This document shows positions 1-64,000 of a stretch of DNA of 64,000 bases, in pieces; the first letter of the stretch is position 1, and each line of letters opens with the position of its first letter. The notes beneath the pieces are model-generated. The model was not told the origin of the DNA. It was given only the letters and a program-made list of their open reading frames with translations, and ran no database searches. Source of the DNA: Methyloversatilis sp. XJ19-49 (lineage in GTDB: Bacteria > Pseudomonadota > Gammaproteobacteria > Burkholderiales > Rhodocyclaceae); assembly GCF_024580145.1 (NCBI RefSeq), contig NZ_JANINI010000008.1, forward strand, positions 62,001 to 126,000, in the 5' to 3' direction. The position numbers and the translations under genes were made by a program.

Positions 1-464
1 AGTGCGGTGGTTTCGATGAGAATTTTTTTTGCTATCTCGAAGATGTCGACCTCGGCTTCAGGCTCCGATTGGCCGGATACGGTTGCCGCTACGTCCCCGA
101 CGCGATCGTGCGACACATTGGTTCCGCATTGACCGGGCGGCGAAGTGATTTCGCGGTTTATTACGGGCATCGAAACATCATCTTCAATTATGTTAAAAAC
201 ATGCCTTCCACATTGTTCTGGCTTCTTTTACCTTTGCATCTTCTGATGAACTTCGCCTATCTGGCTGCTGCGATGCGCTCGGGGCAGGCGGCGGTCATGA
301 TGCGAGCCAAGCGCGACGCAGTGCGGGCGCTGCCGGCCGTCTGGGTGCAGCGTAAGGCGATACAGCGCGTGCGCAGGGCGAGCGTGCGGGACGTCTGGAT
401 TGCACTCGACAAGTCACTTTTCCCAGGGGCCGGATTCCGTGTGTCCCGGCAGTCCGCGCGATGA
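1..464 (+). CDS. Family 2 glycosyltransferase, C-terminal part (5' truncated by window edge)
   Basis: This is the carboxy-terminal part of a GT-A family 2 glycosyltransferase; the open frame (codons starting at base 3) runs off the left edge. The visible protein begins CGGFDENFFCYLEDVDLGFR, the acceptor-side GGFDE...EDVDL block typical of rhamnosyl-type transferases. It continues RLAGYGCRYVPDAIVRHIGS, also typical, and ends with a hydrophobic stretch (FWLLLPLHLLMNFAYLA) and a basic tail. It overlaps the next glycosyltransferase by ATGA, so the two are translationally coupled and probably act in the same polysaccharide or O-antigen pathway. Donor and acceptor sugars cannot be told from the sequence. 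Confidence 0.88.
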   Translation, partial: CGGFDENFFCYLEDVDLGFRLRLAGYGCRYVPDAIVRHIGSALTGRRSDFAVYYGHRNIIFNYVKNMPSTLFWLLLPLHLLMNFAYLAAAMRSGQAAVMMRAKRDAVRALPAVWVQRKAIQRVRRASVRDVWIALDKSLFPGAGFRVSRQSAR

Positions 465-1378
465 CGACGCCCGTAGTGTTGCCTGGTCGGGACGACTTAT
501 CTGTAGTCATCGTCAACTACAACGCCGGTTCGCTGCTCACGGAGTGCGTGCGTGGCGCACTGGCAGGCTCTCGCAAGGTGCTGGTGGTCGACAACGATTC
601 GACGGACGGCAGTCTGGTCGAGTGCGAACGCGAGTTCGGCAGCGACCCCTACTTTGGTTGCATCCGAAACGGGTACAACGCAGGATTTGCCGCAGCCTGC
701 AATGTGGGTCTGCGGGCCTGTTCTACCGAGTACATCCTCTTCCTTAATCCGGATTGCAGCCTTGAGGCTGGGGCGATCGCGAGAATGCTGGAAGTTTTCG
801 CAGAGCAGTCCCACGTCGGGATGGTTGGTGGGCTCTTGCTCAACGAGGATGGAAGTGAGCAGGGCGGCGGGCGTCGTGCAGTGCCGACTCCCTGGCGGTC
901 GTTGGTGCGCATGACCGGACTGAGCCGTTTCTCGTCGCGCTGGCCGAAGCTATTCTTCGACTTCTATCTGCACAAGCAGCCACTGCCCTTGGCTCCGATC
1001 GACGTCGAGGCGATTTCCGGCGCATGCATGCTTGTCAGCAAAACCGCTGTCGACGATGTTGGCAACTGGGATGAGGGCTACTTCCTGCATTGCGAGGATC
1101 TGGACTGGTGCATGCGCTTCCGCCAAAGGGAGTGGCGCATCGTGTTCGTGCCGACGGCGCGCGTTGTTCACGCACTTGGGGCATGCAGCCGTAATCGCCC
1201 TATCTTTGTTGAGTGGCACAAGCATCGCGGCATGATGCGGTTCTACCGAAAGTTTTTCCGCCATCAGTATCCAGGTCTTCTCATGTGGATTGTGGCCGTC
1301 GGCGTCTGGACACGATTTGCCCTGCTGGCGTCGGTTCATTTCATCCGTGGTCTCCGTGGGAGAGTAGGTGATCGCTGA
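461..1378 (+). CDS. Family 2 glycosyltransferase
   Basis: The 305-residue protein is a GT-A fold glycosyltransferase. It has the N-terminal SVVIVNYNAG strand, a VVDNDSTDGS nucleotide-binding loop, FLNPDC (DXD-like region, residues about 95-100), and the late FLHCEDLDWCMRFRQ block in place of ED-Y/W-C. A hydrophobic segment lies near residues 270-295. It most likely adds one sugar to a lipid-linked surface glycan in the cytoplasm. The start is the ATG that overlaps the upstream stop (ATGA), and the end overlaps the next gene by 11 bases, so the three genes form one operon. The specific sugar is unknown. Confidence 0.9.
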   Translation: MTTPVVLPGRDDLSVVIVNYNAGSLLTECVRGALAGSRKVLVVDNDSTDGSLVECEREFGSDPYFGCIRNGYNAGFAAACNVGLRACSTEYILFLNPDCSLEAGAIARMLEVFAEQSHVGMVGGLLLNEDGSEQGGGRRAVPTPWRSLVRMTGLSRFSSRWPKLFFDFYLHKQPLPLAPIDVEAISGACMLVSKTAVDDVGNWDEGYFLHCEDLDWCMRFRQREWRIVFVPTARVVHALGACSRNRPIFVEWHKHRGMMRFYRKFFRHQYPGLLMWIVAVGVWTRFALLASVHFIRGLRGRVGDR

Positions 1379-2246
1379 GAGGATTACAGTCGCAGTTCTG
1401 GGTGCGCGTGGACTGGTTGGCCCGATACTGCTCGAAAGTCTGCGCGAGCAGGGTTGCGGGATCCGTGCCTATTCGCGCAGCGCGCAGGTGTGTGAGATCG
1501 AGTCCGTGGCGTGGCGACCGACCGCGGAACTCAATGTCGCTAACGTTGACCGGGTTGAAGTATGGTTTTGCCTCGCGCCGATATGGATACTTCCGGAGTA
1601 TCTGGCAACCGTGCTTGCGAGCGGAGCCAAGCGTGTGGTTGCCGTATCCTCGACGAGCCGGTTTACGAAGCTTGATTCTTCCGATCCACGTGAGCAATTG
1701 ACCGTGAAGCGGCTTATCGACGGCGAGCGTGCGTTGATCGCATGGGCGGAGAGCAATGGCGTCGAATGGGTCATCCTTCGCACGACGCTGATCTACGGTT
1801 TCGGACGAGACAAGAATGTGGGTGCCGTAGCCGCCTTCATAAGGCGTTTCGGGTTCTTTCCTCTACTGGGTTCCGCGCGCGGGCTGCGCCAACCGTTACA
1901 TGCCGAGGATCTTGCGCATGCAGTCGTCGCGGCTGGGTGGTCGCCCGCCGCTGCAAGGCGTTCCTACGACCTGTGTGGCAAAGAGAGGTTGACTTACCGG
2001 ACAATGATCGAACGCATCTTTATTGGAATGACGCGACGGCCGCGGTTAGTCAAGGTGCCGCACTGGATTTTCCGGTGCGTGGTGTCAGCGTGGTCGGTGG
2101 CTCGTCCAAGGTCAACGTTGTCGTTTGGTATGGTGGAGCGGATGAATGTCGATATGGTTTTCGACTACAGCGATGCTGTCCGCGATCTAGGATTTTCGCC
2201 CCGTACGTTTGCACCAACTCCCGATGATCTGAAGAGCCCTTCCTGA
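1368..2246 (+). CDS. NAD(P)-dependent sugar epimerase/dehydratase-like protein (extended SDR)
   Basis: The 292-residue protein opens with VAVLGARGLVGPILLESL, a GxxGxxG Rossmann motif of extended short-chain dehydrogenases. Further in it has AVSSTSRF (the SST strand) and TTLIYGFGRDKN, where Y and a lysine four residues on would be the catalytic YxxxK-like pair. The start is GTG, preceded by a GGGAGAG Shine-Dalgarno inside the previous gene. It is the last gene of the surface-polysaccharide operon and probably processes a nucleotide sugar or lipid-linked sugar. The 571 bases after it carry no clear gene, so the cluster ends here. Confidence 0.82.
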   Translation: MIAERITVAVLGARGLVGPILLESLREQGCGIRAYSRSAQVCEIESVAWRPTAELNVANVDRVEVWFCLAPIWILPEYLATVLASGAKRVVAVSSTSRFTKLDSSDPREQLTVKRLIDGERALIAWAESNGVEWVILRTTLIYGFGRDKNVGAVAAFIRRFGFFPLLGSARGLRQPLHAEDLAHAVVAAGWSPAAARRSYDLCGKERLTYRTMIERIFIGMTRRPRLVKVPHWIFRCVVSAWSVARPRSTLSFGMVERMNVDMVFDYSDAVRDLGFSPRTFAPTPDDLKSPS

Positions 2247-2817
2247 TTCATCAGAAGCTGTATCCCTAGAGTTGCAACTTCTTTGCGTGATGCACCTGCA
2301 TGACTTATTTGGCTGCTCCGCCTCCGTTAAAGGTCACGGCGCGCGCCGTCTATGTCCAAGGAACCGCGCAATGTTTGAGCAAGCCGTGCAGCAGGCGCGC
2401 GAGTCCGGCAGAGTCATGTTGCAGATAATTAGACGTGGAACTGGCGACAATCCAGTAGCCGTCGATTGGCAGGTCGTAGTGCAGGTGACCTCGGGGCCGG
2501 ACTGCCTCATTCGCGGATAGCCAAGTTAGGGTTGGGGTGGCCGCGGCGGCAAGCAACGAGCCGAAGCGCATACGCAGAGACGGAGTGTCCGGTGGCTCGC
2601 GGACTGCGTCCATGCAGATATGCGGTCTGCGGGCTGACTGGATACCCTGCTTCAGGGGCAATCTGGTCGCTCGAATGAGCCGATCCAGCAGCCTGTATGG
2701 CCCTGCAAATCGCGCAGCCGTACCCACGGGCACGCGCGCAATGTAAAATCCTGGTCCTTCCGCGTCAGCCAGCCTCTTCGGGCCGATGCGCAACCCTGCT
2801 TCTCGGTTTTCATCACG
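2247..2817. other. 571-base gap without a recognisable gene
   Basis: This gap lies between the polysaccharide operon and cysD. Open frames exist on both strands, but none has a recognisable motif or a convincing start. The best is a 73-codon minus-strand frame (2350-2571) ending in DLPIDGYWIVASSTSNY; it has mixed third-position use and no visible homology to a family I know. A TAAAAT box at 2744-2749 is a possible -10 element for cysD, but I see no good -35. The stretch may hold gene remnants left by turnover of the polysaccharide locus. Confidence 0.5.
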
Positions 2818-3720
2818 ATGACTACATTGACCCACCTGCAGCGGCTGGAAGCCGAGAGCATCCACATCATGCGTGAGGTGGTGGCCGAGGCCGAAAACCC
2901 GGTCATGCTCTATTCGGTCGGCAAGGACAGCGCGGTGATGCTGCACCTGGCCGCCAAGGCCTTCTACCCGTCGGTGCCGCCGTTTCCGCTGCTGCACGTC
3001 GATACCACGTGGAAATTCAAGGCGATGTACGAATTCCGCGATGCGATGGCGCGCAAGCTGGGCATGGACCTGCTCGTGCATATCAATCCCGATGCCAAGT
3101 CGCGCAACATCAACCCGTTCGACCACGGGTCGGCGCTGCACACCGATCTGTGGAAGACCGAAGGCCTGAAGCAGGCGCTGGACAAGTACAAGTTCGACGC
3201 CGCATTCGGCGGCGCACGTCGCGACGAAGAGAAGTCGCGCGCCAAGGAACGCATCTTTTCGTTCCGCACCGCGCAGCATCGCTGGGACCCGAAGAGCCAG
3301 CGCCCGGAGCTGTGGAAGCTGTACAACGCGCGCAAGCATCCGGGTGAGTCGATCCGAGTGTTCCCGATCTCGAACTGGACCGAGCTCGATATCTGGCAAT
3401 ACATCCACCTGGAAAACATTCCCATCGTGCCGCTCTATTTTGCCGCGGAGCGTCCGGTGGTCGAGCGCGACGGCACCTTGATCATGGTCGACGACGAACG
3501 CATGCCGCTGCGCCCGGGCGAGGTGCCGCAGATGAAGAGCGTGCGCTTCCGTACGCTGGGTTGCTATCCGCTGACCGGCGCGGTCGAATCGACCGCCGCG
3601 ACGCTGACGGACATCATCCAGGAAATGCTGCTGACGACGACCTCGGAGCGGCAGGGCCGCGTGATCGACCACGATTCGACCGGCTCGATGGAAAAGAAGA
3701 AGCAGGAAGGGTACTTCTGA
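2818..3720 (+). CDS. cysD: Sulfate adenylyltransferase subunit 2 (ATP sulfurylase small subunit)
   Basis: CysD forms adenosine 5'-phosphosulfate (APS) and pyrophosphate from ATP and sulfate, in complex with the GTPase CysN. The 300-residue length matches the family (about 302 in E. coli). The PP-loop [19 protein letters not shown] lies near residues 38-56, followed by [10 protein letters not shown] and [16 protein letters not shown], both CysD signatures. The ATG at 2818 gives the conserved N-terminus [17 protein letters not shown]. The stop and the cysN start are one base apart, so the two are coupled in an operon of assimilatory sulfate reduction. Confidence 0.97.
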
Positions 3721-3721
3721 T

Positions 3722-5452
3722 ATGGCACACGTTTCCGACCTGATCGCCGAAGACATCGGTGCCTACCTCAAGCAGCACGAGCACAAGAGCCTGCTTCGCT
3801 TCATCACCTGCGGCAGCGTGGACGACGGCAAGAGCACGCTGATCGGCCGCCTGCTGTACGAATCGAAAATGCTGTTCGAAGACCAGCTGGCCGCGCTCGA
3901 AGCCGATTCGAAGAAGGTCGGCACGCAGGGCGGCGATCTCGACTTCGCGCTGCTGGTCGATGGCCTGTCGGCCGAGCGCGAGCAGGGCATCACGATCGAC
4001 GTGGCCTACCGTTTTTTCTCGACCGACCGGCGCAAGTTCATCGTCGCCGACACGCCGGGCCACGAGCAATACACGCGGAACATGGTGACCGGCGCCTCGA
4101 CGGCCGACCTGGCGATCATCCTGGTCGACGCCCGTCACGGCGTGCAGACGCAGACGCGCCGCCACAGCTTCCTGGTGTCGCTGATCGGCATCAGGCGCGT
4201 GGTGGTCGCCATCAACAAGATGGATCTGGTCGGCTTCTCGCAGGACGTGTATGACCGCATCGAGCGCGACTACCGCACCTTCGCGGCGCAGATCGGTCTG
4301 AACGACATCCTGTGCATTCCGATGTCGGCGCTCCGGGGCGACAACATCACCGACAAGAGCGATCGCACGCCCTGGTATGCCGGCCCGACGCTGATGGAGC
4401 ACCTGGAAACGGTACCGATCGATGACATCCAGACGAGCGGTCCGTTCCGTCTGCCGGTGCAGTGGGTCAATCGCCCCAACCTCGACTTCCGCGGCTTCTC
4501 CGGACTGATCGCTTCGGGCACCGTGCGCCCCGGTGACCGCATCCGCGTGCAGCCGTCCGGCCGCGACAGCACGGTCGAGCGCATCGTCGTTTCGGGCGGC
4601 GATCTGCCGGAAGCGGTGGCCGGCCAGTCGGTCACGCTGACGCTGACCGACGAGATCGACTGCAGCCGGGGCGACGTCATCGTCGCGGCGGCGCAACCGT
4701 CCGGCGCCGGCGACAGTTTCGACGCCACGCTGGTGTGGATGAGCGACGAAGCGCTCGCCACCGGCCGCAGCTATCTGATGAAGAGCGGCACGCGCACCGT
4801 CGGCGCCACCATCAACGCGATCGAATACCGCGTCAATGTGAACACGATGGAGCGCGGCGAAGCGGCGGCGCTGGCGCTGAACGAAATCGGCCGCGTCGCG
4901 CTGGTGACCGACCGCCTGATCGCGTTCGACCCGTATGAAACGGTGCATGACACCGGCAGCTTCATCCTGATCGACCGCCTGAGCAACAACACCGTCGGTG
5001 CCGGCTTGCTGCACGGCGCGCGCAGCAAACCGCGCGATCTCGGCTGGACTCAGCTCGGCACCGGCCGCGCCGAACGCGCGGCACTCAAGCAGCAGTCGCC
5101 GTTGCTGCTGTGGGCGGGCGAGGGCGTAGACGCCTGCCGACTTGAGCAGAAGCTCATGTCGATTGGACGGCACACCATCGTGCTGCCGGCGGCGACGGCG
5201 GACTTCCTGCGGATTGCAGGCATCCTCCTCGATGCCGGCCTCATCGTGGTGGTGGATGCGGATTCCGGCCAGCCACCGAGCCTCGGTGCAGTCGTCCCTG
5301 CGGGCGAGCGAGTCGAGGTGAGGGTCGTTTCCGGGCAGGGGCAGCCACTGCTCGATGTGGATGGCAGCATGCTGACGATTTCTTCAAGCACGCAGGAAGA
5401 GGAAGTCGAACAGATCGTGGAAACCCTTCGCCGCGCCGGACGTCTGAGTTGA
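3722..5452 (+). CDS. cysN: Sulfate adenylyltransferase subunit 1 with a degenerate C-terminal CysC-like domain
   Basis: CysN is the regulatory GTPase that drives APS synthesis by CysD. GTPase motifs are intact: GSVDDGKS (31-38), DTPGH (110-114) and NKMD (165-168), followed by the two EF-Tu-like beta barrels. At 576 residues it is about 100 longer than plain CysN (475 in E. coli) and shorter than CysNC fusions (about 630). Residues 461-576 resemble an APS kinase domain (LEQKLMSIGRHTIVLP and LLDAGLIVVV match CysC). However, the Walker A loop GLSGAGKST is replaced by AGEGVDA, and most of the downstream core is missing. APS kinase activity is therefore unlikely, which fits direct APS reduction. 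Confidence 0.95.
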   Translation: MAHVSDLIAEDIGAYLKQHEHKSLLRFITCGSVDDGKSTLIGRLLYESKMLFEDQLAALEADSKKVGTQGGDLDFALLVDGLSAEREQGITIDVAYRFFSTDRRKFIVADTPGHEQYTRNMVTGASTADLAIILVDARHGVQTQTRRHSFLVSLIGIRRVVVAINKMDLVGFSQDVYDRIERDYRTFAAQIGLNDILCIPMSALRGDNITDKSDRTPWYAGPTLMEHLETVPIDDIQTSGPFRLPVQWVNRPNLDFRGFSGLIASGTVRPGDRIRVQPSGRDSTVERIVVSGGDLPEAVAGQSVTLTLTDEIDCSRGDVIVAAAQPSGAGDSFDATLVWMSDEALATGRSYLMKSGTRTVGATINAIEYRVNVNTMERGEAAALALNEIGRVALVTDRLIAFDPYETVHDTGSFILIDRLSNNTVGAGLLHGARSKPRDLGWTQLGTGRAERAALKQQSPLLLWAGEGVDACRLEQKLMSIGRHTIVLPAATADFLRIAGILLDAGLIVVVDADSGQPPSLGAVVPAGERVEVRVVSGQGQPLLDVDGSMLTISSSTQEEEVEQIVETLRRAGRLS

Positions 5453-5510
5453 AAACGGGCGGGCACATTGCGCTGCCCAGCCCTTCCTCTCCAGCGGTAT
5501 CCGACCTGCA

Positions 5511-6164
5511 ATGAACGTCCGATCACCTGCCGGCCTGCCCGACGAAGCGGTTCGCATCGCTTCCATCGAAAAGTATCGCCATCGGGCCGCCGGCTATGAC
5601 GCGACGTGCGGCCCGACCTGGCCGATCCGCGAACGGACGATCAACCTGCTCGACCTTCGGCCCGGACAGGCCGTTCTCGACGTCGGTTGCGGCACCGGGT
5701 TGAGCCTTGCACGTTTGCGCGAGTGCGTGGGTGAGGCGGGCCAGATCCATGGCTTCGACCAGAGTCCGGACATGCTGAAGCAGGCGCGCGAACGCGTTGC
5801 GGCTGCCGGCTGGCAGAACGTTCACCTGCATGAAACGCCGGCTCAGGGGCTGTTCCTGCCGGCGCCTGTCGACGCGCTGCTGTTCCACTACACACACGAT
5901 GTACTGCGCTCGGCGTCTGCCGTCGAGCGCCTGCTGGCCTGCGCCCGGCCAGGCGCGGCAGTCGCCATCGCAGGCATCAAGTACTTTCCGCTCTGGCTGG
6001 CGCCGCTGAACATCTGGGTCTACTTCAAGAACCATGGCTACAACGGGGCGCCGGGCGAACTGCGCTCGCCCTGGGACCGCATCGCACCCCGACTCGATGG
6101 CTGGCGGCTGACGCCGACGCAATACGGCATGGGTTACATCGCATCCGGGCGCGTCCGGGCGTGA
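5511..6164 (+). CDS. Class I SAM-dependent methyltransferase
   Basis: The 217-residue protein has the full Rossmann methyltransferase core: VLDVGCGTGLSLARL (motif I, SAM binding), a GFDQSPDML acidic loop, and PVDALLFHYTHDVLRS as the post-II/motif IV region. A later PGAAVAIAGIKYFP strand also fits. The carboxy half (LAPLNIWVYFKNHGYNG) is hydrophobic and may contact a membrane or lipid substrate. Its stop overlaps the GTG start of the following sulfatase-fold membrane gene (GTGA), so the two are probably co-translated. The substrate is unknown; UbiE-like and lipid methyltransferases share this layout. Confidence 0.85.
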   Translation: MNVRSPAGLPDEAVRIASIEKYRHRAAGYDATCGPTWPIRERTINLLDLRPGQAVLDVGCGTGLSLARLRECVGEAGQIHGFDQSPDMLKQARERVAAAGWQNVHLHETPAQGLFLPAPVDALLFHYTHDVLRSASAVERLLACARPGAAVAIAGIKYFPLWLAPLNIWVYFKNHGYNGAPGELRSPWDRIAPRLDGWRLTPTQYGMGYIASGRVRA

Positions 6165-7798
6165 TCACTTCTGCCTTGCCTGCGTGGCGTCGCGGGGCAC
6201 AGGCCGCCCTCGCGCTGCTGCTGTTGAATGCCCTCCTCAGCTTCAACAACGTGTGGCCCACGCCAGCCATCGTGCCCGACCATCGGCTGGCGCCGGAATT
6301 CGTCGGCCTGTGGCTCAGCCTGCTGTTCGTGGTTGCCAGGTGGGGGGCGCCATCGCCGCGCGTCCTGGCCGGATTCACCGTGGTGTTCATGCTGCTCGTG
6401 CTCGGGCGCTACGGCGACGTCACCGTACCCGCCCTGTTCGGGCGGCCGGTGAATCTCTACTGGGACGGGCAACAGATTCCGCGCTTTCTGTGGGTGTCTG
6501 CGCAGAATCTACCGTGGTGGATGAGCACGGGAGCCGTCGCCGCGGTCGTGCTGCTGGTGTATGCGATCTATCGGCTGTTCGGGTTGCTGATCCGGATCGC
6601 TGTGCGCGATGCTGTCCCCTACGCGCTGCGGACGCGATGGGCGCAACTCGTCACGGCACTGGCTGTCCTGCTGGTGACAGCCAACATCGCCGGTGTGCGC
6701 GCCACCTGGCCCGTCGTGTCGCGCGCCATCGTGCCGACCTACGTTCGCCAGGCCACGCTGCTGACAACCATCTTCACCGAGCAGCGTGTCGAGCAGACCC
6801 TGCCACGCGCCCACGCAATCGATGCCGCACTTGCGGCGCTACCCGGCACTGCACTGGCAGGGCTGCGTGGCAGCGATGTCTATCTGATGCCGCTCGAATC
6901 CTACGGCGCGGTGGTCTACGACAACCCCGAGGCAGCAGCCCGCCTGAAGCCAGCGCGCGAGCGACTGGCGGCCGACATTGCTGAAGGAGGCTTCAGCGTG
7001 GTGTCTGCCTTCATGCGCTCGCCGACTTTCGGCGGTGCATCGGATCTTGCGCAACTGGGCATGCTGTCGGGGCTCGACCTTACCGATCCGCTGCGCCACG
7101 ATCTGCTGCTGACTACGGATCGGCCGACTCTGATCACGCTGTTCCGCGCCAACGGGTACCGGACGTTCGGCTTCTACCCGGCTCTGTTCTGGGACTGGCC
7201 GGAGCGCGTGTTCTACGGCTACGATCAGTTCGTGGAAGGCCGCGATCTCGATTACCCCGGACCGGAATTCGGCTACTGGAAAATTCCCGACCAGTATGCC
7301 GCCGCGCGTTTCGAGCAGTTGTTCCCGCGTGATGCCGACTCGCCGCCGCGTTTCGTGTTCTTCCCGACGATCACCTGTCATCTTCCGTTCAGCCCTGTGC
7401 CGCCCCATCAGTCCGATCCGCGGAAACTGCTCGGTGACACTCCGTTCGATGCGGAAGACAGCGCGCGTGCGCTGGCCGTGAAGCCGGACTGGCTGAACAT
7501 GTTTCCGGGCTACGTGGAAATGGTCGAATACACCTATCGCTGGCTCGGCGACTATCTGCGCCAGCCGCAGCCGCGCGGGACGGTCTACATTCTGGTCGGC
7601 GACCACCAGCCTGCGTCCAATGTGAGCGGCGAAGGTGCCTCATGGGACGTGCCGGTACATATCGTGTCGCGCGATCCGGACCTGCTCGCACGCTTCGCCG
7701 CGCAGGGTTTCCACGCCGGGCTGGAACCGCCACGCGAGCCGCGCGGCGGTCTGCACGACCTGACCACGATGATGCTGCGCGCGTTTGCACAGCCGTGA
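6161..7798 (+). CDS. Membrane sulfatase-fold protein, LTA-synthase/phosphoethanolamine transferase-like
   Basis: The 545-residue protein has about four hydrophobic segments in its first 190 residues (for example AALALLLLNALLSF and GLWLSLLFVVARW). A periplasmic alkaline-phosphatase-superfamily domain follows. It carries DVYLMPLESYGA (metal-binding strand), MRSPTFGGASDLAQLGMLSG (nucleophile region, with T or S candidates), FFPTITCHLPF, and VGDHQP (late metal-binding D/H pair). This matches lipoteichoic acid synthase-like sulfatases, which in Gram-negatives may modify glycans or make osmoregulated glucans. The start is GTG overlapping the methyltransferase stop. The gene converges on the next one with no bases between the two stop codons. 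Confidence 0.8.
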   Translation: MITSALPAWRRGAQAALALLLLNALLSFNNVWPTPAIVPDHRLAPEFVGLWLSLLFVVARWGAPSPRVLAGFTVVFMLLVLGRYGDVTVPALFGRPVNLYWDGQQIPRFLWVSAQNLPWWMSTGAVAAVVLLVYAIYRLFGLLIRIAVRDAVPYALRTRWAQLVTALAVLLVTANIAGVRATWPVVSRAIVPTYVRQATLLTTIFTEQRVEQTLPRAHAIDAALAALPGTALAGLRGSDVYLMPLESYGAVVYDNPEAAARLKPARERLAADIAEGGFSVVSAFMRSPTFGGASDLAQLGMLSGLDLTDPLRHDLLLTTDRPTLITLFRANGYRTFGFYPALFWDWPERVFYGYDQFVEGRDLDYPGPEFGYWKIPDQYAAARFEQLFPRDADSPPRFVFFPTITCHLPFSPVPPHQSDPRKLLGDTPFDAEDSARALAVKPDWLNMFPGYVEMVEYTYRWLGDYLRQPQPRGTVYILVGDHQPASNVSGEGASWDVPVHIVSRDPDLLARFAAQGFHAGLEPPREPRGGLHDLTTMMLRAFAQP

Positions 7799-8524
7799 TC
7801 AGAACATGACGGTCGTACGGACCCAGCCGTCCGGCAGCAGATTCAGTACAGCGGCTTCGAGCTGCTTGTCCCAGCCCATCAGCACCGCCAGACCCGCAAG
7901 CAGGATGAGCAGACCGAACCCCTTCTTGATGTGGTCGATGTGTGCCAGCACCCAATTACGCGACCGCATGAAGCCGGCCCGGGACGCATACGCGAAGCCG
8001 ACAAGCGGCGTTGCTGCGCCGAGGCCGAACAGGCCGAGTATCAATGCACCGCGTGCGGCGCCGCCTTCACTCGCGACCAGCGTCAGTGCCGAAGCCAGCA
8101 GCGGTCCGGAGCAGGGGCTCCACACCATGCCGAGTACCGCGCCGAGCAGAAAGCTGCCGCGCAGCGAGCCGGCATCGACGCGATTGCTCGCCTGCTGCGC
8201 AGTGGCGGCGATCGGACTCATCAGCAGACTGAAGCGGTCGCTCAGCGCCGGCACCAGCATGACGATGCCGAAGGCGATCAGCAGCCAGGCGCCGGCGGTG
8301 CGTATGAGATCGCCGTCCAGCCCGAGTGCATCGCCGAGCACGCCGACCAGCACGCCCAGCAGCGCAAACGACGCAACCATGCCGAGTCCCATCGCCACCG
8401 GTGCCAGACGGTTCGCCTGTACGGCACCGCCCACCACCAGCGGCAGAATGGGGAACACGCAGGGCGACAGGGTCGTCAGGCTGCCAGCAGCCAGCGCCAG
8501 GCCGAACTCGGCGGCGGAACTCAC
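7799..8524 (-). CDS. CcdA/DsbD-type transmembrane thiol-disulfide reductant carrier
   Basis: The 241-residue integral membrane protein has about six helices and two symmetric cysteine motifs: SLTTLSPCVFPILPL near the N-terminus and VWSPCSGPLLASAL at mid-protein. This arrangement is diagnostic of the CcdA family, where the cysteine pair carries electrons from cytoplasmic thioredoxin to the periplasm. It overlaps the upstream thioredoxin by ATGA and would re-reduce it. The pair could serve cytochrome c maturation, disulfide isomerisation or another periplasmic reductive step; the context does not decide which. Confidence 0.88.
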   Translation of the reverse strand: MSSAAEFGLALAAGSLTTLSPCVFPILPLVVGGAVQANRLAPVAMGLGMVASFALLGVLVGVLGDALGLDGDLIRTAGAWLLIAFGIVMLVPALSDRFSLLMSPIAATAQQASNRVDAGSLRGSFLLGAVLGMVWSPCSGPLLASALTLVASEGGAARGALILGLFGLGAATPLVGFAYASRAGFMRSRNWVLAHIDHIKKGFGLLILLAGLAVLMGWDKQLEAAVLNLLPDGWVRTTVMF

Positions 8525-8904
8525 AGACCGGCCTGCAGCGCGGCGCGGATCTTTTCGATGTCAGTGTCGCCGGCGAGTCGGGTTTTTTCCTGTTCGCCCT
8601 TGAATACGATCAGCACCGACTGGCTGCGCACCTTGTACTGCTTCTTCAGGTCCTTCTCTTCATCGTAATTGGCGATGAGAACGGTGATGTCCAGACCCTT
8701 TTCGGCCTTCAGCGCATTGAGTGCCTTCTCCTGCGTCTTGCAGGTGGAACACCATTCCGCGTGAAAGTGCACGGCCACCGGCTTGCCGGCCTGTTGTGCG
8801 GCGCCGAGTGCAGCCGCCGTATAGGGCTGGATATCGAGCGCATGGGCCAGACTGGCGGCGAGGGAAAGAGCGGCGATTGCGGTGAAGCGGATGAAGCGGT
8901 TCAT
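8521..8904 (-). CDS. Periplasmic thioredoxin-fold protein
   Basis: The 127-residue protein has a clear Sec signal (MNRFIRFTAIAALSLAASLAHA) and a thioredoxin domain with active site AEWCSTCKTQEKALN near residue 52. The later QSVLIVFKGEQE strand stands where the cis-proline loop normally is, here with Val-Leu and no obvious cis-Pro. It resembles the carboxy-terminal gamma domain of DsbD, split off as a separate protein and paired with the CcdA-like membrane carrier encoded immediately downstream. It is the first gene of a two-gene minus-strand operon. Confidence 0.87.
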   Translation of the reverse strand: MNRFIRFTAIAALSLAASLAHALDIQPYTAAALGAAQQAGKPVAVHFHAEWCSTCKTQEKALNALKAEKGLDITVLIANYDEEKDLKKQYKVRSQSVLIVFKGEQEKTRLAGDTDIEKIRAALQAGL

Positions 8905-9003
8905 GCGTGTCTCCTTCGGTTGAGTCGAACAACCAGAACGGACCGCCGCATCAGCGGATTGCTTACACCGCGTGTCGAAGTGACCTTCAGTCAGTACGTG
9001 TGG

Positions 9004-10353
9004 TCAGGCAACTTCGCGCGTGCTCGAGCCGCTTTCCCGCTCGAGGCGAGCATCGTCGGCGTAGGGCACGGGCCAGCCCAGCATGCGGCTGGCGGCTTCG
9101 GCCCGTACCTGGAGTTGCGCTGCATCCGGCGCGCCCAGATGCACGATGCCGTAGCGGTGGCTGCCGGTCCATTTCAGATCGCGTCGCAGGCTGTATCCAC
9201 TGCGGCCGAAAGCGAAAAGCAGTCCGTCGGGAAAGTGCTGCTGCCAGGCGCTACGCAAAGTCCGGTCCGGCATGGCGGGCAGGCCGTCAGCGTCGAAGGC
9301 GCGATAGACGAGACTGGCAGCCGCGCAGGCGGTCGGATCTTCGCGGCGCAGCAGTCGCGGGTCTTCGCCGAGCGCCAGCGCCAGCGACCAGGCGTGCGCA
9401 TCGATGCCCTGAACGCGGCGATACAGATCCGAGAACTGCGAAGCCAGACGGGGATTGCATTCGATGACGGTCAGACGATCGGTAGCCGCGTCGTAGAAGA
9501 ATTCCAGATTGAAGAAACCGAGCGAATAGCCTATCGCGCCGAGAAAGCGCCGCGCGACGTCAAGTGCGCGCGCCTGCACCGATTCCGGCAGGCGACTCGG
9601 CACCTCCCAGCGCATGAAGGCCTGGGTGCCCGGATACATGATCGCGTCGACCACGCCCAGTGCATGCACCTGTCCGTCGAATACCCAGCCATCAAGGTTG
9701 AATTGCGGTGTGCCCGGATCGACCGGCGCTTCGAGCAGCAGGCGATGCGCGCTGCCAGCCTGCGGCAGCCGTGCCCGGCACACACGATCGAAGGGCTCGA
9801 CCAGATGCCGGATCACCCACAGCTCCCGCCAGTCGAATCGGGTATGTGCCTGCAGCGCTGCCCGACTGCCGACCTCGCGTGCGAGTACCGAAAAAGCCGC
9901 CTTGACCGGTTTTACATACACCGGATACTCGAACCCGCCGGGCAGATGTTCCGGGACTGGTTCGCCGTAATCCAGATCGAGCCCGGCAAAGGCCAGGCAG
10001 GCTTCGGGCGCAACGTTTTCGAGCACCCGTCTGGCATGCAGCTTGTGCTGCGCGGCCAGAATCGCCTCGGGTGGCACGCCGGGGAGGCCGAGTTGCTCAG
10101 CCACCATGGCGGCAGCCAGCGCGCCGAATGGTTCGTGATGCGACAGCACTGCCAACCATCCGCAACGCCTCGCGCGGTCGGCGGTACGGTCGGCGAATCG
10201 ATCGAAATCGAAACCGATCAGCCGCAGATTGTCCGGAAAGGAAAACAGGTCGAAACCTCCGCGGTAGAACTTGTGGCGCGAGGCGTGCCGCTCGAAGCCG
10301 ATGCGGTCCCAGTCGTAGGCGAAGAGCAGACCGATGCGGCGGATTGGGGGCAT
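9004..10353 (-). CDS. ATP-grasp domain protein of unknown substrate
   Basis: The 449-residue protein has an ATP-grasp layout. A pre-ATP-grasp N-terminal half (RRIGLLFAYDWDRIGFERHA...) is followed by YPVYVKPVKAAFSVLAREV (ATP-binding lysines) and later by FFNLEFFYDAATDRLTVIECNPRLASQFSDLY. In that last block E and N would bind Mg-ATP. Such enzymes join a carboxylate to an amine or thiol through an acyl phosphate. The ATG at 10353 removes about 360 antisense codons from the longer open frame. It is divergent from egtD, with 99 bases between the two starts, so co-regulation is plausible. I do not recognise the subfamily. Confidence 0.82.
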   Translation of the reverse strand: MPPIRRIGLLFAYDWDRIGFERHASRHKFYRGGFDLFSFPDNLRLIGFDFDRFADRTADRARRCGWLAVLSHHEPFGALAAAMVAEQLGLPGVPPEAILAAQHKLHARRVLENVAPEACLAFAGLDLDYGEPVPEHLPGGFEYPVYVKPVKAAFSVLAREVGSRAALQAHTRFDWRELWVIRHLVEPFDRVCRARLPQAGSAHRLLLEAPVDPGTPQFNLDGWVFDGQVHALGVVDAIMYPGTQAFMRWEVPSRLPESVQARALDVARRFLGAIGYSLGFFNLEFFYDAATDRLTVIECNPRLASQFSDLYRRVQGIDAHAWSLALALGEDPRLLRREDPTACAAASLVYRAFDADGLPAMPDRTLRSAWQQHFPDGLLFAFGRSGYSLRRDLKWTGSHRYGIVHLGAPDAAQLQVRAEAASRMLGWPVPYADDARLERESGSSTREVA

Positions 10354-10431
10354 TAATCGTCCAGTGAGCAGTGCGTGCGGCCAGCCGATGATGAAGGCGC
10401 AGCGTGCGATATGCTGCGCCCGACCGACAAA

Positions 10432-10437
10432 TATAAA
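10432..10437 (+). promoter_or_regulatory. Possible -10 element for egtD
   Basis: TATAAA lies 15 bases before the egtD ATG, in an otherwise GC-rich 99-base divergent region shared with the ATP-grasp gene. No convincing -35 is seen, and the implied leader would be very short. Confidence 0.3.
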
Positions 10438-10452
10438 GGCTGCGTTACGACC

Positions 10453-11421
10453 ATGATGCGAACACCGCGTTTCATCCAGTTGCAGCCGATCGACGATACC
10501 TTGCGGCTGGACGATGTGCTGGCCGGGCTGATGCAGCCCGTGGCGTCGGTGTCTCCCAAATACTTCTACGATGTGCTCGGTTCGCGTCTGTTCGAGGCGA
10601 TCACCGCGCTGGACGAGTACTACCCGACGCGCACCGAAGCGGCGATATTCGGCGCGCACGCGTCGGACATGGCACACCGCTTCCGCGCACATGCCGGCAC
10701 CGCCTTCGACCTGATCGATCTCGGTGCCGGCAGCTGTGCCAAGGCCGCAGCGCTTTTCGATGCCTTCGCACCGCGCCGCTATGTCGCGATCGACATTTCC
10801 GCCGATTTTCTCCGGCAGTCGATCGAATGTCTGCAGCGCGCGCATCCGGCAATGGACATGCTGGGTGTCGGCTGCGACTTTTCGGCCTGCCTTGATCTGC
10901 CGGATACCCTGTACGAAGGCCCTGCGCTGGTGTTCTACCCGGGTTCCAGCATCGGCAATTTCGCACCGCCGGATGCCCGTCGTCTGCTCGCCGAAGCCTG
11001 TACGGCCGCGCGTGGCGGTGGCCTGCTGATCGGGGTCGATCTGGTCAAGGACACTGCGGTGCTTGAAGCGGCATATGACGACGCGCTGGGTGTGACGGCG
11101 GCCTTCAACCTGAATGTGCTGCGTCACCTGAATCGCGTTGCGGGCACCGACTTCGACGTCTCTGGCTGGCGGCACGTCGCACGCTTCGACGGTGCGGCAT
11201 CGCGCATCGAAATGCATCTCGAGGCACGTCGTGCGGTGACCGTGCGCTGGTCGGGCGGCGAGCGGCGCTTTGCCGAAGGCGAGCGCATCCACACCGAAAA
11301 TTCGTACAAGTGGACACCGGCCACATTCGAGACGCTGCTGCACGAAGCCGGATTCTGCGAGGTGTCGTGCTGGATGGATGCGCAGGCCCGCTTCGGCGTC
11401 TTTCTGGCGCTGCCGGCGTGA
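10453..11421 (+). CDS. egtD: L-histidine N-alpha-methyltransferase (hercynine synthase)
   Basis: EgtD transfers three methyl groups from SAM to histidine, giving hercynine, the precursor of ergothioneine and selenoneine. From the ATG at 10453 the protein has 322 residues, the usual EgtD length. Signatures are KYFYDVLGSRLFEAITALDE, DLGAGSCAKA (SAM site), FYPGSSIGNF and HTENSYKW; the Glu/Ser in the last motif are the histidine-binding residues of this family. A second ATG follows three bases on. It converges on senA with a 9-base gap, and the only EgtB-type partner nearby is SenA, so hercynine is probably destined for selenoneine. Confidence 0.94.
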   Translation: MMRTPRFIQLQPIDDTLRLDDVLAGLMQPVASVSPKYFYDVLGSRLFEAITALDEYYPTRTEAAIFGAHASDMAHRFRAHAGTAFDLIDLGAGSCAKAAALFDAFAPRRYVAIDISADFLRQSIECLQRAHPAMDMLGVGCDFSACLDLPDTLYEGPALVFYPGSSIGNFAPPDARRLLAEACTAARGGGLLIGVDLVKDTAVLEAAYDDALGVTAAFNLNVLRHLNRVAGTDFDVSGWRHVARFDGAASRIEMHLEARRAVTVRWSGGERRFAEGERIHTENSYKWTPATFETLLHEAGFCEVSCWMDAQARFGVFLALPA

Positions 11422-11430
11422 GCCATGCAT

Positions 11431-12648
11431 TCAGCCCGCTGCACAGGTCCTGAAGCCGGCCGGCACGTCGTCGCGCTCCGGGCGGAAGAAGTTCCGGTAG
11501 CGCGGGTGATGCATGCGCGGCTGGGTCATGAACGACGCCCCGCGCAGCACGCGCCGGTCGCCGAACCAGGGCGCCGAATAGTCGCGATAGGGATGCGGCG
11601 TGAAGCCGGGGTAGGGCAGGAAGGTGCTGGCCGTCCATTCCCATACCTGCCCCCATTCGAATGCGGCAGGCTCGGCAACGGCAGCGCGCTCCCATTCCGC
11701 TTCGGTGGGCAGCCGCCGGCCGGCCCATCGGCACCACGCTTCGGCTTCGTAGGCGCTGACATGACTGACGGCATGATCCGGATCGATCTCGAACCAGCGG
11801 CCATACAGAAGCTGTTCCCAGCCACCCGCGTGCCGACGCAGATAGCGCGGATGCCGTCGGTCCTGAGCGGTCTTCCAGCGCCAGCCGGCATCGCTCCACC
11901 AGCGCGCGTCCTCATGCGCACCGCTGTCGACGAAGGGCAGGTAGTCCCGCCAGGTGACAACGGTCCGGTCGATTTCGCAGGCCGGCATGCCGACCGGGTG
12001 GGCCGCGCACTCGTTGTCGAAGGCAAAGCCGGTTCCGGAATGTCCGAGCATCCAGATGCTGGCTGGAAAGTGCAGGGCGTCGCCTGTCTGCCCACGTGCG
12101 ATAGCCACGGGCCGCCAGCGTGCGTCGTCGATTGCGATGCCGAGCTGCTGCGCCATGTACAACGCAGCTTCGTGATGCATGTCTTCGTGCAGCAGTGCGA
12201 GGCGAAAGAAATACAGCGCTTCATCGTGTTCGGGCGTCTGTTCGAGCAGCGCGATCACGTCATCGAGCTGGGTCTTCAGGTCGTCGAGCGTGGCGGCTGC
12301 GTCGGGCAGCGCAAGCCCCGGCCGCAGGGCATGCGCCACGCGACTCGAATCGAACAGTGCATCGGCGTCGGCGCGGGCGGCCGGCAGCCGTGCCGCGTCG
12401 GGATCGGCGCGCCAGCCGAGCGCGCGCTGCGGGTTGCGTGATGTCCACCAGGTCTGGAACCATCCGATGTGTCCCAGCTCCCACAGGGGCGGGTTCAGGG
12501 TTTCGTGAAACGGAATGCGCAGATCCGGAAAGGCACGCCGGTATTCGGCGAAGCGCGCCAGCGTGTCGGCACGACTGTCCTGCAGTGCCTGAATCAGCAG
12601 CGCCCTGCCGCCGTAGCGGGCGCCGGTCGATGACTGCACAACATTCAT
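11431..12648 (-). CDS. senA: Selenoneine synthase SenA (EgtB-family iron sulfoxide/selenoxide synthase)
   Basis: SenA is a non-heme iron enzyme that couples a selenosugar to hercynine with O2. The 405-residue protein has an N-terminal DinB-like domain whose candidate iron ligands are H60 (LWELGHIGW), H154 and H158 (LLHEDMHHEA). A formylglycine-generating-enzyme-like domain follows, with RRLPTEAEWERAA, GQVWEWTAS and RVLRGASF...RNFFRP. EgtB has the same plan. I prefer SenA because senB and selD are divergent neighbours and no egtA, egtC or egtE is present. The start MNVVQSS has a GGAG nine bases upstream; an earlier in-frame ATG (12663) overlaps the senB start. Confidence 0.87.
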   Translation of the reverse strand: MNVVQSSTGARYGGRALLIQALQDSRADTLARFAEYRRAFPDLRIPFHETLNPPLWELGHIGWFQTWWTSRNPQRALGWRADPDAARLPAARADADALFDSSRVAHALRPGLALPDAAATLDDLKTQLDDVIALLEQTPEHDEALYFFRLALLHEDMHHEAALYMAQQLGIAIDDARWRPVAIARGQTGDALHFPASIWMLGHSGTGFAFDNECAAHPVGMPACEIDRTVVTWRDYLPFVDSGAHEDARWWSDAGWRWKTAQDRRHPRYLRRHAGGWEQLLYGRWFEIDPDHAVSHVSAYEAEAWCRWAGRRLPTEAEWERAAVAEPAAFEWGQVWEWTASTFLPYPGFTPHPYRDYSAPWFGDRRVLRGASFMTQPRMHHPRYRNFFRPERDDVPAGFRTCAAG

Positions 12649-12661
12649 GACGGAAAGCTCC

Positions 12662-13654
12662 ATGTCGCGTCTCAAGATGGTGATCGTCACGCCGGCGCTG
12701 GCCGATGCCAACAACGGCAACTGGCGCACCGCGCGGCGTTGGGCGTCGATGCTGCGCGACCGTTGTGAGGTGCATCTGACCGGCGCGTGGAACGACGGTG
12801 ACGAAAGCGTGATGATCGCGCTGCACGCCCGCCGCTCTGCCGCGTCGGCTGCCGCGTGGCGCGCGCGCCATCCGGAGCGGCCGCTGATCGTCGTGCTGAC
12901 CGGTACCGATCTTTACCGGGATATCGCGACCGATGCGTCTGCCCGCCACTCGCTCGACATCGCCGACCGGCTGGTCGTGCTCAACGCGCTCGGTCCGCGC
13001 TCGCTGCCGGATTCGCTGAAGCCGCGCTGCCGCGTCGTGCTGCAGTCCTGTCCCTCGCGCATACGGCAGGCACCGCCGACGCGTTACCTGCGCGCGCTGA
13101 TGATAGGTCACCTGAGAGCCGAAAAGGCGCCGGACGTGCTGTTCGACGCCGTGCGCGAATTGGCGGCACGGTGCGATATCCGCATCGACCACATCGGCAG
13201 TGCGCTCGATCCGGAACTGGGCGAAGCGGCTGGCCACCTGATGGTCCAGTACCCCGCTTACCGCTGGCTGGGCGGGCTGTCGCATGACGCCACCCGTCGT
13301 CGCCTGCAGCGCGCCAGCGTGCTGGTACACCCGAGCCGCATGGAAGGCGGCGCGCACACGGTGATCGAGGCGATCCGCAGCGGCGTGCCCGTGCTGGCGT
13401 CGCGCATCGACGGCAATGTCGGCCTGCTCGGTGCGGATTACGATGGTTACTGTGCTCCGGGTGACGCACATGCGCTGGCAGCGCTTTTGGCACGTGCGCG
13501 CGACGACGCCGACTGGCTGGCGCATCTGGCGTACCAGTGCGACACGAAGGCAGCGCTTTTTTCGGCCCAACACGAACGCTCGGCGCTGCATGCGCTGATC
13601 GACGAATGTCTGGCATCCTTCGACGCACCCCCGACGGCAATGCCGTCCCGATGA
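12662..13654 (+). CDS. senB: Selenosugar synthase SenB (GT-B glycosyltransferase family)
   Basis: SenB is reported to displace the nucleotide of a UDP-sugar with selenophosphate-derived selenium, giving a 1-seleno-sugar. The 330-residue protein is a GT-B fold transferase. It begins KMVIVTPALADANNGNWRTA, has VVLTGTDLYRDI near residue 80, and ends with a nucleotide-sugar site, VLVHPSRMEGGAHTVIEA, then GVPVLASRIDGN. The start has GGAAAG upstream and overlaps the possible upstream senA start on the other strand. Its stop overlaps the selD ATG (ATGA), which couples selenophosphate supply to its use. This TIGR04348-type glycosyltransferase is characteristically found beside selD. Confidence 0.88.
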   Translation: MSRLKMVIVTPALADANNGNWRTARRWASMLRDRCEVHLTGAWNDGDESVMIALHARRSAASAAAWRARHPERPLIVVLTGTDLYRDIATDASARHSLDIADRLVVLNALGPRSLPDSLKPRCRVVLQSCPSRIRQAPPTRYLRALMIGHLRAEKAPDVLFDAVRELAARCDIRIDHIGSALDPELGEAAGHLMVQYPAYRWLGGLSHDATRRRLQRASVLVHPSRMEGGAHTVIEAIRSGVPVLASRIDGNVGLLGADYDGYCAPGDAHALAALLARARDDADWLAHLAYQCDTKAALFSAQHERSALHALIDECLASFDAPPTAMPSR

Positions 13655-14757
13655 ACCGCTTTCCCCTGGACTCCACCATGAGCACTGCACAGACATCCGC
13701 CACCGAGCCCCGCCTGACATCGCTATCGCACGGCGGTGGGTGTGGCTGCAAGATCGCGCCGGGCGTGCTGTCCGACATCCTGAAGGGCATGCCCGCGATG
13801 CCGATGCCGCGCGAACTGATGGTCGGCATCGAAACGGCCGATGACGCCGCCGTGTATCGCCTCAATGACGAACAGGCGCTGATTGCGACCACCGATTTCT
13901 TCATGCCCATCGTCGACGACCCGTACGACTTCGGACGCATCGCGGCGACCAATGCGATCAGCGATGTCTATGCCATGGGCGGGCGCCCCATCATGGCGCT
14001 GGCGCTGGTCGGCATGCCGATCAATGTGCTGTCGGTCGCGACCATCGGGCGCATCCTCGAAGGCGGCGCCAGCGTATGCCGCGACGCAGGCATCCCGGTG
14101 GCCGGCGGTCACACCATCGATTCGGTCGAAGCCATCTACGGGCTGGTTGCGCTGGGGCTGGTTCACCCGGAGCGCGTACGCCGCAACGCCGATGCCCGAC
14201 CGGGCGACGTGCTGGTGCTGGGCAAGCCGCTGGGCGTCGGCGTCATGTCGGCTGCGCTGAAGAAGGGCGCACTCGACGACGCGGGCTACGCGCAGATGAT
14301 CGCGACCACGACGAAGCTGAATACGCCGGGCCCTGATCTGGCGGCGCTGCCGGGCGTGCATGCACTGACCGATGTGACCGGCTTTGGTCTGGCCGGTCAT
14401 GCGCTGGAACTGGCGCGTGGTGCGAAATGCGATGTGCGCATCGACTGGTCGGCCGTGCCTTTGCTCGGCGGTGTGCGTGCGCTGGCGCAGGGCGGCTTCG
14501 TCACCGGCGCTTCGGGTCGCAACTGGGGGGGCTACGGCGCGCACGTCGGGCTGCCCGACGACTTTGCCGCAGAGGACAAGGCCTTGCTGACGGATCCCCA
14601 GACCAGCGGCGGTCTGCTCGTATCATGCGATCCAGCCAGTGTCGGCGCCGTCCTGGCCATCTTCCGCGATCACGGATTCGGACAGGCAGCAGTCGTCGGC
14701 GAGGTGCTGGTGGCCGCTGGCGCGAGCGCGCAGCTTCGGGTACGCGTATCGCATTGA
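13651..14757 (+). CDS. selD: Selenophosphate synthetase (SelD/SenC)
   Basis: SelD makes selenophosphate from selenide and ATP. The 368-residue protein carries the N-terminal HGGGCGCKIAP motif; C31 and K34 match the catalytic Cys17 and Lys20 of the E. coli enzyme, so cysteine rather than selenocysteine is used. TADDAAVY and TTDFFMPIVDDPYDFG bind ATP and metal, and DVTGFGLAGHALE and LTDPQTSGGLL are family signatures. The ATGA overlap with senB argues for the start at 13651; an alternative ATG lies at 13678. In this position it is the SenC of selenoneine synthesis. It could also serve selenouridine or selenocysteine pathways if those exist elsewhere. Confidence 0.94.
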   Translation: MNRFPLDSTMSTAQTSATEPRLTSLSHGGGCGCKIAPGVLSDILKGMPAMPMPRELMVGIETADDAAVYRLNDEQALIATTDFFMPIVDDPYDFGRIAATNAISDVYAMGGRPIMALALVGMPINVLSVATIGRILEGGASVCRDAGIPVAGGHTIDSVEAIYGLVALGLVHPERVRRNADARPGDVLVLGKPLGVGVMSAALKKGALDDAGYAQMIATTTKLNTPGPDLAALPGVHALTDVTGFGLAGHALELARGAKCDVRIDWSAVPLLGGVRALAQGGFVTGASGRNWGGYGAHVGLPDDFAAEDKALLTDPQTSGGLLVSCDPASVGAVLAIFRDHGFGQAAVVGEVLVAAGASAQLRVRVSH

Positions 14758-14787
14758 CACCACGTGCAGGGCGGGCTATCGGCCATG

Positions 14788-14846
14788 ATCACGTGCCGTG
14801 ATACCTTCGCCGGCGCTGCGTCCGGTGTTCGTCTGTTCTGAACACC
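14788..14846 (+). repeat. Two inverted repeats between selD and tRNA-Leu
   Basis: ATCACG (14788-14793) and CGTGAT (14797-14802) form a 6-bp inverted repeat. GGTGTTC (14824-14830) and GAACACC (14840-14846) form a 7-bp hairpin with a 9-base loop. The second has no U-run, so it is a poor intrinsic terminator; it could help process the tRNA precursor or slow polymerase after selD. A TTGACA at 14754-14759 overlapping the selD stop is a possible -35 for the tRNA, but the -10 (TATCGG) is weak. Confidence 0.4.
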
Positions 14847-14857
14847 GATGTCCATCC

Positions 14858-14942
14858 GCCCGGATGGTGAAACTGGTAGACACAAGGGACTTAAAATCCC
14901 TCGACGCAAGTCATGCGGGTTCGATTCCCGCTCCGGGCACCA
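14858..14942 (+). tRNA. tRNA-Leu (UAA anticodon)
   Basis: An 85-base type II tRNA. Acceptor arms GCCCGGA and TCCGGGC pair fully, CCA is encoded, and a long variable arm and GGTTCGATTC T-loop are present. The anticodon loop CTTAAAA gives TAA at 14892-14894, reading UUA/UUG leucine codons. Confidence 0.97.
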
Positions 14943-15040
14943 CAAAAGCGCATGAGCGTTCGCATCACCTTGAGTCGCGTGATGCAGCGATAATCGTGTT
15001 CCTTTCACCGTCCCGCGCCCTGCTGGCGCGACCGGCCCGC

Positions 15041-16042
15041 ATGTCTGTCCCGTCGTCCGCCTCTCCTCGCTTGCTGCTCGCGCCAATGGAAGGCTTGCTC
15101 GACGCACGCCTGCGTGCAGTCGTCACGCAGGTGGCGCACTACGACTGGTGCGTGACCGAATTCGTCCGTGTCACCAATATGCTGCTGCCGGCACGCGTCT
15201 ACACGCGCGTTGCGCCCGAACTGCTCGCACAGTCGACAACGGCCGGTGGTGTTCCGCTGCGCGTTCAGTTGCTCGGCTCGGATCCGGCCTGCCTCGCCGA
15301 CAACGCCGACCTGCTGGCGCAGTTGCATCCGGCGGGCATCGATCTGAATTTCGGCTGCCCCGCGCCGACGGTGAACCGCCATCGTGGCGGCGCGGTGCTG
15401 CTCGACGAGCCCGAACTGCTGTTCGAAATCGTCCGGGCAGTGAGCCGTGCGGTGGCCGGCCGCGTACCCTTCACCGCCAAGATGCGGCTCGGCGTGAATG
15501 ACACCGGGCGCGCCATTGAGGCGGCGCAGGCGCTGGCCGATGGTGGCGCGCAGATGATTGTCGTGCATGCCCGCACCAAGGCCGACGGTTACCGTCCGCC
15601 GGCGCACTGGCCGTGGATCGCGCGCATCGCCGAATCGGTGAAGGTGCCGGTGATCGCCAATGGCGAAATCTGGACGGTGGCGGATTACCTGCGTTGCCGC
15701 GCGGAAAGCGGCCTCGGTGACGTGATGCTCGGTCGCGGCGCGGTGGCCGACCCGCTGCTGGCCGAACGCATCCGCCGGCACATCCGGGGTGAGGCGGCGA
15801 CCGCGCCGGCGCAGGACTGGCTGCAGTTCGCGCCGCTGCTGGCCGAGTATTGGCAGCGCGTGCTCAGCCATGTGGAAGCGCGGCACGCAGCCGGCCGGCT
15901 CAAGCAGTGGCTGAACCTTCTGCGCCGTACCTATCCTCAGGCTGAGGCGCTGTATCAGCAATTGCGGCCGGTGCGCGCAAACGACGAGCTCGAGCGCCTC
16001 TTGCTGGCCGCTGTTGCACCGGCGCCGGCGTTGGCGGCCTGA
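15041..16042 (+). CDS. dusC: tRNA-dihydrouridine(16) synthase DusC-type
   Basis: This FMN enzyme reduces uridine 16 in the tRNA D-loop. The 333-residue protein starts LLLAPMEGLLDARLRAV, where PMEG is the FMN-binding motif with the DusC-type EGL variant. It has DLNFGCPAPTVNRHRGGAVLL with the catalytic cysteine, then PFTAKMRLG, IVVHARTK and PVIANGEIW for FMN and phosphate binding. The ATG at 15041 is the first methionine after the tRNA; no strong ribosome site is visible. It sits directly behind tRNA-Leu and converges on the depolymerase gene. Confidence 0.92.
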   Translation: MSVPSSASPRLLLAPMEGLLDARLRAVVTQVAHYDWCVTEFVRVTNMLLPARVYTRVAPELLAQSTTAGGVPLRVQLLGSDPACLADNADLLAQLHPAGIDLNFGCPAPTVNRHRGGAVLLDEPELLFEIVRAVSRAVAGRVPFTAKMRLGVNDTGRAIEAAQALADGGAQMIVVHARTKADGYRPPAHWPWIARIAESVKVPVIANGEIWTVADYLRCRAESGLGDVMLGRGAVADPLLAERIRRHIRGEAATAPAQDWLQFAPLLAEYWQRVLSHVEARHAAGRLKQWLNLLRRTYPQAEALYQQLRPVRANDELERLLLAAVAPAPALAA

Positions 16043-16070
16043 ATCCTTCGTCTGCCCCGGGCGGTGTCGC

Positions 16071-17207
16071 CTATTCAGGCTTGCCCAGCTTGTCCACCAT
16101 ATTCATCAGCGTGCGGATCTGCGGCGCATCGCGCGTGGCATAGCCATAAAGATCGGTCGGCGTGGTGTAGCCCCACCAGTCCCAGCAGCCCATCGGATTG
16201 CCGACACTGTCCCAGTTGCCACGTTCAAGCGGCTGGATGGCGTCGACCCGCGGAAAAAGCAGTACCAGACGCAGCGGCCCCGCCCACCGTATGTAGCCCC
16301 CCCCTTCGGTGAAAGCCTGGAAAGCTTCGTCCGTCATGCCCTGCTGGCAGCCATGCAGCGCGACATGGATGCCGCACTTTTCGTCCCGGCAACGCTCGGG
16401 CACGAAGACATGAGCCGATTCGGCCAGGCCCAGCATGCGCATCGCAGCGTCCGGATCAGCCATACCGGGTGTGACCGGCACATAGTCGGCCTGACGCAGC
16501 GCGTACCACTGGCCGGCGCCGTCGTCCGCCCGCGCGCGCGGCTTCTTGTAAAGGCTGCGCAGCATGAAGCCGGCAGCGTCGAAATCACAGCCGCTGACGA
16601 AATCCTCGTCGCTGACATCGCATGCACCCTGCGCCGGATCGTTCGTCGGCAGGGTATGCGGCGTGGCGCGCGGCTCGCCGCGCACGATCAGGCCATTGAA
16701 GTGCAGGAAGAAGGCGTGCTGCGCTGCCGACGCCTTGGCGCCGACCACGCGGTCCTCGCTGCCGCGGTATTCCCAGATGCGCTGGCCGCCCATGTTCGCG
16801 ACCGGGTCGATGCGATCACGCTGCGCCAGCTTCTTCGTGTCGGCGATCAGGTCCTGCACCTCGATGTCGCGCTCGCCCGAACTGAACAGCGACAGCCCGA
16901 ACATCGGTCCGAACAGCTCGCGCAACCAGGTGCGGCCCAGCGTCAGACAGTCATTGGTCGCCTTGGTGACGAAACCTTGTGCGCACAGATACGGCGGCCC
17001 GGACACGATGCCGATGCCGCGCACCCGCGACGAATGCGCCACCCCCAACTGCACCGCCATGGCGGCACCGGACGACAGACCCGAGACGGTGAAATGCCGT
17101 TGATCGAGGTTGAGCGGCGGCGGTGAATCAAGCGCCCGTGCGAGCGGTGAGAGGAGAAGTGCGATGAGTGCTCCGAGCACCCGGATCTTTACAGCAGTGA
17201 CAGGCAT
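16071..17207 (-). CDS. Secreted short-chain-length PHA depolymerase/esterase
   Basis: The 378-residue protein has a signal peptide (MPVTAVKIRVLGALIALLLSPLARA) followed by an alpha/beta hydrolase domain. The nucleophile motif is SGLSSGAAMAVQLG (lipase box GLSSG, near residue 45), early in the chain as in type 2 catalytic domains of poly(3-hydroxybutyrate) depolymerases. HVALHGCQQG is the oxyanion/histidine region typical of the family, and WGYTTPTDLYGYATRDAPQI closes the domain. No substrate-binding domain is visible, so it may be periplasmic or act on short oligomers. The start has GGAG eight bases upstream. Confidence 0.84.
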   Translation of the reverse strand: MPVTAVKIRVLGALIALLLSPLARALDSPPPLNLDQRHFTVSGLSSGAAMAVQLGVAHSSRVRGIGIVSGPPYLCAQGFVTKATNDCLTLGRTWLRELFGPMFGLSLFSSGERDIEVQDLIADTKKLAQRDRIDPVANMGGQRIWEYRGSEDRVVGAKASAAQHAFFLHFNGLIVRGEPRATPHTLPTNDPAQGACDVSDEDFVSGCDFDAAGFMLRSLYKKPRARADDGAGQWYALRQADYVPVTPGMADPDAAMRMLGLAESAHVFVPERCRDEKCGIHVALHGCQQGMTDEAFQAFTEGGGYIRWAGPLRLVLLFPRVDAIQPLERGNWDSVGNPMGCWDWWGYTTPTDLYGYATRDAPQIRTLMNMVDKLGKPE

Positions 17208-17360
17208 GAAAACGCTCCGGCTTCGTTCAAGTCACAGTATGCGCATTCGGATGCTGCGGCGCAAAATCGGGATGTGGTGGATGAGCGACGGTCAGCGGAC
17301 GCTGCCCAGCTGCCGCGCCGGATCGGCGTGGGATGCGGGAAGAGCTTTTCAAGCGATTAA

Positions 17361-17381
17361 AACTTCCAAAAGATGGAAGTT
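17361..17381. repeat. Inverted repeat upstream of the htpX promoter
   Basis: AACTTCC (17361-17367) and GGAAGTT (17375-17381) form a perfect 7-bp dyad with a 7-base spacer, 20 bases upstream of the htpX -35 box. It could be an operator or the stem of a weak hairpin; no U-run follows. Confidence 0.45.
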
Positions 17382-17400
17382 AAACGTAGTTTAGTTCGTG

Positions 17401-17429
17401 TTGTTCGATGTTTTGCGCAAGGCTAATAT
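17401..17429 (+). promoter_or_regulatory. Sigma-70-type promoter for htpX
   Basis: TTGTTC (17401-17406) and TAATAT (17424-17429) are separated by 17 bases, close to the housekeeping consensus. Transcription would start near 17436, giving a leader of about 80 bases before the htpX ATG. Confidence 0.65.
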
Positions 17430-17517
17430 CGGACGCTGACACGTGTTGCGCCCGGTGCGCCACGCCGATTCACCGAAGGCGGTGCGCTTTGCCCGTCGAA
17501 AAAAGGAGATTCACGCC

Positions 17518-18393
17518 ATGAAACGCGTCCTGCTGTTCCTCGCCACCAACATGGCCATCGTGCTGGTGCTGTCCATCACCATGCGCTTGTTGGGCGTCGA
17601 GCCCTACCTGACCGAGAACGGCCTCAATCTGGGCTCGCTGCTGATCTTCGCCGCCGTGATGGGTTTCGGCGGCTCGCTCATTTCGCTGGCGATCTCCAAA
17701 TGGACCGCAAAACGCGCAATGGGCGTGCGGGTCGTCGAAACGCCGGCGAACTCGACCGAGTTCTGGCTGTACGAGACCGTGCGCAAGTATTCGGCCGAGG
17801 CCGGCATCAAGATGCCCGAGGTCGGCATCTACGATGCGCCCGACGTGAATGCGTTTGCGACGGGAATGAGCAAGAACAGTTCGCTCATCGCAGTATCCAG
17901 CGGCCTGCTTCAGCAGATGACACGTGCCGAGGCCGAAGCCGTCATCGGCCACGAAGTGGCGCACGCCGCCAATGGCGACATGGTGACGCTGGCGTTGATC
18001 CAGGGTGTCGTGAACACATTCGTGATGTTCCTGTCGCGCGTCATCGGCCACACGGTCGACCGGGTCGTGTTCAAGAACGAGGACGGTCACGGCCCGGCCT
18101 TCTTCGTCACGATGATCGTGGCCGAACTTATTCTCGGTGTGCTTGCGTCCATCATCGTCATGTGGTTCTCGCGCCAGCGCGAGTTCCGTGCCGACACCGG
18201 CGGCGCACGACTGGCCGGCCGCAGCAACATGATCGCCGCGCTGGAGCGTCTGAACTCGCTGCATCCGCAGCCGCTGCCGGACAAGATGGCCGCGTTCGGC
18301 ATCGCGGGTGGCGGCAATGGCGGCCTTAAGCGCTTGTTCATGACGCACCCGCCGCTGGAAGAACGCATCGCTGCGCTGAAGGCTGCGCAGTGA
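17518..18393 (+). CDS. htpX: Membrane zinc metalloprotease HtpX
   Basis: HtpX is an inner-membrane M48 peptidase that degrades misfolded membrane proteins. The 291-residue length matches E. coli (293). Two N-terminal transmembrane helices ([36 protein letters not shown]) precede the zinc motif HEVAH (H145, E146, H149). Two more helices follow, then the third-ligand region [14 protein letters not shown], with glutamate. The C-terminal [12 protein letters not shown] is a family signature. AAAGGAGAT lies eight bases before the ATG at 17518, which is clearly the start. A good promoter lies about 90 bases upstream. Confidence 0.96.
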
Positions 18394-18436
18394 GTGCGTC
18401 AGTGATGCAGTCGAGTAATCGAAACGGAGTGACGAC

Positions 18437-19426
18437 ATGAAGCCCGAAGAACAGAGCGCCCTGCTGGCCATCGTGTTGTACGCGGCGCTCGCCGACGGCA
18501 ACAAGCATGACCGCGAACGCGACGAAATACGCCGTATCGCCGAATCCGTCTCGGGGGAGGCTGGCGGCGCCGATCTGGGCCGCGTCTATCAGGATGTGCT
18601 GCTCCGGCGGGTGTCGCTGGATGCGTGCATCGCCGCGCTGACCGACGCAGGCCAGCGCCAGCTCGCCTATGAAATGGCGGTGTGCGTCTGCGACGCCGAT
18701 GGCCGGCAGAGCGAAGCGGAACAGCGTTTCCTCGGTGAGCTGAAGACGCGTCTTCAGCTCGACGCCGAGCAGGCGGCCGCTTTTGATGCCGACGCCGAAG
18801 CCATCGTGGCTTCGGGCGAGGTGGCGGTGCCGCTGTCCGTCGGTGAAGCACCACACCCGGTGGCGGCGGTACCTTCGGCCGCGGGGGCGACAGTGTTCCA
18901 GTCGTCGGTACCGGAGGCCGAACTCGACAAGTCCATCCTCAACCATTCGCTGATCAATGGTGCGCTGGAGCTGCTGCCGCAGTCCTGGGCGTCGATGGCC
19001 ATCATTCCGCTGCAGGTCAAGATGGTCTACGGCATCGGCAAGGCGCACGGCGTGACGCTGGACCAAGGCCACATCCGGGAATTCATCGCCGCGGCCGGCG
19101 TCGGGCTGACGTCGCAATATCTCGAGCAATTCGGTCGCAAGCTGCTTGGCGGCCTGCTTGGCAAGGCGGCCGGCAAGACATTCGGCAAGCTGGGTGGCGC
19201 AGCGACCGGCATGGCATTCTCGTTCGCCACCACCTATGCCCTCGGACAACTGGCGAAGCGCTATTACGCCGGCGGTCGCATGATGAATGCCGCGATGTTG
19301 CGTGACACCTTCCAGAACCTGCTTGCGCCGGCAAAGCAGATGCAGGCGCAGTACCTGCCACAGATCCGGCAGCAGGCCGAAACACTGGACATGGGGCGAG
19401 TAATGGCGATGGTGCGGGGCAACTGA
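18437..19426 (+). CDS. TerB-like/DUF697 domain protein of unknown function
   Basis: The 329-residue protein has two recognisable parts. Residues 1-130 look like a TerB-type helical domain (SALLAIVLYAALADGNKHDRERDEI and VCVCDADGRQSEAEQRFLGEL, two acidic metal-binding-like repeats). After a low-complexity linker, residues 165-329 match the DUF697 fold with a glycine-rich amphipathic core (LLGGLLGKAAGKTFGKLGGA and FATTYALGQLAKRYYAGG). DUF697 proteins are often membrane-associated and linked to small GTPases or stress. A GGAG precedes the ATG. It follows htpX by 43 bases and may be co-transcribed, suggesting a role in envelope stress. Function is not known. Confidence 0.72.
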   Translation: MKPEEQSALLAIVLYAALADGNKHDRERDEIRRIAESVSGEAGGADLGRVYQDVLLRRVSLDACIAALTDAGQRQLAYEMAVCVCDADGRQSEAEQRFLGELKTRLQLDAEQAAAFDADAEAIVASGEVAVPLSVGEAPHPVAAVPSAAGATVFQSSVPEAELDKSILNHSLINGALELLPQSWASMAIIPLQVKMVYGIGKAHGVTLDQGHIREFIAAAGVGLTSQYLEQFGRKLLGGLLGKAAGKTFGKLGGAATGMAFSFATTYALGQLAKRYYAGGRMMNAAMLRDTFQNLLAPAKQMQAQYLPQIRQQAETLDMGRVMAMVRGN

Positions 19427-19866
19427 CAGGATGCCTGTACGGACAGGCTGAGGGTGACGCGCGTGCAGAACGCACTGCTGCCCGCGCAGCTGTCCGCCTT
19501 CAACGAGACATGGCGCCGGGACGGCGATCCCAAGGATAACAAGAATGTCATTTGCCATGCGCCGGCCCCGTGACCGTCGAGTTCGCCGAAGCTTCAGTGT
19601 TCAACTGAAGGCCGAAATCGTGATCAGGAGCTAAGTTCCGGATCATGATGAGAAAGGCCTGCACGGCATGCAGGCGGATCAAACTTCCCTGGACGCTTGG
19701 TGTGTGAGCCTTCGCACTCGCATGTCGCTGCTGGCGCATGCGGCTTCCGTGCTGCGGAGTTGGCCACGCTCTGGCTGCTGCCGGGAAATCGCAGTGCCAC
19801 CATTGCGCATGCACGAGAGCGGCACACCGACGAATCAGCAGGTTGTCGTTTTTTGGTGGGGAGACG

Positions 19867-19989
19867 CCACCCGCGCGCGCCGTTAGGTTGGATGAGAAGC
19901 AGCACGCCACCGCCGTCATTGAGCTTGTACGGACGGTCCTTCGGCTTCGCGTTGCGGATGGTGACTTCGGGTAGCTGCACGACTGCCAC
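19867..19989 (-). pseudogene. N-terminal fragment of a tyrosine-recombinase integrase
   Basis: From a GTG at 19989 the minus strand reads MAVVQLPEVTIRNAKPKDRP then YKLNDGGGVLLLIQPNGARGW. This is the N-terminal DUF4102-type arm-binding domain of P4-like integrases (IRNAKPKDKPYKL-DGGGLYLLV-PNG--W). After about 41 residues the similarity stops, although the frame stays open to 19624. No core-binding or catalytic R-H-R-Y region is visible on either side, so the gene is broken. It points away from the tmRNA 3' end about 180 bases off, the usual target of such integrases. Confidence 0.75.
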
Positions 19990-20096
19990 GGTCGGGAAAC
20001 TCCTGCGGCGGGTAACTCGAATCGAGCTGGCTGCGGCGTCAAATTACCCGCGAAAACGTCCGATGCACAAGGACATACCCGGATGTCTATGAGCGT

Positions 20097-20142
20097 AAAA
20101 AAGGCCAAAACTCCTTGAAATCAAAGTGTTTTGGCCTTTTTT
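20097..20142 (-). terminator. Rho-independent terminator of the tmRNA gene
   Basis: A perfect 15-bp inverted repeat (20097-20111 and 20128-20142) with a 16-base loop lies just past the tmRNA 3' end. Its stem core is GGCCAAAAC/GTTTTGGCC. The flanking A and T tracts make it functional in both directions, with a T-run on the minus strand. Confidence 0.85.
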
Positions 20143-20163
20143 GGATGCTGCTGGATGAAATTT

Positions 20164-20526
20164 TGGTGGAGGCGGCGGGAATCGAACCCGCGTCCGCAAG
20201 CCCTACACAGACAGTTCTACATACTTAGCCTGGCCATTTGGTCTAACCCGTCACCCGCCGACCCGGCAGGCTGATGAAAGGCGATCCGCTTGATTTTCGT
20301 GATGCACCACGCGGCGGAGTGCATCCTTACTTTAGCTGTTAATGGCGCTGCGACCGGTTGCCCGGCCCGACCCGCTAATCAGTCGGTGCAGCGTCCGGCC
20401 TTAAGCGGCCAGAGCGTAAGATTCGTCGTTGGCGACTATCTAATTTTCGGTTGGATTTACGAGGTACTCCGACCCTCGGTATGCCCTGCGCTGCTTCGCG
20501 ACCCACGTCGAGACCAGGTCGCCCCC
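20164..20526 (-). ncRNA. ssrA: Transfer-messenger RNA (tmRNA)
   Basis: This 363-base RNA rescues stalled ribosomes by trans-translation. The 5' end GGGGGCG pairs with CGCCTCC before the encoded ACCA at the 3' end, with a G-U pair at position 3 as usual. The tRNA-like T arm (GGGTTCGATTCCC) is intact. The resume codon GCC lies at 20431-20433 on the minus strand, and the tag reading frame (20401-20433) encodes ANDESYALAA followed by TAA, typical of betaproteobacteria. The element is transcribed away from gph, with a strong terminator immediately downstream. Confidence 0.96.
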
Positions 20527-20537
20527 TCAGCAATTAC

Positions 20538-20543
20538 ATGATA
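20538..20543 (-). promoter_or_regulatory. Possible -10 element for ssrA
   Basis: TATCAT on the minus strand lies 12 bases before the mature tmRNA 5' end. The -35 region is poor. A CACC-TTCG-GGTG hairpin just upstream, after the gph stop, may separate the two transcripts. Confidence 0.4.
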
Positions 20544-20557
20544 CCACCCGAAGGTGA

Positions 20558-21217
20558 TTACAAGAGGGTGAGCAGTTCAAGCGGGTGGTGAATGATGTGA
20601 TCGGCGCCCCAGTCGCGGAAGTGCGCGCCGGTGCCGAGGTAGCCGAAGGCTGCCGTGACGGTGCGCATGCCGGCGGCCCGGCCGGCCTCGATATCGCGCA
20701 GATCATCACCGACGTAGATGCAACGTGCCGGGGCGACCGCCATCTGTTCGGCCGCCAGCTTCAGACCTGCGGGATCCGGCTTCGGTACCGGAACGCTGTC
20801 ACCGCTGATGATGCTGGATGCGCGTTCGTGCAGACCGAGTTCGCGCATCAGTGGCAGCGTGAAGCGCGCTGCCTTGTTCGTGACGACGCCCCAGGGCAGG
20901 TTGGCGAGCTCGAGTCGGGTCAGCACTTCGCCCATGCCTTCGAACAAGCGGGTTTGCACGCACAGGGCCGTTTCGTAGATCGCCAGAAATCGACTGGCGA
21001 GCGCGGCATAGCGCTCGTCGTCGGGGGGGATCCCGAAACCGGCACCAATCAGGCCGCGTGCGCCGGCCGAGGTGTGTGGCCGCAGGACGTCTGCGGGCAG
21101 TTCGGGCAGGCCCGATTCGGTGCGCAGTCGGTTCAGCGCACCGCCGAGGTCGGGCGCCGTGTCTGCGAGCGTTCCGTCAAGGTCGAACAGAACGCCACGT
21201 GTACGCAATTCATTCAT
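20558..21217 (-). CDS. gph: Phosphoglycolate phosphatase (HAD superfamily)
   Basis: Gph removes phosphate from 2-phosphoglycolate formed during repair of oxidised DNA ends. The 219-residue HAD protein has motif [16 protein letters not shown] (catalytic Asp pair). Motif II is at [11 protein letters not shown], the [10 protein letters not shown] lysine provides motif III, and motif IV is [23 protein letters not shown] and the [16 protein letters not shown] cap region are Gph-like. The start overlaps the ubiG stop by 8 bases, the same ubiG-gph coupling seen in many betaproteobacteria. Other HAD phosphatases cannot be fully excluded. Confidence 0.9.
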
Positions 21218-21917
21218 CGCGCACGCATCGCATCAGGTAATTGACCGTCGTGTCGCGGCCGAGCGAATAAACCTTGGTCAGGGGGTTGTAGAGCATGCCC
21301 ATCAGTTCGACTTCACGCAGGCCTGCCGCACGTGCGTCCTGTGCGAGCTCAGACGGTTTGATGAACTTCTCGTATTCGTGCGTACCGCGCGGCAGCAGGC
21401 GCAGTATGTATTCGGCGCCGACGATGGCAAACAGCCAGGACTTCGGATTACGGTTCAGCGTCGAGAAGAAAACCGTACCCCCCGGGCGCACCATTGTGGC
21501 GCATGCGCGTATTGTGCTCGCCGGATCGGGCACGTGTTCCAGCATTTCCATGCAGGTGACCACGTCGTACTGGCCGGCATTTTCGCGTGCGTGATCTTCC
21601 GCTGACTGGAGTACGTACCGCACGTTGCGGCCACTTTCAAGCAGGTGAAGTCGTGCTACCGAAAGCGCCTTTTCGCTGAGATCGATGCCGGTTACGTCGG
21701 CGCCGCGCGCGGCCATGCTCTCCGACAGGATGCCACCGCCGCAACCGACGTCGAGCACGCGCTTGCCGGCGATGCCGGTGCAGCCGTCTATCCAGTCGAG
21801 TCGCAGCGGATTGATTTCATGCAGTGGGCGAAACTCGGATTCCGGGTCCCACCAGCGGTGCGCGAGTTCGGAAAACTTCTCCAGCTCGAGCGGATCGGCG
21901 TTCTGTTGAGTAGTCAT
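21210..21917 (-). CDS. ubiG: Ubiquinone biosynthesis O-methyltransferase
   Basis: UbiG performs both O-methylation steps of ubiquinone synthesis. The protein begins with the family N-terminus [20 protein letters not shown], then [18 protein letters not shown] motif I is [16 protein letters not shown], with GIDLSEKAL next and [13 protein letters not shown] as motif [22 protein letters not shown] is the UbiG membrane-contact region. I chose the ATG at 21917 (MTTQQ, about 235 residues); a GTG two codons earlier is also possible. It follows ompA on the minus strand and overlaps gph. Confidence 0.96.
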
Positions 21918-21992
21918 GTGCACATTGACAGGGCAAGGCGTTCATCGGTTGCAGTCGATGGTATACGCAGCTTCGGGAAAAGTCGGACGAAA

Positions 21993-22020
21993 AAAAGCCC
22001 TGCACAAGTGCAGGGCTTTT
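21993..22020 (-). terminator. Rho-independent terminator of the ompA-like gene
   Basis: Arms at 21993-22005 and 22008-22020 pair over 13 bases (core GCCCTGCAC/GTGCAGGGC) and are followed by a T-run on the minus strand. It lies right after the OmpA-like stop codon and would limit transcription into ubiG. Confidence 0.88.
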
Positions 22021-22037
22021 CCGATCAAGGGACCCGC

Positions 22038-22781
22038 TTACTTCTGGGTGCCGATGATTTCGATATCCACGCGACGGTCAGGCTGGAGGCAATTCACCAG
22101 CTTCTTGTTGCGGAAGTTTTCTGCGCCCATCTTCATGCAGGCATCGCCCGTGACCGGCTGCGATTCGCCCTTGCCTTCAGTGTAGACACGATTCGCTTCT
22201 ACGCCCTTGCTGACGATGTATTCCTTCACCGCAGCTGCGCGCTTCTCGGACAGCGTCTGGTTGTACTTTTCCTTGCCGATGCGGTCAGCGTGGCCGACGG
22301 CGATGATCACTTCAAGGTCGATCGAACCGAGCTTGCTGACCACGTCGTCAATCTTGTCCTTGCCTTCCTGGCGGAGTACGGCCTTGTCGAAATCGAACAG
22401 GGCGTCTGCCGACAGGGTGATTTTCTGTGCGGCGGGCTTCGGCGCGGGAGCCGGGGCGGGGGCGGGAGCGGGCTTCGGTGCCGGGGCGGCTACGACCGGA
22501 GCGGGCGGCTCGCACACATCCTTCGGGAGCAGGTCCTTGTCGCAGGCGCAACCGACTGCAGGCACGGATGCAGCGTAGGCCGGGGTCCAGAAGCCGGTCC
22601 TCCAGCACAGGCCGGTTGCGCTGCGAACCACAACGCCGCGGCTGTCAATCACATACGGGACGTGGGCCTGGATCTTCGGGTCGACCTTGATGTCTTCAGC
22701 CGCGGATACGTTCGAGGCAAAGCTGGCGGAAGCGGCGAGCAGAGCGATGAGCAGCGGTTTTTGCGTCAGTTGTTTTAGCAT
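22038..22781 (-). CDS. OmpA-family outer-membrane protein with proline-rich linker
   Basis: The 247-residue protein has a signal peptide (KPLLIALLAASASFASNVSAAE), a short cysteine-containing N-terminal region, a PAPKPAPAPAPAPAPKPA hinge and a C-terminal OmpA peptidoglycan-binding domain. In that domain LSADALFDFDKAVL and VGHADRIGKEKYNQTLSEKR are the diaminopimelate-binding motifs. There is no full eight-strand beta barrel, so it is likely a periplasm-facing anchor. GAGGGG lies four bases before the ATG at 22781. A strong terminator follows. This position between mtaD/gyrA and ubiG is conserved in betaproteobacteria. Confidence 0.92.
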   Translation of the reverse strand: MLKQLTQKPLLIALLAASASFASNVSAAEDIKVDPKIQAHVPYVIDSRGVVVRSATGLCWRTGFWTPAYAASVPAVGCACDKDLLPKDVCEPPAPVVAAPAPKPAPAPAPAPAPKPAAQKITLSADALFDFDKAVLRQEGKDKIDDVVSKLGSIDLEVIIAVGHADRIGKEKYNQTLSEKRAAAVKEYIVSKGVEANRVYTEGKGESQPVTGDACMKMGAENFRNKKLVNCLQPDRRVDIEIIGTQK

Positions 22782-22919
22782 GATCCCCTCGTATGAGACT
22801 TGAATCGGTTGTAAATCGGACCTTCCATGGATTCGCAAGATTCCGGAGCAAACGCCCGCAAAGTCTTTGCTGAAGCCACGATTACCAGCGAAATCCGCCA
22901 AGACGGCAGCGGCAAGCCG

Positions 22920-24251
22920 TTATTTGAATACCTTATTTTGCCACAGCCGCCCGCGCGCCTTCAATTCGTTGTTGTGCGGGTGCAACATGATGCCACGGCT
23001 GACAAGCGCTTGTCCTGCGACCCATACTTCGCTGACATGTTCCCGCCCTGCGGCATACACAATGTGCGACATCGGCGCGTAACAGGGACGTGTTTCGAGC
23101 GCGTCGAACGCCACGGCGCAGAGATCTGCCGACTTGCCCGGGCGAATGGAGCCGATAAGGTGATCGAGGCCGAGCGCGCGCGCGCCCCCTAGTGTTGCCA
23201 TATGCAACAACTGAGCGGCCGGCAGCGCAGCGGCGTCGCCAGTGGTGAGCTTGGCAAGAAGCCCTGCCTGGCGCATTTCCTGGAACAGGTCGAGCCTATT
23301 GTTGCTGGCGGCCCCGTCGCTGCCCAGTCCGACATTGACGCCTGCTGCCATCAGCGCCATGACTGGCGCCGCGCCGCTCGCAAGCTTCATGTTGGACGTG
23401 GGACAGTGCGCCACGCTTGCGCCTTCGCGGCCCAGCAACGCAATTTCGTCAGCATCCAGATGTACCGCATGTACTGCAATCAGTCCCGGGCCGACCAGCC
23501 CGATCCGGTGCAGGCGTTCGAGCGGCCTTACTCCGTATTGGGCAATGCTCTGCTCGATTTCACTCTGCGTTTCGTGGACATGGGTATGGACGGGCAGATC
23601 AAGTTGCTCGGCCAGTGTGCGGATGCGCTCGAACGTGGCGTCGGAAACCGTATAGGGTGCATGCGGCGACAACGTGAAGTGAAGCAGCGGGTGGGATTTG
23701 TGGCGATCCCTCACTGCGAGCCCTCGGCTGATGTACTGATCGGCGTCACTGGCCCAGGCGCTTGGAAACTCGATCACCACAATGCCCAGCACGGCGCGCA
23801 TGCCCAGATTGATCGCGGCTTCGGCAGCGGCATCCGGAAAGAAGTACATGTCGTTGAAGCAGGTGATGCCGCCGCGCAGCATTTCAGCGCAGGCCAGCGC
23901 GGTTCCGTCGCGGACGAAGTCGTGGCTCACATGTTCCTGCTCGGCCGGCCAGATGTGCTCGCTCAGCCAGCGCATCAGCGGCAGGTCGTCCGCGTAGCCT
24001 CGCAGCAGATTCATCGCGGCGTGGCTGTGGGCATTGACCAGGCCCGGAATCAATACATGGTCGTCCAGCGTCCGGAGCTCACCCGGTGTGTAGCGCTGGC
24101 GTGCTTCTTCCGCCGGCAGGACATCAACGATGCGGCCGTTGCTGACCGCAACGGCGTGATATTCGAGCACCATCCCGGCAGGTTCGACCGGGATGATCCA
24201 GCGGGCTTCGATCAACAGGTCGATTGCAATGGGCGCTTGCGCTGTGTGCAT
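22920..24251 (-). CDS. mtaD: 5-methylthioadenosine/S-adenosylhomocysteine deaminase (amidohydrolase)
   Basis: The 443-residue protein is a TRZ/ATZ-type amidohydrolase. Metal ligands appear as NAHSHAAMNLLRG (HxH), THVHETQSE, HAVHLDADEI and GSDGAASNNRLDL (catalytic Asp). LSPHAPYTVSD is the substrate-side loop of MTA/SAH and guanine-type deaminases. Deamination of SAH or MTA would support methyl-group recycling beside the methyltransferase gene ubiG. The start MHTAQAPIAIDLL at 24251 matches the family; longer in-frame extensions have no support. The gene is divergent from gyrA. Confidence 0.88.
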   Translation of the reverse strand: MHTAQAPIAIDLLIEARWIIPVEPAGMVLEYHAVAVSNGRIVDVLPAEEARQRYTPGELRTLDDHVLIPGLVNAHSHAAMNLLRGYADDLPLMRWLSEHIWPAEQEHVSHDFVRDGTALACAEMLRGGITCFNDMYFFPDAAAEAAINLGMRAVLGIVVIEFPSAWASDADQYISRGLAVRDRHKSHPLLHFTLSPHAPYTVSDATFERIRTLAEQLDLPVHTHVHETQSEIEQSIAQYGVRPLERLHRIGLVGPGLIAVHAVHLDADEIALLGREGASVAHCPTSNMKLASGAAPVMALMAAGVNVGLGSDGAASNNRLDLFQEMRQAGLLAKLTTGDAAALPAAQLLHMATLGGARALGLDHLIGSIRPGKSADLCAVAFDALETRPCYAPMSHIVYAAGREHVSEVWVAGQALVSRGIMLHPHNNELKARGRLWQNKVFK

Positions 24252-24441
24252 GGATGTCGGGCGGAGGAGAGGTCGGTGCGATTTGACGAAGTCTAGTCTG
24301 TCCGGGTGACGTGCGGCGGCCCCGGGGCGAGTGCAAGCGCATGTTAAACTTGCGGTTTGGCTGCACAAACCGCCCGCACAGACAGCAAGCCGTCTGACTG
24401 GTTTCATACAACGACAGCCGCCGTCCGCCTCCCGCCCTCAG

Positions 24442-27054
<2,613 letters not shown>

Positions 27055-27061
27055 TTCTGAC

Positions 27062-28147
27062 ATGGGCGAGCGCGCATACAACTTCGGGGCTGGGCCGGCG
27101 ATGATGCCGGACCCGGTGATCGAGCGGATTGCGCGCGAGTGGCAGGATTTTGATGGAGGTGGATACTCGGCGCTCGAACTGGGGCACCGCAGCGAACCGT
27201 TCGCCGACATTCTCGCCCGCGCCAAAGCCGATCTGCGCGAACTGCTCGCGATCCCCGATTCTCACCACGTGCTGTTCCTTCACGGCGGTGCCACGCCGCA
27301 CTTCGCAATGGTACCGCTGAATCTGGCGCGCGAGGGGCAGAGCGCGGATTACATCCACACCGGTTACTGGTCTGACAAGGCGATGGCTGAAGCCGCACCT
27401 CTGGCCAATGTACGCATCGCCGCCAGCGCAGCCGCCAGCGAATTCGATCGCGTACCCGATGCGGCGAACTGGCAACTGGATCCGCAGGCCGCGTACGTGC
27501 ACATCTGCGCCAATGAAACGATAGGTGGCGTCGAATTTGCCGATTATCCGGATACCGGCAGCGTCCCGCTGGTGGCGGACATGTCGTCGAACATCCTGTC
27601 GCGGCCACTGGATGTGTCGCGCTTTGGCCTGATCTACGCGGGGGCACAGAAGAACATCGGCCCGGCCGGACTGGCAATCGTGATCGTCCGCGACGACCTG
27701 CTGCATCGTGCGCGGGCTGCGGTGCCATCGATGATGAGCTATGCGCGCCACGTCGAGTGGGATTCGATGTACAACACTCCCGCGGCGTTCATGATCTGGG
27801 TTGCCGGGCTGGTGTTCGAGCATGTGAAGAAGGCAGGTGGCGTCGCGGCGATGCAGCGGGAGAACGCTGCCAAGTCGACGCTTATCTACAACGTGCTCGA
27901 CGGTTCGAAGCTGTACACGAACCGCATCCAGAAGGGTTCGCGTTCGCGCATGAACATTCCTTTCTTCCTTCGCGAGCCGCGGCTGGAAACACGCTTTCTT
28001 GATGGCGCGCGCCGGCGCGGGCTGATCAACCTCAAGGGACATCGCGCGGTGGGCGGTGTGCGCGCCTCGCTTTACAACGCGATGCCGCTCGACGGTGCGC
28101 GCGCACTGGCCGACTACATGACTGAATTCGAACGCAGGTACGGTTGA
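27062..28147 (+). CDS. serC: Phosphoserine aminotransferase
   Basis: SerC converts 3-phosphohydroxypyruvate to phosphoserine and also acts in pyridoxal phosphate synthesis. The 361-residue protein shows RAYNFGAGPAMMPDPVIE at the N-terminus, LFLHGGATPHFAMVPLNL (cofactor phosphate binding), and LIYAGAQKNIGPAGLAIVIV with the PLP-binding lysine. The HVEWDSMYNTPAAFMIW region is also typical. It lies seven bases after gyrA and four before pheA, in the conserved amino acid operon. Confidence 0.97.
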   Translation: MGERAYNFGAGPAMMPDPVIERIAREWQDFDGGGYSALELGHRSEPFADILARAKADLRELLAIPDSHHVLFLHGGATPHFAMVPLNLAREGQSADYIHTGYWSDKAMAEAAPLANVRIAASAAASEFDRVPDAANWQLDPQAAYVHICANETIGGVEFADYPDTGSVPLVADMSSNILSRPLDVSRFGLIYAGAQKNIGPAGLAIVIVRDDLLHRARAAVPSMMSYARHVEWDSMYNTPAAFMIWVAGLVFEHVKKAGGVAAMQRENAAKSTLIYNVLDGSKLYTNRIQKGSRSRMNIPFFLREPRLETRFLDGARRRGLINLKGHRAVGGVRASLYNAMPLDGARALADYMTEFERRYG

Positions 28148-28150
28148 ACG

Positions 28151-29266
28151 ATGGCATCCGATCCGACTCCCCCGACATCCACTTCCGAGCTGGAGGAATT
28201 GCTGAAGTTGCGCGATGCGATCGACGACATCGATCAACGCGTGCTCCAGCTCATTTCCGAGCGGGCGCGTGTCGCGCACCGCATCGGCGAAATCAAGCAG
28301 GGCAACATCTATCGCCCGGAACGTGAAGCGCAGGTGCTGCGCCGGCTCGAGGATAACAATCCGGGCCCGCTGCCCGGCCACGCGGTCAAGACGGTATTTC
28401 GCGAAATCATGTCGCACTGCCTCGCGCTGGAGCAGCCGCTGACGGTCGCTTTCCTCGGTCCGGCAGGTACCTTTTCCGAAAGTGCGGCACGCCGGCATTT
28501 CGGTTCGGCGCCGGCTCTGCTGCCACTGGCTACGATAGATGAGGTGTTTCGTGCGGTGGAGGCCGGCAACGCGGCGTACGGCGTCGTGCCAGTCGAGAAT
28601 TCGACCGAAGGCGCGGTCGGACGAACGCTGGACATGCTGCTCAGCACGACGCAGATGGTCTGCGGTGAAGTCATGTTGCGCGTCGAACAGAATCTGATGA
28701 GTCGCGACACGCCGTTGAACGAGGTGCGTTGTGTTTACTCCCATTCGCAATCGCTCGCGCAGTGTCATGAATGGCTCAACCGCAACCTGCCGGGCGTACC
28801 GACGGTGGCGGTGGCCAGCAATGCCGAGGCGGCGCGTCGCGCAGCCGAGGAGGAGCGCGCTGCAGCGATTGCTGGCGAGGCCGCAGCGCGTGCCTACGAC
28901 CTGCACATCCTTGCCGCCAACATCGAGGATGATCCGGCGAACACCACGCGCTTCCTGGTGTTGGGCGAGCACGATGCAGGTCCGTCGGGCCGCGACAAGA
29001 CCTCGCTCATCTTCACCGTCCAGAACCGTTCCGGTTCAGTCGTGCGTTTGCTGCAGCCACTGGCCGATGAGGGGGTCAGCATGACGAAGTTGCAGTCGCG
29101 ACCGGTACGCGGCTTCGGCAGTGGCGGCTGGCAGTATGTTTTCTATGTCGATATCGAAGGTCATCTGAGTGAGCCGGCCGTCAGCAAGGCAATCGCCCGC
29201 ATCCGCGGCGAAGCAGGTTCGCTCAAGGTGCTGGGTTCCTATCCGGTTTCGGTGAGCAATTCATGA
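28151..29266 (+). CDS. pheA: Bifunctional chorismate mutase/prephenate dehydratase
   Basis: PheA converts chorismate to prephenate and then to phenylpyruvate. The 371-residue protein has an AroQ-type mutase domain (residues about 12-95; RDAIDDIDQRVLQLISERAR). A dehydratase domain follows (100-275; AFLGPAGTFSESAARRHFG, VVPVENSTEGAVGRTLD, and the tail DDPANTTRFLVLG with the conserved TRF). The C-terminal ACT domain contains MTKLQSRPVRG, the phenylalanine-binding ESRP variant, so feedback inhibition is expected. Its stop overlaps hisC by ATGA. Confidence 0.97.
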   Translation: MASDPTPPTSTSELEELLKLRDAIDDIDQRVLQLISERARVAHRIGEIKQGNIYRPEREAQVLRRLEDNNPGPLPGHAVKTVFREIMSHCLALEQPLTVAFLGPAGTFSESAARRHFGSAPALLPLATIDEVFRAVEAGNAAYGVVPVENSTEGAVGRTLDMLLSTTQMVCGEVMLRVEQNLMSRDTPLNEVRCVYSHSQSLAQCHEWLNRNLPGVPTVAVASNAEAARRAAEEERAAAIAGEAAARAYDLHILAANIEDDPANTTRFLVLGEHDAGPSGRDKTSLIFTVQNRSGSVVRLLQPLADEGVSMTKLQSRPVRGFGSGGWQYVFYVDIEGHLSEPAVSKAIARIRGEAGSLKVLGSYPVSVSNS

Positions 29267-30360
29267 GTGTGTTCGACCGCGCAGCGGCGCATATCCGTTC
29301 GATTTCCCCGTATCAGCCGGGTAAGCCGATTTCCGAACTGGCCCGCGAAATGGGGCTGCAAGAGTCTTCCATCGTCAAACTCGCGTCCAACGAAAATCCG
29401 CTGGGCATGAGCCCGCATGCCCGCGCGGCCGCGCTGGCAGCGATCGACGAGGTGCCGCGCTATCCCGACGGCAACGGCTTCGAACTGAAGCAGGCCCTGA
29501 TGCGCCATCACGACATCGAGATGAATCAGATCGTGCTCGGCAATGGCTCGAATGACGTGCTCGAAATGGTGGCGCGCGCGCTTCTGGGGCCGGGCAGCAG
29601 TGCGGTGTATTCGAAGCACGCCTTCGCGGTCTATCCGCTGGCGACGCTGGCTGCAGGCGCTTTCGGCATCGAAGTCCCTGCGCATGGTTTCGGCTGCGAT
29701 CTCGGCGCGATGCGTGCAGCCATCCGTGTCGACACGCGTGTCGTGTTCATCGCCAATCCGAACAATCCGACCGGTACATTTGTCGACGCTGCGGCGCTTG
29801 AGCGGTTCGTTGCTTCCGTGCCGGTTGATGTGTTGGTCGTGCTGGACGAGGCGTACAGCGAATACCTGCCTGAACACCTTGCCTACGATAGCGCGCGCTG
29901 GCTCGCACGCTATCCCAACCTGCTGGTGTCGCGCACCTTTTCCAAAGCGTATGGACTCGGGGGGCTTCGCGTTGGTTACGGCATCGGTCAGCCGTCGGTG
30001 GTCGATCTGCTCAATCGCGTTCGGCAACCGTTCAATGTGTCGAATGTCGGCCTCGCTGCAGCCGCAGCCGCGCTGACCGACCAGGATTTCGTGCGTGCCT
30101 CGGCTGCAGTGAATGCAGCCGGGCTGCGCCAGATGGAAGCGTTCTTTGACGGGCAACGCATCGAGTACATCCACTCCTGCGCCAATTTCATTGCCTTCCG
30201 CGCGGGTGATGCGGCCACCACCAACCGCCGATTGCTCGAGCAGGGAGTCATCGTGCGTCCGATCGCCGGCTACGCGATGCCGGAATGGCTGCGCGTGTCG
30301 ATCGGCGTCGAGTCGGAGAACGCGCGCTTTATCGATGCCCTGACAAGGGCTTGGACGTGA
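29263..30360 (+). CDS. hisC: Histidinol-phosphate/aromatic aminotransferase
   Basis: The 365-residue class I/II aminotransferase carries KLASNENPLGMSP, LGNGSNDVLEMVARALL, FIANPNNPTGTF and the PLP lysine in SRTFSKAYGLGGLRVGY. All are HisC signatures. Its place between pheA and tyrA suggests it also, or mainly, makes phenylalanine and tyrosine, as known for HisC paralogues in this operon position. A dedicated histidine-operon copy would normally exist elsewhere. The ATG overlaps the pheA stop. Confidence 0.95.
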   Translation: MSVFDRAAAHIRSISPYQPGKPISELAREMGLQESSIVKLASNENPLGMSPHARAAALAAIDEVPRYPDGNGFELKQALMRHHDIEMNQIVLGNGSNDVLEMVARALLGPGSSAVYSKHAFAVYPLATLAAGAFGIEVPAHGFGCDLGAMRAAIRVDTRVVFIANPNNPTGTFVDAAALERFVASVPVDVLVVLDEAYSEYLPEHLAYDSARWLARYPNLLVSRTFSKAYGLGGLRVGYGIGQPSVVDLLNRVRQPFNVSNVGLAAAAAALTDQDFVRASAAVNAAGLRQMEAFFDGQRIEYIHSCANFIAFRAGDAATTNRRLLEQGVIVRPIAGYAMPEWLRVSIGVESENARFIDALTRAWT

Positions 30361-31247
30361 CCCGCGTCATGACGAAGCCTCTGGTCGGACGCCTGCTGGT
30401 CTGCGGTGTCGGTCTGATCGGCGGCTCATTTGCTGCGGCGTTGAAGCAGGCGAAGCAGGTTGGCGAGGTCGTCGGCATCGGACGCACTGCGGAAAGCATG
30501 CAGGACGCGCTGTCTCTTGGCCTCGTCGACCGTGTCGAGACAGACTGGAGAACCGCCCTGCAGGGTGTCGATCTGGTGCTGCTCGCGATGCCGGTGGGCC
30601 AGATGGATGTCGTGATGTCGCAGCTGATGCCGCATCTTTCACTCGACACGGTGGTCACGGACGCCGGCAGCACCAAGGCCGATGTCGTTGCGGTGGCGCG
30701 AGCCCGGTTCGGTTCCCGCATCGGGCAGTTCGTGCCGGGGCATCCGATCGCCGGTGCCGAAAAGAGCGGCCCGCAGGCGGCGCGCGCCGAGTTGTACGAC
30801 AAGCGCAGGGTGGTATTGACGCCGCTGGTCGAAAACGATGACGCAGCGATCGATCTGGTCCGCAAGGCCTGGCAGGTGTGCGGTGCGCAGGTGTCGACCA
30901 CTTCGCCCGAACACCATGACCGATGGCTGGCGTCGGTCAGTCACCTGCCGCATCTGCTGTCGTTCGCATTGGTGTCCGAACTGGCCGCTCGGTCGAACGC
31001 CGACGAGATATTCAGCCTCGCCGGCGGCGGCTTTCGCGATTTCACCCGCATCGCTGCCAGCCACCCCGAAATGTGGCGCGACATTTTCTTTGCCAATCGC
31101 GATGCATTGCTTTCCGAATTGACCGCCTATGAAGAAGAACTCGCGCGCTACCGCACGCTGATCGAGCAAGGCGACGCGGCGGGCATCGAAAAGCTGCTGG
31201 GCATCGCCCGAGAGGCCCGCGTTGCCTGGGCGCAGCGCCAGAGCTGA
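30357..31247 (+). CDS. tyrA: Prephenate dehydrogenase
   Basis: TyrA oxidatively decarboxylates prephenate (or arogenate) on the way to tyrosine. The protein opens with [19 protein letters not shown], a GxGxxG NAD-binding fold. It continues [27 protein letters not shown] (catalytic histidine) and [24 protein letters not shown], all TyrA landmarks. The GTG at 30357 overlaps the hisC stop and has AGGG seven bases upstream; an ATG four codons later is an alternative start. There is no ACT domain, so tyrosine regulation must differ from fused versions. Confidence 0.95.
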
Positions 31248-31296
31248 TCCGACAGCCGGCCGTCCTCGTTTGATGGTGCCGGCGAACCTTCCCGCT

Positions 31297-32595
31297 ATGA
31301 TGAAAATAGAATTTCTCGACCTTCCTGCTGCCTCCACTGCCCGCGGTACGCTGCGGTTGCCAGGCTCGAAAAGCATATCGAACCGCGTGCTGCTTCTCGC
31401 AGCACTCGCGCGAGGCGATACGCTGCTGCACGACCTGCTGGCCTCCGACGACGTAGACCGCATGCTCGATGCCCTGCGCAGTCTTGCCGTGGATTGGCAA
31501 CACGCGGGCGGCAACGACTATCGTGTTCACGGCACCGGCGGGCAGTTCGCGGTACGTGAAGCGGACTTGTTCCTCGGTAACGCCGGCACGGCCTTCCGTC
31601 CTCTGACAGCGGTGCTGGCCCTGATGGGCGGCGAATATCGTCTGCACGGAGTGCCGCGCATGCATGAAAGGCCCATCGGCGATCTGGTGGACGCACTGCA
31701 CCAGGTCGGCGCACAGATCGATTACGAGGGCCAGGCCGGATTTCCGCCGCTGCGTATCCATCCGGCGCGGTTACGGCAGGTGGAAGTCGTCAGCGTGCGC
31801 GGTGACGTGTCGAGCCAGTTCCTGACCGGGCTGCTGATGGCGCTGCCGCTGACCGGGCGTGCTGTGCGCATCGATATTGAAGGTGAGCTGATCTCCAAGC
31901 CCTATGTCGACATCACGCTTGCCCTGATGCGCCAGTTCGGTGTCGATGCCTGTCGCGATGGCTGGTCATCGATCAGCCTGCCGGCTGCGGCGGAGTACGT
32001 GTCGCCCGGCGAATGCTTTGTCGAGGGCGATGCATCTTCGGCGTCCTACTTCCTCGCTGCCGGCGCGATCGGAGGCGGCCCGGTGCGGGTCGAAGGCGTG
32101 GGGCGTGATTCGGTTCAGGGCGATGTGGCGTTCGCGCAGGCGCTGGAACAGCTGGGCGCGGTCATCAACATGGGGCCGAACTGGATGGAGGCATCCGCTC
32201 CGGCAAGCGGGCGACTGCGTGCTTTTGATCTCGACCTGAACCACATTCCGGACGCGGCGATGACGCTGGCTATCTGCGCGCTGTTTGCCGACGGTCCGAG
32301 CCGGCTGCGCAACATCGCCAGCTGGCGGGTCAAGGAAACCGACCGCATCGCTGCGATGGCGATCGAACTGCGCAAGGTCGGCGCCACGGTGGAGGAGGGC
32401 GCTGATTATATTGCGATCACCCCGCCCAAGGCCTTCATCGCCGGTGCATCGATCGACACCTACGACGATCACCGAATGGCCATGTGCTTCTCGCTGGCTA
32501 CGCTGGGCGGTGTGCCGCTGCGTATCATGGACCCCGGCTGCGTCGCCAAGACTTTTCCCGACTACTTCACTCGCTGGGCGGAGGTGGCTCGATGA
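31297..32595 (+). CDS. aroA: 3-phosphoshikimate 1-carboxyvinyltransferase (EPSP synthase)
   Basis: AroA joins phosphoenolpyruvate to shikimate 3-phosphate, the sixth shikimate step. The 432-residue protein has [53 protein letters not shown] and [16 protein letters not shown], with [12 protein letters not shown] near the end. The combination GNAGTAxRPL marks a class I, glyphosate-sensitive type enzyme. Two adjacent ATGs (31297, 31300) could start it. The stop overlaps cmk by ATGA. Confidence 0.97.
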
Positions 32596-33290
32596 GCGGC
32601 GACGTTCGGGCGCCTGTGATCGCAATAGACGGCCCGTCGGCGTCCGGCAAGGGGACGGTCGCCGCGCGCGTTGCGGCGGCGCTGGGCTTCCACCTGCTCG
32701 ACAGCGGCGCGCTCTATCGTCTCACGGCTCTGGCTGCGCTGCGGCGCGGCGCGTCTCTGGACGACGGAGAAGCGCTTGAAGCCATTGCTACCGCGCTCGA
32801 TGTGCGTTTTGCGGGCAACGCGACCTTGCTTGCCGGTGAAGATGTGTCGGACGCGATGCGCAGAGAGGACGCCTCGGTCGGTGCGTCGAGAGTTGCCGTA
32901 CACCAGGGCGTCCGGCAGGCCCTGCTTGAGCGACAGCGAGCCTTCCGCCGGCTTCCCGGACTGGTGGCCGACGGTCGCGACATGGCCTCCGTGGTGTTCC
33001 CCGACGCCGCGCTCAAGGTTTTCCTCACCGCCAGCGTCGAGGTCAGAGCGCAGAGGCGGTATAAGCAGTTGATCGAAAAAGGTGTTTCTGCTAACCTAGA
33101 AAGTCTTTCTCAGGATTTGCGTGAACGCGACGAACGGGACAGCAAACGAGCCAACGCGCCGCTGGTGCGCGTAGCCGGTGCGATTCCGCTAGATACGAGT
33201 TCGATGTCCGCAGATGCCGCCGTCAGGATTGTTCTTGATGCGTGGGAGCAAGTGAAGGCAGGGCAGCCGGTGCATCGAACTGATTCCTGA
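32592..33290 (+). CDS. cmk: Cytidylate kinase
   Basis: Cmk phosphorylates CMP and dCMP. The 232-residue protein begins [20 protein letters not shown], a P-loop, then [19 protein letters not shown]. It also has [23 protein letters not shown] (DGRDIGTVVFP-like motif) and the arginine-rich lid near [10 protein letters not shown], followed by [16 protein letters not shown]. The ATG overlaps the aroA stop. The cmk-rpsA order is conserved across proteobacteria. Confidence 0.96.
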
Positions 33291-33311
33291 TTCGCCGTTG
33301 TCCAGAAAGTG

Positions 33312-33350
33312 CACCCTGCGAATGTTCGCAAGGGTGTTGTGATCACCCCT
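33312..33350 (+). promoter_or_regulatory. Structured rpsA leader with two mutually exclusive hairpins
   Basis: CACCCTGCGAA (33312-33322) pairs with TTCGCAAGGGTG (33325-33336), with one bulged A. The same AGGGTG (33331-33336) can instead pair with CACCCCT (33344-33350). S1 represses its own mRNA translation in gammaproteobacteria through leader hairpins and a weak Shine-Dalgarno, and the ribosome site here is also weak. A regulatory role is inference. Confidence 0.45.
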
Positions 33351-33381
33351 AACCCGTTGCCGCGCAAGCGGCTTTTTGCCA

Positions 33382-35100
33382 ATGTCCCAAGTTGCCCAGT
33401 CGTCCGAATCCATGGATTCCATGGAAAGTTTTGCAGCGTTGTTCGAGGAAAGCCTCCAGCGTCAGGAAATGCGCGCAGGTGAGGTCATTACCGCCGAAGT
33501 GATGCGCGTCGACAACAATTTCGTTGTCGTGAACGCCGGCTTGAAGTCGGAAAGCTATATCGCGATCGAAGAATTCCGCACGGATCGTGGCGAGCTCACC
33601 GTTGCGCCGGGCGATTACGTCAGCGTCGCAATCGAAATGCTCGAAGACGGTTACGGTGAAACCCGGCTGTCGCGCGACAAGGCAAAACGCATCGCTGCGT
33701 GGAACGAACTCGAAAAGGCACTCGGCGACGGCACCATCGTCAAGGGTCTGGTGTCGGGCAAGGTCAAGGGCGGTCTGACCGTGATGACCAACGGCATCCG
33801 CGCTTTCCTGCCGGGTTCGCTGGTCGATCTGCGTCCGGTCAAGGACACCGCGCCGTACGAAAACAAGGAATTCGAATTCAAGGTCATCAAGCTCGACCGC
33901 AAGCGCAATAACGTGGTCGTGTCGCGTCGCGCAGTGCTCGAACTGACCGCAGGCGAAGAGCGCGAAAAGCTGCTCGAGAACCTGAAGGAAGGCACGATCG
34001 TCAAGGGCATCGTCAAGAACATCACCGATTACGGCGCATTCGTCGACCTCGGTGGCATCGACGGCCTGCTGCACATCACCGATCTGGCATGGCGCCGCGT
34101 GCGTCACCCGTCGGAAGTGCTCGCGGTCGGTGATGAAGTCGAAGCGAAGGTGCTCAAGTTCGATGCCGAGAAGAACCGCGTGTCGCTGGGTCTCAAGCAG
34201 CTGGGCGAAGACCCGTGGGTGGGCATTTCGCGCCGCTACCCGCAAGGCACCCGCCTGTTCGGCAAGGTGACCAACCTGACCGACTACGGCGCATTCGTCG
34301 AGATCGAACAGGGCATCGAAGGCCTGGTTCACGTGTCCGAAATGGACTGGACCAACAAGAACATCCACCCGACCAAGGTTGTCCAGCTGGGCGACGAAGT
34401 CGAAGTGATGATTCTCGAGATCGACGAGGACCGCCGCCGGATTTCGCTGGGCATGAAGCAATGCCAGGCAAACCCGTGGGAGGATTTCTCGATGAACCAC
34501 AAGAAGGGCGACAAGGTCCGTGGACAGATCAAGTCGATCACTGACTTCGGCGTGTTCATCGGTCTGACCGGCGCCATCGACGGTCTGGTGCATCTGTCCG
34601 ACCTGTCATGGTCGCTGACCGGCGAAGAAGCCGTTCGCAACTACAAGAAGGGCGACGAAGTCGAAGCCATCGTGCTGTCGATCGATGTTGAGCGCGAGCG
34701 TATTTCGCTCGGCGTCAAGCAGATGGATGGAGATCCCTTCACCAACTTCATCGCCACCCACGACAAGAACAGCGTCGTGCGCGGAAACGTGAAGTCGGTC
34801 GATGCCAAGGGCGCGGTGATTGCGCTTAACGACGACGTTGAAGGCTATCTGCGCGCATCCGAAGCGTCGCGTGATCGTGTTGATGACCTGACCACTGTGC
34901 TGAACGTCGGCGACGAGATCGAAACGATGATCGTCAATCTCGACCGCAAGACCCGTTCGATCACGCTGTCCGTGCGTGCGAAGGATCAGGCAGACCAGAA
35001 CGACGCGATTCAGAAGATCCAGTCCGAAGGTTCGTCGGCCAGCAGTGGCACCACCAACCTGGGTGCGTTGCTCAAGGCGAAGTTGAAGAACCCCTCCTGA
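33382..35100 (+). CDS. rpsA: 30S ribosomal protein S1
   Basis: S1 binds mRNA and brings it to the 30S subunit. The 572-residue protein contains six S1 domains. The first two are divergent ribosome-binding repeats ([40 protein letters not shown]). The next three are canonical ([57 protein letters not shown]), and the sixth is weaker ([19 protein letters not shown]). The ATG at 33382 gives [10 protein letters not shown]; a TTG two codons earlier is unlikely. The Shine-Dalgarno is weak, as usual for this gene. Confidence 0.97.
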
Positions 35101-35125
35101 TCGCAGCTTGCGATTGAGGCTTGGT

Positions 35126-35153
35126 GACAGCGCCGCCTGCGGGCGGCGTTGTC
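35126..35153 (+). terminator. GC-rich hairpin after rpsA
   Basis: A 12-bp stem (35126-35137 with 35142-35153, one G-T pair, TGCG loop) lies between rpsA and ihfB. The following TTGTCAT is only weakly U-rich, so it may be a partial terminator or an mRNA-stabilising hairpin. Confidence 0.55.
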
Positions 35154-35195
35154 TTGTCATCATCCGGCTCCGTGCACCTGCTCAATCGATCTGTC

Positions 35196-35501
35196 ATGAC
35201 AAAATCCGAACTGATCACCCGGCTGGCTACCCGCTTCCCGCAACTGGTGGCGAAGGATGCCGACTACGCAGTCAAGATGATTCTCGATGAAATGACGGCC
35301 GCACTGGCGCGTGGCGACCGCATCGAAATCCGTGGCTTCGGCAGTTTTTCGCTGAATCACCGGCCACCGCGCGTGGGTCGCAACCCGAAGTCCGGCGAAA
35401 AGGTTCTCGTGCCCGAGAAACGCGTGCCGCATTTCAAGGCGGGCAAGGAACTGCGCGAACGAGTCGATCAGGCACTTGCTGCTGCATCGCCCGTATCCTG
35501 A
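35196..35501 (+). CDS. ihfB: Integration host factor subunit beta
   Basis: IHF is a sequence-specific DNA-bending heterodimer. The 101-residue protein matches [62 protein letters not shown], and the beta-arm with [20 protein letters not shown]. The beta subunit is indicated by the MTKSELI start and by its place after rpsA. The ATG at 35196 matches the family. The alpha subunit is also encoded in this window, after pheT. Confidence 0.96.
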
Positions 35502-35513
35502 TTTCACTCGCCC

Positions 35514-35744
35514 ATGGCCATCCTCACCTGGCTGCTGCGCATTGTCGTGTTCCTGCTGCTGCTGGGCCTTGCTGCGCGCAACAGCGATCCGGTCACTGTG
35601 CGCTGGTTCTTCGGCCACGAGTGGCGCATCGAACTGTCGGTCCTGCTGCTCGCATTGTTCGTGCTGGGCGTGTTGCTTGGTGCGTTTGCAGGCTGGACGC
35701 ATGCGCGCAAGCAGTCTGGCCCGACTCCAACTTCGGCTGACTGA
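35514..35744 (+). CDS. lapA: Lipopolysaccharide assembly protein A domain protein
   Basis: The 76-residue protein has two transmembrane helices (LLRIVVFLLLLGLAARN; LSVLLLALFVLGVLLGAFAGW) joined by PVTVRWFFGHEWRIE, the LapA (DUF1049) pattern. It works with LapB/FtsH to control LpxC stability and LPS synthesis. It lies 12 bases after ihfB and 18 before lapB, an order seen in many proteobacteria. Confidence 0.92.
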   Translation: MAILTWLLRIVVFLLLLGLAARNSDPVTVRWFFGHEWRIELSVLLLALFVLGVLLGAFAGWTHARKQSGPTPTSAD

Positions 35745-35762
35745 GCCGGCTACCCACTGAAC

Positions 35763-36938
35763 ATGGACATCGAACTTTGGTGGTTGCTCGCGCTGCCACT
35801 CTTCTTCGGACTCGGCTGGCTGGCTGCGCGCATCGATATTCGCCATCTGGTCAGCGAATCGAGAGCGCTGCCGCGTTCATATTTTGCCGGCCTGAACTTT
35901 TTGCTTAATGAACAGCCGGATCGCGCCATCGAGTCATTCATCGAGGCGACCCGCAGCGATCCGCAAACCACCGAACTGCAGTTCGCGCTCGGTAATCTGT
36001 TCCGTCGCCGCGGCGAGACCGACCGTGCCATCCAGATTCACCAGGCGTTGGTGAAGCGAGAGGATATCAAGCCGGAGTTGCGCCTAAATGCCCGGCTGGA
36101 ACTGGGTCAGGACTATCTGAAGGCCGGTCTGCTCGATCGCGCCGAAGAGGTTTTCGTGGGTCTGCGCAATACGCCGCTCGACATGGCAGCCCTGCATCAC
36201 CTGCTCGACATTTACCAGCAGGAGAAAGAGTGGGCAAAGGCAATCGAGATCGCACGCGCCTTGCCGCCGGGCGAATCACACCGCGCGCAGAAGGACATTG
36301 CCCAGTTCCTGTGCGAGCTGGCCACCCATGCGCTTGCGCAGTCGCGTTACAGCGACGCCCGGCCGCTACTCGAGGACGCGCTGGCCACGCATCGCAAGTG
36401 TGTGCGTGCGCTGGTATTGATGGGAGACCTGCACGCTGCCGAGCAGCAGTGGGAACTTGCGATCGAGCAGTGGCAGCGGGTCGAACAGCAGAATCCGGTC
36501 TACCTCGCACTGGTTGCCGGCCGTCTGGCCGACGCCTACCGCAAACTCGGTCGCGAACGTCAGGGCATCACGTTGCTGAAGAGCTATCTTGAACGCCACA
36601 CTTCCCTCGATCTGCTCGACGTCGTGTTCAAGGAGGAACTCGACACGGAAGGGCCGGCCGGTGCGCTCGCGCTCGTGCGCGACGAATTGCGCCGCAATCC
36701 GACGCTGCTCGGCCTCGACAAGCTGCTTGAGGCACAGATGCAGACGCTGCCGCCGGAGTCGCGCACCGATTCCGATCTGATGAAGGGCATCATCCATGCG
36801 CACACGCGTCGCGTGGCGCGTTACCGTTGCGATACCTGCGGCTTCAAGGCGCGCCAGTTTCACTGGCGCTGCCCGGCCTGTGGCGGCTGGGAAACCTATC
36901 CGCCCAAACGTACCGAAGAATTCGACCTCACGCCCTGA
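35763..36938 (+). CDS. lapB: Lipopolysaccharide assembly protein B (TPR and rubredoxin-like)
   Basis: LapB is an inner-membrane adaptor that directs LpxC to FtsH for degradation. The 391-residue protein has an N-terminal transmembrane helix (LWWLLALPLFFGLGWLAARI). About nine TPR motifs follow (for example FALGNLFRRRGETDRAIQIHQAL and LNARLELGQDYLKAGLLDRAEEVF). A C-terminal rubredoxin-type zinc knuckle, CDTCGFKARQFHWRCPACGGW, supplies four cysteines. Length and order of parts match E. coli LapB (389). Confidence 0.96.
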   Translation: MDIELWWLLALPLFFGLGWLAARIDIRHLVSESRALPRSYFAGLNFLLNEQPDRAIESFIEATRSDPQTTELQFALGNLFRRRGETDRAIQIHQALVKREDIKPELRLNARLELGQDYLKAGLLDRAEEVFVGLRNTPLDMAALHHLLDIYQQEKEWAKAIEIARALPPGESHRAQKDIAQFLCELATHALAQSRYSDARPLLEDALATHRKCVRALVLMGDLHAAEQQWELAIEQWQRVEQQNPVYLALVAGRLADAYRKLGRERQGITLLKSYLERHTSLDLLDVVFKEELDTEGPAGALALVRDELRRNPTLLGLDKLLEAQMQTLPPESRTDSDLMKGIIHAHTRRVARYRCDTCGFKARQFHWRCPACGGWETYPPKRTEEFDLTP

Positions 36939-36941
36939 TCG

Positions 36942-37901
36942 ATGCGCCTTTCGTCATCCAACTTGTCGTTGCCCGACACCTCTCGTACGCGCATCCTCAT
37001 CGCCGGCGATGTGATGCTGGACCGCTACTGGTTCGGCGACGTGCAGCGTATTTCGCCAGAGGCACCGGTGCCGGTGGTAAAGATCGACCGGGTGGAAGAG
37101 CGGCCGGGTGGCGCGGCCAACGTCGCGCGCAACTGTGCCGCACTGGGCGCACACGTAAGCCTGTTGTCGGTCGTGGGTGCCGACGAGGCTGGCTGCACGC
37201 TGCGCGAACAGATGAAGTCGGCGGACATCGATGCCAGCCTGCACGAAGACGCCGCCTTGTCGACCACGATCAAGCTGCGCGTGATCGGACGCCAGCAGCA
37301 ACTGTTGCGCATCGATTTCGAGAACATGCCCACGCACGAAGTGTTGCGCGCCAAGCTTGATGAGTTTGCCCGCCGGGTGAGCGACGCGGATCTGGTGATC
37401 CTGTCTGATTACGGCAAGGGCGCGCTGTCGAACATCCGCGACATGATGGATATCGCCCGAACCGCCGGCAAACCCGTGCTGGTCGATCCCAAAGGCGACG
37501 ACTATTCGCGCTACGCCGGCGCCACGCTGTTGAAGCCGAATCGCAACGAGTTGCGTGAGGTCGTTGGACGCTGGCTGGACGACGACGACCTTGCGCACCG
37601 CGCGCACGCGCTGCGTGACGAACTGAATCTTGGCGCGCTGCTGTTGACCCGCTCGGACGCCGGCATGAGCCTGTACGACGCGGACGGTGTCATTCACGAG
37701 CCCGCGCTCGCACGCGAGGTGTATGACGTGAGCGGCGCAGGCGATACGGTGATCGCCACTATGGCCGTCATGCTGGCGGCAGGCAGTTCGATGCCCGATG
37801 CGATGCGGCTGGCGAACCGTGCAGCGGGCATCGTCGTTGCGAAGCTCGGCACTGCGGTATGCTCGCTGGACGAATTGGCGGCCGATCTGCATCACACCTG
37901 A
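36942..37901 (+). CDS. rfaE1: D-glycero-beta-D-manno-heptose-7-phosphate kinase
   Basis: RfaE1 phosphorylates heptose 7-phosphate at C1 during ADP-heptose synthesis for the LPS core. The 319-residue PfkB kinase has ILIAGDVMLDRYWFGDVQRI, ISPEAPVPVVKIDRVEERPGG (family signature 1), ILSDYGKGALSNI, and the catalytic VSGAGDTVIATMAVMLAAG (Asp base in GAGD). It lacks the C-terminal nucleotidyltransferase of the fused HldE, so rfaE2 must lie elsewhere. It is four bases after lapB, both serving LPS. Confidence 0.94.
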   Translation: MRLSSSNLSLPDTSRTRILIAGDVMLDRYWFGDVQRISPEAPVPVVKIDRVEERPGGAANVARNCAALGAHVSLLSVVGADEAGCTLREQMKSADIDASLHEDAALSTTIKLRVIGRQQQLLRIDFENMPTHEVLRAKLDEFARRVSDADLVILSDYGKGALSNIRDMMDIARTAGKPVLVDPKGDDYSRYAGATLLKPNRNELREVVGRWLDDDDLAHRAHALRDELNLGALLLTRSDAGMSLYDADGVIHEPALAREVYDVSGAGDTVIATMAVMLAAGSSMPDAMRLANRAAGIVVAKLGTAVCSLDELAADLHHT

Positions 37902-37952
37902 TCCGACGGTCGCGCGACGTCTGTCTTACGTCTGCCTGTGGAGTTTTGCGCC

Positions 37953-38606
37953 ATGCGTCGCCTGATCTGCTTTCTGCTGCTTTGCCTCGCCGCCCCCTGG
38001 GCGCTGGCCGCGCTCGATCTGAATGTCGCCACCGAAGCTGAACTCGATGCATTGCCCGGCATCGGCCCGAGCCGCGCCCAAGCCATCATCGAGCACCGTG
38101 CGACGAATGGCCCGTTCGCCTCGGTGGAAGACCTGCGCCATGTGAAGGGCATCGGCGACAAGACCTTCGCCGAACTCAAGCCGTTGCTCAGCGTCGGGCC
38201 CGTAGCCGGTGCATCAACCTCTGGCGCGACGGCGAAACCACCCTCTGCCTTACCGGCCTCTGCTGGGTTTCCTTGGTGGATTGTCGGGGTGATCGTGCTC
38301 ATCGCAGTGATCGGCGCCGTGGTGATGCGCCGCCGCGCCTCACCTTCAGCGGTACAAACGCCCACTGCGGTACCGGCAGCACCGGCGCCAGCAGCATCGC
38401 CGGTGCGATCCGCAGCATCGCCACCGCCGCGTCCGGCGGGTGGTGCAGCGGGCACCCCGCATGCTCCGCCGACGCGACCGGCAGGCGCACCACCGAGACC
38501 CGCCGGCAGTCCTCCCGCCCAGCCGTCGGCCGATCCAGCGGCCGTGACGTCCGCCGTTCCACCGAGGCCGGCAGGCGCGCCCCCCAAACCGGCCGGCTCA
38601 CGCTGA
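37953..38606 (+). CDS. Helix-hairpin-helix protein (ComEA-like) with transmembrane helix and Pro/Ala-rich tail
   Basis: The 217-residue protein starts with a signal peptide (RRLICFLLLCLAAPWALAA). A ComEA-type helix-hairpin-helix follows: LDLNVATEAELDALPGIGPS, then RAQAIIEHR and a second VKGIGDKTF loop, normally a DNA-binding fold. Unlike ordinary ComEA it continues with a transmembrane helix (FPWWIVGVIVLIAVIGAVVM) near residue 110. It ends in a 90-residue proline/alanine tail with repeated RPAGAPP units. It could hold incoming DNA at the membrane, but the tail is odd. The ATG at 37953 is preferred over a GTG five codons earlier. Confidence 0.78.
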   Translation: MRRLICFLLLCLAAPWALAALDLNVATEAELDALPGIGPSRAQAIIEHRATNGPFASVEDLRHVKGIGDKTFAELKPLLSVGPVAGASTSGATAKPPSALPASAGFPWWIVGVIVLIAVIGAVVMRRRASPSAVQTPTAVPAAPAPAASPVRSAASPPPRPAGGAAGTPHAPPTRPAGAPPRPAGSPPAQPSADPAAVTSAVPPRPAGAPPKPAGSR

Positions 38607-38633
38607 GTCCGCACTACAGACTTCAAGGCAGCC

Positions 38634-39536
38634 ATGCACTACAAGACACTCGAAGATTTCGTCGGCAACACACCGCTGGTTCGGTTGCAGCGCATTCCGG
38701 GCGACGATAACGCGCGTCGCAGCAACGTCATCCTCGGCAAGCTGGAGGGAAACAATCCGGCCGGTTCGGTCAAGGACAGGCCGGCGCTGTCGATGATCCG
38801 TCGTGCCGAGGAGCGCGGCGACATCAAGCCGGGTGACACCCTGATCGAGGCGACCAGCGGCAACACCGGCATCGCCCTGGCCATGGTGGCGGCGATGCGC
38901 GGCTACAAGATGATTCTGGTCATGCCCGAGAACCAGAGTATCGAGCGCCGCCAGAGCATGGCCGCCTACGGTGCCGAACTGGTGCTGACGAGCAAGGCGG
39001 GCAGCATGGAACTGGCGCGCGATGTGGCGGAGAAGATGCGCGACGAAGGTCGCGGCATCATCCTCGACCAGTTCGCCAATCCGGATAATCCGCGTGCCCA
39101 TATTGAGGGAACGGGCCCGGAGATCTGGCGCGATACCGAAGGTCGCGTCACCCATTTCGTCAGCTCGATGGGCACTACTGGCACCATCATGGGGACCTCG
39201 ACCTTTCTGAAGTCCAAAAATCCGGACATCCAGATCGTAGGCTGCCAGCCTGAGGAAGGTGCGCAGATTCCGGGTATCCGCAAGTGGCCGCAAGCCTATC
39301 TGCCGAAGATCTACGACGGCGCCCGCGTCGACCGGCTGGAGTATGTCGGTCAGGCTGCAGCCGAGGACATGACGCGCCGTCTGGCCGCGGAAGAGGGTAT
39401 TTGCGCAGGCATCAGTTCCGGCGGCGCACTGGTCGTCGCCTTGCGCATTGCGGCCGAAGTCGAGAATGCGACCATCGTCACCATTGTCTGCGACCGCGGT
39501 GACCGCTATCTGTCTACGGGTGTATTTCCCTCCTGA
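38634..39536 (+). CDS. cysM: Cysteine synthase B
   Basis: CysM makes cysteine from O-acetylserine and sulfide, and can use thiosulfate. The 300-residue PLP enzyme has NTPLVRLQRIPGDD, LEGNNPAGSVKDRPALSMI (PLP lysine), EATSGNTGIALAMVAAMRGY and FVSSMGTTGTIMGTSTFL (phosphate loop), and the late GISSGGALVVAL. The NPAGSVKDRPA form is nearer to CysM than to CysK. Together with cysDN it shows assimilatory sulfur metabolism in this window. Its end overlaps the start of the ydbH-like gene. Confidence 0.95.
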   Translation: MHYKTLEDFVGNTPLVRLQRIPGDDNARRSNVILGKLEGNNPAGSVKDRPALSMIRRAEERGDIKPGDTLIEATSGNTGIALAMVAAMRGYKMILVMPENQSIERRQSMAAYGAELVLTSKAGSMELARDVAEKMRDEGRGIILDQFANPDNPRAHIEGTGPEIWRDTEGRVTHFVSSMGTTGTIMGTSTFLKSKNPDIQIVGCQPEEGAQIPGIRKWPQAYLPKIYDGARVDRLEYVGQAAAEDMTRRLAAEEGICAGISSGGALVVALRIAAEVENATIVTIVCDRGDRYLSTGVFPS

Positions 39537-41529
39537 ACGACTGTTGCGGCCGCTGCGCCGCTGCGCTGCAGCGCTGATTCTGCTCGGTGCCCATTCATCG
39601 CCGCAGGCGGCCATCGAACTGCGCTTCGAGTCACTGTCGGCGGCCGCAGTCGAATTGAGCGATGTACGCATCGCGGCAGCCGGGCTGGGTGGTGGCCGCG
39701 CAAGCATCACTGCGTCACGCGCACTTGTGGCCGGGCGCACGCTGCAGCATGTCAAACTTGAATGCGACGACTTCTCGGTGCTGCCTGATGTGCATTGCAG
39801 GGGAGGGCGGCTGAGCGCCGAAGGTTTCGGTCCGTGGCCGGTCGAGCTCAGTCTTCGCGGACCTCAACGCGCGCTGCGCGCAGACGTCCGCCTGAACGCC
39901 GAAGTCACGGTAACGGTGAGCGGCGACCTGGCTGGCAGCTTGCCGCAACTGCGGCTGGTGTCGTCCGGCCTGCCCCTGGAGTTCCTGCTCGGCGAAATTC
40001 CTGCGTTGAAACCGTACGTGCCGGTCGGCAAGGTCGATGTCGACGCCACATTGGTGCTCAAGGGCGCCGAACGGTCGCCCCGATTGCGTGCCACGCTCGC
40101 TCTACGCGACGGACGTTTCGGCTCGGCAGACGGTTTGCGCGCAGCGGATTCGCTGTCGGCGGTCCTCGATATCGACGTGCAGCGCGACGGCCCGGACTGG
40201 CGCGGCGCGCTCGTCACCGACTGGCGCGGCGGCGAATTGCTGTGGGACAGCGTCTATCTGACGGGAGGCGGCAGCGTGCTGTCGGCGGATTTCAGATTGT
40301 CGCCGTCAGCACTGGATCTGACTGCGCTCGCGCTTGATCTTGCCGGTATAGGGCGTCTGACCGGCGACGCCACACTGGATCGCGCAAGTGTCGCGCTGCG
40401 CGCGGCGCGCGTGCAGGGCGTAGAACTCGACCTGAAGTTGCTCAACGAACGCTTCGTTCAGCCCCTGTTTGCCGCGCGGGGCTGGCCGGCATTCGTCATG
40501 CAGGGGTACGCGGATGTGGCAGCCCGGCTTGATCCCGCCGGGTTGCACAGTGCGAAACTGATCGTACGCGGTGGCCACGTGAGTGACGCAGCCGGACGGT
40601 ATTCGCTGCAGCAACTGGACGCAGACCTGCCGTGGCAGCGTGACGCTGCGGCACGCATGCACATCACCGCGGGTGAAGGGCGATTCGGCCGTGCGCCTGT
40701 CGGCCGCTTCGCGCTCGACGCCGACGTGGCACCCGATCATGTGGCTGTTCAGCCGGTGCGCATCCCGTTGCTCGACGCCGGCCTTCAGCTGAATCTGCTG
40801 CGCTTCGAACGCGTGGACGGCCGATGGACCGGTGACCTCTCGGCCGACCTTGAACCGCTGTCGATGCCGGAACTGACGCAGGCACTCGGCTGGCCGCGCA
40901 TGGCCGGAAGTGTCGGCGCCAGCGTGCCGCACGTGCGCTGGCGCGATGGCGTGCTGTCACTTGACGGACAACTGATGATCCAGGTGTTCGGCGGCTACAT
41001 CGCCGCGAGCGGTCTGAAGGTGATCGAGCCCTTCGGCACGACACCGCGTGTACTTTCCGACCTGCAGATGCGTTACGTCGATCTGGACGCGCTGACCGAA
41101 ACCTTCAAGTTCGGTCGCATCACCGGTCGGCTCGACGGGGATGTCACCGGGCTGGAATTGTCGCGCTGGAAGCCACTGGCGTTCGATGCGCGCGTGCGTT
41201 CGAGTGAGGGTGACTATCCGCGGTCGATCAGCCAGCGCGCTGTGGATAGCATCACTGCGCTGGGGGGGGCGGGTGCGACTGCGGCGATCCAGCGTACATT
41301 CCTGGGTGTGTTCGAACGCTTCGGATATCGGCGCATCGGCGTGTCGTGCCGTTTGCGCAATGGTGTGTGCGAGATGGATGGGCTGGGCAACCGGAACGGC
41401 GGATTCGTGCTGATCGAGGGGGGCGGTGTGCCGGCACTCAGCGTGGTTGGCTACAATCGGCGCGTCGACTGGCAGGTTTTGCTGGAACGGCTGGCGCGCG
41501 TGACCGAAACGAAACCGGTGCTTCAATGA
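39520..41529 (+). CDS. ydbH: YdbH-like intermembrane lipid transport protein (AsmA-like)
   Basis: This protein of about 669 residues has an N-terminal signal/anchor (LRPLRRCAAALILLGAHSSPQAAIEL). A long run of beta-strand-rich AsmA-like repeats follows, with a C-terminal block containing RITGRLDGDVTGLELSRWKPLAFDA and ISQRAVDSITALGG. It is followed by YnbE- and YdbL-like genes, the same trio as in E. coli. There YdbH bridges inner and outer membranes and helps phospholipid transport together with TamB and YhdP. It is shorter than E. coli YdbH (879). The GTG at 39520 overlaps cysM; a TTG at 39544 is the alternative start. Confidence 0.8.
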   Translation: MYFPPERLLRPLRRCAAALILLGAHSSPQAAIELRFESLSAAAVELSDVRIAAAGLGGGRASITASRALVAGRTLQHVKLECDDFSVLPDVHCRGGRLSAEGFGPWPVELSLRGPQRALRADVRLNAEVTVTVSGDLAGSLPQLRLVSSGLPLEFLLGEIPALKPYVPVGKVDVDATLVLKGAERSPRLRATLALRDGRFGSADGLRAADSLSAVLDIDVQRDGPDWRGALVTDWRGGELLWDSVYLTGGGSVLSADFRLSPSALDLTALALDLAGIGRLTGDATLDRASVALRAARVQGVELDLKLLNERFVQPLFAARGWPAFVMQGYADVAARLDPAGLHSAKLIVRGGHVSDAAGRYSLQQLDADLPWQRDAAARMHITAGEGRFGRAPVGRFALDADVAPDHVAVQPVRIPLLDAGLQLNLLRFERVDGRWTGDLSADLEPLSMPELTQALGWPRMAGSVGASVPHVRWRDGVLSLDGQLMIQVFGGYIAASGLKVIEPFGTTPRVLSDLQMRYVDLDALTETFKFGRITGRLDGDVTGLELSRWKPLAFDARVRSSEGDYPRSISQRAVDSITALGGAGATAAIQRTFLGVFERFGYRRIGVSCRLRNGVCEMDGLGNRNGGFVLIEGGGVPALSVVGYNRRVDWQVLLERLARVTETKPVLQ

Positions 41530-41536
41530 GGTGGAC

Positions 41537-41761
41537 ATGAACAGGTCGCATACATACAAGGCGCTCACACGCCAGTCACCCCCGCGCAGGTCGATGACCA
41601 TCGCACTGGCTGCCTCTGCTCTGCTCGCGGGCTGCGTCACCATCAACATCTACTTTCCCGCCGCTGCGGCGGAAAAGGCCGCTGATCGCATCATCGACGA
41701 AGTCTGGCAGCTGAAGAACGGCAGCCAGACGCCGGCTATTCCTGAAGGAAAGCAACCATGA
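41537..41761 (+). CDS. ynbE: YnbE-like outer-membrane lipoprotein
   Basis: The 74-residue protein has a basic n-region, a hydrophobic core (SMTIALAASALLAGC) and a lipobox LAGC, so it is lipidated at Cys. The mature part is CVTINIYFPAAAAEKAADRI, nearly identical to the YnbE consensus. YnbE is thought to stack beta strands with YdbH and anchor the bridge at the outer membrane. GAGGTGG precedes the ATG. Its stop overlaps the ydbL start. Confidence 0.92.
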   Translation: MNRSHTYKALTRQSPPRRSMTIALAASALLAGCVTINIYFPAAAAEKAADRIIDEVWQLKNGSQTPAIPEGKQP

Positions 41762-42168
41762 AGACAGTGCACCGTATCGTTCTGCTGTGCGTGATGTACG
41801 CGGGCGCAGTCTGGGCGCAGGGTAATCTGGAAATCAACACGCCTGCGATCAGCCAACTGCGCGACGCAATGCAGGCACGCCACGCGCAGCTCGCACCGCA
41901 CTATGCATCCGGCGCGCTGGGTCTCACCGCCGATGGCCGGATCGCGTTGCGCGATGCCAATGCGGTGCCGCTCTCACAGCGCCAGGCGGTGCAGGGGCTG
42001 GTGGCGCAGGAAAATGGCGACCGCGATGCGCTGTATCGCGAAATCGCGCGCGCCAACGGTCATCCCGAATGGGAGGCGGACATCCGTTCCACCTTTGCGC
42101 AACGCTGGATCGGGCGTGCCCAGAGTGGCTGGTATGTCCAGTCCGGCGGGCAGTGGTCGCGCAAGTAA
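41758..42168 (+). CDS. ydbL: YdbL-like periplasmic protein (DUF1318)
   Basis: The 136-residue protein has a signal peptide ending VWAQG and the DUF1318 pattern: ISQLRDAMQARHAQLAPHYASGALGLTADG, IALRDANAVPLSQRQAVQGLVAQENGDR, ALYREIARANGHPE and the C-terminal GWYVQSGGQWSRK. It is the third member of the ydbH-ynbE-ydbL unit and is thought to modulate YdbH-YnbE assembly. It overlaps ynbE by ATGA. Confidence 0.92.
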   Translation: MKTVHRIVLLCVMYAGAVWAQGNLEINTPAISQLRDAMQARHAQLAPHYASGALGLTADGRIALRDANAVPLSQRQAVQGLVAQENGDRDALYREIARANGHPEWEADIRSTFAQRWIGRAQSGWYVQSGGQWSRK

Positions 42169-42190
42169 TTTCAATCCTCACAGGACAGAC

Positions 42191-42982
42191 ATGGCCGCCG
42201 TACTCGTATTCGACATCGAAAGCATTCCGGACATCGCCGGTATCCGCCAGCTGCATCAGCTGCCGGACGAGCTGTCCGACTCGGAAGTGGCCGAGTTCGC
42301 CTTTCAGCAACGCAGGGCCAGCGTCGGTCACGACTTCCTGCCGCTGCATCTGCAGCGCGTCGTCGTCATCTCGTGCGCATTGCGCGATGCGCGCTCGTTG
42401 AAGGTGTGGTCGCTGGCAGAGCCGGAAAACGGCGAAGGCCAGATCATCCAGCGCTTCTACGAAGGCATCGAGCGGCTGACGCCGCAGATCGTGTCGTGGA
42501 ATGGCGCGGGCTTCGATCTGCCGGTGTTGCACTACCGCGGTCTGATCCATGGCGTCACTGCGCCGCGCTACTGGGAAATGGGCGAGGGTGATGGCCCGGA
42601 CGCCCGTGAATTCAAGTGGAACAACTACATCAGCCGATATCACTCGCGGCATCTTGACCTGATGGATCTGCTGGCGCTTTATCAGGGCCGCGGCAATGCG
42701 CCGCTGGATGAACTGGCCAAGCTGATCGGTTTCCCGGGCAAGCTGGGTATGGACGGTTCAGCCGTGTGGGGGGCGTGGCAGCGCGGCGAGATTGCGCAGA
42801 TCCGTGATTACTGTGAAACCGATGTGCTAAACACCTTCCTCGTGTTCCAGCGCTTCCAGTTGATGCGCGGCGTGCTCGACCGCGCGCAGTACGATGCCGA
42901 AATCGGTTTCGTGCGCGAATGGCTGGCCACGCAGCCGGGTGCGCATTGGAAGGAGTATCTGGCCGCCTGGCAGGCACTGTAA
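42191..42982 (+). CDS. PolB-like 3'-5' exonuclease domain protein
   Basis: The 263-residue protein is a DEDDy-type 3'-5' exonuclease related to the proofreading domain of family B polymerases. Catalytic acids are seen in VLVFDIESIPDI (Exo I, Asp and Glu) and IVSWNGAGFDLPVLHYR (Exo II, Asp). The Exo III region is YCETDVLNTFLVF, with Asp and a nearby Tyr. No polymerase domain is present. It may act in DNA repair or trimming. AGGA lies six bases before the ATG at 42191. Confidence 0.88.
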   Translation: MAAVLVFDIESIPDIAGIRQLHQLPDELSDSEVAEFAFQQRRASVGHDFLPLHLQRVVVISCALRDARSLKVWSLAEPENGEGQIIQRFYEGIERLTPQIVSWNGAGFDLPVLHYRGLIHGVTAPRYWEMGEGDGPDAREFKWNNYISRYHSRHLDLMDLLALYQGRGNAPLDELAKLIGFPGKLGMDGSAVWGAWQRGEIAQIRDYCETDVLNTFLVFQRFQLMRGVLDRAQYDAEIGFVREWLATQPGAHWKEYLAAWQAL

Positions 42983-43002
42983 AACAGCGTGCGAAATTTG
43001 TC

Positions 43003-43030
43003 TTGAGTCGCGCCGGATTCGGGCTATACT
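43003..43030 (+). promoter_or_regulatory. Promoter of tRNA-Val
   Basis: TTGAGT (43003-43008) and TATACT (43025-43030) with a 16-base spacer lie 14 bases before the tRNA. Transcription would start near 43037. Confidence 0.65.
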
Positions 43031-43043
43031 TGAGCGCTCTTTT

Positions 43044-43120
43044 AGGCGCGTAGCTCAGCTGGTTAGAGCACCACCTTGACATGGTGGGGGTCGTTGGTTC
43101 GAGTCCAATCGCGCCTACCA
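43044..43120 (+). tRNA. tRNA-Val (GAC anticodon)
   Basis: A 77-base tRNA with acceptor arms AGGCGCG and CGCGCCT and an encoded CCA. The anticodon loop TTGACAT gives GAC at 43078-43080, reading GUC/GUU. It has its own promoter, and a terminator follows before thrS. Confidence 0.97.
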
Positions 43121-43248
43121 ACACTCGCTGCAGGTTTTGAAAGGTTGCGTTATGACACCGCGAACGCGTTTCACTCCGGTACCTATCGCTGTCTGAGGCC
43201 TGCAGATCAAGACGCACGGAACGATGTCGTTCAAGCGTGTGCAAATCG

Positions 43249-43278
43249 AAAAGTGCGGCTCAGGCCGCACTTTTTTTT
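43249..43278 (+). terminator. Rho-independent terminator between tRNA-Val and thrS
   Basis: AAAAGTGCGGC (43249-43259) pairs with GCCGCACTTTT (43264-43274) around a TCAG loop, followed by more T residues. It separates the tRNA from thrS; thrS needs its own promoter or read-through. Confidence 0.88.
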
Positions 43279-43328
43279 CGTCCCGAGTTTTTGTTACACC
43301 CCCGTTACCGTTTTCCGGAGCAACGCCA

Positions 43329-45251
43329 ATGGTCAATATCACCCTGCCGGATGGTTCGGTCCGCAGCTTCCAGGCTGCAGTCACCGTACGCGATGTTGCG
43401 GCATCCATTGGCGCCGGTCTGGCCAAGGCGGCGCTCGCCGGTCGTGTCGATGGCAAGCTGGTGGACACCTCTTTCGTGATCGAAGGTGACGCGCAACTGG
43501 CTATCGTCACCGACCGCGATGCCGACGGCCTGGACATGATCCGCCATTCAACGGCCCACCTGCTCGCGTATGCAGTGAAGGAGCTGTTTCCGGACGCTCA
43601 GGTGACCATCGGTCCGGTGATCGAAAACGGCTTCTATTACGATTTTTCCTACAAGCGCCCGTTCACGCCGGAAGATCTGGCGGCGATCGAGCAGCGCATG
43701 ACCGAGCTGTCGAAGAAGGACATTCCGGTATCGCGCGAGGTATGGCAGCGCGACAAGGCGGTCGACTTCTTCAAGTCGATCGGCGAGCACTACAAGGCGG
43801 AAATCATCGCGTCGATTCCGGCCGATCAGGACGTGTCGCTGTATCGCGAGGGCGAATTCATCGATCTGTGCCGGGGCCCGCACGTGCCGTCGACCGGCAA
43901 ACTCAAGGTGTTCAAGCTGATGAAGGTGGCCGGAGCCTACTGGCGCGGCGATGCGAAGAACGAAATGCTGCAGCGCATTTACGGCACGGCCTGGGCGAAG
44001 AAGGACGAGCAGGACGCCTATCTGCACATGCTCGAAGAGGCAGAAAAGCGCGACCACCGGAGACTGGGCAAGCAGCTTGACCTGTTTCACATGCAGGAAG
44101 AAGCGCCCGGCATGGTGTTCTGGCACCCGAAGGGCTGGGTCGTTTGGCAGCAGATCGAGCAGTACATGCGTCATGTGCTCGACGAAGCCGGTTATCGCGA
44201 GGTGAAGACACCGCTGATGATGGACCGCGTGCTGTGGGAGAAGTCCGGCCACTGGGAAAACTACCGCGAGAACATGTTCACCACCGAGTCGGAAAAGCGC
44301 GACTACGCAGTGAAGCCGATGAATTGCCCGGGCCACGTGCAGATTTTCAATGCGGCACTGCATTCCTACCGCGATCTCCCGCTGCGTCTGGCTGAATTCG
44401 GCTCATGTCATCGCAACGAGCCGTCCGGCGCGTTGCACGGCCTGATGCGGGTGCGTGGCTTCGTGCAGGACGATGCGCACATCTTCTGCACCGAAGCGCA
44501 GATCACTTCGGAAGTCACGGCCTTCAACGAATTGCTGCTGCGCGTCTATCGCGATTTCGGCTTCCACGATCTGGCAGTGAAGCTTTCCCTCCGACCGGCC
44601 AAGCGCGCGGGCTCAGATGACGTGTGGGATCGCGCCGAAGCGGGTTTGCGCGATGCTCTGACCGCGTCCGGCATGCAGTGGGAAGAACTTCCGGGCGAAG
44701 GCGCCTTTTACGGGCCGAAGATCGAATACCACATCAAGGACGCAATCGGCCGCTCGTGGCAATGTGGCACGCTCCAGCTCGACTTCGTGCTGCCAGAGCG
44801 CCTGGACGCCGAGTACGTCGCGGAGGACAACGGCCGTTACCGACCCGTAATGTTGCATCGGGCAGTGCTCGGTTCGCTCGAGCGATTCATCGGCATCCTG
44901 ATTGAAAACCACGCCGGCAACTTTCCGCTGTGGCTGGCGCCGGTCCAGGTCGTTGTGATGGGCATCACGGAGGCGCAGGCGGATTACGCCCAGGAAGTCA
45001 CGGATGCTTTGCGCGCTGCGGGTCTGCGCGTCGAATGCGATTTGCGCGGGGAGAAAATTAACTATAAAATCCGCGAACATAGTTTGCAGAAGCTGCCTTA
45101 CCAGGTCGTCGTGGGCGACAAGGAAAAGGCGGCAAAAATGGTGGCCGTGCGTGCCCGGGGAAATACGGATCTCGGGCAGATGACCCTGAGCGACTTCATG
45201 CGGCGTCTCGCTGATGAAATCGCCACGCGGGGAATCGATCGCACGGCCTGA
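43329..45251 (+). CDS. thrS: Threonyl-tRNA synthetase
   Basis: ThrS charges tRNA-Thr and edits mischarged serine. The 640-residue protein has an N-terminal TGS domain ([14 protein letters not shown]). The editing domain has [18 protein letters not shown] and GFYYDF...[10 protein letters not shown]. The class II catalytic core carries [13 protein letters not shown] (Cys and His zinc ligands) and [21 protein letters not shown] (motif 2). The C-terminal anticodon domain contains [16 protein letters not shown]. The ATG at 43329 gives the family N-terminus. A terminator hairpin lies 50 bases upstream. Confidence 0.98.
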
Positions 45252-45276
45252 TTTTTTTCGCCTCGGGAGTACGAGC

Positions 45277-45801
45277 ATCAGTCAGCAAAAATCGCAGCGC
45301 CTCAATTCGGAGATCAACGCCCCGGAAATACGTCTTGTTGGCGAAGAGGGTGAGCAACTGGGTATAATGTCGGCCCGCCAGGCTTTGACGTTGGCAGAAG
45401 AAGCCGGTGTGGATCTGGTCGAGATTGCACCGCTCGCCAAACCGCCGGTCTGTCGTCTGATGGACTTCGGCAAGTTCAAATACCAGGAAGCGAAGCGCGC
45501 TGCCGAGGCGAAGTCCAAGCAGAAGCAGATACAGATCAAGGAAGTGAAGTTCCGTCCGGGTACGGACGAAGGTGACTACCAGATCAAGTTGCGCAACCTG
45601 TCGCGATTTCTGCAGGACGGCGACAAGGCAAAGGTCACGCTTCGTTTCCGTGGTCGCGAAATGGCGCATCAGGAGTTCGGCATCCGCCTGCTGGAACGTG
45701 TGAAGGCCGATCTTGAAGCGCTGGCGGTGGTTGAGCAGTTCCCGAAGCTTGAAGGCCGTCAGTTGATCATGGTGCTGGCACCAAGCAAGAAGAAGGTCTG
45801 A
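45277..45801 (+). CDS. infC: Translation initiation factor IF-3 (AUC start)
   Basis: IF-3 keeps ribosomal subunits apart and checks the initiator tRNA. The 174-residue protein reads [20 protein letters not shown] at the start, then [43 protein letters not shown] and the C-terminal [21 protein letters not shown]. No ATG, GTG or TTG fits; the frame begins at ATC (45277) with GGGAG seven bases upstream. Rare start codons in infC allow IF-3 to repress its own synthesis, as with AUU in E. coli. It follows thrS by 25 bases. Confidence 0.95.
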
Positions 45802-45826
45802 TTCACTCAGCCTGCAAAAGAATCTG

Positions 45827-45891
45827 CCGGACTTGAAGTCCGGTGATGCGCGAGGCTTTGTCTCGCGTCGCCGCGATTAGAAAATCGCGGC
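45827..45891 (+). promoter_or_regulatory. Three-hairpin leader before rpmI-rplT
   Basis: Three successive stems lie in the infC-rpmI gap: CCGGACT/AGTCCGG (45827-45843), CGCGAG/CTCGCG (45849-45867) and a 9-bp stem with AGAA loop (45870-45891). None is followed by a U-run. In E. coli, L20 represses rpmI-rplT by binding a structured leader in this position. These hairpins are candidates for that role here; this is inference. Confidence 0.5.
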
Positions 45892-45970
45892 AAAACAAGT
45901 GTTCACGGGTATGAAAGTGCTGCGAAAGGTTCGCGGTCACCTGTGAAGATGACATAAATGGAGTTTTGTC

Positions 45971-46168
45971 ATGCCCAAGATGAAGACCAAGAAGGGCGCT
46001 GCAAAGCGCTTCAAGGTCAGGGCGAGCGGCAGTATCAAGCGTTCGCAGGCGTTCAAGCGCCACATCCTGACGAAGAAAACCACCAAGTCGAAGCGCCAGC
46101 TTCGCGGTATGACGGCGGTGCACGCGACGGATGACGCTCGCGTTCGCAACATGCTGCCCTACGCATAA
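45971..46168 (+). CDS. rpmI: 50S ribosomal protein L35
   Basis: The 65-residue basic protein reads [20 protein letters not shown] at the start and then [24 protein letters not shown], matching L35 over its full length. It follows a structured leader and lies 12 bases before rplT, as in other bacteria. Confidence 0.98.
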
Positions 46169-46180
46169 GGAGCCCACGAG

Positions 46181-46537
46181 ATGCCAAGAGTCAAACGTGG
46201 TGTAACGGCACGCGCCCGTCACAAGAAGGTACTGGATCAGGCCAAGGGTTACCGCGGTCGTCGTCATAGCGTCTATCGCATCGCCAAGGAAGCGGTGATG
46301 AAGGCGGGCCAGTACGCCTACCGCGACCGCCGTCAGAGGAAGCGTCAGTTCCGCGCGCTGTGGATCGTGCGTATCAACGCTGCTGCCCGTGAAGTGGGTC
46401 TGACCTACTCGAAGCTGATCAACGGTCTGAACAAGGCATCGATCCAGGTCGATCGCAAGGTTCTTGCAGATCTCGCCGTGTTCGACAAGGCCGCGTTCGC
46501 CGCCATCGCGAATCAGGCCAAGGCCCAACTCGGCTAA
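46181..46537 (+). CDS. rplT: 50S ribosomal protein L20
   Basis: The 118-residue protein begins [20 protein letters not shown] and contains [20 protein letters not shown] and [20 protein letters not shown], the L20 signature. It binds 23S rRNA early in 50S assembly and probably represses its own operon through the upstream leader. A strong terminator follows within 16 bases. Confidence 0.98.
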
Positions 46538-47638
<1,101 letters not shown>

Positions 47639-47650
47639 GGTTTTTGCCCG

Positions 47651-50020
47651 ATGAAATTTTCAGAAAAATGGTTGCGCGAGTTCGTTGACCCGGCCATCGA
47701 TACGCAGGCGCTGTCGCACCTGCTGACCATGGCGGGTCTCGAAGTCGAGGAACTTGATCCGGTGGCAGCCGCCTTTCACGGCGTTGTCGTGGCGGAAGTA
47801 CTGTCCGTTGCACCGCATCCGGATGCCGATCGCCTGCGTGTTTGCAGCGTGAATGCGGGCGGCGAGCCGCTGCAGATCGTGTGCGGTGCGCCCAACGTAG
47901 CCGCCGGCATGAAGGTGCCGTGCGCCACGGTGGGGGCCAGTCTGCCGGGTATCGACATCAAGCGGGCGAAACTGCGCGGCGTTGAAAGCAACGGCATGCT
48001 GTGTTCTGCGCGCGAACTCGGGCTGTCGGAAGATCATGGCGGCCTGCTCGCGCTTCCCGTCGATGCGCCGGTAGGCACAGACATCCGGCATTACCTTGAT
48101 CTTGACGACAACGCTTTCGTCATCAAGCTCACACCGAACCGCGCAGACTGTTTCGGCATGCTGGGCATCGCGCGCGAAGTGTCGGCGCTGACCGGTGCGC
48201 CGTTATGTGTGCCGGAGATCGTCGCCGCGCCGGTCACGCTGACCGAGGTGCTGCCGGTCAGTATCGAGGCGGCAGATCTGTGCGGCCGTTTTTCGGGCCG
48301 TGTCATTCGCGGCGTAAATGCCCGCGCAGCCACGCCGGAGTGGATGAAGCGCCGGCTGGAGCGCGCCGGCATGCGTTCGATCTCCGTACTGGTCGACATT
48401 TCCAATTACGTCATGCTCGAGTTGAACCGACCGAATCACGTGTTCGATCTCGATCGCGTGAAGGGTGGCCTGACCGTGCGTTGGGCGCGCGAGGGCGAGC
48501 AACTCGTGCTGCTGAACGAGCAGACCATCACGCTGACACCGGACTGCGGCGTCATCGCCGACGAGACCGGCGTCGAAAGCTTCGCCGGCATCATGGGCGG
48601 CGCATCGACTGCGTGCTCGCTTGATACGCGCAATGTCTATGTCGAGGCGGCGTTCTGGCAACCCGATGCCATTCAGGGTCGCGCCCGCCGCTACGCGTTC
48701 TCCAGCGAGGCCGCTCACCGGTTCGAACGTGGCGTCGATTTTGCCGATACCGTGGCAGGCGTCGAGCGCGTCACGCAGCTCATTCTCGAACTGTGCGGCG
48801 GCGAAGCGGGCTCGATCGATGATCGCATCACCATGCTGCCGTCGCGCGAGCCGGTACGTTTGCGCCCGTTGCGCGTGTCCCGTGTGCTCGGTCTGCCATT
48901 TGGTGATGACGCCATCGAAGCCTGTCTTCAGCGCATGGCGCTGCCCTTTGCACGCGATGGCAGCGATTACATCGTGCAGCCACCGACCTGGCGCTTCGAT
49001 CTGCGCATCGAGGAAGACCTGATAGAGGAACTTGCCCGTCTGCACGGCTACGACAACATCCCGACCCATCCGCCGGTCGGCCGACTGGCCATGCCGGAGT
49101 TGCCCGAAGGACGTCGAAGCGCATCGAATGTGCGTCACCTGATGGCTGATCGCGACTATCAGGAAGTGATCAACTTCGCATTCGTAGAGCGACGCTGGGA
49201 AAAGGATTTTGCCGGCAACGACACGCCGGTTGTGCTGGCCAACCCGATCGCTAGCCAGATGTCGGTCATGCGCTCGACGCTGATCGGTGGTCTGGTCGAC
49301 AACGTGGTGACCAACCGTCGCCGTCAGCTTGATCGCGTGAGAGTGTTTGAAATCGGCCGCTGCTTCGCACACGACGCGCAGGCGGTGCCGGTCCCGGGTT
49401 TCGCGCAGACGCTGCGCATCGCCGGACTGGCCTGGGGGGCCGCTCAAGCGGAACAGTGGGGCGCCGCGGCGCGTCCGACCGATTTCTTCGATGTGAAGGG
49501 CGATGTCGAGGCGCTGGTGTTGCCCTGGCAGGCAGCGTTCGTTCCTGCGCGCCATGTGGCGCTGCATCCCGGGCGCTCGGCCTCGATCAGTCTGAACGGA
49601 CACGTGATCGGGTTCATTGGTGAATTGCATCCGGAGCTGGTGCAGCGCTACGAATTGGTGAGCGCACCGCTGGTATTCGAATGCAATCTCGAACCACTGC
49701 TCGGCAGTGCAGTACCGGCGTACCAGACCGTGTCCAGGCAGCCTGCAGTACGGCGCGATCTGGCGCTGCTGGTACCGCGTTCGACAACGCTTTCGCAGGT
49801 GCTGGAGGGGCTTCGCAGCGCTTCGCCGGCCATCGTGCAGGACATCGCCCTGTTCGATGTATATCAGGGTAAAGGCATATCGGATAACGAAAAAAGCTTT
49901 GCTTTCCGTATAGTTATGCAAGATACTCAACGTACTTTGGCGGACGCTGAAGTCGATGCGACCGTTGATCAACTGGTAATGTATGCACAGCGTGAGTTCG
50001 GTGCAAAGCTGCGCGCCTGA
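47651..50020 (+). CDS. pheT: Phenylalanyl-tRNA synthetase beta subunit
   Basis: PheT carries tRNA binding and editing. The 789-residue protein begins MKFSEKWLREFVDPAIDTQA and has an EMAP/OB-type tRNA-binding domain (residues about 40-150; LQIVCGAPNVAAGMKVPCAT). B3/B4 editing domains follow (about 200-370), then the B5 domain and class II-like core. The C-terminal anticodon-binding ferredoxin fold contains AVRRDLALLVPRST and EKSFAFRIVMQDTQRTLADAE. Its start is 12 bases after pheS. Confidence 0.97.
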   Translation: MKFSEKWLREFVDPAIDTQALSHLLTMAGLEVEELDPVAAAFHGVVVAEVLSVAPHPDADRLRVCSVNAGGEPLQIVCGAPNVAAGMKVPCATVGASLPGIDIKRAKLRGVESNGMLCSARELGLSEDHGGLLALPVDAPVGTDIRHYLDLDDNAFVIKLTPNRADCFGMLGIAREVSALTGAPLCVPEIVAAPVTLTEVLPVSIEAADLCGRFSGRVIRGVNARAATPEWMKRRLERAGMRSISVLVDISNYVMLELNRPNHVFDLDRVKGGLTVRWAREGEQLVLLNEQTITLTPDCGVIADETGVESFAGIMGGASTACSLDTRNVYVEAAFWQPDAIQGRARRYAFSSEAAHRFERGVDFADTVAGVERVTQLILELCGGEAGSIDDRITMLPSREPVRLRPLRVSRVLGLPFGDDAIEACLQRMALPFARDGSDYIVQPPTWRFDLRIEEDLIEELARLHGYDNIPTHPPVGRLAMPELPEGRRSASNVRHLMADRDYQEVINFAFVERRWEKDFAGNDTPVVLANPIASQMSVMRSTLIGGLVDNVVTNRRRQLDRVRVFEIGRCFAHDAQAVPVPGFAQTLRIAGLAWGAAQAEQWGAAARPTDFFDVKGDVEALVLPWQAAFVPARHVALHPGRSASISLNGHVIGFIGELHPELVQRYELVSAPLVFECNLEPLLGSAVPAYQTVSRQPAVRRDLALLVPRSTTLSQVLEGLRSASPAIVQDIALFDVYQGKGISDNEKSFAFRIVMQDTQRTLADAEVDATVDQLVMYAQREFGAKLRA

Positions 50021-50053
50021 GGCGGCAGGGCGACAGGGTTACGAGGAAGCCGC

Positions 50054-50362
50054 ATGACCACACTGACCAAAGCCGAACTGGCGGAAATGCTGTTCGAACA
50101 GGTAGGACTGAACAAACGCGAGGCGAAGGATATGGTCGAAGCATTCTTCGACGAAATCCGTGATGCGCTCGAAAGCGGCGACGGCGTCAAGCTGTCTGGC
50201 TTCGGCAACTTCCAGTTGCGAGACAAGCCGCAGCGCCCGGGGCGCAACCCCAAAACCGGTGAGGAGATTCCGATTACCGCCCGCCGGGTCGTCACTTTTC
50301 ATGCGAGCCAGAAGCTGAAGGCGGCCGTCGAGGGCATCGATTACGATGGAAACGACGAGTAA
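50054..50362 (+). CDS. ihfA: Integration host factor subunit alpha
   Basis: The 102-residue DNA-bending protein begins [20 protein letters not shown] and has [20 protein letters not shown] followed by [20 protein letters not shown], the IHF-alpha pattern. It partners with IhfB, encoded at 35196-35501. Its position after pheT is conserved. The end overlaps the downstream merR-family gene by 17 bases. Confidence 0.97.
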
Positions 50363-50714
50363 GGAGCCGCTGGTCCTGCCAGCGATTCCCGCCAAGCGTT
50401 ACTTCACGATCGGCGAGGTGAGCGAACTGTGCGGCGTCAAGCCGCATGTGCTTCGCTACTGGGAGCAGGAATTCACCCAGCTCAAGCCGGTGAAGCGACG
50501 CGGCAACCGGCGTTATTACCAGCACCACGAAGTGCTGCTTGTTCGCCGTATCCGCCAGCTCCTCTATGAAGAAGGCTTCACCATCAGTGGTGCGCGCAAT
50601 CGTCTCGACGATTCCGATCCTCGCGCGGGGGATGCCCCGGCTTCGACGGGGAACGCGTTCGACGTAGCAGAGTTGCGTGCGGCACTTCAGGAGATTCTCG
50701 ATCTGCTCGAGTGA
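50346..50714 (+). CDS. MerR-family transcriptional regulator
   Basis: The 122-residue protein has a MerR winged helix-turn-helix near its N-terminus: [27 protein letters not shown], then [36 protein letters not shown] short coiled dimerisation tail follows. It has no cysteine cluster for metals. It is the regulator regularly found directly after ihfA in proteobacteria; its effector is unknown. The start ATG lies inside ihfA, implying translational coupling. Confidence 0.93.
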
Positions 50715-50764
50715 CGCGCGGTTGCCGATTTTTGCTGGGCTTTCGGCTCAAGTCAGCCTGCCCC

Positions 50765-50773
50765 TGATATAAT
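50765..50773 (+). promoter_or_regulatory. Extended -10 promoter of tRNA-Pro
   Basis: TGATATAAT (50765-50773) is a perfect TATAAT with the extended TGN element, 12 bases before the tRNA. The -35 region is weak, as is common with an extended -10. Confidence 0.7.
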
Positions 50774-50784
50774 TTCTCGCTGAG

Positions 50785-50862
<78 letters not shown>

Positions 50863-50946
50863 ATTCTTCTTGCTTCAATCTGCTGTGGTCCATTCGTTGC
50901 GACATTGGTTGCAACATCGTGCCGCAACATTCGCCCTCCGTTTCCC

Positions 50947-51690
50947 ATGCGCATTCTGTTGTCCAACGACGACGGTTACTTTGCTCCCGGCCTAGAGGCG
51001 CTTGCACGGGCTCTCGGCGAGGTTGGAGATGTGACTGTCGTGGCTCCCGAGGCTGACCGCAGCGGCGCCAGCAACTCCCTGACACTTGACCGTCCGCTTA
51101 TCCTGCGTCGTGCGCGCAACGGTTTTCACTATGTCAATGGCACGCCGACAGACTGCGTTCACCTCGCAGTGACCGGTATGCTCGATCACCTGCCCGACAT
51201 CGTCGTGTCGGGGATCAATGACGGCGCCAACATGGGCGACGACACGATCTATTCGGGTACCGTTGCGGCGGCGACCGAAGGGTTCCTGCTCGGTGTGCCG
51301 GCGATTGCCATGTCGATGACGCGCAAGGGCAGCGCGCATTACGATACCGCTGCGCGCATTGCGTGCGATCTGGTGCGCCGGCTGACCGATCGTCCCTTTG
51401 CAACACCCGTGTTGCTCAACGTCAATGTGCCTGATCTGTCATTCGACGCCCTCAAAGGCGTCCAGGTGACACGGCTTGGCCGGCGGCACAAGGCCGAACC
51501 TGTGGTGCGAACCACCAATCCGCGAAACGAAACCGTCTATTGGGTCGGCGCTGCAGGTGCAGCTCAGGATGCCGGGGAAGGCACCGATTTTCACGCCACG
51601 GCCCATGGATTCGCATCGATCACGCCGCTGCAGATCGACCTGACCCACATGGCCCAGATGGGGCAGGTGCGCGACTGGCTGGGCGCATGA
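50947..51690 (+). CDS. surE: 5'/3'-nucleotidase SurE
   Basis: SurE is a metal-dependent nucleoside monophosphatase and exopolyphosphatase linked to stress survival. The 247-residue protein begins [20 protein letters not shown], with the metal-binding Asp pair. It has [49 protein letters not shown] and AIAMSMT, all SurE signatures. It overlaps pcm by ATGA and starts the surE-pcm-nlpD-rpoS operon. Confidence 0.97.
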
Positions 51691-52340
51691 CGGCAGCAGA
51701 CGCAAGTCTGAGCCTGACGCGTGCGCGCACCAGGATGGTTGAACGGCTGCGTGTTTCGGGTATCCGCGACGAAGGCGTTCTGGCTGCAATGCAGTCCATA
51801 CCGCGTCACCAGTTCATCGAGGAAGCACTCGGTACGCGCGCCTATGAGGACACTGCGCTGCCGCTCGGCTTCCAGCAGACCATTTCGCAGCCCTTCGTCG
51901 TCGCGCGGATGATTGAACTTCTGCGAGCTGGCGGACGTCCTCTCGGCAAGACGCTTGAAGTCGGAGCCGGGTGTGGATATCAGGCGGCCGTTTTGTCGAA
52001 GCTCGCCAGCGATGTGTATGCCATCGAACGAATTGCGCCACTGCTGGAACGTGCCAAGCGCAACCTGCGTCCTTTGCGGCTGCCGAATGTTCGCCTGAAA
52101 CACGCTGATGGCATGATCGGGCTGGCTGCCGAAGGGCCGTTCGATACAATCATCGTGGCGGCTGCTGCTGCAGCGGTGCCGAAGGCATTGCTCGATCAGC
52201 TGGCCGAGGGGGGACGACTCGTGATTCCCGTCGGCACCACCGACCAATCGCTGAGATTGATCGAAAGACAGCCGCATCGCTATGTCGAATCGAAACTGGA
52301 CGCGGTGCGCTTCGTGCCGCTGTTGCCGGGGGTTGAATGA
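51687..52340 (+). CDS. pcm: Protein-L-isoaspartate O-methyltransferase
   Basis: Pcm methylates isoaspartyl residues in aged proteins to start their repair. The 217-residue protein has [60 protein letters not shown] (SAM site) and [16 protein letters not shown], the full family set. The ATG overlaps surE and the stop overlaps nlpD, both by ATGA. Confidence 0.96.
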
Positions 52341-53323
52341 ATAGATCGTTGTTCGCGGTGCCGGCGTTGTGTCTGCTGCTTGCGTCGTGCGCAGGCACGC
52401 GGCCGGCGCCGGTTGAGATCCGTCCGCCGGTGGGGGCGGCACCCACTGCGGCACCGGCCACGCCCGCCGCCGCCGCACAACGCCCCGGCGTACACGTCGT
52501 CGCCAAGGGCGACACGCTGTTCAGCATCGCGCTCGAATATGGTCAGGACTGGCGCGATCTGGTGATCTGGAATCGACTCGAAAACCCCAACCTGATCAAG
52601 CTAGGGCAGGAATTGCGTATCGCTGCACCGGAGGGTGGCATGGAAACCCGTCCGATCGCCGCACCGGGCGTTGAATCGCGGCCCCTGGACACGCCTGCTC
52701 CGAGCGCGCCGGCAGTGACAGAGCAGGTTCCCGCGGCAGCGGACGCGATGCTCAAGCGCGAGCCACGCGGCGGCGTTGAGCCGTATTCCGAAGCGGCACT
52801 TGACCGCATTCGTTCGGCCGGGATCACGCCCCTGCCGCCGGGTGCAGCCGTCGCGGCCACAACGCCCGCTCCGCCTGCCTCAACAGCCGGTGCTGCAGGA
52901 ACCGGCGCACCCGCCATCGTGACACCGCCGGACGCGGTACGTGCGGAAGACGGCGTCGAGTGGAGCTGGCCGGCGAGCGGCCGCATCATCGGACGCTTCG
53001 GCGAAGGCAGCAACAAGGGCGTCGATGTTTCGGGTCGTACCGGCGACCCGGTTCTGGCTGCGGCCGGCGGTCGCGTGGTGTATGCCGGCGATGCCATGCG
53101 CGGTTATGGCAAACTGGTCATCGTCAAGCACGACAATACGTTTTTGTCCGCTTACGCGCACAACAGCAAGATACTGGTTCAGGAACGCGACACGGTAAAG
53201 CGCGGTCAGCGTATCGCCGAGATAGGCGACAGCGACACCGAAGCCGGCAAGCCCCGTCTGCACTTCGAAATACGGCGCCAGGGCAAACCCGTCGATCCGA
53301 TGAAGTATCTGCCACCGAGATAA
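52337..53323 (+). CDS. nlpD: NlpD-like lipoprotein with LysM and degenerate LytM domain
   Basis: NlpD activates cell-separation amidases from the outer membrane. The 328-residue protein has a lipoprotein signal ([11 protein letters not shown]) and a LysM domain ([20 protein letters not shown], residues about 52-95). A Pro/Ala-rich linker leads to a C-terminal M23/LytM domain ([56 protein letters not shown]). The metal-site His of GxxxHxGxD is absent (KGVDVSG), so it is a non-catalytic activator. Promoter elements for rpoS often lie within this gene. Confidence 0.95.
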
Positions 53324-53326
53324 TCC

Positions 53327-54280
53327 ATGTCCGATCTTTCGCAACCCGAAGACGCTGAACCGGCTGAGCCCGTCGACGACGATGCCGTCGTGGGCGAGCT
53401 GGATGGCGTCGAGGTCGCGGCCGAACCGGTCGAAGCGCCCGAGGCGGAATTCCTCGGCGATGCCACTCAGCTCTACCTGAACGAAATCGGTGCCAACCCG
53501 CTGCTGACGCCGGAGGAAGAACTCGCCCTGTCGCGCCGCGTGCGCCTGGGTGATTTCGAAGCGCGCCAGACCATGATCGAGCGCAACCTGCGCCTGGTCG
53601 TGAATATCGCAAAGCACTACCTGAACCGCGGCATGCCGCTGCTTGACCTCGTGGAGGAGGGCAATCTCGGCTTGATCCACGCGCTTGAAAAGTTCGATCC
53701 GGAGCGCGGCTTCCGCTTCTCCACCTACGCCACGTGGTGGATACGGCAGAACATCGAGCGCGCGATCATGAACCAGTCGCGCACCATACGGCTGCCGGTG
53801 CATGTGGTGAAGGAACTGAACCAGGTGCTTCGCGCCATGCGCAATCTGGAGGCGCGCAGCGGTGGCGATTGCTGCGCCGAAGACATCGCAACCTTGCTGG
53901 CCAAGCCGGTCGAGGACGTGCGGCACATTCTTTCGCTGAACGAACACACTGCTTCGCTCGATGCGCCGCTCGACATCGATCCTTCGCTTTCGATCGGTGA
54001 GTCGCTTGCCGACGAAAATCAGGAAGGGCCGGAGGAGCAGATCCAGAACGCCGAAATCGGCAGCCTCGTGCAGGCCTGGATCGCCCAACTCAACGACAAG
54101 CAGCGTACGGTGATCGAGTATCGCTATGGCATCAACAACCGCGAGATAGCCACCCTGGAAGAACTGGCCGACCAGCTCAGTCTTACGCGTGAGCGGGTGC
54201 GTCAGATTCAGCTCGAAGCACTTGCTCAGCTACGCAAGATCCTGCGCCGGGCGGGTGTGTCACGCGACGTGCTGCTGTAA
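53327..54280 (+). CDS. rpoS: RNA polymerase sigma factor RpoS
   Basis: RpoS directs stationary-phase and general stress transcription. The 317-residue sigma-70-family protein has an acidic N-terminus and region 1.2 ([20 protein letters not shown]). Region 2 contains [30 protein letters not shown] and [20 protein letters not shown]. Region 3 and region 4 follow, the latter with [23 protein letters not shown]. Short length and position after nlpD identify RpoS rather than RpoD. It converges on fliR across a repeat-rich spacer. Confidence 0.97.
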
Positions 54281-54336
54281 GCGCCGTCAGGGATGCCTTT
54301 CAGCGCCGGCTTTTGCATGCTCGGCAGGTTCTAACG

Positions 54337-54431
54337 GCAGCGCGATGCGCTGCGAAACCCCAGAGCTCGGGAGGCTGGCTATGCATAGCCAGCCCGTTCA
54401 GCAGGCGCAGCGCAATGCGCTGCGAAACCCC
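54337..54431. repeat. Paired REP-like palindromic repeats between rpoS and fliR
   Basis: Two 25-base direct repeats (54337-54361 and 54407-54431) differ at one base. Each contains a hairpin GCAGCGC-3nt-GCGCTGC followed by GAAACCCC. Midway lies a perfect 22-base palindrome (54373-54394, half-site GGCTGGCTATG). The layout of two repeats flanking a palindrome between convergent genes resembles a bacterial interspersed mosaic element. Confidence 0.72.
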
Positions 54432-54435
54432 TGCT

Positions 54436-55209
54436 TCACCCCATTGCGAGTTGGGCTACGGTTTCGAGTCCGTACTCGAACATGCGCTGCATCGCTGGTG
54501 CGATGAAGGACAGTGACAGCATCAGCATCACGAACCCGGCGATCAGCGTCACTGGAAAGCCGATGGCGAACAGGTTGAGCGCCGGTGCGGCGCGCGTGAG
54601 TACGGCCAGTGCGATATTGACCACAAGCAGTGCTGCGATCAGTGGCAGCGCCAGCATCAGGCCGGCGGAGAACACCGTGCTGCCCCAGCGCGCAATGGCC
54701 AGCCAACCATTGGCCGGGAACAGGTCGGCACCGACCGGCCACCATTCGAAGCTGTTGCCCAGCACGGCCAGCAGCATCAGGTGGCCATTGATGGACAGGA
54801 AGATCAACGTCGCCATCAGACCAAGAAACTCCGCGATCACCGGCGACTGCGACGCGTTGTCCGGGTCGTAGAACATTGCGAAGCCCAGACCCATCTGCAG
54901 GCCGATCAACTCGCCGGCCAGATCGACCGCCGCGAACACGATGCGTATCGTGAAGCCGAGTGCGATGCCGATCAGCATCTGCTGCACCAGTGCCATCGTG
55001 CCGGGCCAGGTTCCGACGCTGAGCCCGGACGGCGGCAGCGTGGGCACGATGGCAAAGGTAATCAGCAGGCCGAGCGCGAGCCGGGCGCGCATGACGAAGG
55101 CGCGGTTGCTGAAAACCGGCGCCGCGGCGATCAGTCCCATCACCCGCGCCAGCGGAAACAGGAAACTCGCCATCCACAGGTCGAGCTGGGCGGCGGTGAC
55201 CGAAATCAT
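54436..55209 (-). CDS. fliR: Flagellar export apparatus protein FliR
   Basis: FliR is part of the FliPQR export gate. The 257-residue polytopic protein has about six helices, with FLFPLARVMGLIAAAPVFSN, PTLPPSGLSVGT, LIGLQMGLGFAMFYDPDNAS and GLMLALPLIAALLVVNIALAVLTRAAP, all typical of FliR. It lies six bases after fliQ on the minus strand and is the last gene of this run. Confidence 0.96.
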   Translation of the reverse strand: MISVTAAQLDLWMASFLFPLARVMGLIAAAPVFSNRAFVMRARLALGLLITFAIVPTLPPSGLSVGTWPGTMALVQQMLIGIALGFTIRIVFAAVDLAGELIGLQMGLGFAMFYDPDNASQSPVIAEFLGLMATLIFLSINGHLMLLAVLGNSFEWWPVGADLFPANGWLAIARWGSTVFSAGLMLALPLIAALLVVNIALAVLTRAAPALNLFAIGFPVTLIAGFVMLMLSLSFIAPAMQRMFEYGLETVAQLAMG

Positions 55210-55215
55210 TCAGGA

Positions 55216-55485
55216 CTAGCCGAGCAGCGACGGGATCGACGAATACAGCCGGCGCATGTAATCGGTCATGATGGTGATCATCCACGGGCCGCCGATGACC
55301 AGCACGGCGAACACCGCGATCAGCTTGGGTATGAACGAAAGTGTCATTTCGTTCACCTGGGTGGCAGCCTGGAAGATGCTGACGATCAGGCCGGTGATCA
55401 AGGCCGCGCCCAGCATGGGCGCGGACACGAGGAGCAGTGTTTCGACGGCGTGACGGCCGATGTCGACAACGGTGGTGGGCGTCAT
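55216..55485 (-). CDS. fliQ: Flagellar export apparatus protein FliQ
   Basis: The 89-residue length is exactly that of FliQ. It has two transmembrane hairpin helices (ETLLLVSAPMLGAALITGLIVSIFQAAT; FIPKLIAVFAVLVIGGPWMITIMTDY) around QVNEMTLS, the conserved loop. The ATG at 55485 (MTPTTVVDIG) is the family start; longer in-frame upstream sequence belongs to the fliP end. Confidence 0.96.
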   Translation of the reverse strand: MTPTTVVDIGRHAVETLLLVSAPMLGAALITGLIVSIFQAATQVNEMTLSFIPKLIAVFAVLVIGGPWMITIMTDYMRRLYSSIPSLLG

Positions 55486-55498
55486 GGTGCGCAGTCCT

Positions 55499-56251
55499 TC
55501 ATATCTGGCCGAAACTGGAAACGAGCGTGCCGAGAATGAGGTTCCAGCCATCCACCAGCACGAAAAGCATGAGCTTGAAGGGCAGCGACACGATGACCGG
55601 CGACATCATCATCATGCCCATGGACATCAGCACCGATGCGACCACCATGTCGATGATGATGAATGGAATGAAGATGATGAAGCCGATCTGAAAAGCCGTC
55701 TTCAACTCTGATGTGACGTAGGCGGGTACGACGACGCGCATCGGCAACTGTTCCGAACTGGCGACCTTTGGGGTGTTCGACAGACGCATGAACAGCTCGA
55801 TGTCCGGCTCGCGCACCTGCTTCAGCATGAAGGTTTTCAGCGGTTTGGCGCCCGCGTCCAGCGCCTGTTCGAAGCCGATGCGGTTTTCGCTCAGCGGCAG
55901 GTAGGCCTCGGCGTAGATCTTCTCGCCGACCGGCGCCATGATGAAAAAGCTCAGGAACAGCGCCAGACCGATCAGCACCTGGTTGGGCGGACTGGTCTGC
56001 GTGCCCATGGCCTGACGCAGCAGCGACAGCACGATGATGATGCGGGTGAAGCTGGTCATCATCAGCATGACCGCCGGCAGGAAGGACAGGCTGGTCAGCA
56101 GCAGCAGGGTCTGGATGGACAGCGACCAGTTGGTGCCGCCGCCGGCGGCCGGCGTGCTGGTCAGTGCAGGCAGGGCCTGTGCCCACGTGTCCGGGGCCGC
56201 GACTGCGCCCAGTGCGGCAAGTCCCAGCGCCGGAAGCAGGCGTCGCGTCAT
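55499..56251 (-). CDS. fliP: Flagellar export apparatus protein FliP
   Basis: FliP forms the core of the flagellar export gate. The 250-residue protein has a cleavable signal (MTRRLLPALGLAALGAVAAP) and four membrane segments. FliP motifs are present: FTRIIIVLSLLRQAMGTQTS, PPNQVLIGLALFLSFFIMAP and FIPFIIIDMVVASVLMSMGM. LPFKLMLFVLVDGWNLI closes the protein. The start overlaps the fliO stop by ATGA. Confidence 0.96.
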   Translation of the reverse strand: MTRRLLPALGLAALGAVAAPDTWAQALPALTSTPAAGGGTNWSLSIQTLLLLTSLSFLPAVMLMMTSFTRIIIVLSLLRQAMGTQTSPPNQVLIGLALFLSFFIMAPVGEKIYAEAYLPLSENRIGFEQALDAGAKPLKTFMLKQVREPDIELFMRLSNTPKVASSEQLPMRVVVPAYVTSELKTAFQIGFIIFIPFIIIDMVVASVLMSMGMMMMSPVIVSLPFKLMLFVLVDGWNLILGTLVSSFGQI

Positions 56252-56667
56252 GACCGACCTGCTTTCAGTTTCGCCAGCAGGGCGCCGAAGTCTGCCGCGA
56301 CCGGCTTTGCATCGGTGCCGGCCGGACTGATCTCTCCGCGCGGCAGCGTCGCGATGCCGGTGACCGAGCCGGGCGCTACGCCGACCACCAGCCAGTGTTC
56401 GCCGATTTCCAGCAGGACCACGCGTTCGCGCGATCCCACCGCGATGCCGCCGACGGTGCGGATCGGTGCGCTGCCGGTCAGGCGACCGCCGGACAGGCGG
56501 CGCAGCAGCCACAGCACGGCGAACAGTGTCGCAAGCACGACACCGAGCGCGCCGACCATCTGCATGACTGCACCGGCGCCGCTGGCCGGCGCCGCGGTGG
56601 CCGTCGGCTCTGCGGCTTGAAGGAGGCCGGCGGAACAAACAAGCAAAAGCGATAGCCAAGTTTTCAT
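56248..56667 (-). CDS. fliO: Flagellar biosynthesis protein FliO
   Basis: FliO assists FliP oligomer assembly. The 139-residue protein has a signal-like N-terminus (KTWLSLLLVCSAGLLQAAEP), a transmembrane helix (VGALGVVLATLFAVLWLLRRL) and the cytoplasmic FliO/MopB domain with VGGIAVGSRERVVLLEIGEHWLVVGVAPGSV. It is the first gene of the fliOPQR group here; 251 bases upstream of it separate it from a divergent diguanylate cyclase gene. Confidence 0.93.
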   Translation of the reverse strand: MKTWLSLLLVCSAGLLQAAEPTATAAPASGAGAVMQMVGALGVVLATLFAVLWLLRRLSGGRLTGSAPIRTVGGIAVGSRERVVLLEIGEHWLVVGVAPGSVTGIATLPRGEISPAGTDAKPVAADFGALLAKLKAGRS

Positions 56668-56918
56668 GCGCCAAGGCTAGCGCCCGACAGTACCGGTTCA
56701 GCGCGGGAATAGATCGGTTTTAGGCCGGCAATTTCTGCCGCTCGACGTCCGGCTCCGTGCGCCGTCGGGGATCGCCGCTGCGCGGCGCGCGCGAGGCGTT
56801 GAACGTATCGTCCGCGCTGGTGCTCAAACCTGTGCGATTCAGAAGATGAAGATGCGTCGATCGCGATCCCCACGGATGCAGGACATTGCGCCGGACCCAA
56901 CTGGTACCACACCCTTCC

Positions 56919-57806
56919 ATGACTTCACATCGATCCAGCCAGGATCGCCCCGTGCTCGCCCCGCAGACTTTCAGACGGGCACTTGAAAAGAGCCACGAAG
57001 CGAAGGAAAAAGTCGAAGTCTGTGCCGATGAACTGACCTCGGCCAACGATGCGGTCAAGGCGAAGATCGCGATGGGCGTAACGTCTTTGCCCGTGCATGA
57101 AGCCCTGGCGGACAGCGAGGGCGTTGAAGTCAAGGTGCACGAAGTCGCGGGCGACCTGAACGAGGTGACGGATACGCTGGCGCAGGGCATCGATGACCTG
57201 AAGGAGGTCGAATCTGCGCTGAAGCGCTCCCGAAAAGCGTTGCTCGAGTCGGAGGCCGCTCTGGCGATGTCACAGCGGGGAGAGCAGAAGGCAAAGTTCG
57301 ACGGCATGCATGACCTGCGGACCGGCTTGCCCAATCGCACGCTGTTCGATGACCGCCTTGCGCAAGCCATTTCGCTCGCCGAACGCCATGGCTGGACCCT
57401 GGCCGTCATGTTTCTCGATCTTGATCGCTTCAAGGCAGTGAATGACATGCATGGGCACGCCGCCGGCGACCGCGTGCTGGAGGAGATCGCGCATCGGCTC
57501 ATCGGACACTGTCGCGATGAAGACTCGGTATGCCGCAACGGGGGGGACGAGTTCCTCTACCTGCTGATGAACCCACAGGGCCGGGAAAACATCGAGCGCG
57601 TGGCCAGTATGGTGCTGGCGAACCTGGGTGCCCCGATCGACATGGACGGCCTGCAGCTCGTCATCACGCCCAGCATCGGCATTTCGCTTTATCCGGAACA
57701 CGGCGAGACCGGGGATCGACTGATCGAGCATGCCGATGTCGCCATGTATCGGGCAAAGCGGGAAACAAGCGGTTTTGCGATCTTCGACCGCGCCAAGCCA
57801 GGGTAG
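56919..57806 (+). CDS. Diguanylate cyclase (GGDEF domain)
   Basis: The 295-residue protein has an N-terminal helical, probably coiled-coil region (residues about 15-125, rich in Glu, Lys and Ala). The GGDEF domain follows: HDLRTGLPNRTLFDDRL, MFLDLDRFKAVNDMHGHAAG and the active site NGGDEF (208-212). An RxxD inhibitory site (R199-D202) sits five residues before the GG, so product feedback is expected. No membrane segment or sensor domain is seen. It is a plus-strand gene inserted in the minus-strand flagellar cluster, between fliO and fliN, so it may tune motility through cyclic di-GMP. Confidence 0.93.
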   Translation: MTSHRSSQDRPVLAPQTFRRALEKSHEAKEKVEVCADELTSANDAVKAKIAMGVTSLPVHEALADSEGVEVKVHEVAGDLNEVTDTLAQGIDDLKEVESALKRSRKALLESEAALAMSQRGEQKAKFDGMHDLRTGLPNRTLFDDRLAQAISLAERHGWTLAVMFLDLDRFKAVNDMHGHAAGDRVLEEIAHRLIGHCRDEDSVCRNGGDEFLYLLMNPQGRENIERVASMVLANLGAPIDMDGLQLVITPSIGISLYPEHGETGDRLIEHADVAMYRAKRETSGFAIFDRAKPG

Positions 57807-57892
57807 ATCTCGTCCGACGGGAGTGCCCATACTGCACGCCGTCGAGCGAGGGGGGCTGTGCTGACCCGTGGTCGCCGAAACGGCTGTGCAGG

Positions 57893-58084
57893 CTACCGTT
57901 TGCCGAGCGCTTCTTCGATGCGCTTGTCGGTCTTGTACTGACTCAACGCATAGACCGCCCACAGCGCAGCCGGTATCCAGCCGATCAGCGTCAGCTGCAG
58001 GATGAGGCAAACCACGCCGGCGATCGGGCGACCTATGGTGAAGAAGACCATGAATGGCAGGAAGATGGCGAGCAGCAGTCGCAT
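57893..58084 (-). CDS. Pmp3/YqaE-family small membrane protein
   Basis: The 63-residue protein has two transmembrane helices: MRLLLAIFLPFMVFFTIGRP and VCLILQLTLIGWIPAALWAV, then a charged tail. This is the Pmp3/YqaE layout, including LPF---F and the LIGWIPA motif. Family members are linked to membrane potential and stress responses. GGAG precedes the ATG. It lies between the diguanylate cyclase and fliN, with a terminator hairpin on its fliN side, so it is not clearly part of the flagellar operon. Confidence 0.85.
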   Translation of the reverse strand: MRLLLAIFLPFMVFFTIGRPIAGVVCLILQLTLIGWIPAALWAVYALSQYKTDKRIEEALGKR

Positions 58085-58191
58085 GACGGCTCCGTGAAGA
58101 GAGGGGATGGCCAACGATACCATTCGTTGCCCAGCCCGCGAATCGCCGCGGCGTCAGCTTTCCGTACTTGCCATGACAGCGGGCACCGACA

Positions 58192-58225
58192 GAAAAAGAG
58201 CGATGCCTTGGCATCGCTCTTTTTC
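58192..58225. terminator. Bidirectional Rho-independent terminator next to fliN
   Basis: A perfect 16-bp inverted repeat (58192-58207 with 58210-58225; core GAGCGATGCC/GGCATCGCTC) is flanked by A and T tracts on its two sides. It would end the fliN transcript on the minus strand. Confidence 0.88.
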
Positions 58226-58274
58226 ATTCGCCAGCCTGATTCGGACTGACCTGCGGCCCGATCGGGAGCAATCG

Positions 58275-58718
58275 TCAGCGTTTCAGTTTCTTCATCCGCT
58301 CCGCGGGCGTGATGATGTCGGTCAGGCGAATGCCGAACTTTTCGTTCACCACCACCACTTCGCCCTGCGCAATCAGCGTGCCGTTGACCAGCACGTCCAT
58401 CGGCTCGCCGGCCATTCCGTCCAGTTCCACCACCGAACCGTGGCCCAGTTGCAGCAGATTTCGGATCGAAATCTTGGTGCGTCCGAGTTCCACCGTGAGC
58501 TGGACCGGGATGTCGAGAATCATCTCGAAGTCGCGCAGCCCTTCGGATGACTTGTTCGCCGCATCACCGAACTGCTGGAAGATGTTGGCGGGCTGGACAT
58601 CCTTCGCCGCCTCCCCGTCGAGTGCGGCAAGCGCATCGTCGGCCGTGGTCTGCTCGGACATCGCAGCGGCCCAGTCGTCCTCGCTGACCTGCTCTTCCGC
58701 TTCAGCCAGATCGCTCAT
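58275..58718 (-). CDS. fliN: Flagellar motor switch protein FliN
   Basis: FliN forms the C-ring base with FliM and FliG. The 147-residue protein has an acidic variable N-terminus and the C-terminal SpoA domain: LDIPVQLTVELGRTKISIRN, LLQLGHGSVVELDGMAGEPM and DVLVNGTLIAQGEVVVVNEK, ending FGIRLTDII. The start overlaps the fliM stop by ATGA. A strong terminator follows, marking the end of the fliL/M/N transcript. Confidence 0.97.
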   Translation of the reverse strand: MSDLAEAEEQVSEDDWAAAMSEQTTADDALAALDGEAAKDVQPANIFQQFGDAANKSSEGLRDFEMILDIPVQLTVELGRTKISIRNLLQLGHGSVVELDGMAGEPMDVLVNGTLIAQGEVVVVNEKFGIRLTDIITPAERMKKLKR

Positions 58719-59740
58719 TGTGGTTCCTCACCCTTTTTCTTGCCCTGCACATTCAGGGCGTGTTCGATCAATTCTTCCTCGCCGGCCATGAAACGCTCGA
58801 TCTTCAGCGCATAACGGCCGCCCTGTATGCCGTACTTGCATTCCAGAACCGGAATGCCATCGACCTCGGCTTGTACGGTGTCTGAAATGGTTATCGGAAT
58901 GATGTCGCCAACCTTTAGGTTGTTCAGGCCGCCCAGGGTCAGCGAACCGCCTCCCAACTGGACGTTCAGTTCCACCGCGGCATCCTGTACCTGACGGGTG
59001 AGCAGGTTGATCCATCGGTTGTCGGAACTGACGCTGTCGCTCTGCATCGATGAATTAAGCGTGTCGCGCAGCGGCTCGACCATCGAATACGGCAGGCAGA
59101 TGTGCATTTCCGCCGACACACCGCCGAGTTCCAGCGTGAAGGTTGCCGCCACGACGATTTCCGACGGCGTGGCGATGTTGGCGAACTGCGAATTCATTTC
59201 CGAGCGCACATACTCGAAATTGATCTTGAAAACAGGCTCCCATGATCGTTCGTACTCGGCGAAGAACACTTCCAGCAGACCCTGGATGATGCGTTGTTCG
59301 GTTGGCGTGAAGTCACGCCCCTCGACCCGGGTGTGGAATCGCCCGTCACCGCCGAACATGTTGTCGATGACCAGAAAGACGAGGTTCGGATCGAATACCA
59401 CCAGCCCCGTGCCGCGCAGCGGCTTGACCTGCACCAGATTCAGATTGGTCGGCACGACCAGGTTGCGGATGAATTCGGAATACTTCTGCAGCCGGATCGG
59501 GCCGAGCGAAATTTCGGCGCTGCGCTGCATGAAATTGAACAGGCCGATGCGCAGGTAGCGCGCAAACCGCTCGTGTATCAGTTCCAGCGTGGGCATGCGC
59601 CCGCGCACGATTCTTTCCTGGGTGCCGAGGTTGTACGGGCGTACGCCGCTCGTGTCTTCGACTTCGGCTACCTCGTCGGCCTCGCCGGTGACGCCCTTGA
59701 GCAGGGCATCCACCTCTTCCTGGGAAAGAAAATCGGACAT
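58715..59740 (-). CDS. fliM: Flagellar motor switch protein FliM
   Basis: FliM receives phosphorylated CheY and sets rotation direction. The 341-residue protein starts MSDFLSQEEVDALLKGVTGE, the CheY-binding peptide. A middle CheC-like domain includes GGDGRFHTRVEGRDFTPTEQ, and the C-terminal SpoA domain includes VGDIIPITISDTV. It lies 29 bases after fliL and overlaps fliN. Confidence 0.97.
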   Translation of the reverse strand: MSDFLSQEEVDALLKGVTGEADEVAEVEDTSGVRPYNLGTQERIVRGRMPTLELIHERFARYLRIGLFNFMQRSAEISLGPIRLQKYSEFIRNLVVPTNLNLVQVKPLRGTGLVVFDPNLVFLVIDNMFGGDGRFHTRVEGRDFTPTEQRIIQGLLEVFFAEYERSWEPVFKINFEYVRSEMNSQFANIATPSEIVVAATFTLELGGVSAEMHICLPYSMVEPLRDTLNSSMQSDSVSSDNRWINLLTRQVQDAAVELNVQLGGGSLTLGGLNNLKVGDIIPITISDTVQAEVDGIPVLECKYGIQGGRYALKIERFMAGEEELIEHALNVQGKKKGEEPQ

Positions 59741-59769
59741 CGCGTTTCCTCGTGACGACCGGATCTCGC

Positions 59770-60375
59770 CTACTGGACGATGAAGGACGTGAACAACACG
59801 GCCTCCACGGGTCCGACTGGCTCTTCCGGCTCACCCTTCTTGTTGGTCGGTACTTCGCCAACGATGGCGTTGATCGAATTCCTGATTTCGCCGGCCAGTG
59901 CTTCGCGACCTTCGGTGGTGCCCAGTTCGGACGCCTTCTTGCCCGACAGCAGCATCAGCACGTGGTGGCGGATTTCCGGCATGTACACCTTCAGGTTGTC
60001 TGCGGCGGGCTGTTCTTCAACCTTGACCGAGGCCTTGACCTGAAGGTACTGATCCACTTGCGTTTCCGGTGCCAGATTGACGGTGAAGGGGTCGAGTTCG
60101 ACGAACACCGGTGGCAGGCCCTTGGCTTCCGCTTCCTTCTTTTTCTTCAGCTTGGCCTTCTTTGCGGCGAGGGCCTTGGCGTCCGGGTCTTCCTCGCTCA
60201 TTTCATCGGCGTGCTCGTCCTCGCCTTCTTCGGCGTGACTGCCGGCCATCATGAACATGGCGGCGGCGCCGCCGACGATGACCAGCAGCACGACGGCGAG
60301 GATGATGAAGAGCATTTTCTTGCTCTTCTTGGGGGCGTCTGCGGCGACGTCGTCTGCGGTGGCGGCTTTTGCCAT
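59770..60375 (-). CDS. fliL: Flagellar basal body-associated protein FliL
   Basis: FliL sits beside the stator and supports torque. The 201-residue protein has one membrane helix (KKMLFIILAVVLLVIVGGAA), a charged acidic/lysine-rich linker and a periplasmic domain with PVFVELDPFTVNLAPETQVD, QYLQVKASVKVEEQ and MPEIRHHVLMLLSGKKASEL, the FliL core. It starts the fliLMN group; 140 bases separate it from fliK, where I see no clear sigma-54 or sigma-28 box. Confidence 0.95.
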   Translation of the reverse strand: MAKAATADDVAADAPKKSKKMLFIILAVVLLVIVGGAAAMFMMAGSHAEEGEDEHADEMSEEDPDAKALAAKKAKLKKKKEAEAKGLPPVFVELDPFTVNLAPETQVDQYLQVKASVKVEEQPAADNLKVYMPEIRHHVLMLLSGKKASELGTTEGREALAGEIRNSINAIVGEVPTNKKGEPEEPVGPVEAVLFTSFIVQ

Positions 60376-60515
60376 GGTGTGCGCTCCTGTATGGATCGGG
60401 ATTGTCGGCGGGTACTGATGCCTTTCAATGATCGAATAACGGCCGAATGTCCCGTTTTTTTAGCGCCGATTTACGCGGCGCCATCAGGAGAGTGTGTTCA
60501 CGCTGCTGTTGATCA

Positions 60516-61535
60516 CTACGCGAACAGGTCGACGAGGCCGCTGCCGCGCCGCGCCGCCGGTGCGATCAGCAACTCGCCATCGCCATTCCCGTCGCGCCCG
60601 CGGTCACCGCGCTGGCCACCCTGGCCCTGATCGCCGGAGCGCTGTTCGCCGCTCACATTGGTGTCGCCGAGCGAAATGCCCCCCTCGGCCAGCATTTCAC
60701 GCAGCCGCGGCATGGCCTGTTCCAGCGCTTCCCGCACCTGCGGGCTCGCAGACACGAACTGCGCCGTGCTCAGATCGCCGCCGATCTGCAGCGAAATCTC
60801 GATCCGGCCAAGATGGGGTGGCGTCAGGATCAGTTCCGCGCGGCTGTTGCCGTTCTCGGCCAGCCAGGTCACCTGGTGGCCGATGTCGTCCGCCCAGCCC
60901 GGATGCGTGATCGGCGTGGCAACGGCCATTTCGGTGGCGGGTTTCTGTGCCGCGTTCAGGTGGGCGCGGAAGTCGCCCTGCGGGAGCTGCTGTGTCGCCG
61001 ATTGTCCGGCGTCCATCCGGGAATCAACATTCAGCAACGCATCCGGCAGATTCTTGCCGTTCGTGTCGCCGCTGCCGTCCGTCGCCGCGGCAATCGCTGC
61101 CGCCGGCAAGTCGCCGGATGCCTCGCGGCCCGCTTTCCTGCCGCCTTGCCCGGTCGGATCGAAATCAAGGTCGGACTGTTCGACCGGCGCACTGGTGCCC
61201 CCCGCAAGCCGTTCGATGACGGGGAGGACTGCCGGTGCGAGCAGGCCGGCCGGCAGCAGTTCGGTCGCGATACGACCGGGGTCGGCGCTGAGTGCATCCA
61301 GCAGATCGACCTTCTCGTCGTCCGGCGTGCCGCTGCCGTCATCAAGCAGCTTGGCCAGCAAGGCGGCACGGGGATCTTCAGGCGCGTTCTTGAGGGAGTC
61401 CTGCAGCAGGTTGGCGAATGCCGTCGCCGCGTCCTCGGGCGATGCATCGGCGCCGATGCCGCGCGCTTCGCCTACCGGACCGCTTGAAGCGAGCGGCGTT
61501 GCGGACGAAGGCAAGCTGAGCTTGATGTCTGACAT
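60516..61535 (-). CDS. fliK: Flagellar hook-length control protein FliK
   Basis: FliK measures hook length and switches export specificity. The 339-residue protein has a variable, low-complexity N-terminal two thirds. The conserved C-terminal domain reads VTWLAENGNSRAELILTPPH, LGRIEISLQIGGDLSTAQFV and SASPQVREALEQAMPRLREM, followed by GDTNVSG; this LxPxxLGxxEVxL pattern is diagnostic. The ATG at 61535 has GGAGG eight bases upstream, and that site can pair with a CCTCC just before it. Confidence 0.94.
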   Translation of the reverse strand: MSDIKLSLPSSATPLASSGPVGEARGIGADASPEDAATAFANLLQDSLKNAPEDPRAALLAKLLDDGSGTPDDEKVDLLDALSADPGRIATELLPAGLLAPAVLPVIERLAGGTSAPVEQSDLDFDPTGQGGRKAGREASGDLPAAAIAAATDGSGDTNGKNLPDALLNVDSRMDAGQSATQQLPQGDFRAHLNAAQKPATEMAVATPITHPGWADDIGHQVTWLAENGNSRAELILTPPHLGRIEISLQIGGDLSTAQFVSASPQVREALEQAMPRLREMLAEGGISLGDTNVSGEQRSGDQGQGGQRGDRGRDGNGDGELLIAPAARRGSGLVDLFA

Positions 61536-61543
61536 GGGGAAAT

Positions 61544-61559
61544 CCTCCGTTGATGGAGG
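61544..61559 (-). promoter_or_regulatory. Hairpin that could mask the fliK ribosome-binding site
   Basis: On the minus strand CCTCC (complement of 61555-61559) can pair with GGAGG (complement of 61544-61548) across a 6-base loop. GGAGG is the fliK Shine-Dalgarno. The 5-bp stem is short but all G-C except one pair; control of fliK translation is possible. Confidence 0.35.
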
Positions 61560-61608
61560 CGTATAAGCAGCTAGCGTGCCAGCTTCCGGGACGTGCGAAC
61601 GTGAAGTG

Positions 61609-62046
61609 TCAGTCGTCCGCAACCAGGCGACCCGAACGGTCGTCGGCCACCCGCTGTTCGGCCTTGGCTTCACGCTTGACGAGTGTGGCCTGATGGCGGT
61701 CGGAAAGGGTTTCGAAGGCTTTTACGCGGGTACGCGTGTCGAGCCACACGCGCTGACCAGCCTGGGCGCGGTCGCGAGATTGTTCGACCTGCTGCTGCTG
61801 GTGGCCGATGGCGTCGTCGATGCGGGCGAGGAAGGCGGAGTAATTGCTCCACTGGCCCGGTGTCATGCCGTTGCGCGCAGCGGCCATGAACTGGTCCTGA
61901 TACTCCTTGCGGTAGTCCTCAAGCATCGTGAGCTTGCGCGACTGGTCGTGCTCGCTGGCGATCAGTGCTGCCAGCGCACGCGCAGACTCGTCCATGCGCG
62001 TCTGGCTCAGGTCGAGAATGGTCTGCAGACGAAAGGGTTCAGCCAT
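61609..62046 (-). CDS. fliJ: Flagellar export chaperone FliJ
   Basis: FliJ is a coiled-coil stalk that links the FliI ATPase ring to the export gate. The 145-residue protein is almost entirely helical, with FRLQTILDLSQTRMDESARA, LTMLEDYRKEYQDQFM and IDDAIGHQQQQVEQSRDRAQ, matching FliJ length and pattern. It lies between fliI and fliK in the usual order. Confidence 0.93.
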   Translation of the reverse strand: MAEPFRLQTILDLSQTRMDESARALAALIASEHDQSRKLTMLEDYRKEYQDQFMAAARNGMTPGQWSNYSAFLARIDDAIGHQQQQVEQSRDRAQAGQRVWLDTRTRVKAFETLSDRHQATLVKREAKAEQRVADDRSGRLVADD

Positions 62047-62124
62047 GATTCAAAGGTCTCTCTTTGACGGCGCAAGTTGCGTGCGGCCGGTCACGGCCGC
62101 CAATGGTGTCACCGATTTTTGCAA

Positions 62125-63618
62125 TCAGGGATTCAGACCGAAGATCTGGTGCAGCTTCATCACTGCGTCCTCAAACCCTTCACGTTCGTCCATGGCTTGC
62201 TGCAGAAAGGCTTCCAGCGTCGGAAACATGTTCACTGCAAGATCGAGCTGCGGGTCTGCGCCAGGCGAATAGGCGCCAACCGAAATGAGATCGCGCGCGC
62301 GCTGATAGCGCGACCACAATCCCTTGAAGCGGCGTACCAGATCGAAATGGCTGGGTTTCACGAGCCCGTGCATGGCGCGCGACACCGACTGTTCGATGTC
62401 GATGGCCGGATAGTGGCCCGCATCGGCCAACTGGCGGGTCAGCACGAAGTGGCCGTCGAGAATGGCGCGTGCCGAGTCGGCGATCGGGTCCTGCTGGTCG
62501 TCGCCTTCGGCCAGCACGGTGTAGAAGGCGGTGATCGAGCCACCACCTTCGGGCCCGTTGCCGGCTCGTTCGACCAGCTGCGGCAGGCGGGCGAACACAC
62601 TTGGCGGATAGCCGCGGGTGACGGGCGGCTCGCCGATGGCAAGCGCGATCTCGCGTTGTGCCATAGCGTAGCGGGTCAGCGAATCCATGATCAGCAGCAC
62701 ATGGCGGCCCTGATCGCGGAACCACTCGGCGACCGTGGTGGCATAGGCAGCGCCCTGCAGCCGCATCAGCGGGCTGGTATCGGCCGGCGCGGCGACCACA
62801 ACCGATCGTTTCAGCCCGGCGGCGCCGAGAATCTGCTCGATGAATTCCTTCACTTCGCGGCCGCGTTCGCCGATCAGTCCGACCACGACCACTTCGGCCG
62901 ACGTGAAGCGCGCCATCATGCCCAGCAGCACCGACTTGCCGACGCCGGAACCGGCGAACAGGCCGATGCGCTGGCCGCGGCCGACCGTGAGCAGCGAATT
63001 GATCGAGCGGATGCCGGTGTCCATGGTGCGGCGTATCGGCTCGCGCAGAAGCGGATTCACCGCGCGACTGGCCACCGAACGCGAATGCCGCGTAATGACC
63101 GGGCCGAGACCGTCGAGCGGCCGGCCAGCGCCATCGACCACGCGGCCGAGCAGGGCGTCACCGACCGGCAGGTGCTTGGCACGGTCGGATGCACGCCGGC
63201 GCGGCTCGAGCCTTTCGGTCGGGGTGGGGCGCTGCGGTACCGCTTCGAGCGGAATCACCTGCGCGCCCGGTGCAAGTCCGACGACGTCATCGGTTGGCAT
63301 CATGAACAGCTTGTCGCCGTTGAAACCCACCACTTCGGCTTCGCAGCTGTTGCCGCCCGGCACCATGATGCGGCAACCGGAACCCAGCGGCAGCTTCAGG
63401 CCGGCAGCTTCCATCACCAGACCGTTGATGCGGGTCAGCCGCCCCGCGTGCAGATACGGGTTGACGCGTCCGGCCAGCGTGCCGCAGTCGGTCATGAACC
63501 CCGCCCACTTCGCGACGTGCGGGTTCGCTACCGCCGGTTCGGTCGCCTCCGGCGACGCCGCGTCCGGCGTATTGTCGAGCGACGCCTCGTCGGCCGCGGT
63601 GTCCAGGGTGTCAGTCAT
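62125..63618 (-). CDS. fliI: Flagellum-specific ATP synthase FliI
   Basis: FliI is the export ATPase. The 497-residue protein carries Walker [21 protein letters not shown], the [14 protein letters not shown] motif, Walker [21 protein letters not shown] and [20 protein letters not shown], all of the F-type/T3SS ATPase group. The N-terminus has about 35 extra low-complexity residues. Its start overlaps the fliH stop by 8 bases. Confidence 0.97.
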
Positions 63619-64000
63619 GTTCTATCCAGTCCGCGTCATCGATCAGCGCCTCGACGATGCGTGTCCAGCGCGTGGCCAGCGTGGCGTCTATGTGACTGCC
63701 GCCTGCTTCGATCTTGCAGCCGCCGCGTGCGATAGCGGCGTCCTCGAATATGCGGTGGCCGGCATGCGCCAGCTGCTCGCCGGCATGCGAGCGCACGAGT
63801 GACGCGTCGTCAGGGTTCAGATAAACAGCCGTGTGCTGATGTGGCAGCTGGTTGATCGCCTCGCGTACAACGCCGACGATCACTTCCGGTTTGACCGCGA
63901 TCGCCTGCCGCACCACCTGGCGGGCGATTTCCACGCCCAGGTGCAGCACGCCCTGCGCCACTTCGGTGTCGAGCGACGCCAGTGCCTCGTCGAGCTGTTC
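63611..64000 (-). CDS. fliH: Flagellar assembly protein FliH, C-terminal part (cut by window edge)
   Basis: FliH regulates FliI and links it to the C-ring. Only the C-terminal 129 or so residues are in the window; the frame runs off the right edge. Visible motifs are [40 protein letters not shown] and a [20 protein letters not shown] segment. The last is the conserved SGGCxIETxxGxIDAxxxxRW signature of FliH/YscL. It overlaps fliI, continuing the fliH-I-J-K order. Confidence 0.94.

Follow-up and report, generated by a model that had tools for sequence, protein, structure and literature searches.

The genes egtD, senA, senB and selD lie together at positions 10453 to 14757 of the window, the whole stretch of 64,000 nucleotides analysed here, and most likely form a selenoneine biosynthesis locus (probability about 0.9), with selenoneine production predicted from the core pathway. 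An earlier note on this DNA had placed four genes at these positions and read them in the same way; the positions were confirmed by open frames and family models, and the gene identities and the pathway were supported by curated cut-offs, PDB matches, SenB residues and the SenA tree. Positions refer to the window.

9004..10353, minus strand: gene of a putative ATP-grasp ligase (P0001; 449 aa if translated from the 10353 ATG), in divergent orientation to egtD
10354..10452: intergenic region of 99 bp between ligase gene and egtD, by its position the expected promoter site for both
10453..11421, plus strand: egtD, predicted histidine N-alpha-trimethyltransferase (hercynine-forming); TIGR03438, PDB 4pim
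11431..12648, minus strand: senA, predicted iron-dependent selenoneine synthase; NF041186, PDB 8ryz/8k5i, SenA clade, H60/H154/H158
12649..12661: 13 bp separating the divergent start codons of senA and senB, with 12662 taken as the senB start; read from the sequence
12662..13654, plus strand: senB, predicted selenosugar synthase (Se-glycosyltransferase); TIGR04348, PDB 8k5u and 8fbx, key residues
13651..14757, plus strand: selD/senC, predicted selenophosphate synthetase; NF002098, TIGR00476, sole copy found in the genome

The products of egtD, senA, senB and selD matched curated families with E values from 1e-108 to 1e-159. Purifying selection acts on these four genes and on the ATP-grasp gene, with dN/dS ratios of 0.07-0.34 against three Methyloversatilis loci. 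Given the family matches and these ratios, the four are real genes and not chance reading frames. EgtD scored 361.6 bits against TIGR03438 (cut-off 290.9), which places a hercynine source in the locus; its best PDB match was 4pim (1.2e-54), and the motif ENSYKW, reported earlier for this enzyme, was present in the product of the plus-strand frame 10453-11421, aligned to EVSCKF. SenA passed the NCBIfam model NF041186 with 508.7 bits (cut-off 420), and its closest PDB entries were selenoneine synthases of known structure, 8ryz/8k5i (about 1e-122). The histidines named in the earlier note, H60, H154 and H158, carry exactly these numbers when counted from the ATG at 12648. In a phylogeny, a comparison which that note had suggested, SenA fell inside the SenA clade together with the solved SenA 8k5i (support 98/96), with distant second copies, OvsA and OvoA placed elsewhere in the tree. 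An EgtB identity for SenA was rejected on its score against the EgtB model TIGR03440 (239.6 bits, below the cut-off of 360) and on its tree position. The genes egtA, egtC and egtE are indeed absent from the locus, as observed before. Besides SenA, no EgtB was found in the genome with the FGE-sulfatase model (E <= 0.001) or the SenA model (E <= 1e-40), the sole other protein matching either model being OvoA; an EgtB-type route that would consume hercynine is thus not visible.

SenB scored 419.2 bits against TIGR04348 (cut-off 300) and was closest in the PDB to the solved Se-glycosyltransferases 8k5u (4.9e-99) and 8fbx (5.2e-96), with 8jjq also among the matches. The residues for sugar-donor binding and Se-P cleavage were kept, N20 and T23 under identical numbering, K158 and E231 in the form of the aligned K155 and E228; the motif EGGAHT stands in place of EGGAHV. 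Two starts, 12647 or 12662, are possible for senB, and the alignment to the solved chains favours 12662. With the starts of senA and senB 13 bp apart, the promoter of each would have to be located within its neighbour or at a greater distance. A promoter scan found no sigma-70-like match in 10354-10452; the single match obtained, with 0.6 expected by shuffling, was located within the ligase gene. Terminator-like matches numbered 2, with 3.0 expected by shuffling, and a search against Rfam returned tRNA only. The gene selD adjoins senB, either overlapping or just downstream: the ATGA earlier described as their overlap is present at 13651-13654, but an alternative in-frame selD start at 13678 leaves the use of the overlap uncertain. 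SelD reached 530.1 bits with NF002098 (cut-off 299) and 421.9 bits with TIGR00476, and the reported CGCK motif was seen as GGGCGCK.

Judged by family membership, EgtD would trimethylate histidine to hercynine, SelD would form selenophosphate from selenide and ATP, and SenB would transfer selenium onto the sugar of a UDP-sugar, yielding a 1-selenosugar. SenA, as a non-haem iron enzyme, would join selenosugar and hercynine oxidatively; the selenoxide would break down, and a reduction would give selenoneine. The available parts of three publications report that the Sen steps have been demonstrated for the Variovorax enzymes (PMC9814287, PMC10891094, PMC10702425). The pathway reading is supported, yet it is not new, because the exact order egtD-senA-senB-selD occurred in 30 of the 63 comparable loci with enough flank (from the best 80 of 304 matches to this SenB, hence biased to its relatives) and because NCBI already has named equivalog models for both SenA and SenB. 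The presence of egtD inside a sen locus, earlier taken as special, is therefore common, and the expectation that routine annotation would miss SenA and SenB did not hold.

The earlier note did not include the next gene, which lies at 9004-10353, 99 bp from egtD and divergent from it, and encodes an ATP-grasp protein. Three Methyloversatilis loci have homologues at the corresponding position (89, 91 and 75 % identity), and the dN/dS ratio of this gene against them was 0.12-0.16. No Pfam family scored above its cut-off for the protein. The best of five AlphaFold2 models reached a mean pLDDT of 83.3 (the lowest 58.0), and the best fold match was the L-amino acid ligase 3vot with a Z score of 28.1 over 372 residues at 17 % identity, a small margin of 1.9 over a PurK-type enzyme (Z 26.2). 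In an alignment of 51 sequences 58 positions were at least 95 % conserved, including K104, K148, E284, E298 and N300; we take the two lysines to be the conserved Lys and the other three to be the Mg-binding Glu/Asn residues of ATP-grasp proteins. The E-x-N-P-R motif, typical of ATP-grasp enzymes, is conserved as well. On the model, the product would belong to the ATP-grasp ligases, as an uncharacterised enzyme similar to L-amino acid ligases. In the genomes G413 and G544 of the order sample the ligase frame was split in two, which may reflect decay or a sequencing error.

We lean towards a role of this ligase somewhere in the metabolism of selenium or selenoneine, and it would then be an accessory gene of the selenoneine pathway. 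A more specific proposal, put forward tentatively and at clearly less than even odds, is that it makes a conjugate of selenoneine or hercynine in which the carboxylate is coupled to an amino acid or another amine. As an ATP-dependent carboxylate-amine ligase, the enzyme would most likely link selenoneine, or its precursor hercynine, to an amine; coupling would proceed via the carboxylate because the amine of both compounds is blocked by three methyl groups. If this were true, about one third of the sampled SenB-positive genomes (42 of 124) would make an overlooked selenoneine conjugate, and with the ligase in the pathway selenoneine would not always be the end product. In the literature a search for selenoneine with ATP-grasp retrieved nothing, and searches for ergothioneine with ATP-grasp and for ATP-grasp with selenium and glycosyltransferase retrieved unrelated papers only, at the level of titles and abstracts. 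The available part of a genomic search for new selenium genes from 2015 names YedE, YedF, a LysR-like factor and DUF3343, and no ATP-grasp protein is named there among the new genes (PMC5322559).

The association with the sen genes was studied in a sample of the order. SenB was encoded in 42 of the 44 ligase genomes, compared with 124 of 399 genomes overall (Fisher 9.7e-22, a value that treats related genomes as independent). When the assignments were shuffled within GTDB families, the observed count was reached in 106 of 20,000 shuffles (about 0.005) and the shuffled mean was 38.0 of 43; the association is weaker after family stratification. Among 79 EgtD-positive, SenB-negative genomes the ligase was present in one, G425, whose senA (C44:152-1210) sits so close to the end of its contig that a divergent senB would be cut away; a break in the contig seems to account for this exception. 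The SenB-negative genome G668 had a ligase match at 30 % identity, which looks like a distant paralog. All 43 ligase genomes besides G668 had a SenA-like match of 1.1e-98 or better. Of the SenB-positive genomes without ligase 36 were tested for SenA: seven had no match at 1e-40 and two had weak matches only. The resulting contrast (43/0 vs 29/7, Fisher p 0.003, with G382 and G395 counted as positive on OvoA-strength matches alone) refers to 80 genomes: all 44 that carry the ligase, plus 36 that were chosen by hand, not randomly, from the 82 SenB-positive genomes lacking it. It fades at the stricter curated SenA cut-off, which 33 of the 43 genomes with ligase passed, as did 25 of the 36 tested without it.

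The strongest alternative is that the ligase is a passenger, sharing its lineage history with the sen genes and having its job in an unrelated metabolism; we rate this as a serious contender, not far below even odds. It draws on the family-level share of the raw association and on the 82 of 124 SenB-positive genomes in the order sample that lack the ligase, from which it also follows that the ligase cannot be needed for selenoneine. Furthermore, in 34 of the 44 ligase genomes the sequence retrieved around the ligase contained neither egtD nor a sen gene; contig ends had truncated some of these stretches. The other 10 genomes, in which such a gene was found, belong to seven GTDB families and show differing orientations, and this repeated linkage speaks against a mere passenger. 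So does the order sample, in which no close homologue was found in a genome clearly devoid of sen genes. In a 160-genome sample of the phylum (E <= 1e-40) the ligase was recovered from the genome under study, together with three partial matches of 153-179 bits that look like paralogs. Clusters of open frames around the ligase copies consisted of the ligase, egtD and sen genes, antisense frames and others resembling lineage synteny; no further conserved partner gene was recognised when the list of clusters from the 45 stretches was inspected by eye. The ligase has also been retained in the genome under study, which gave no match to the transporter family TIGR04553, although in other loci the transporter operon lies between ligase and egtD.

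This transporter suggests another role for the ligase, on the selenium supply side rather than on selenoneine. Among the best 80 of 304 matches to this SenB, 53 named loci had sufficient flanking sequence, and in eight of these the ligase closes a run of PhnD/C/E-type transporter genes on the same strand; in a ninth it adjoins the transporter genes on the opposite strand. The substrate-binding protein of locus L101 passes the NCBI 'putative selenate' family TIGR04553. This family was tested in 48 genomes, including 28 of the 44 with ligase, and 11 of these 28 had no match above the cut-off, while G476, G583, G672 and G728, SenB-negative genomes of one genus, carry TIGR04553 without the ligase. 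With the ligase present and the family unmatched in the genome under study as well, a supply-side function is improbable. The distribution of TIGR04553 did not support the idea that the putative selenate transporter accounts for the ligase association.

For the core pathway, the supply of activated selenium is shared. The genome had one SelD match at a threshold of 1e-30, encodes the tRNA selenouridine synthase SelU and gave no match to SelA. A dedicated second SelD, i.e. a SenC apart from the housekeeping enzyme, was rejected with one SelD found in the genome. As the sole SelD found in a genome with SelU, the SelD of the locus must also feed the tRNA selenouridine synthase; the earlier view that 'housekeeping SelD' would be a misannotation fails, since the only copy found is the housekeeping SelD as well. 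A locus making mainly ergothioneine or a mixture, with SenA acting EgtB-like on a sulfur donor and SelD working for tRNA selenouridine only, could point to the kinship of SenA with EgtB and to SelU as another job for SelD, but it is very improbable in view of SenA's scores below the EgtB and above the SenA cut-off, its place in the SenA clade and the dedicated Se-glycosyltransferase SenB with its key residues next to senA. On the preferred reading as a selenoneine locus, this Methyloversatilis relative joins the likely selenoneine makers, and in its genome selenoneine and tRNA selenouridine would share one SelD. Beyond antioxidant function and mercury protection little is known of selenoneine physiology, according to the available part of one publication (PMC10891094).

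Among known systems, the ATP-grasp L-amino acid ligases (BL00235 with structure 3vot, YwfE/BacD, RizA) resemble the ligase in the fold over the whole length and in the E-x-N-P-R motif, but the identity is just 12-17 %. The ovoselenol and ovothiol enzymes OvsA and OvoA are iron enzymes related to SenA, and an OvoA is encoded elsewhere in the genome; both were placed outside the SenA clade on long branches, so that their placement is unsure. The sen cluster of Variovorax paradoxus was reportedly described by Kayrouz et al. in 2022. The strain DSM 30034 has the same three enzyme families SenA, SenB and SenC, and in the available parts of the publications its cluster consists of three genes (PMC9814287, PMC10891094, PMC10702425); compared with this published description, the locus presented here has in addition egtD in the block and the divergent ATP-grasp gene. 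A sen locus of the Burkholderiales, L101 of a Rubrivivax MAG, differs by four transporter genes between the ATP-grasp gene and egtD, whereas the genome under study is without TIGR04553, but both loci share the order egtD-senA-senB-selD together with the ATP-grasp gene.

The window is bases 62001-126000 of contig C44 of strain XJ19-49 (genome of 4.10 Mb, 45 contigs). Its predicted selenoneine genes and an adjoining ATP-grasp gene are arranged as follows:

9004-10353, minus strand, ATP-grasp gene (the ligase)
10453-11421, plus strand, egtD
11431-12648, minus strand, senA
12662 or 12647 to 13654, plus strand, senB
13651 or 13678 to 14757, plus strand, selD, followed by a tRNA gene

The start codons of senA and senB, on opposite strands, are 13 bp apart or overlap (window 12630-12690), thus promoter space between them is absent. 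Neighbours of the ATP-grasp gene (window 7799-8904, minus strand) encode one protein weakly similar to DsbD and another weakly similar to thioredoxin, both under the curated cut-offs.

All four pathway proteins surpassed the cut-offs of their own NCBIfam models (EgtD by 71, SenA by 89, SenB by 119 and SelD by 231 bits), and the EgtB model scored SenA at 239.6 versus a cut-off of 360. The top solved structures were selenoneine synthases for SenA (1e-122), Se-glycosyltransferases for SenB (4.9e-99) and an EgtD for EgtD (1.2e-54). One SenB study names the key residues N20, T23, K158 and E231 and a conserved motif EGGAHV (PMC10891094); the window protein has N20, T23, K155 and E228 as equivalents, and its motif reads EGGAHT. 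A phylogeny had been proposed in the earlier note as a check: in a tree of 75 SenA-like proteins the window SenA grouped with three Methyloversatilis proteins (100/99), within the clade of the solved SenA 8k5i (98/96). Outside this clade were seven distant second copies (28-34 % identical), presumably EgtB-like, as well as OvsA and OvoA, whose own positions are unsure because of long branches. Curated cut-offs, structure matches and the SenA tree agree that the earlier reading as a selenoneine pathway was right and ordinary; its details H60/H154/H158 and CGCK were correct.

The Variovorax work describes the conversion of selenide via selenophosphate to a selenosugar, which is joined to hercynine; the sugar is then released, and a reduction gives selenoneine (PMC9814287, PMC10891094, PMC10702425). 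By analogy, EgtD would supply hercynine, SelD would form selenophosphate from selenide, SenB would convert it into the selenosugar and SenA would couple the latter to hercynine, before the sugar is lost and the product reduced to selenoneine. The genome contains one SelD match (E <= 1e-30) and, in a genome search, one selenouridine synthase SelU, so that both products, selenoneine and tRNA selenouridine, must depend on this one SelD; SelA had no match at E <= 1e-10. The FGE-sulfatase and SenA models found no EgtB in the genome, the sole other matching protein being OvoA (711 aa; 677 and 339.6 bits against two OvoA models). This full-length ovothiol enzyme is encoded at L001:898-3033 (contig C1, about 366-370 kb), hence selenium and sulfur histidine antioxidants may both be made.

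Of the 369 genomes in the class sample, 23 had a SenB over the cut-off; in the order sample SenB matched at 1e-30 in 124 of 399 genomes. Among the best 80 of 304 matches, where records very close to the window were possibly omitted, the nearest named relatives by SenB were three Methyloversatilis MAGs (90, 88 and 71 % identical). Sixty-three of these 80 loci had flanks of 5 kb or more ahead of senB and 1.5 kb or more behind it: senA and senB were head to head in 52, egtD(+) senA(-) senB(+) occurred in 33 and the exact order with selD(+) in 30, figures which hold for relatives of the window locus rather than for all sen loci. Fourteen loci had senB without senA in the fetched flanks, some of them short. 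Six of these (L116 from Curvibacter delicatus, L120, L123, L125, L140, L143) had egtD immediately ahead of senB on the same strand; the others were L072, L073, L080, L083, L086, L088, L122 and L139. The selenosugar may be used otherwise there; no common replacement gene was evident by eye. Two unlike SelD types occur at sen loci: selD of L091, L119, L124, L129, L130, L134 and L138 is 32-36 % identical to the window selD and lies about 1.2 kb further from senB.

The divergent ATP-grasp protein had no Pfam family over the cut-off and only weak NCBIfam matches. An AlphaFold2 model built on 12 sequences (pLDDT 83.3 for the best of five models and 77.2 to 58.0 for the rest; pTM 0.87) matched the L-amino acid ligase 3vot best, both in Foldseek (8.3e-18, TM 0.67 by query length) and in VIA-align (Z 28.1 over 372 residues, with an rmsd of 3.5 and 17 % identity), where a PurK came second (Z 26.2). 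Among 51 homologues 58 positions were at least 95 % conserved, including K104, K148, E284, E298, N300, P301 and R302, and a dN/dS of 0.12-0.16 indicated purifying selection. The frame is in two pieces in L196 (G413) and L197 (G544), by decay or sequencing error.

In the order sample the ligase matched at 1e-10 in 44 of 399 genomes, 42 of them with SenB versus 124 of 399 overall (Fisher 9.7e-22, kinship ignored); among the 182 EgtD-positive genomes SenB was present in 42 of 43 with ligase versus 61 of 139 without (1.4e-11, kinship ignored). The two exceptions were G425, whose senA begins at base 152 of its contig, which would put a divergent senB past the contig end, and G668, whose partial ligase match (30 % identical) resembled paralogs elsewhere in the phylum. 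Each of the other 43 ligase genomes had a SenA-like match with an E-value of at most 1.1e-98, and 33 of them passed the SenA cut-off; of 36 SenB-positive, ligase-free genomes, hand-picked from 82, 25 passed the cut-off, 7 had no match at 1e-40 and 2 a weak one only. Within genus g330 the ligase was in both sampled members with a SenA-like match and absent from the one sampled member without. The raw signal was mostly family-level, and that the ligase is a passenger is a serious possibility at somewhat below even odds. As related genomes are not independent, the ligase labels of the EgtD-positive genomes were permuted inside each GTDB family; the count of 42 was reached in 106 of 20,000 shuffles (mean 38.0), thus the association holds at about p 0.005.

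Stretches around the ligase were fetched from all 44 genomes (45 stretches, some shortened by contig ends), and those of 10 genomes from seven families held egtD or a sen gene: all four genes in the window genome, G629 and G371, egtD and senA in G467, G544 and G575, senA and senB in G540, senB and selD in G636, senA alone in G752, and senA-senB-selD at 8.6 kb in G701. Flanks of 7.9 kb or more ahead of senB and 1.5 kb or more behind it were available for 53 of the best 80 of 304 loci, with the ligase in 12, a PhnD-type transporter protein in 32 and both in 9. Most of these 53 have a PhnD/C/E-type ABC transporter (in L101 at 1919-5460) close to egtD or senA. In L101, one of the nine loci with both, the substrate-binding protein passes TIGR04553, the NCBI family of putative selenate transporters (360 bits against a cut-off of 250), and the transporter run ends with the ligase gene. 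TIGR04553 had no match in the window genome, where the ligase thus stands alone beside egtD.

Fold and distribution suggest that the ligase makes an amide from a carboxylate and an amine. The amine of hercynine and selenoneine is trimethylated, therefore only their carboxylate would be usable by the ligase. The searchable literature, which leaves out the founding sen paper, yielded no description of a sen locus with an additional ligase. It had been suggested that routine annotation would probably misname SenA and SenB; this did not hold, as NCBI models already name both and current annotation would catch them. With these names and a block order shared by relatives the locus is of a known type, and the core is well supported as a further case of already known sen loci; the additional ligase makes it a variant of them.
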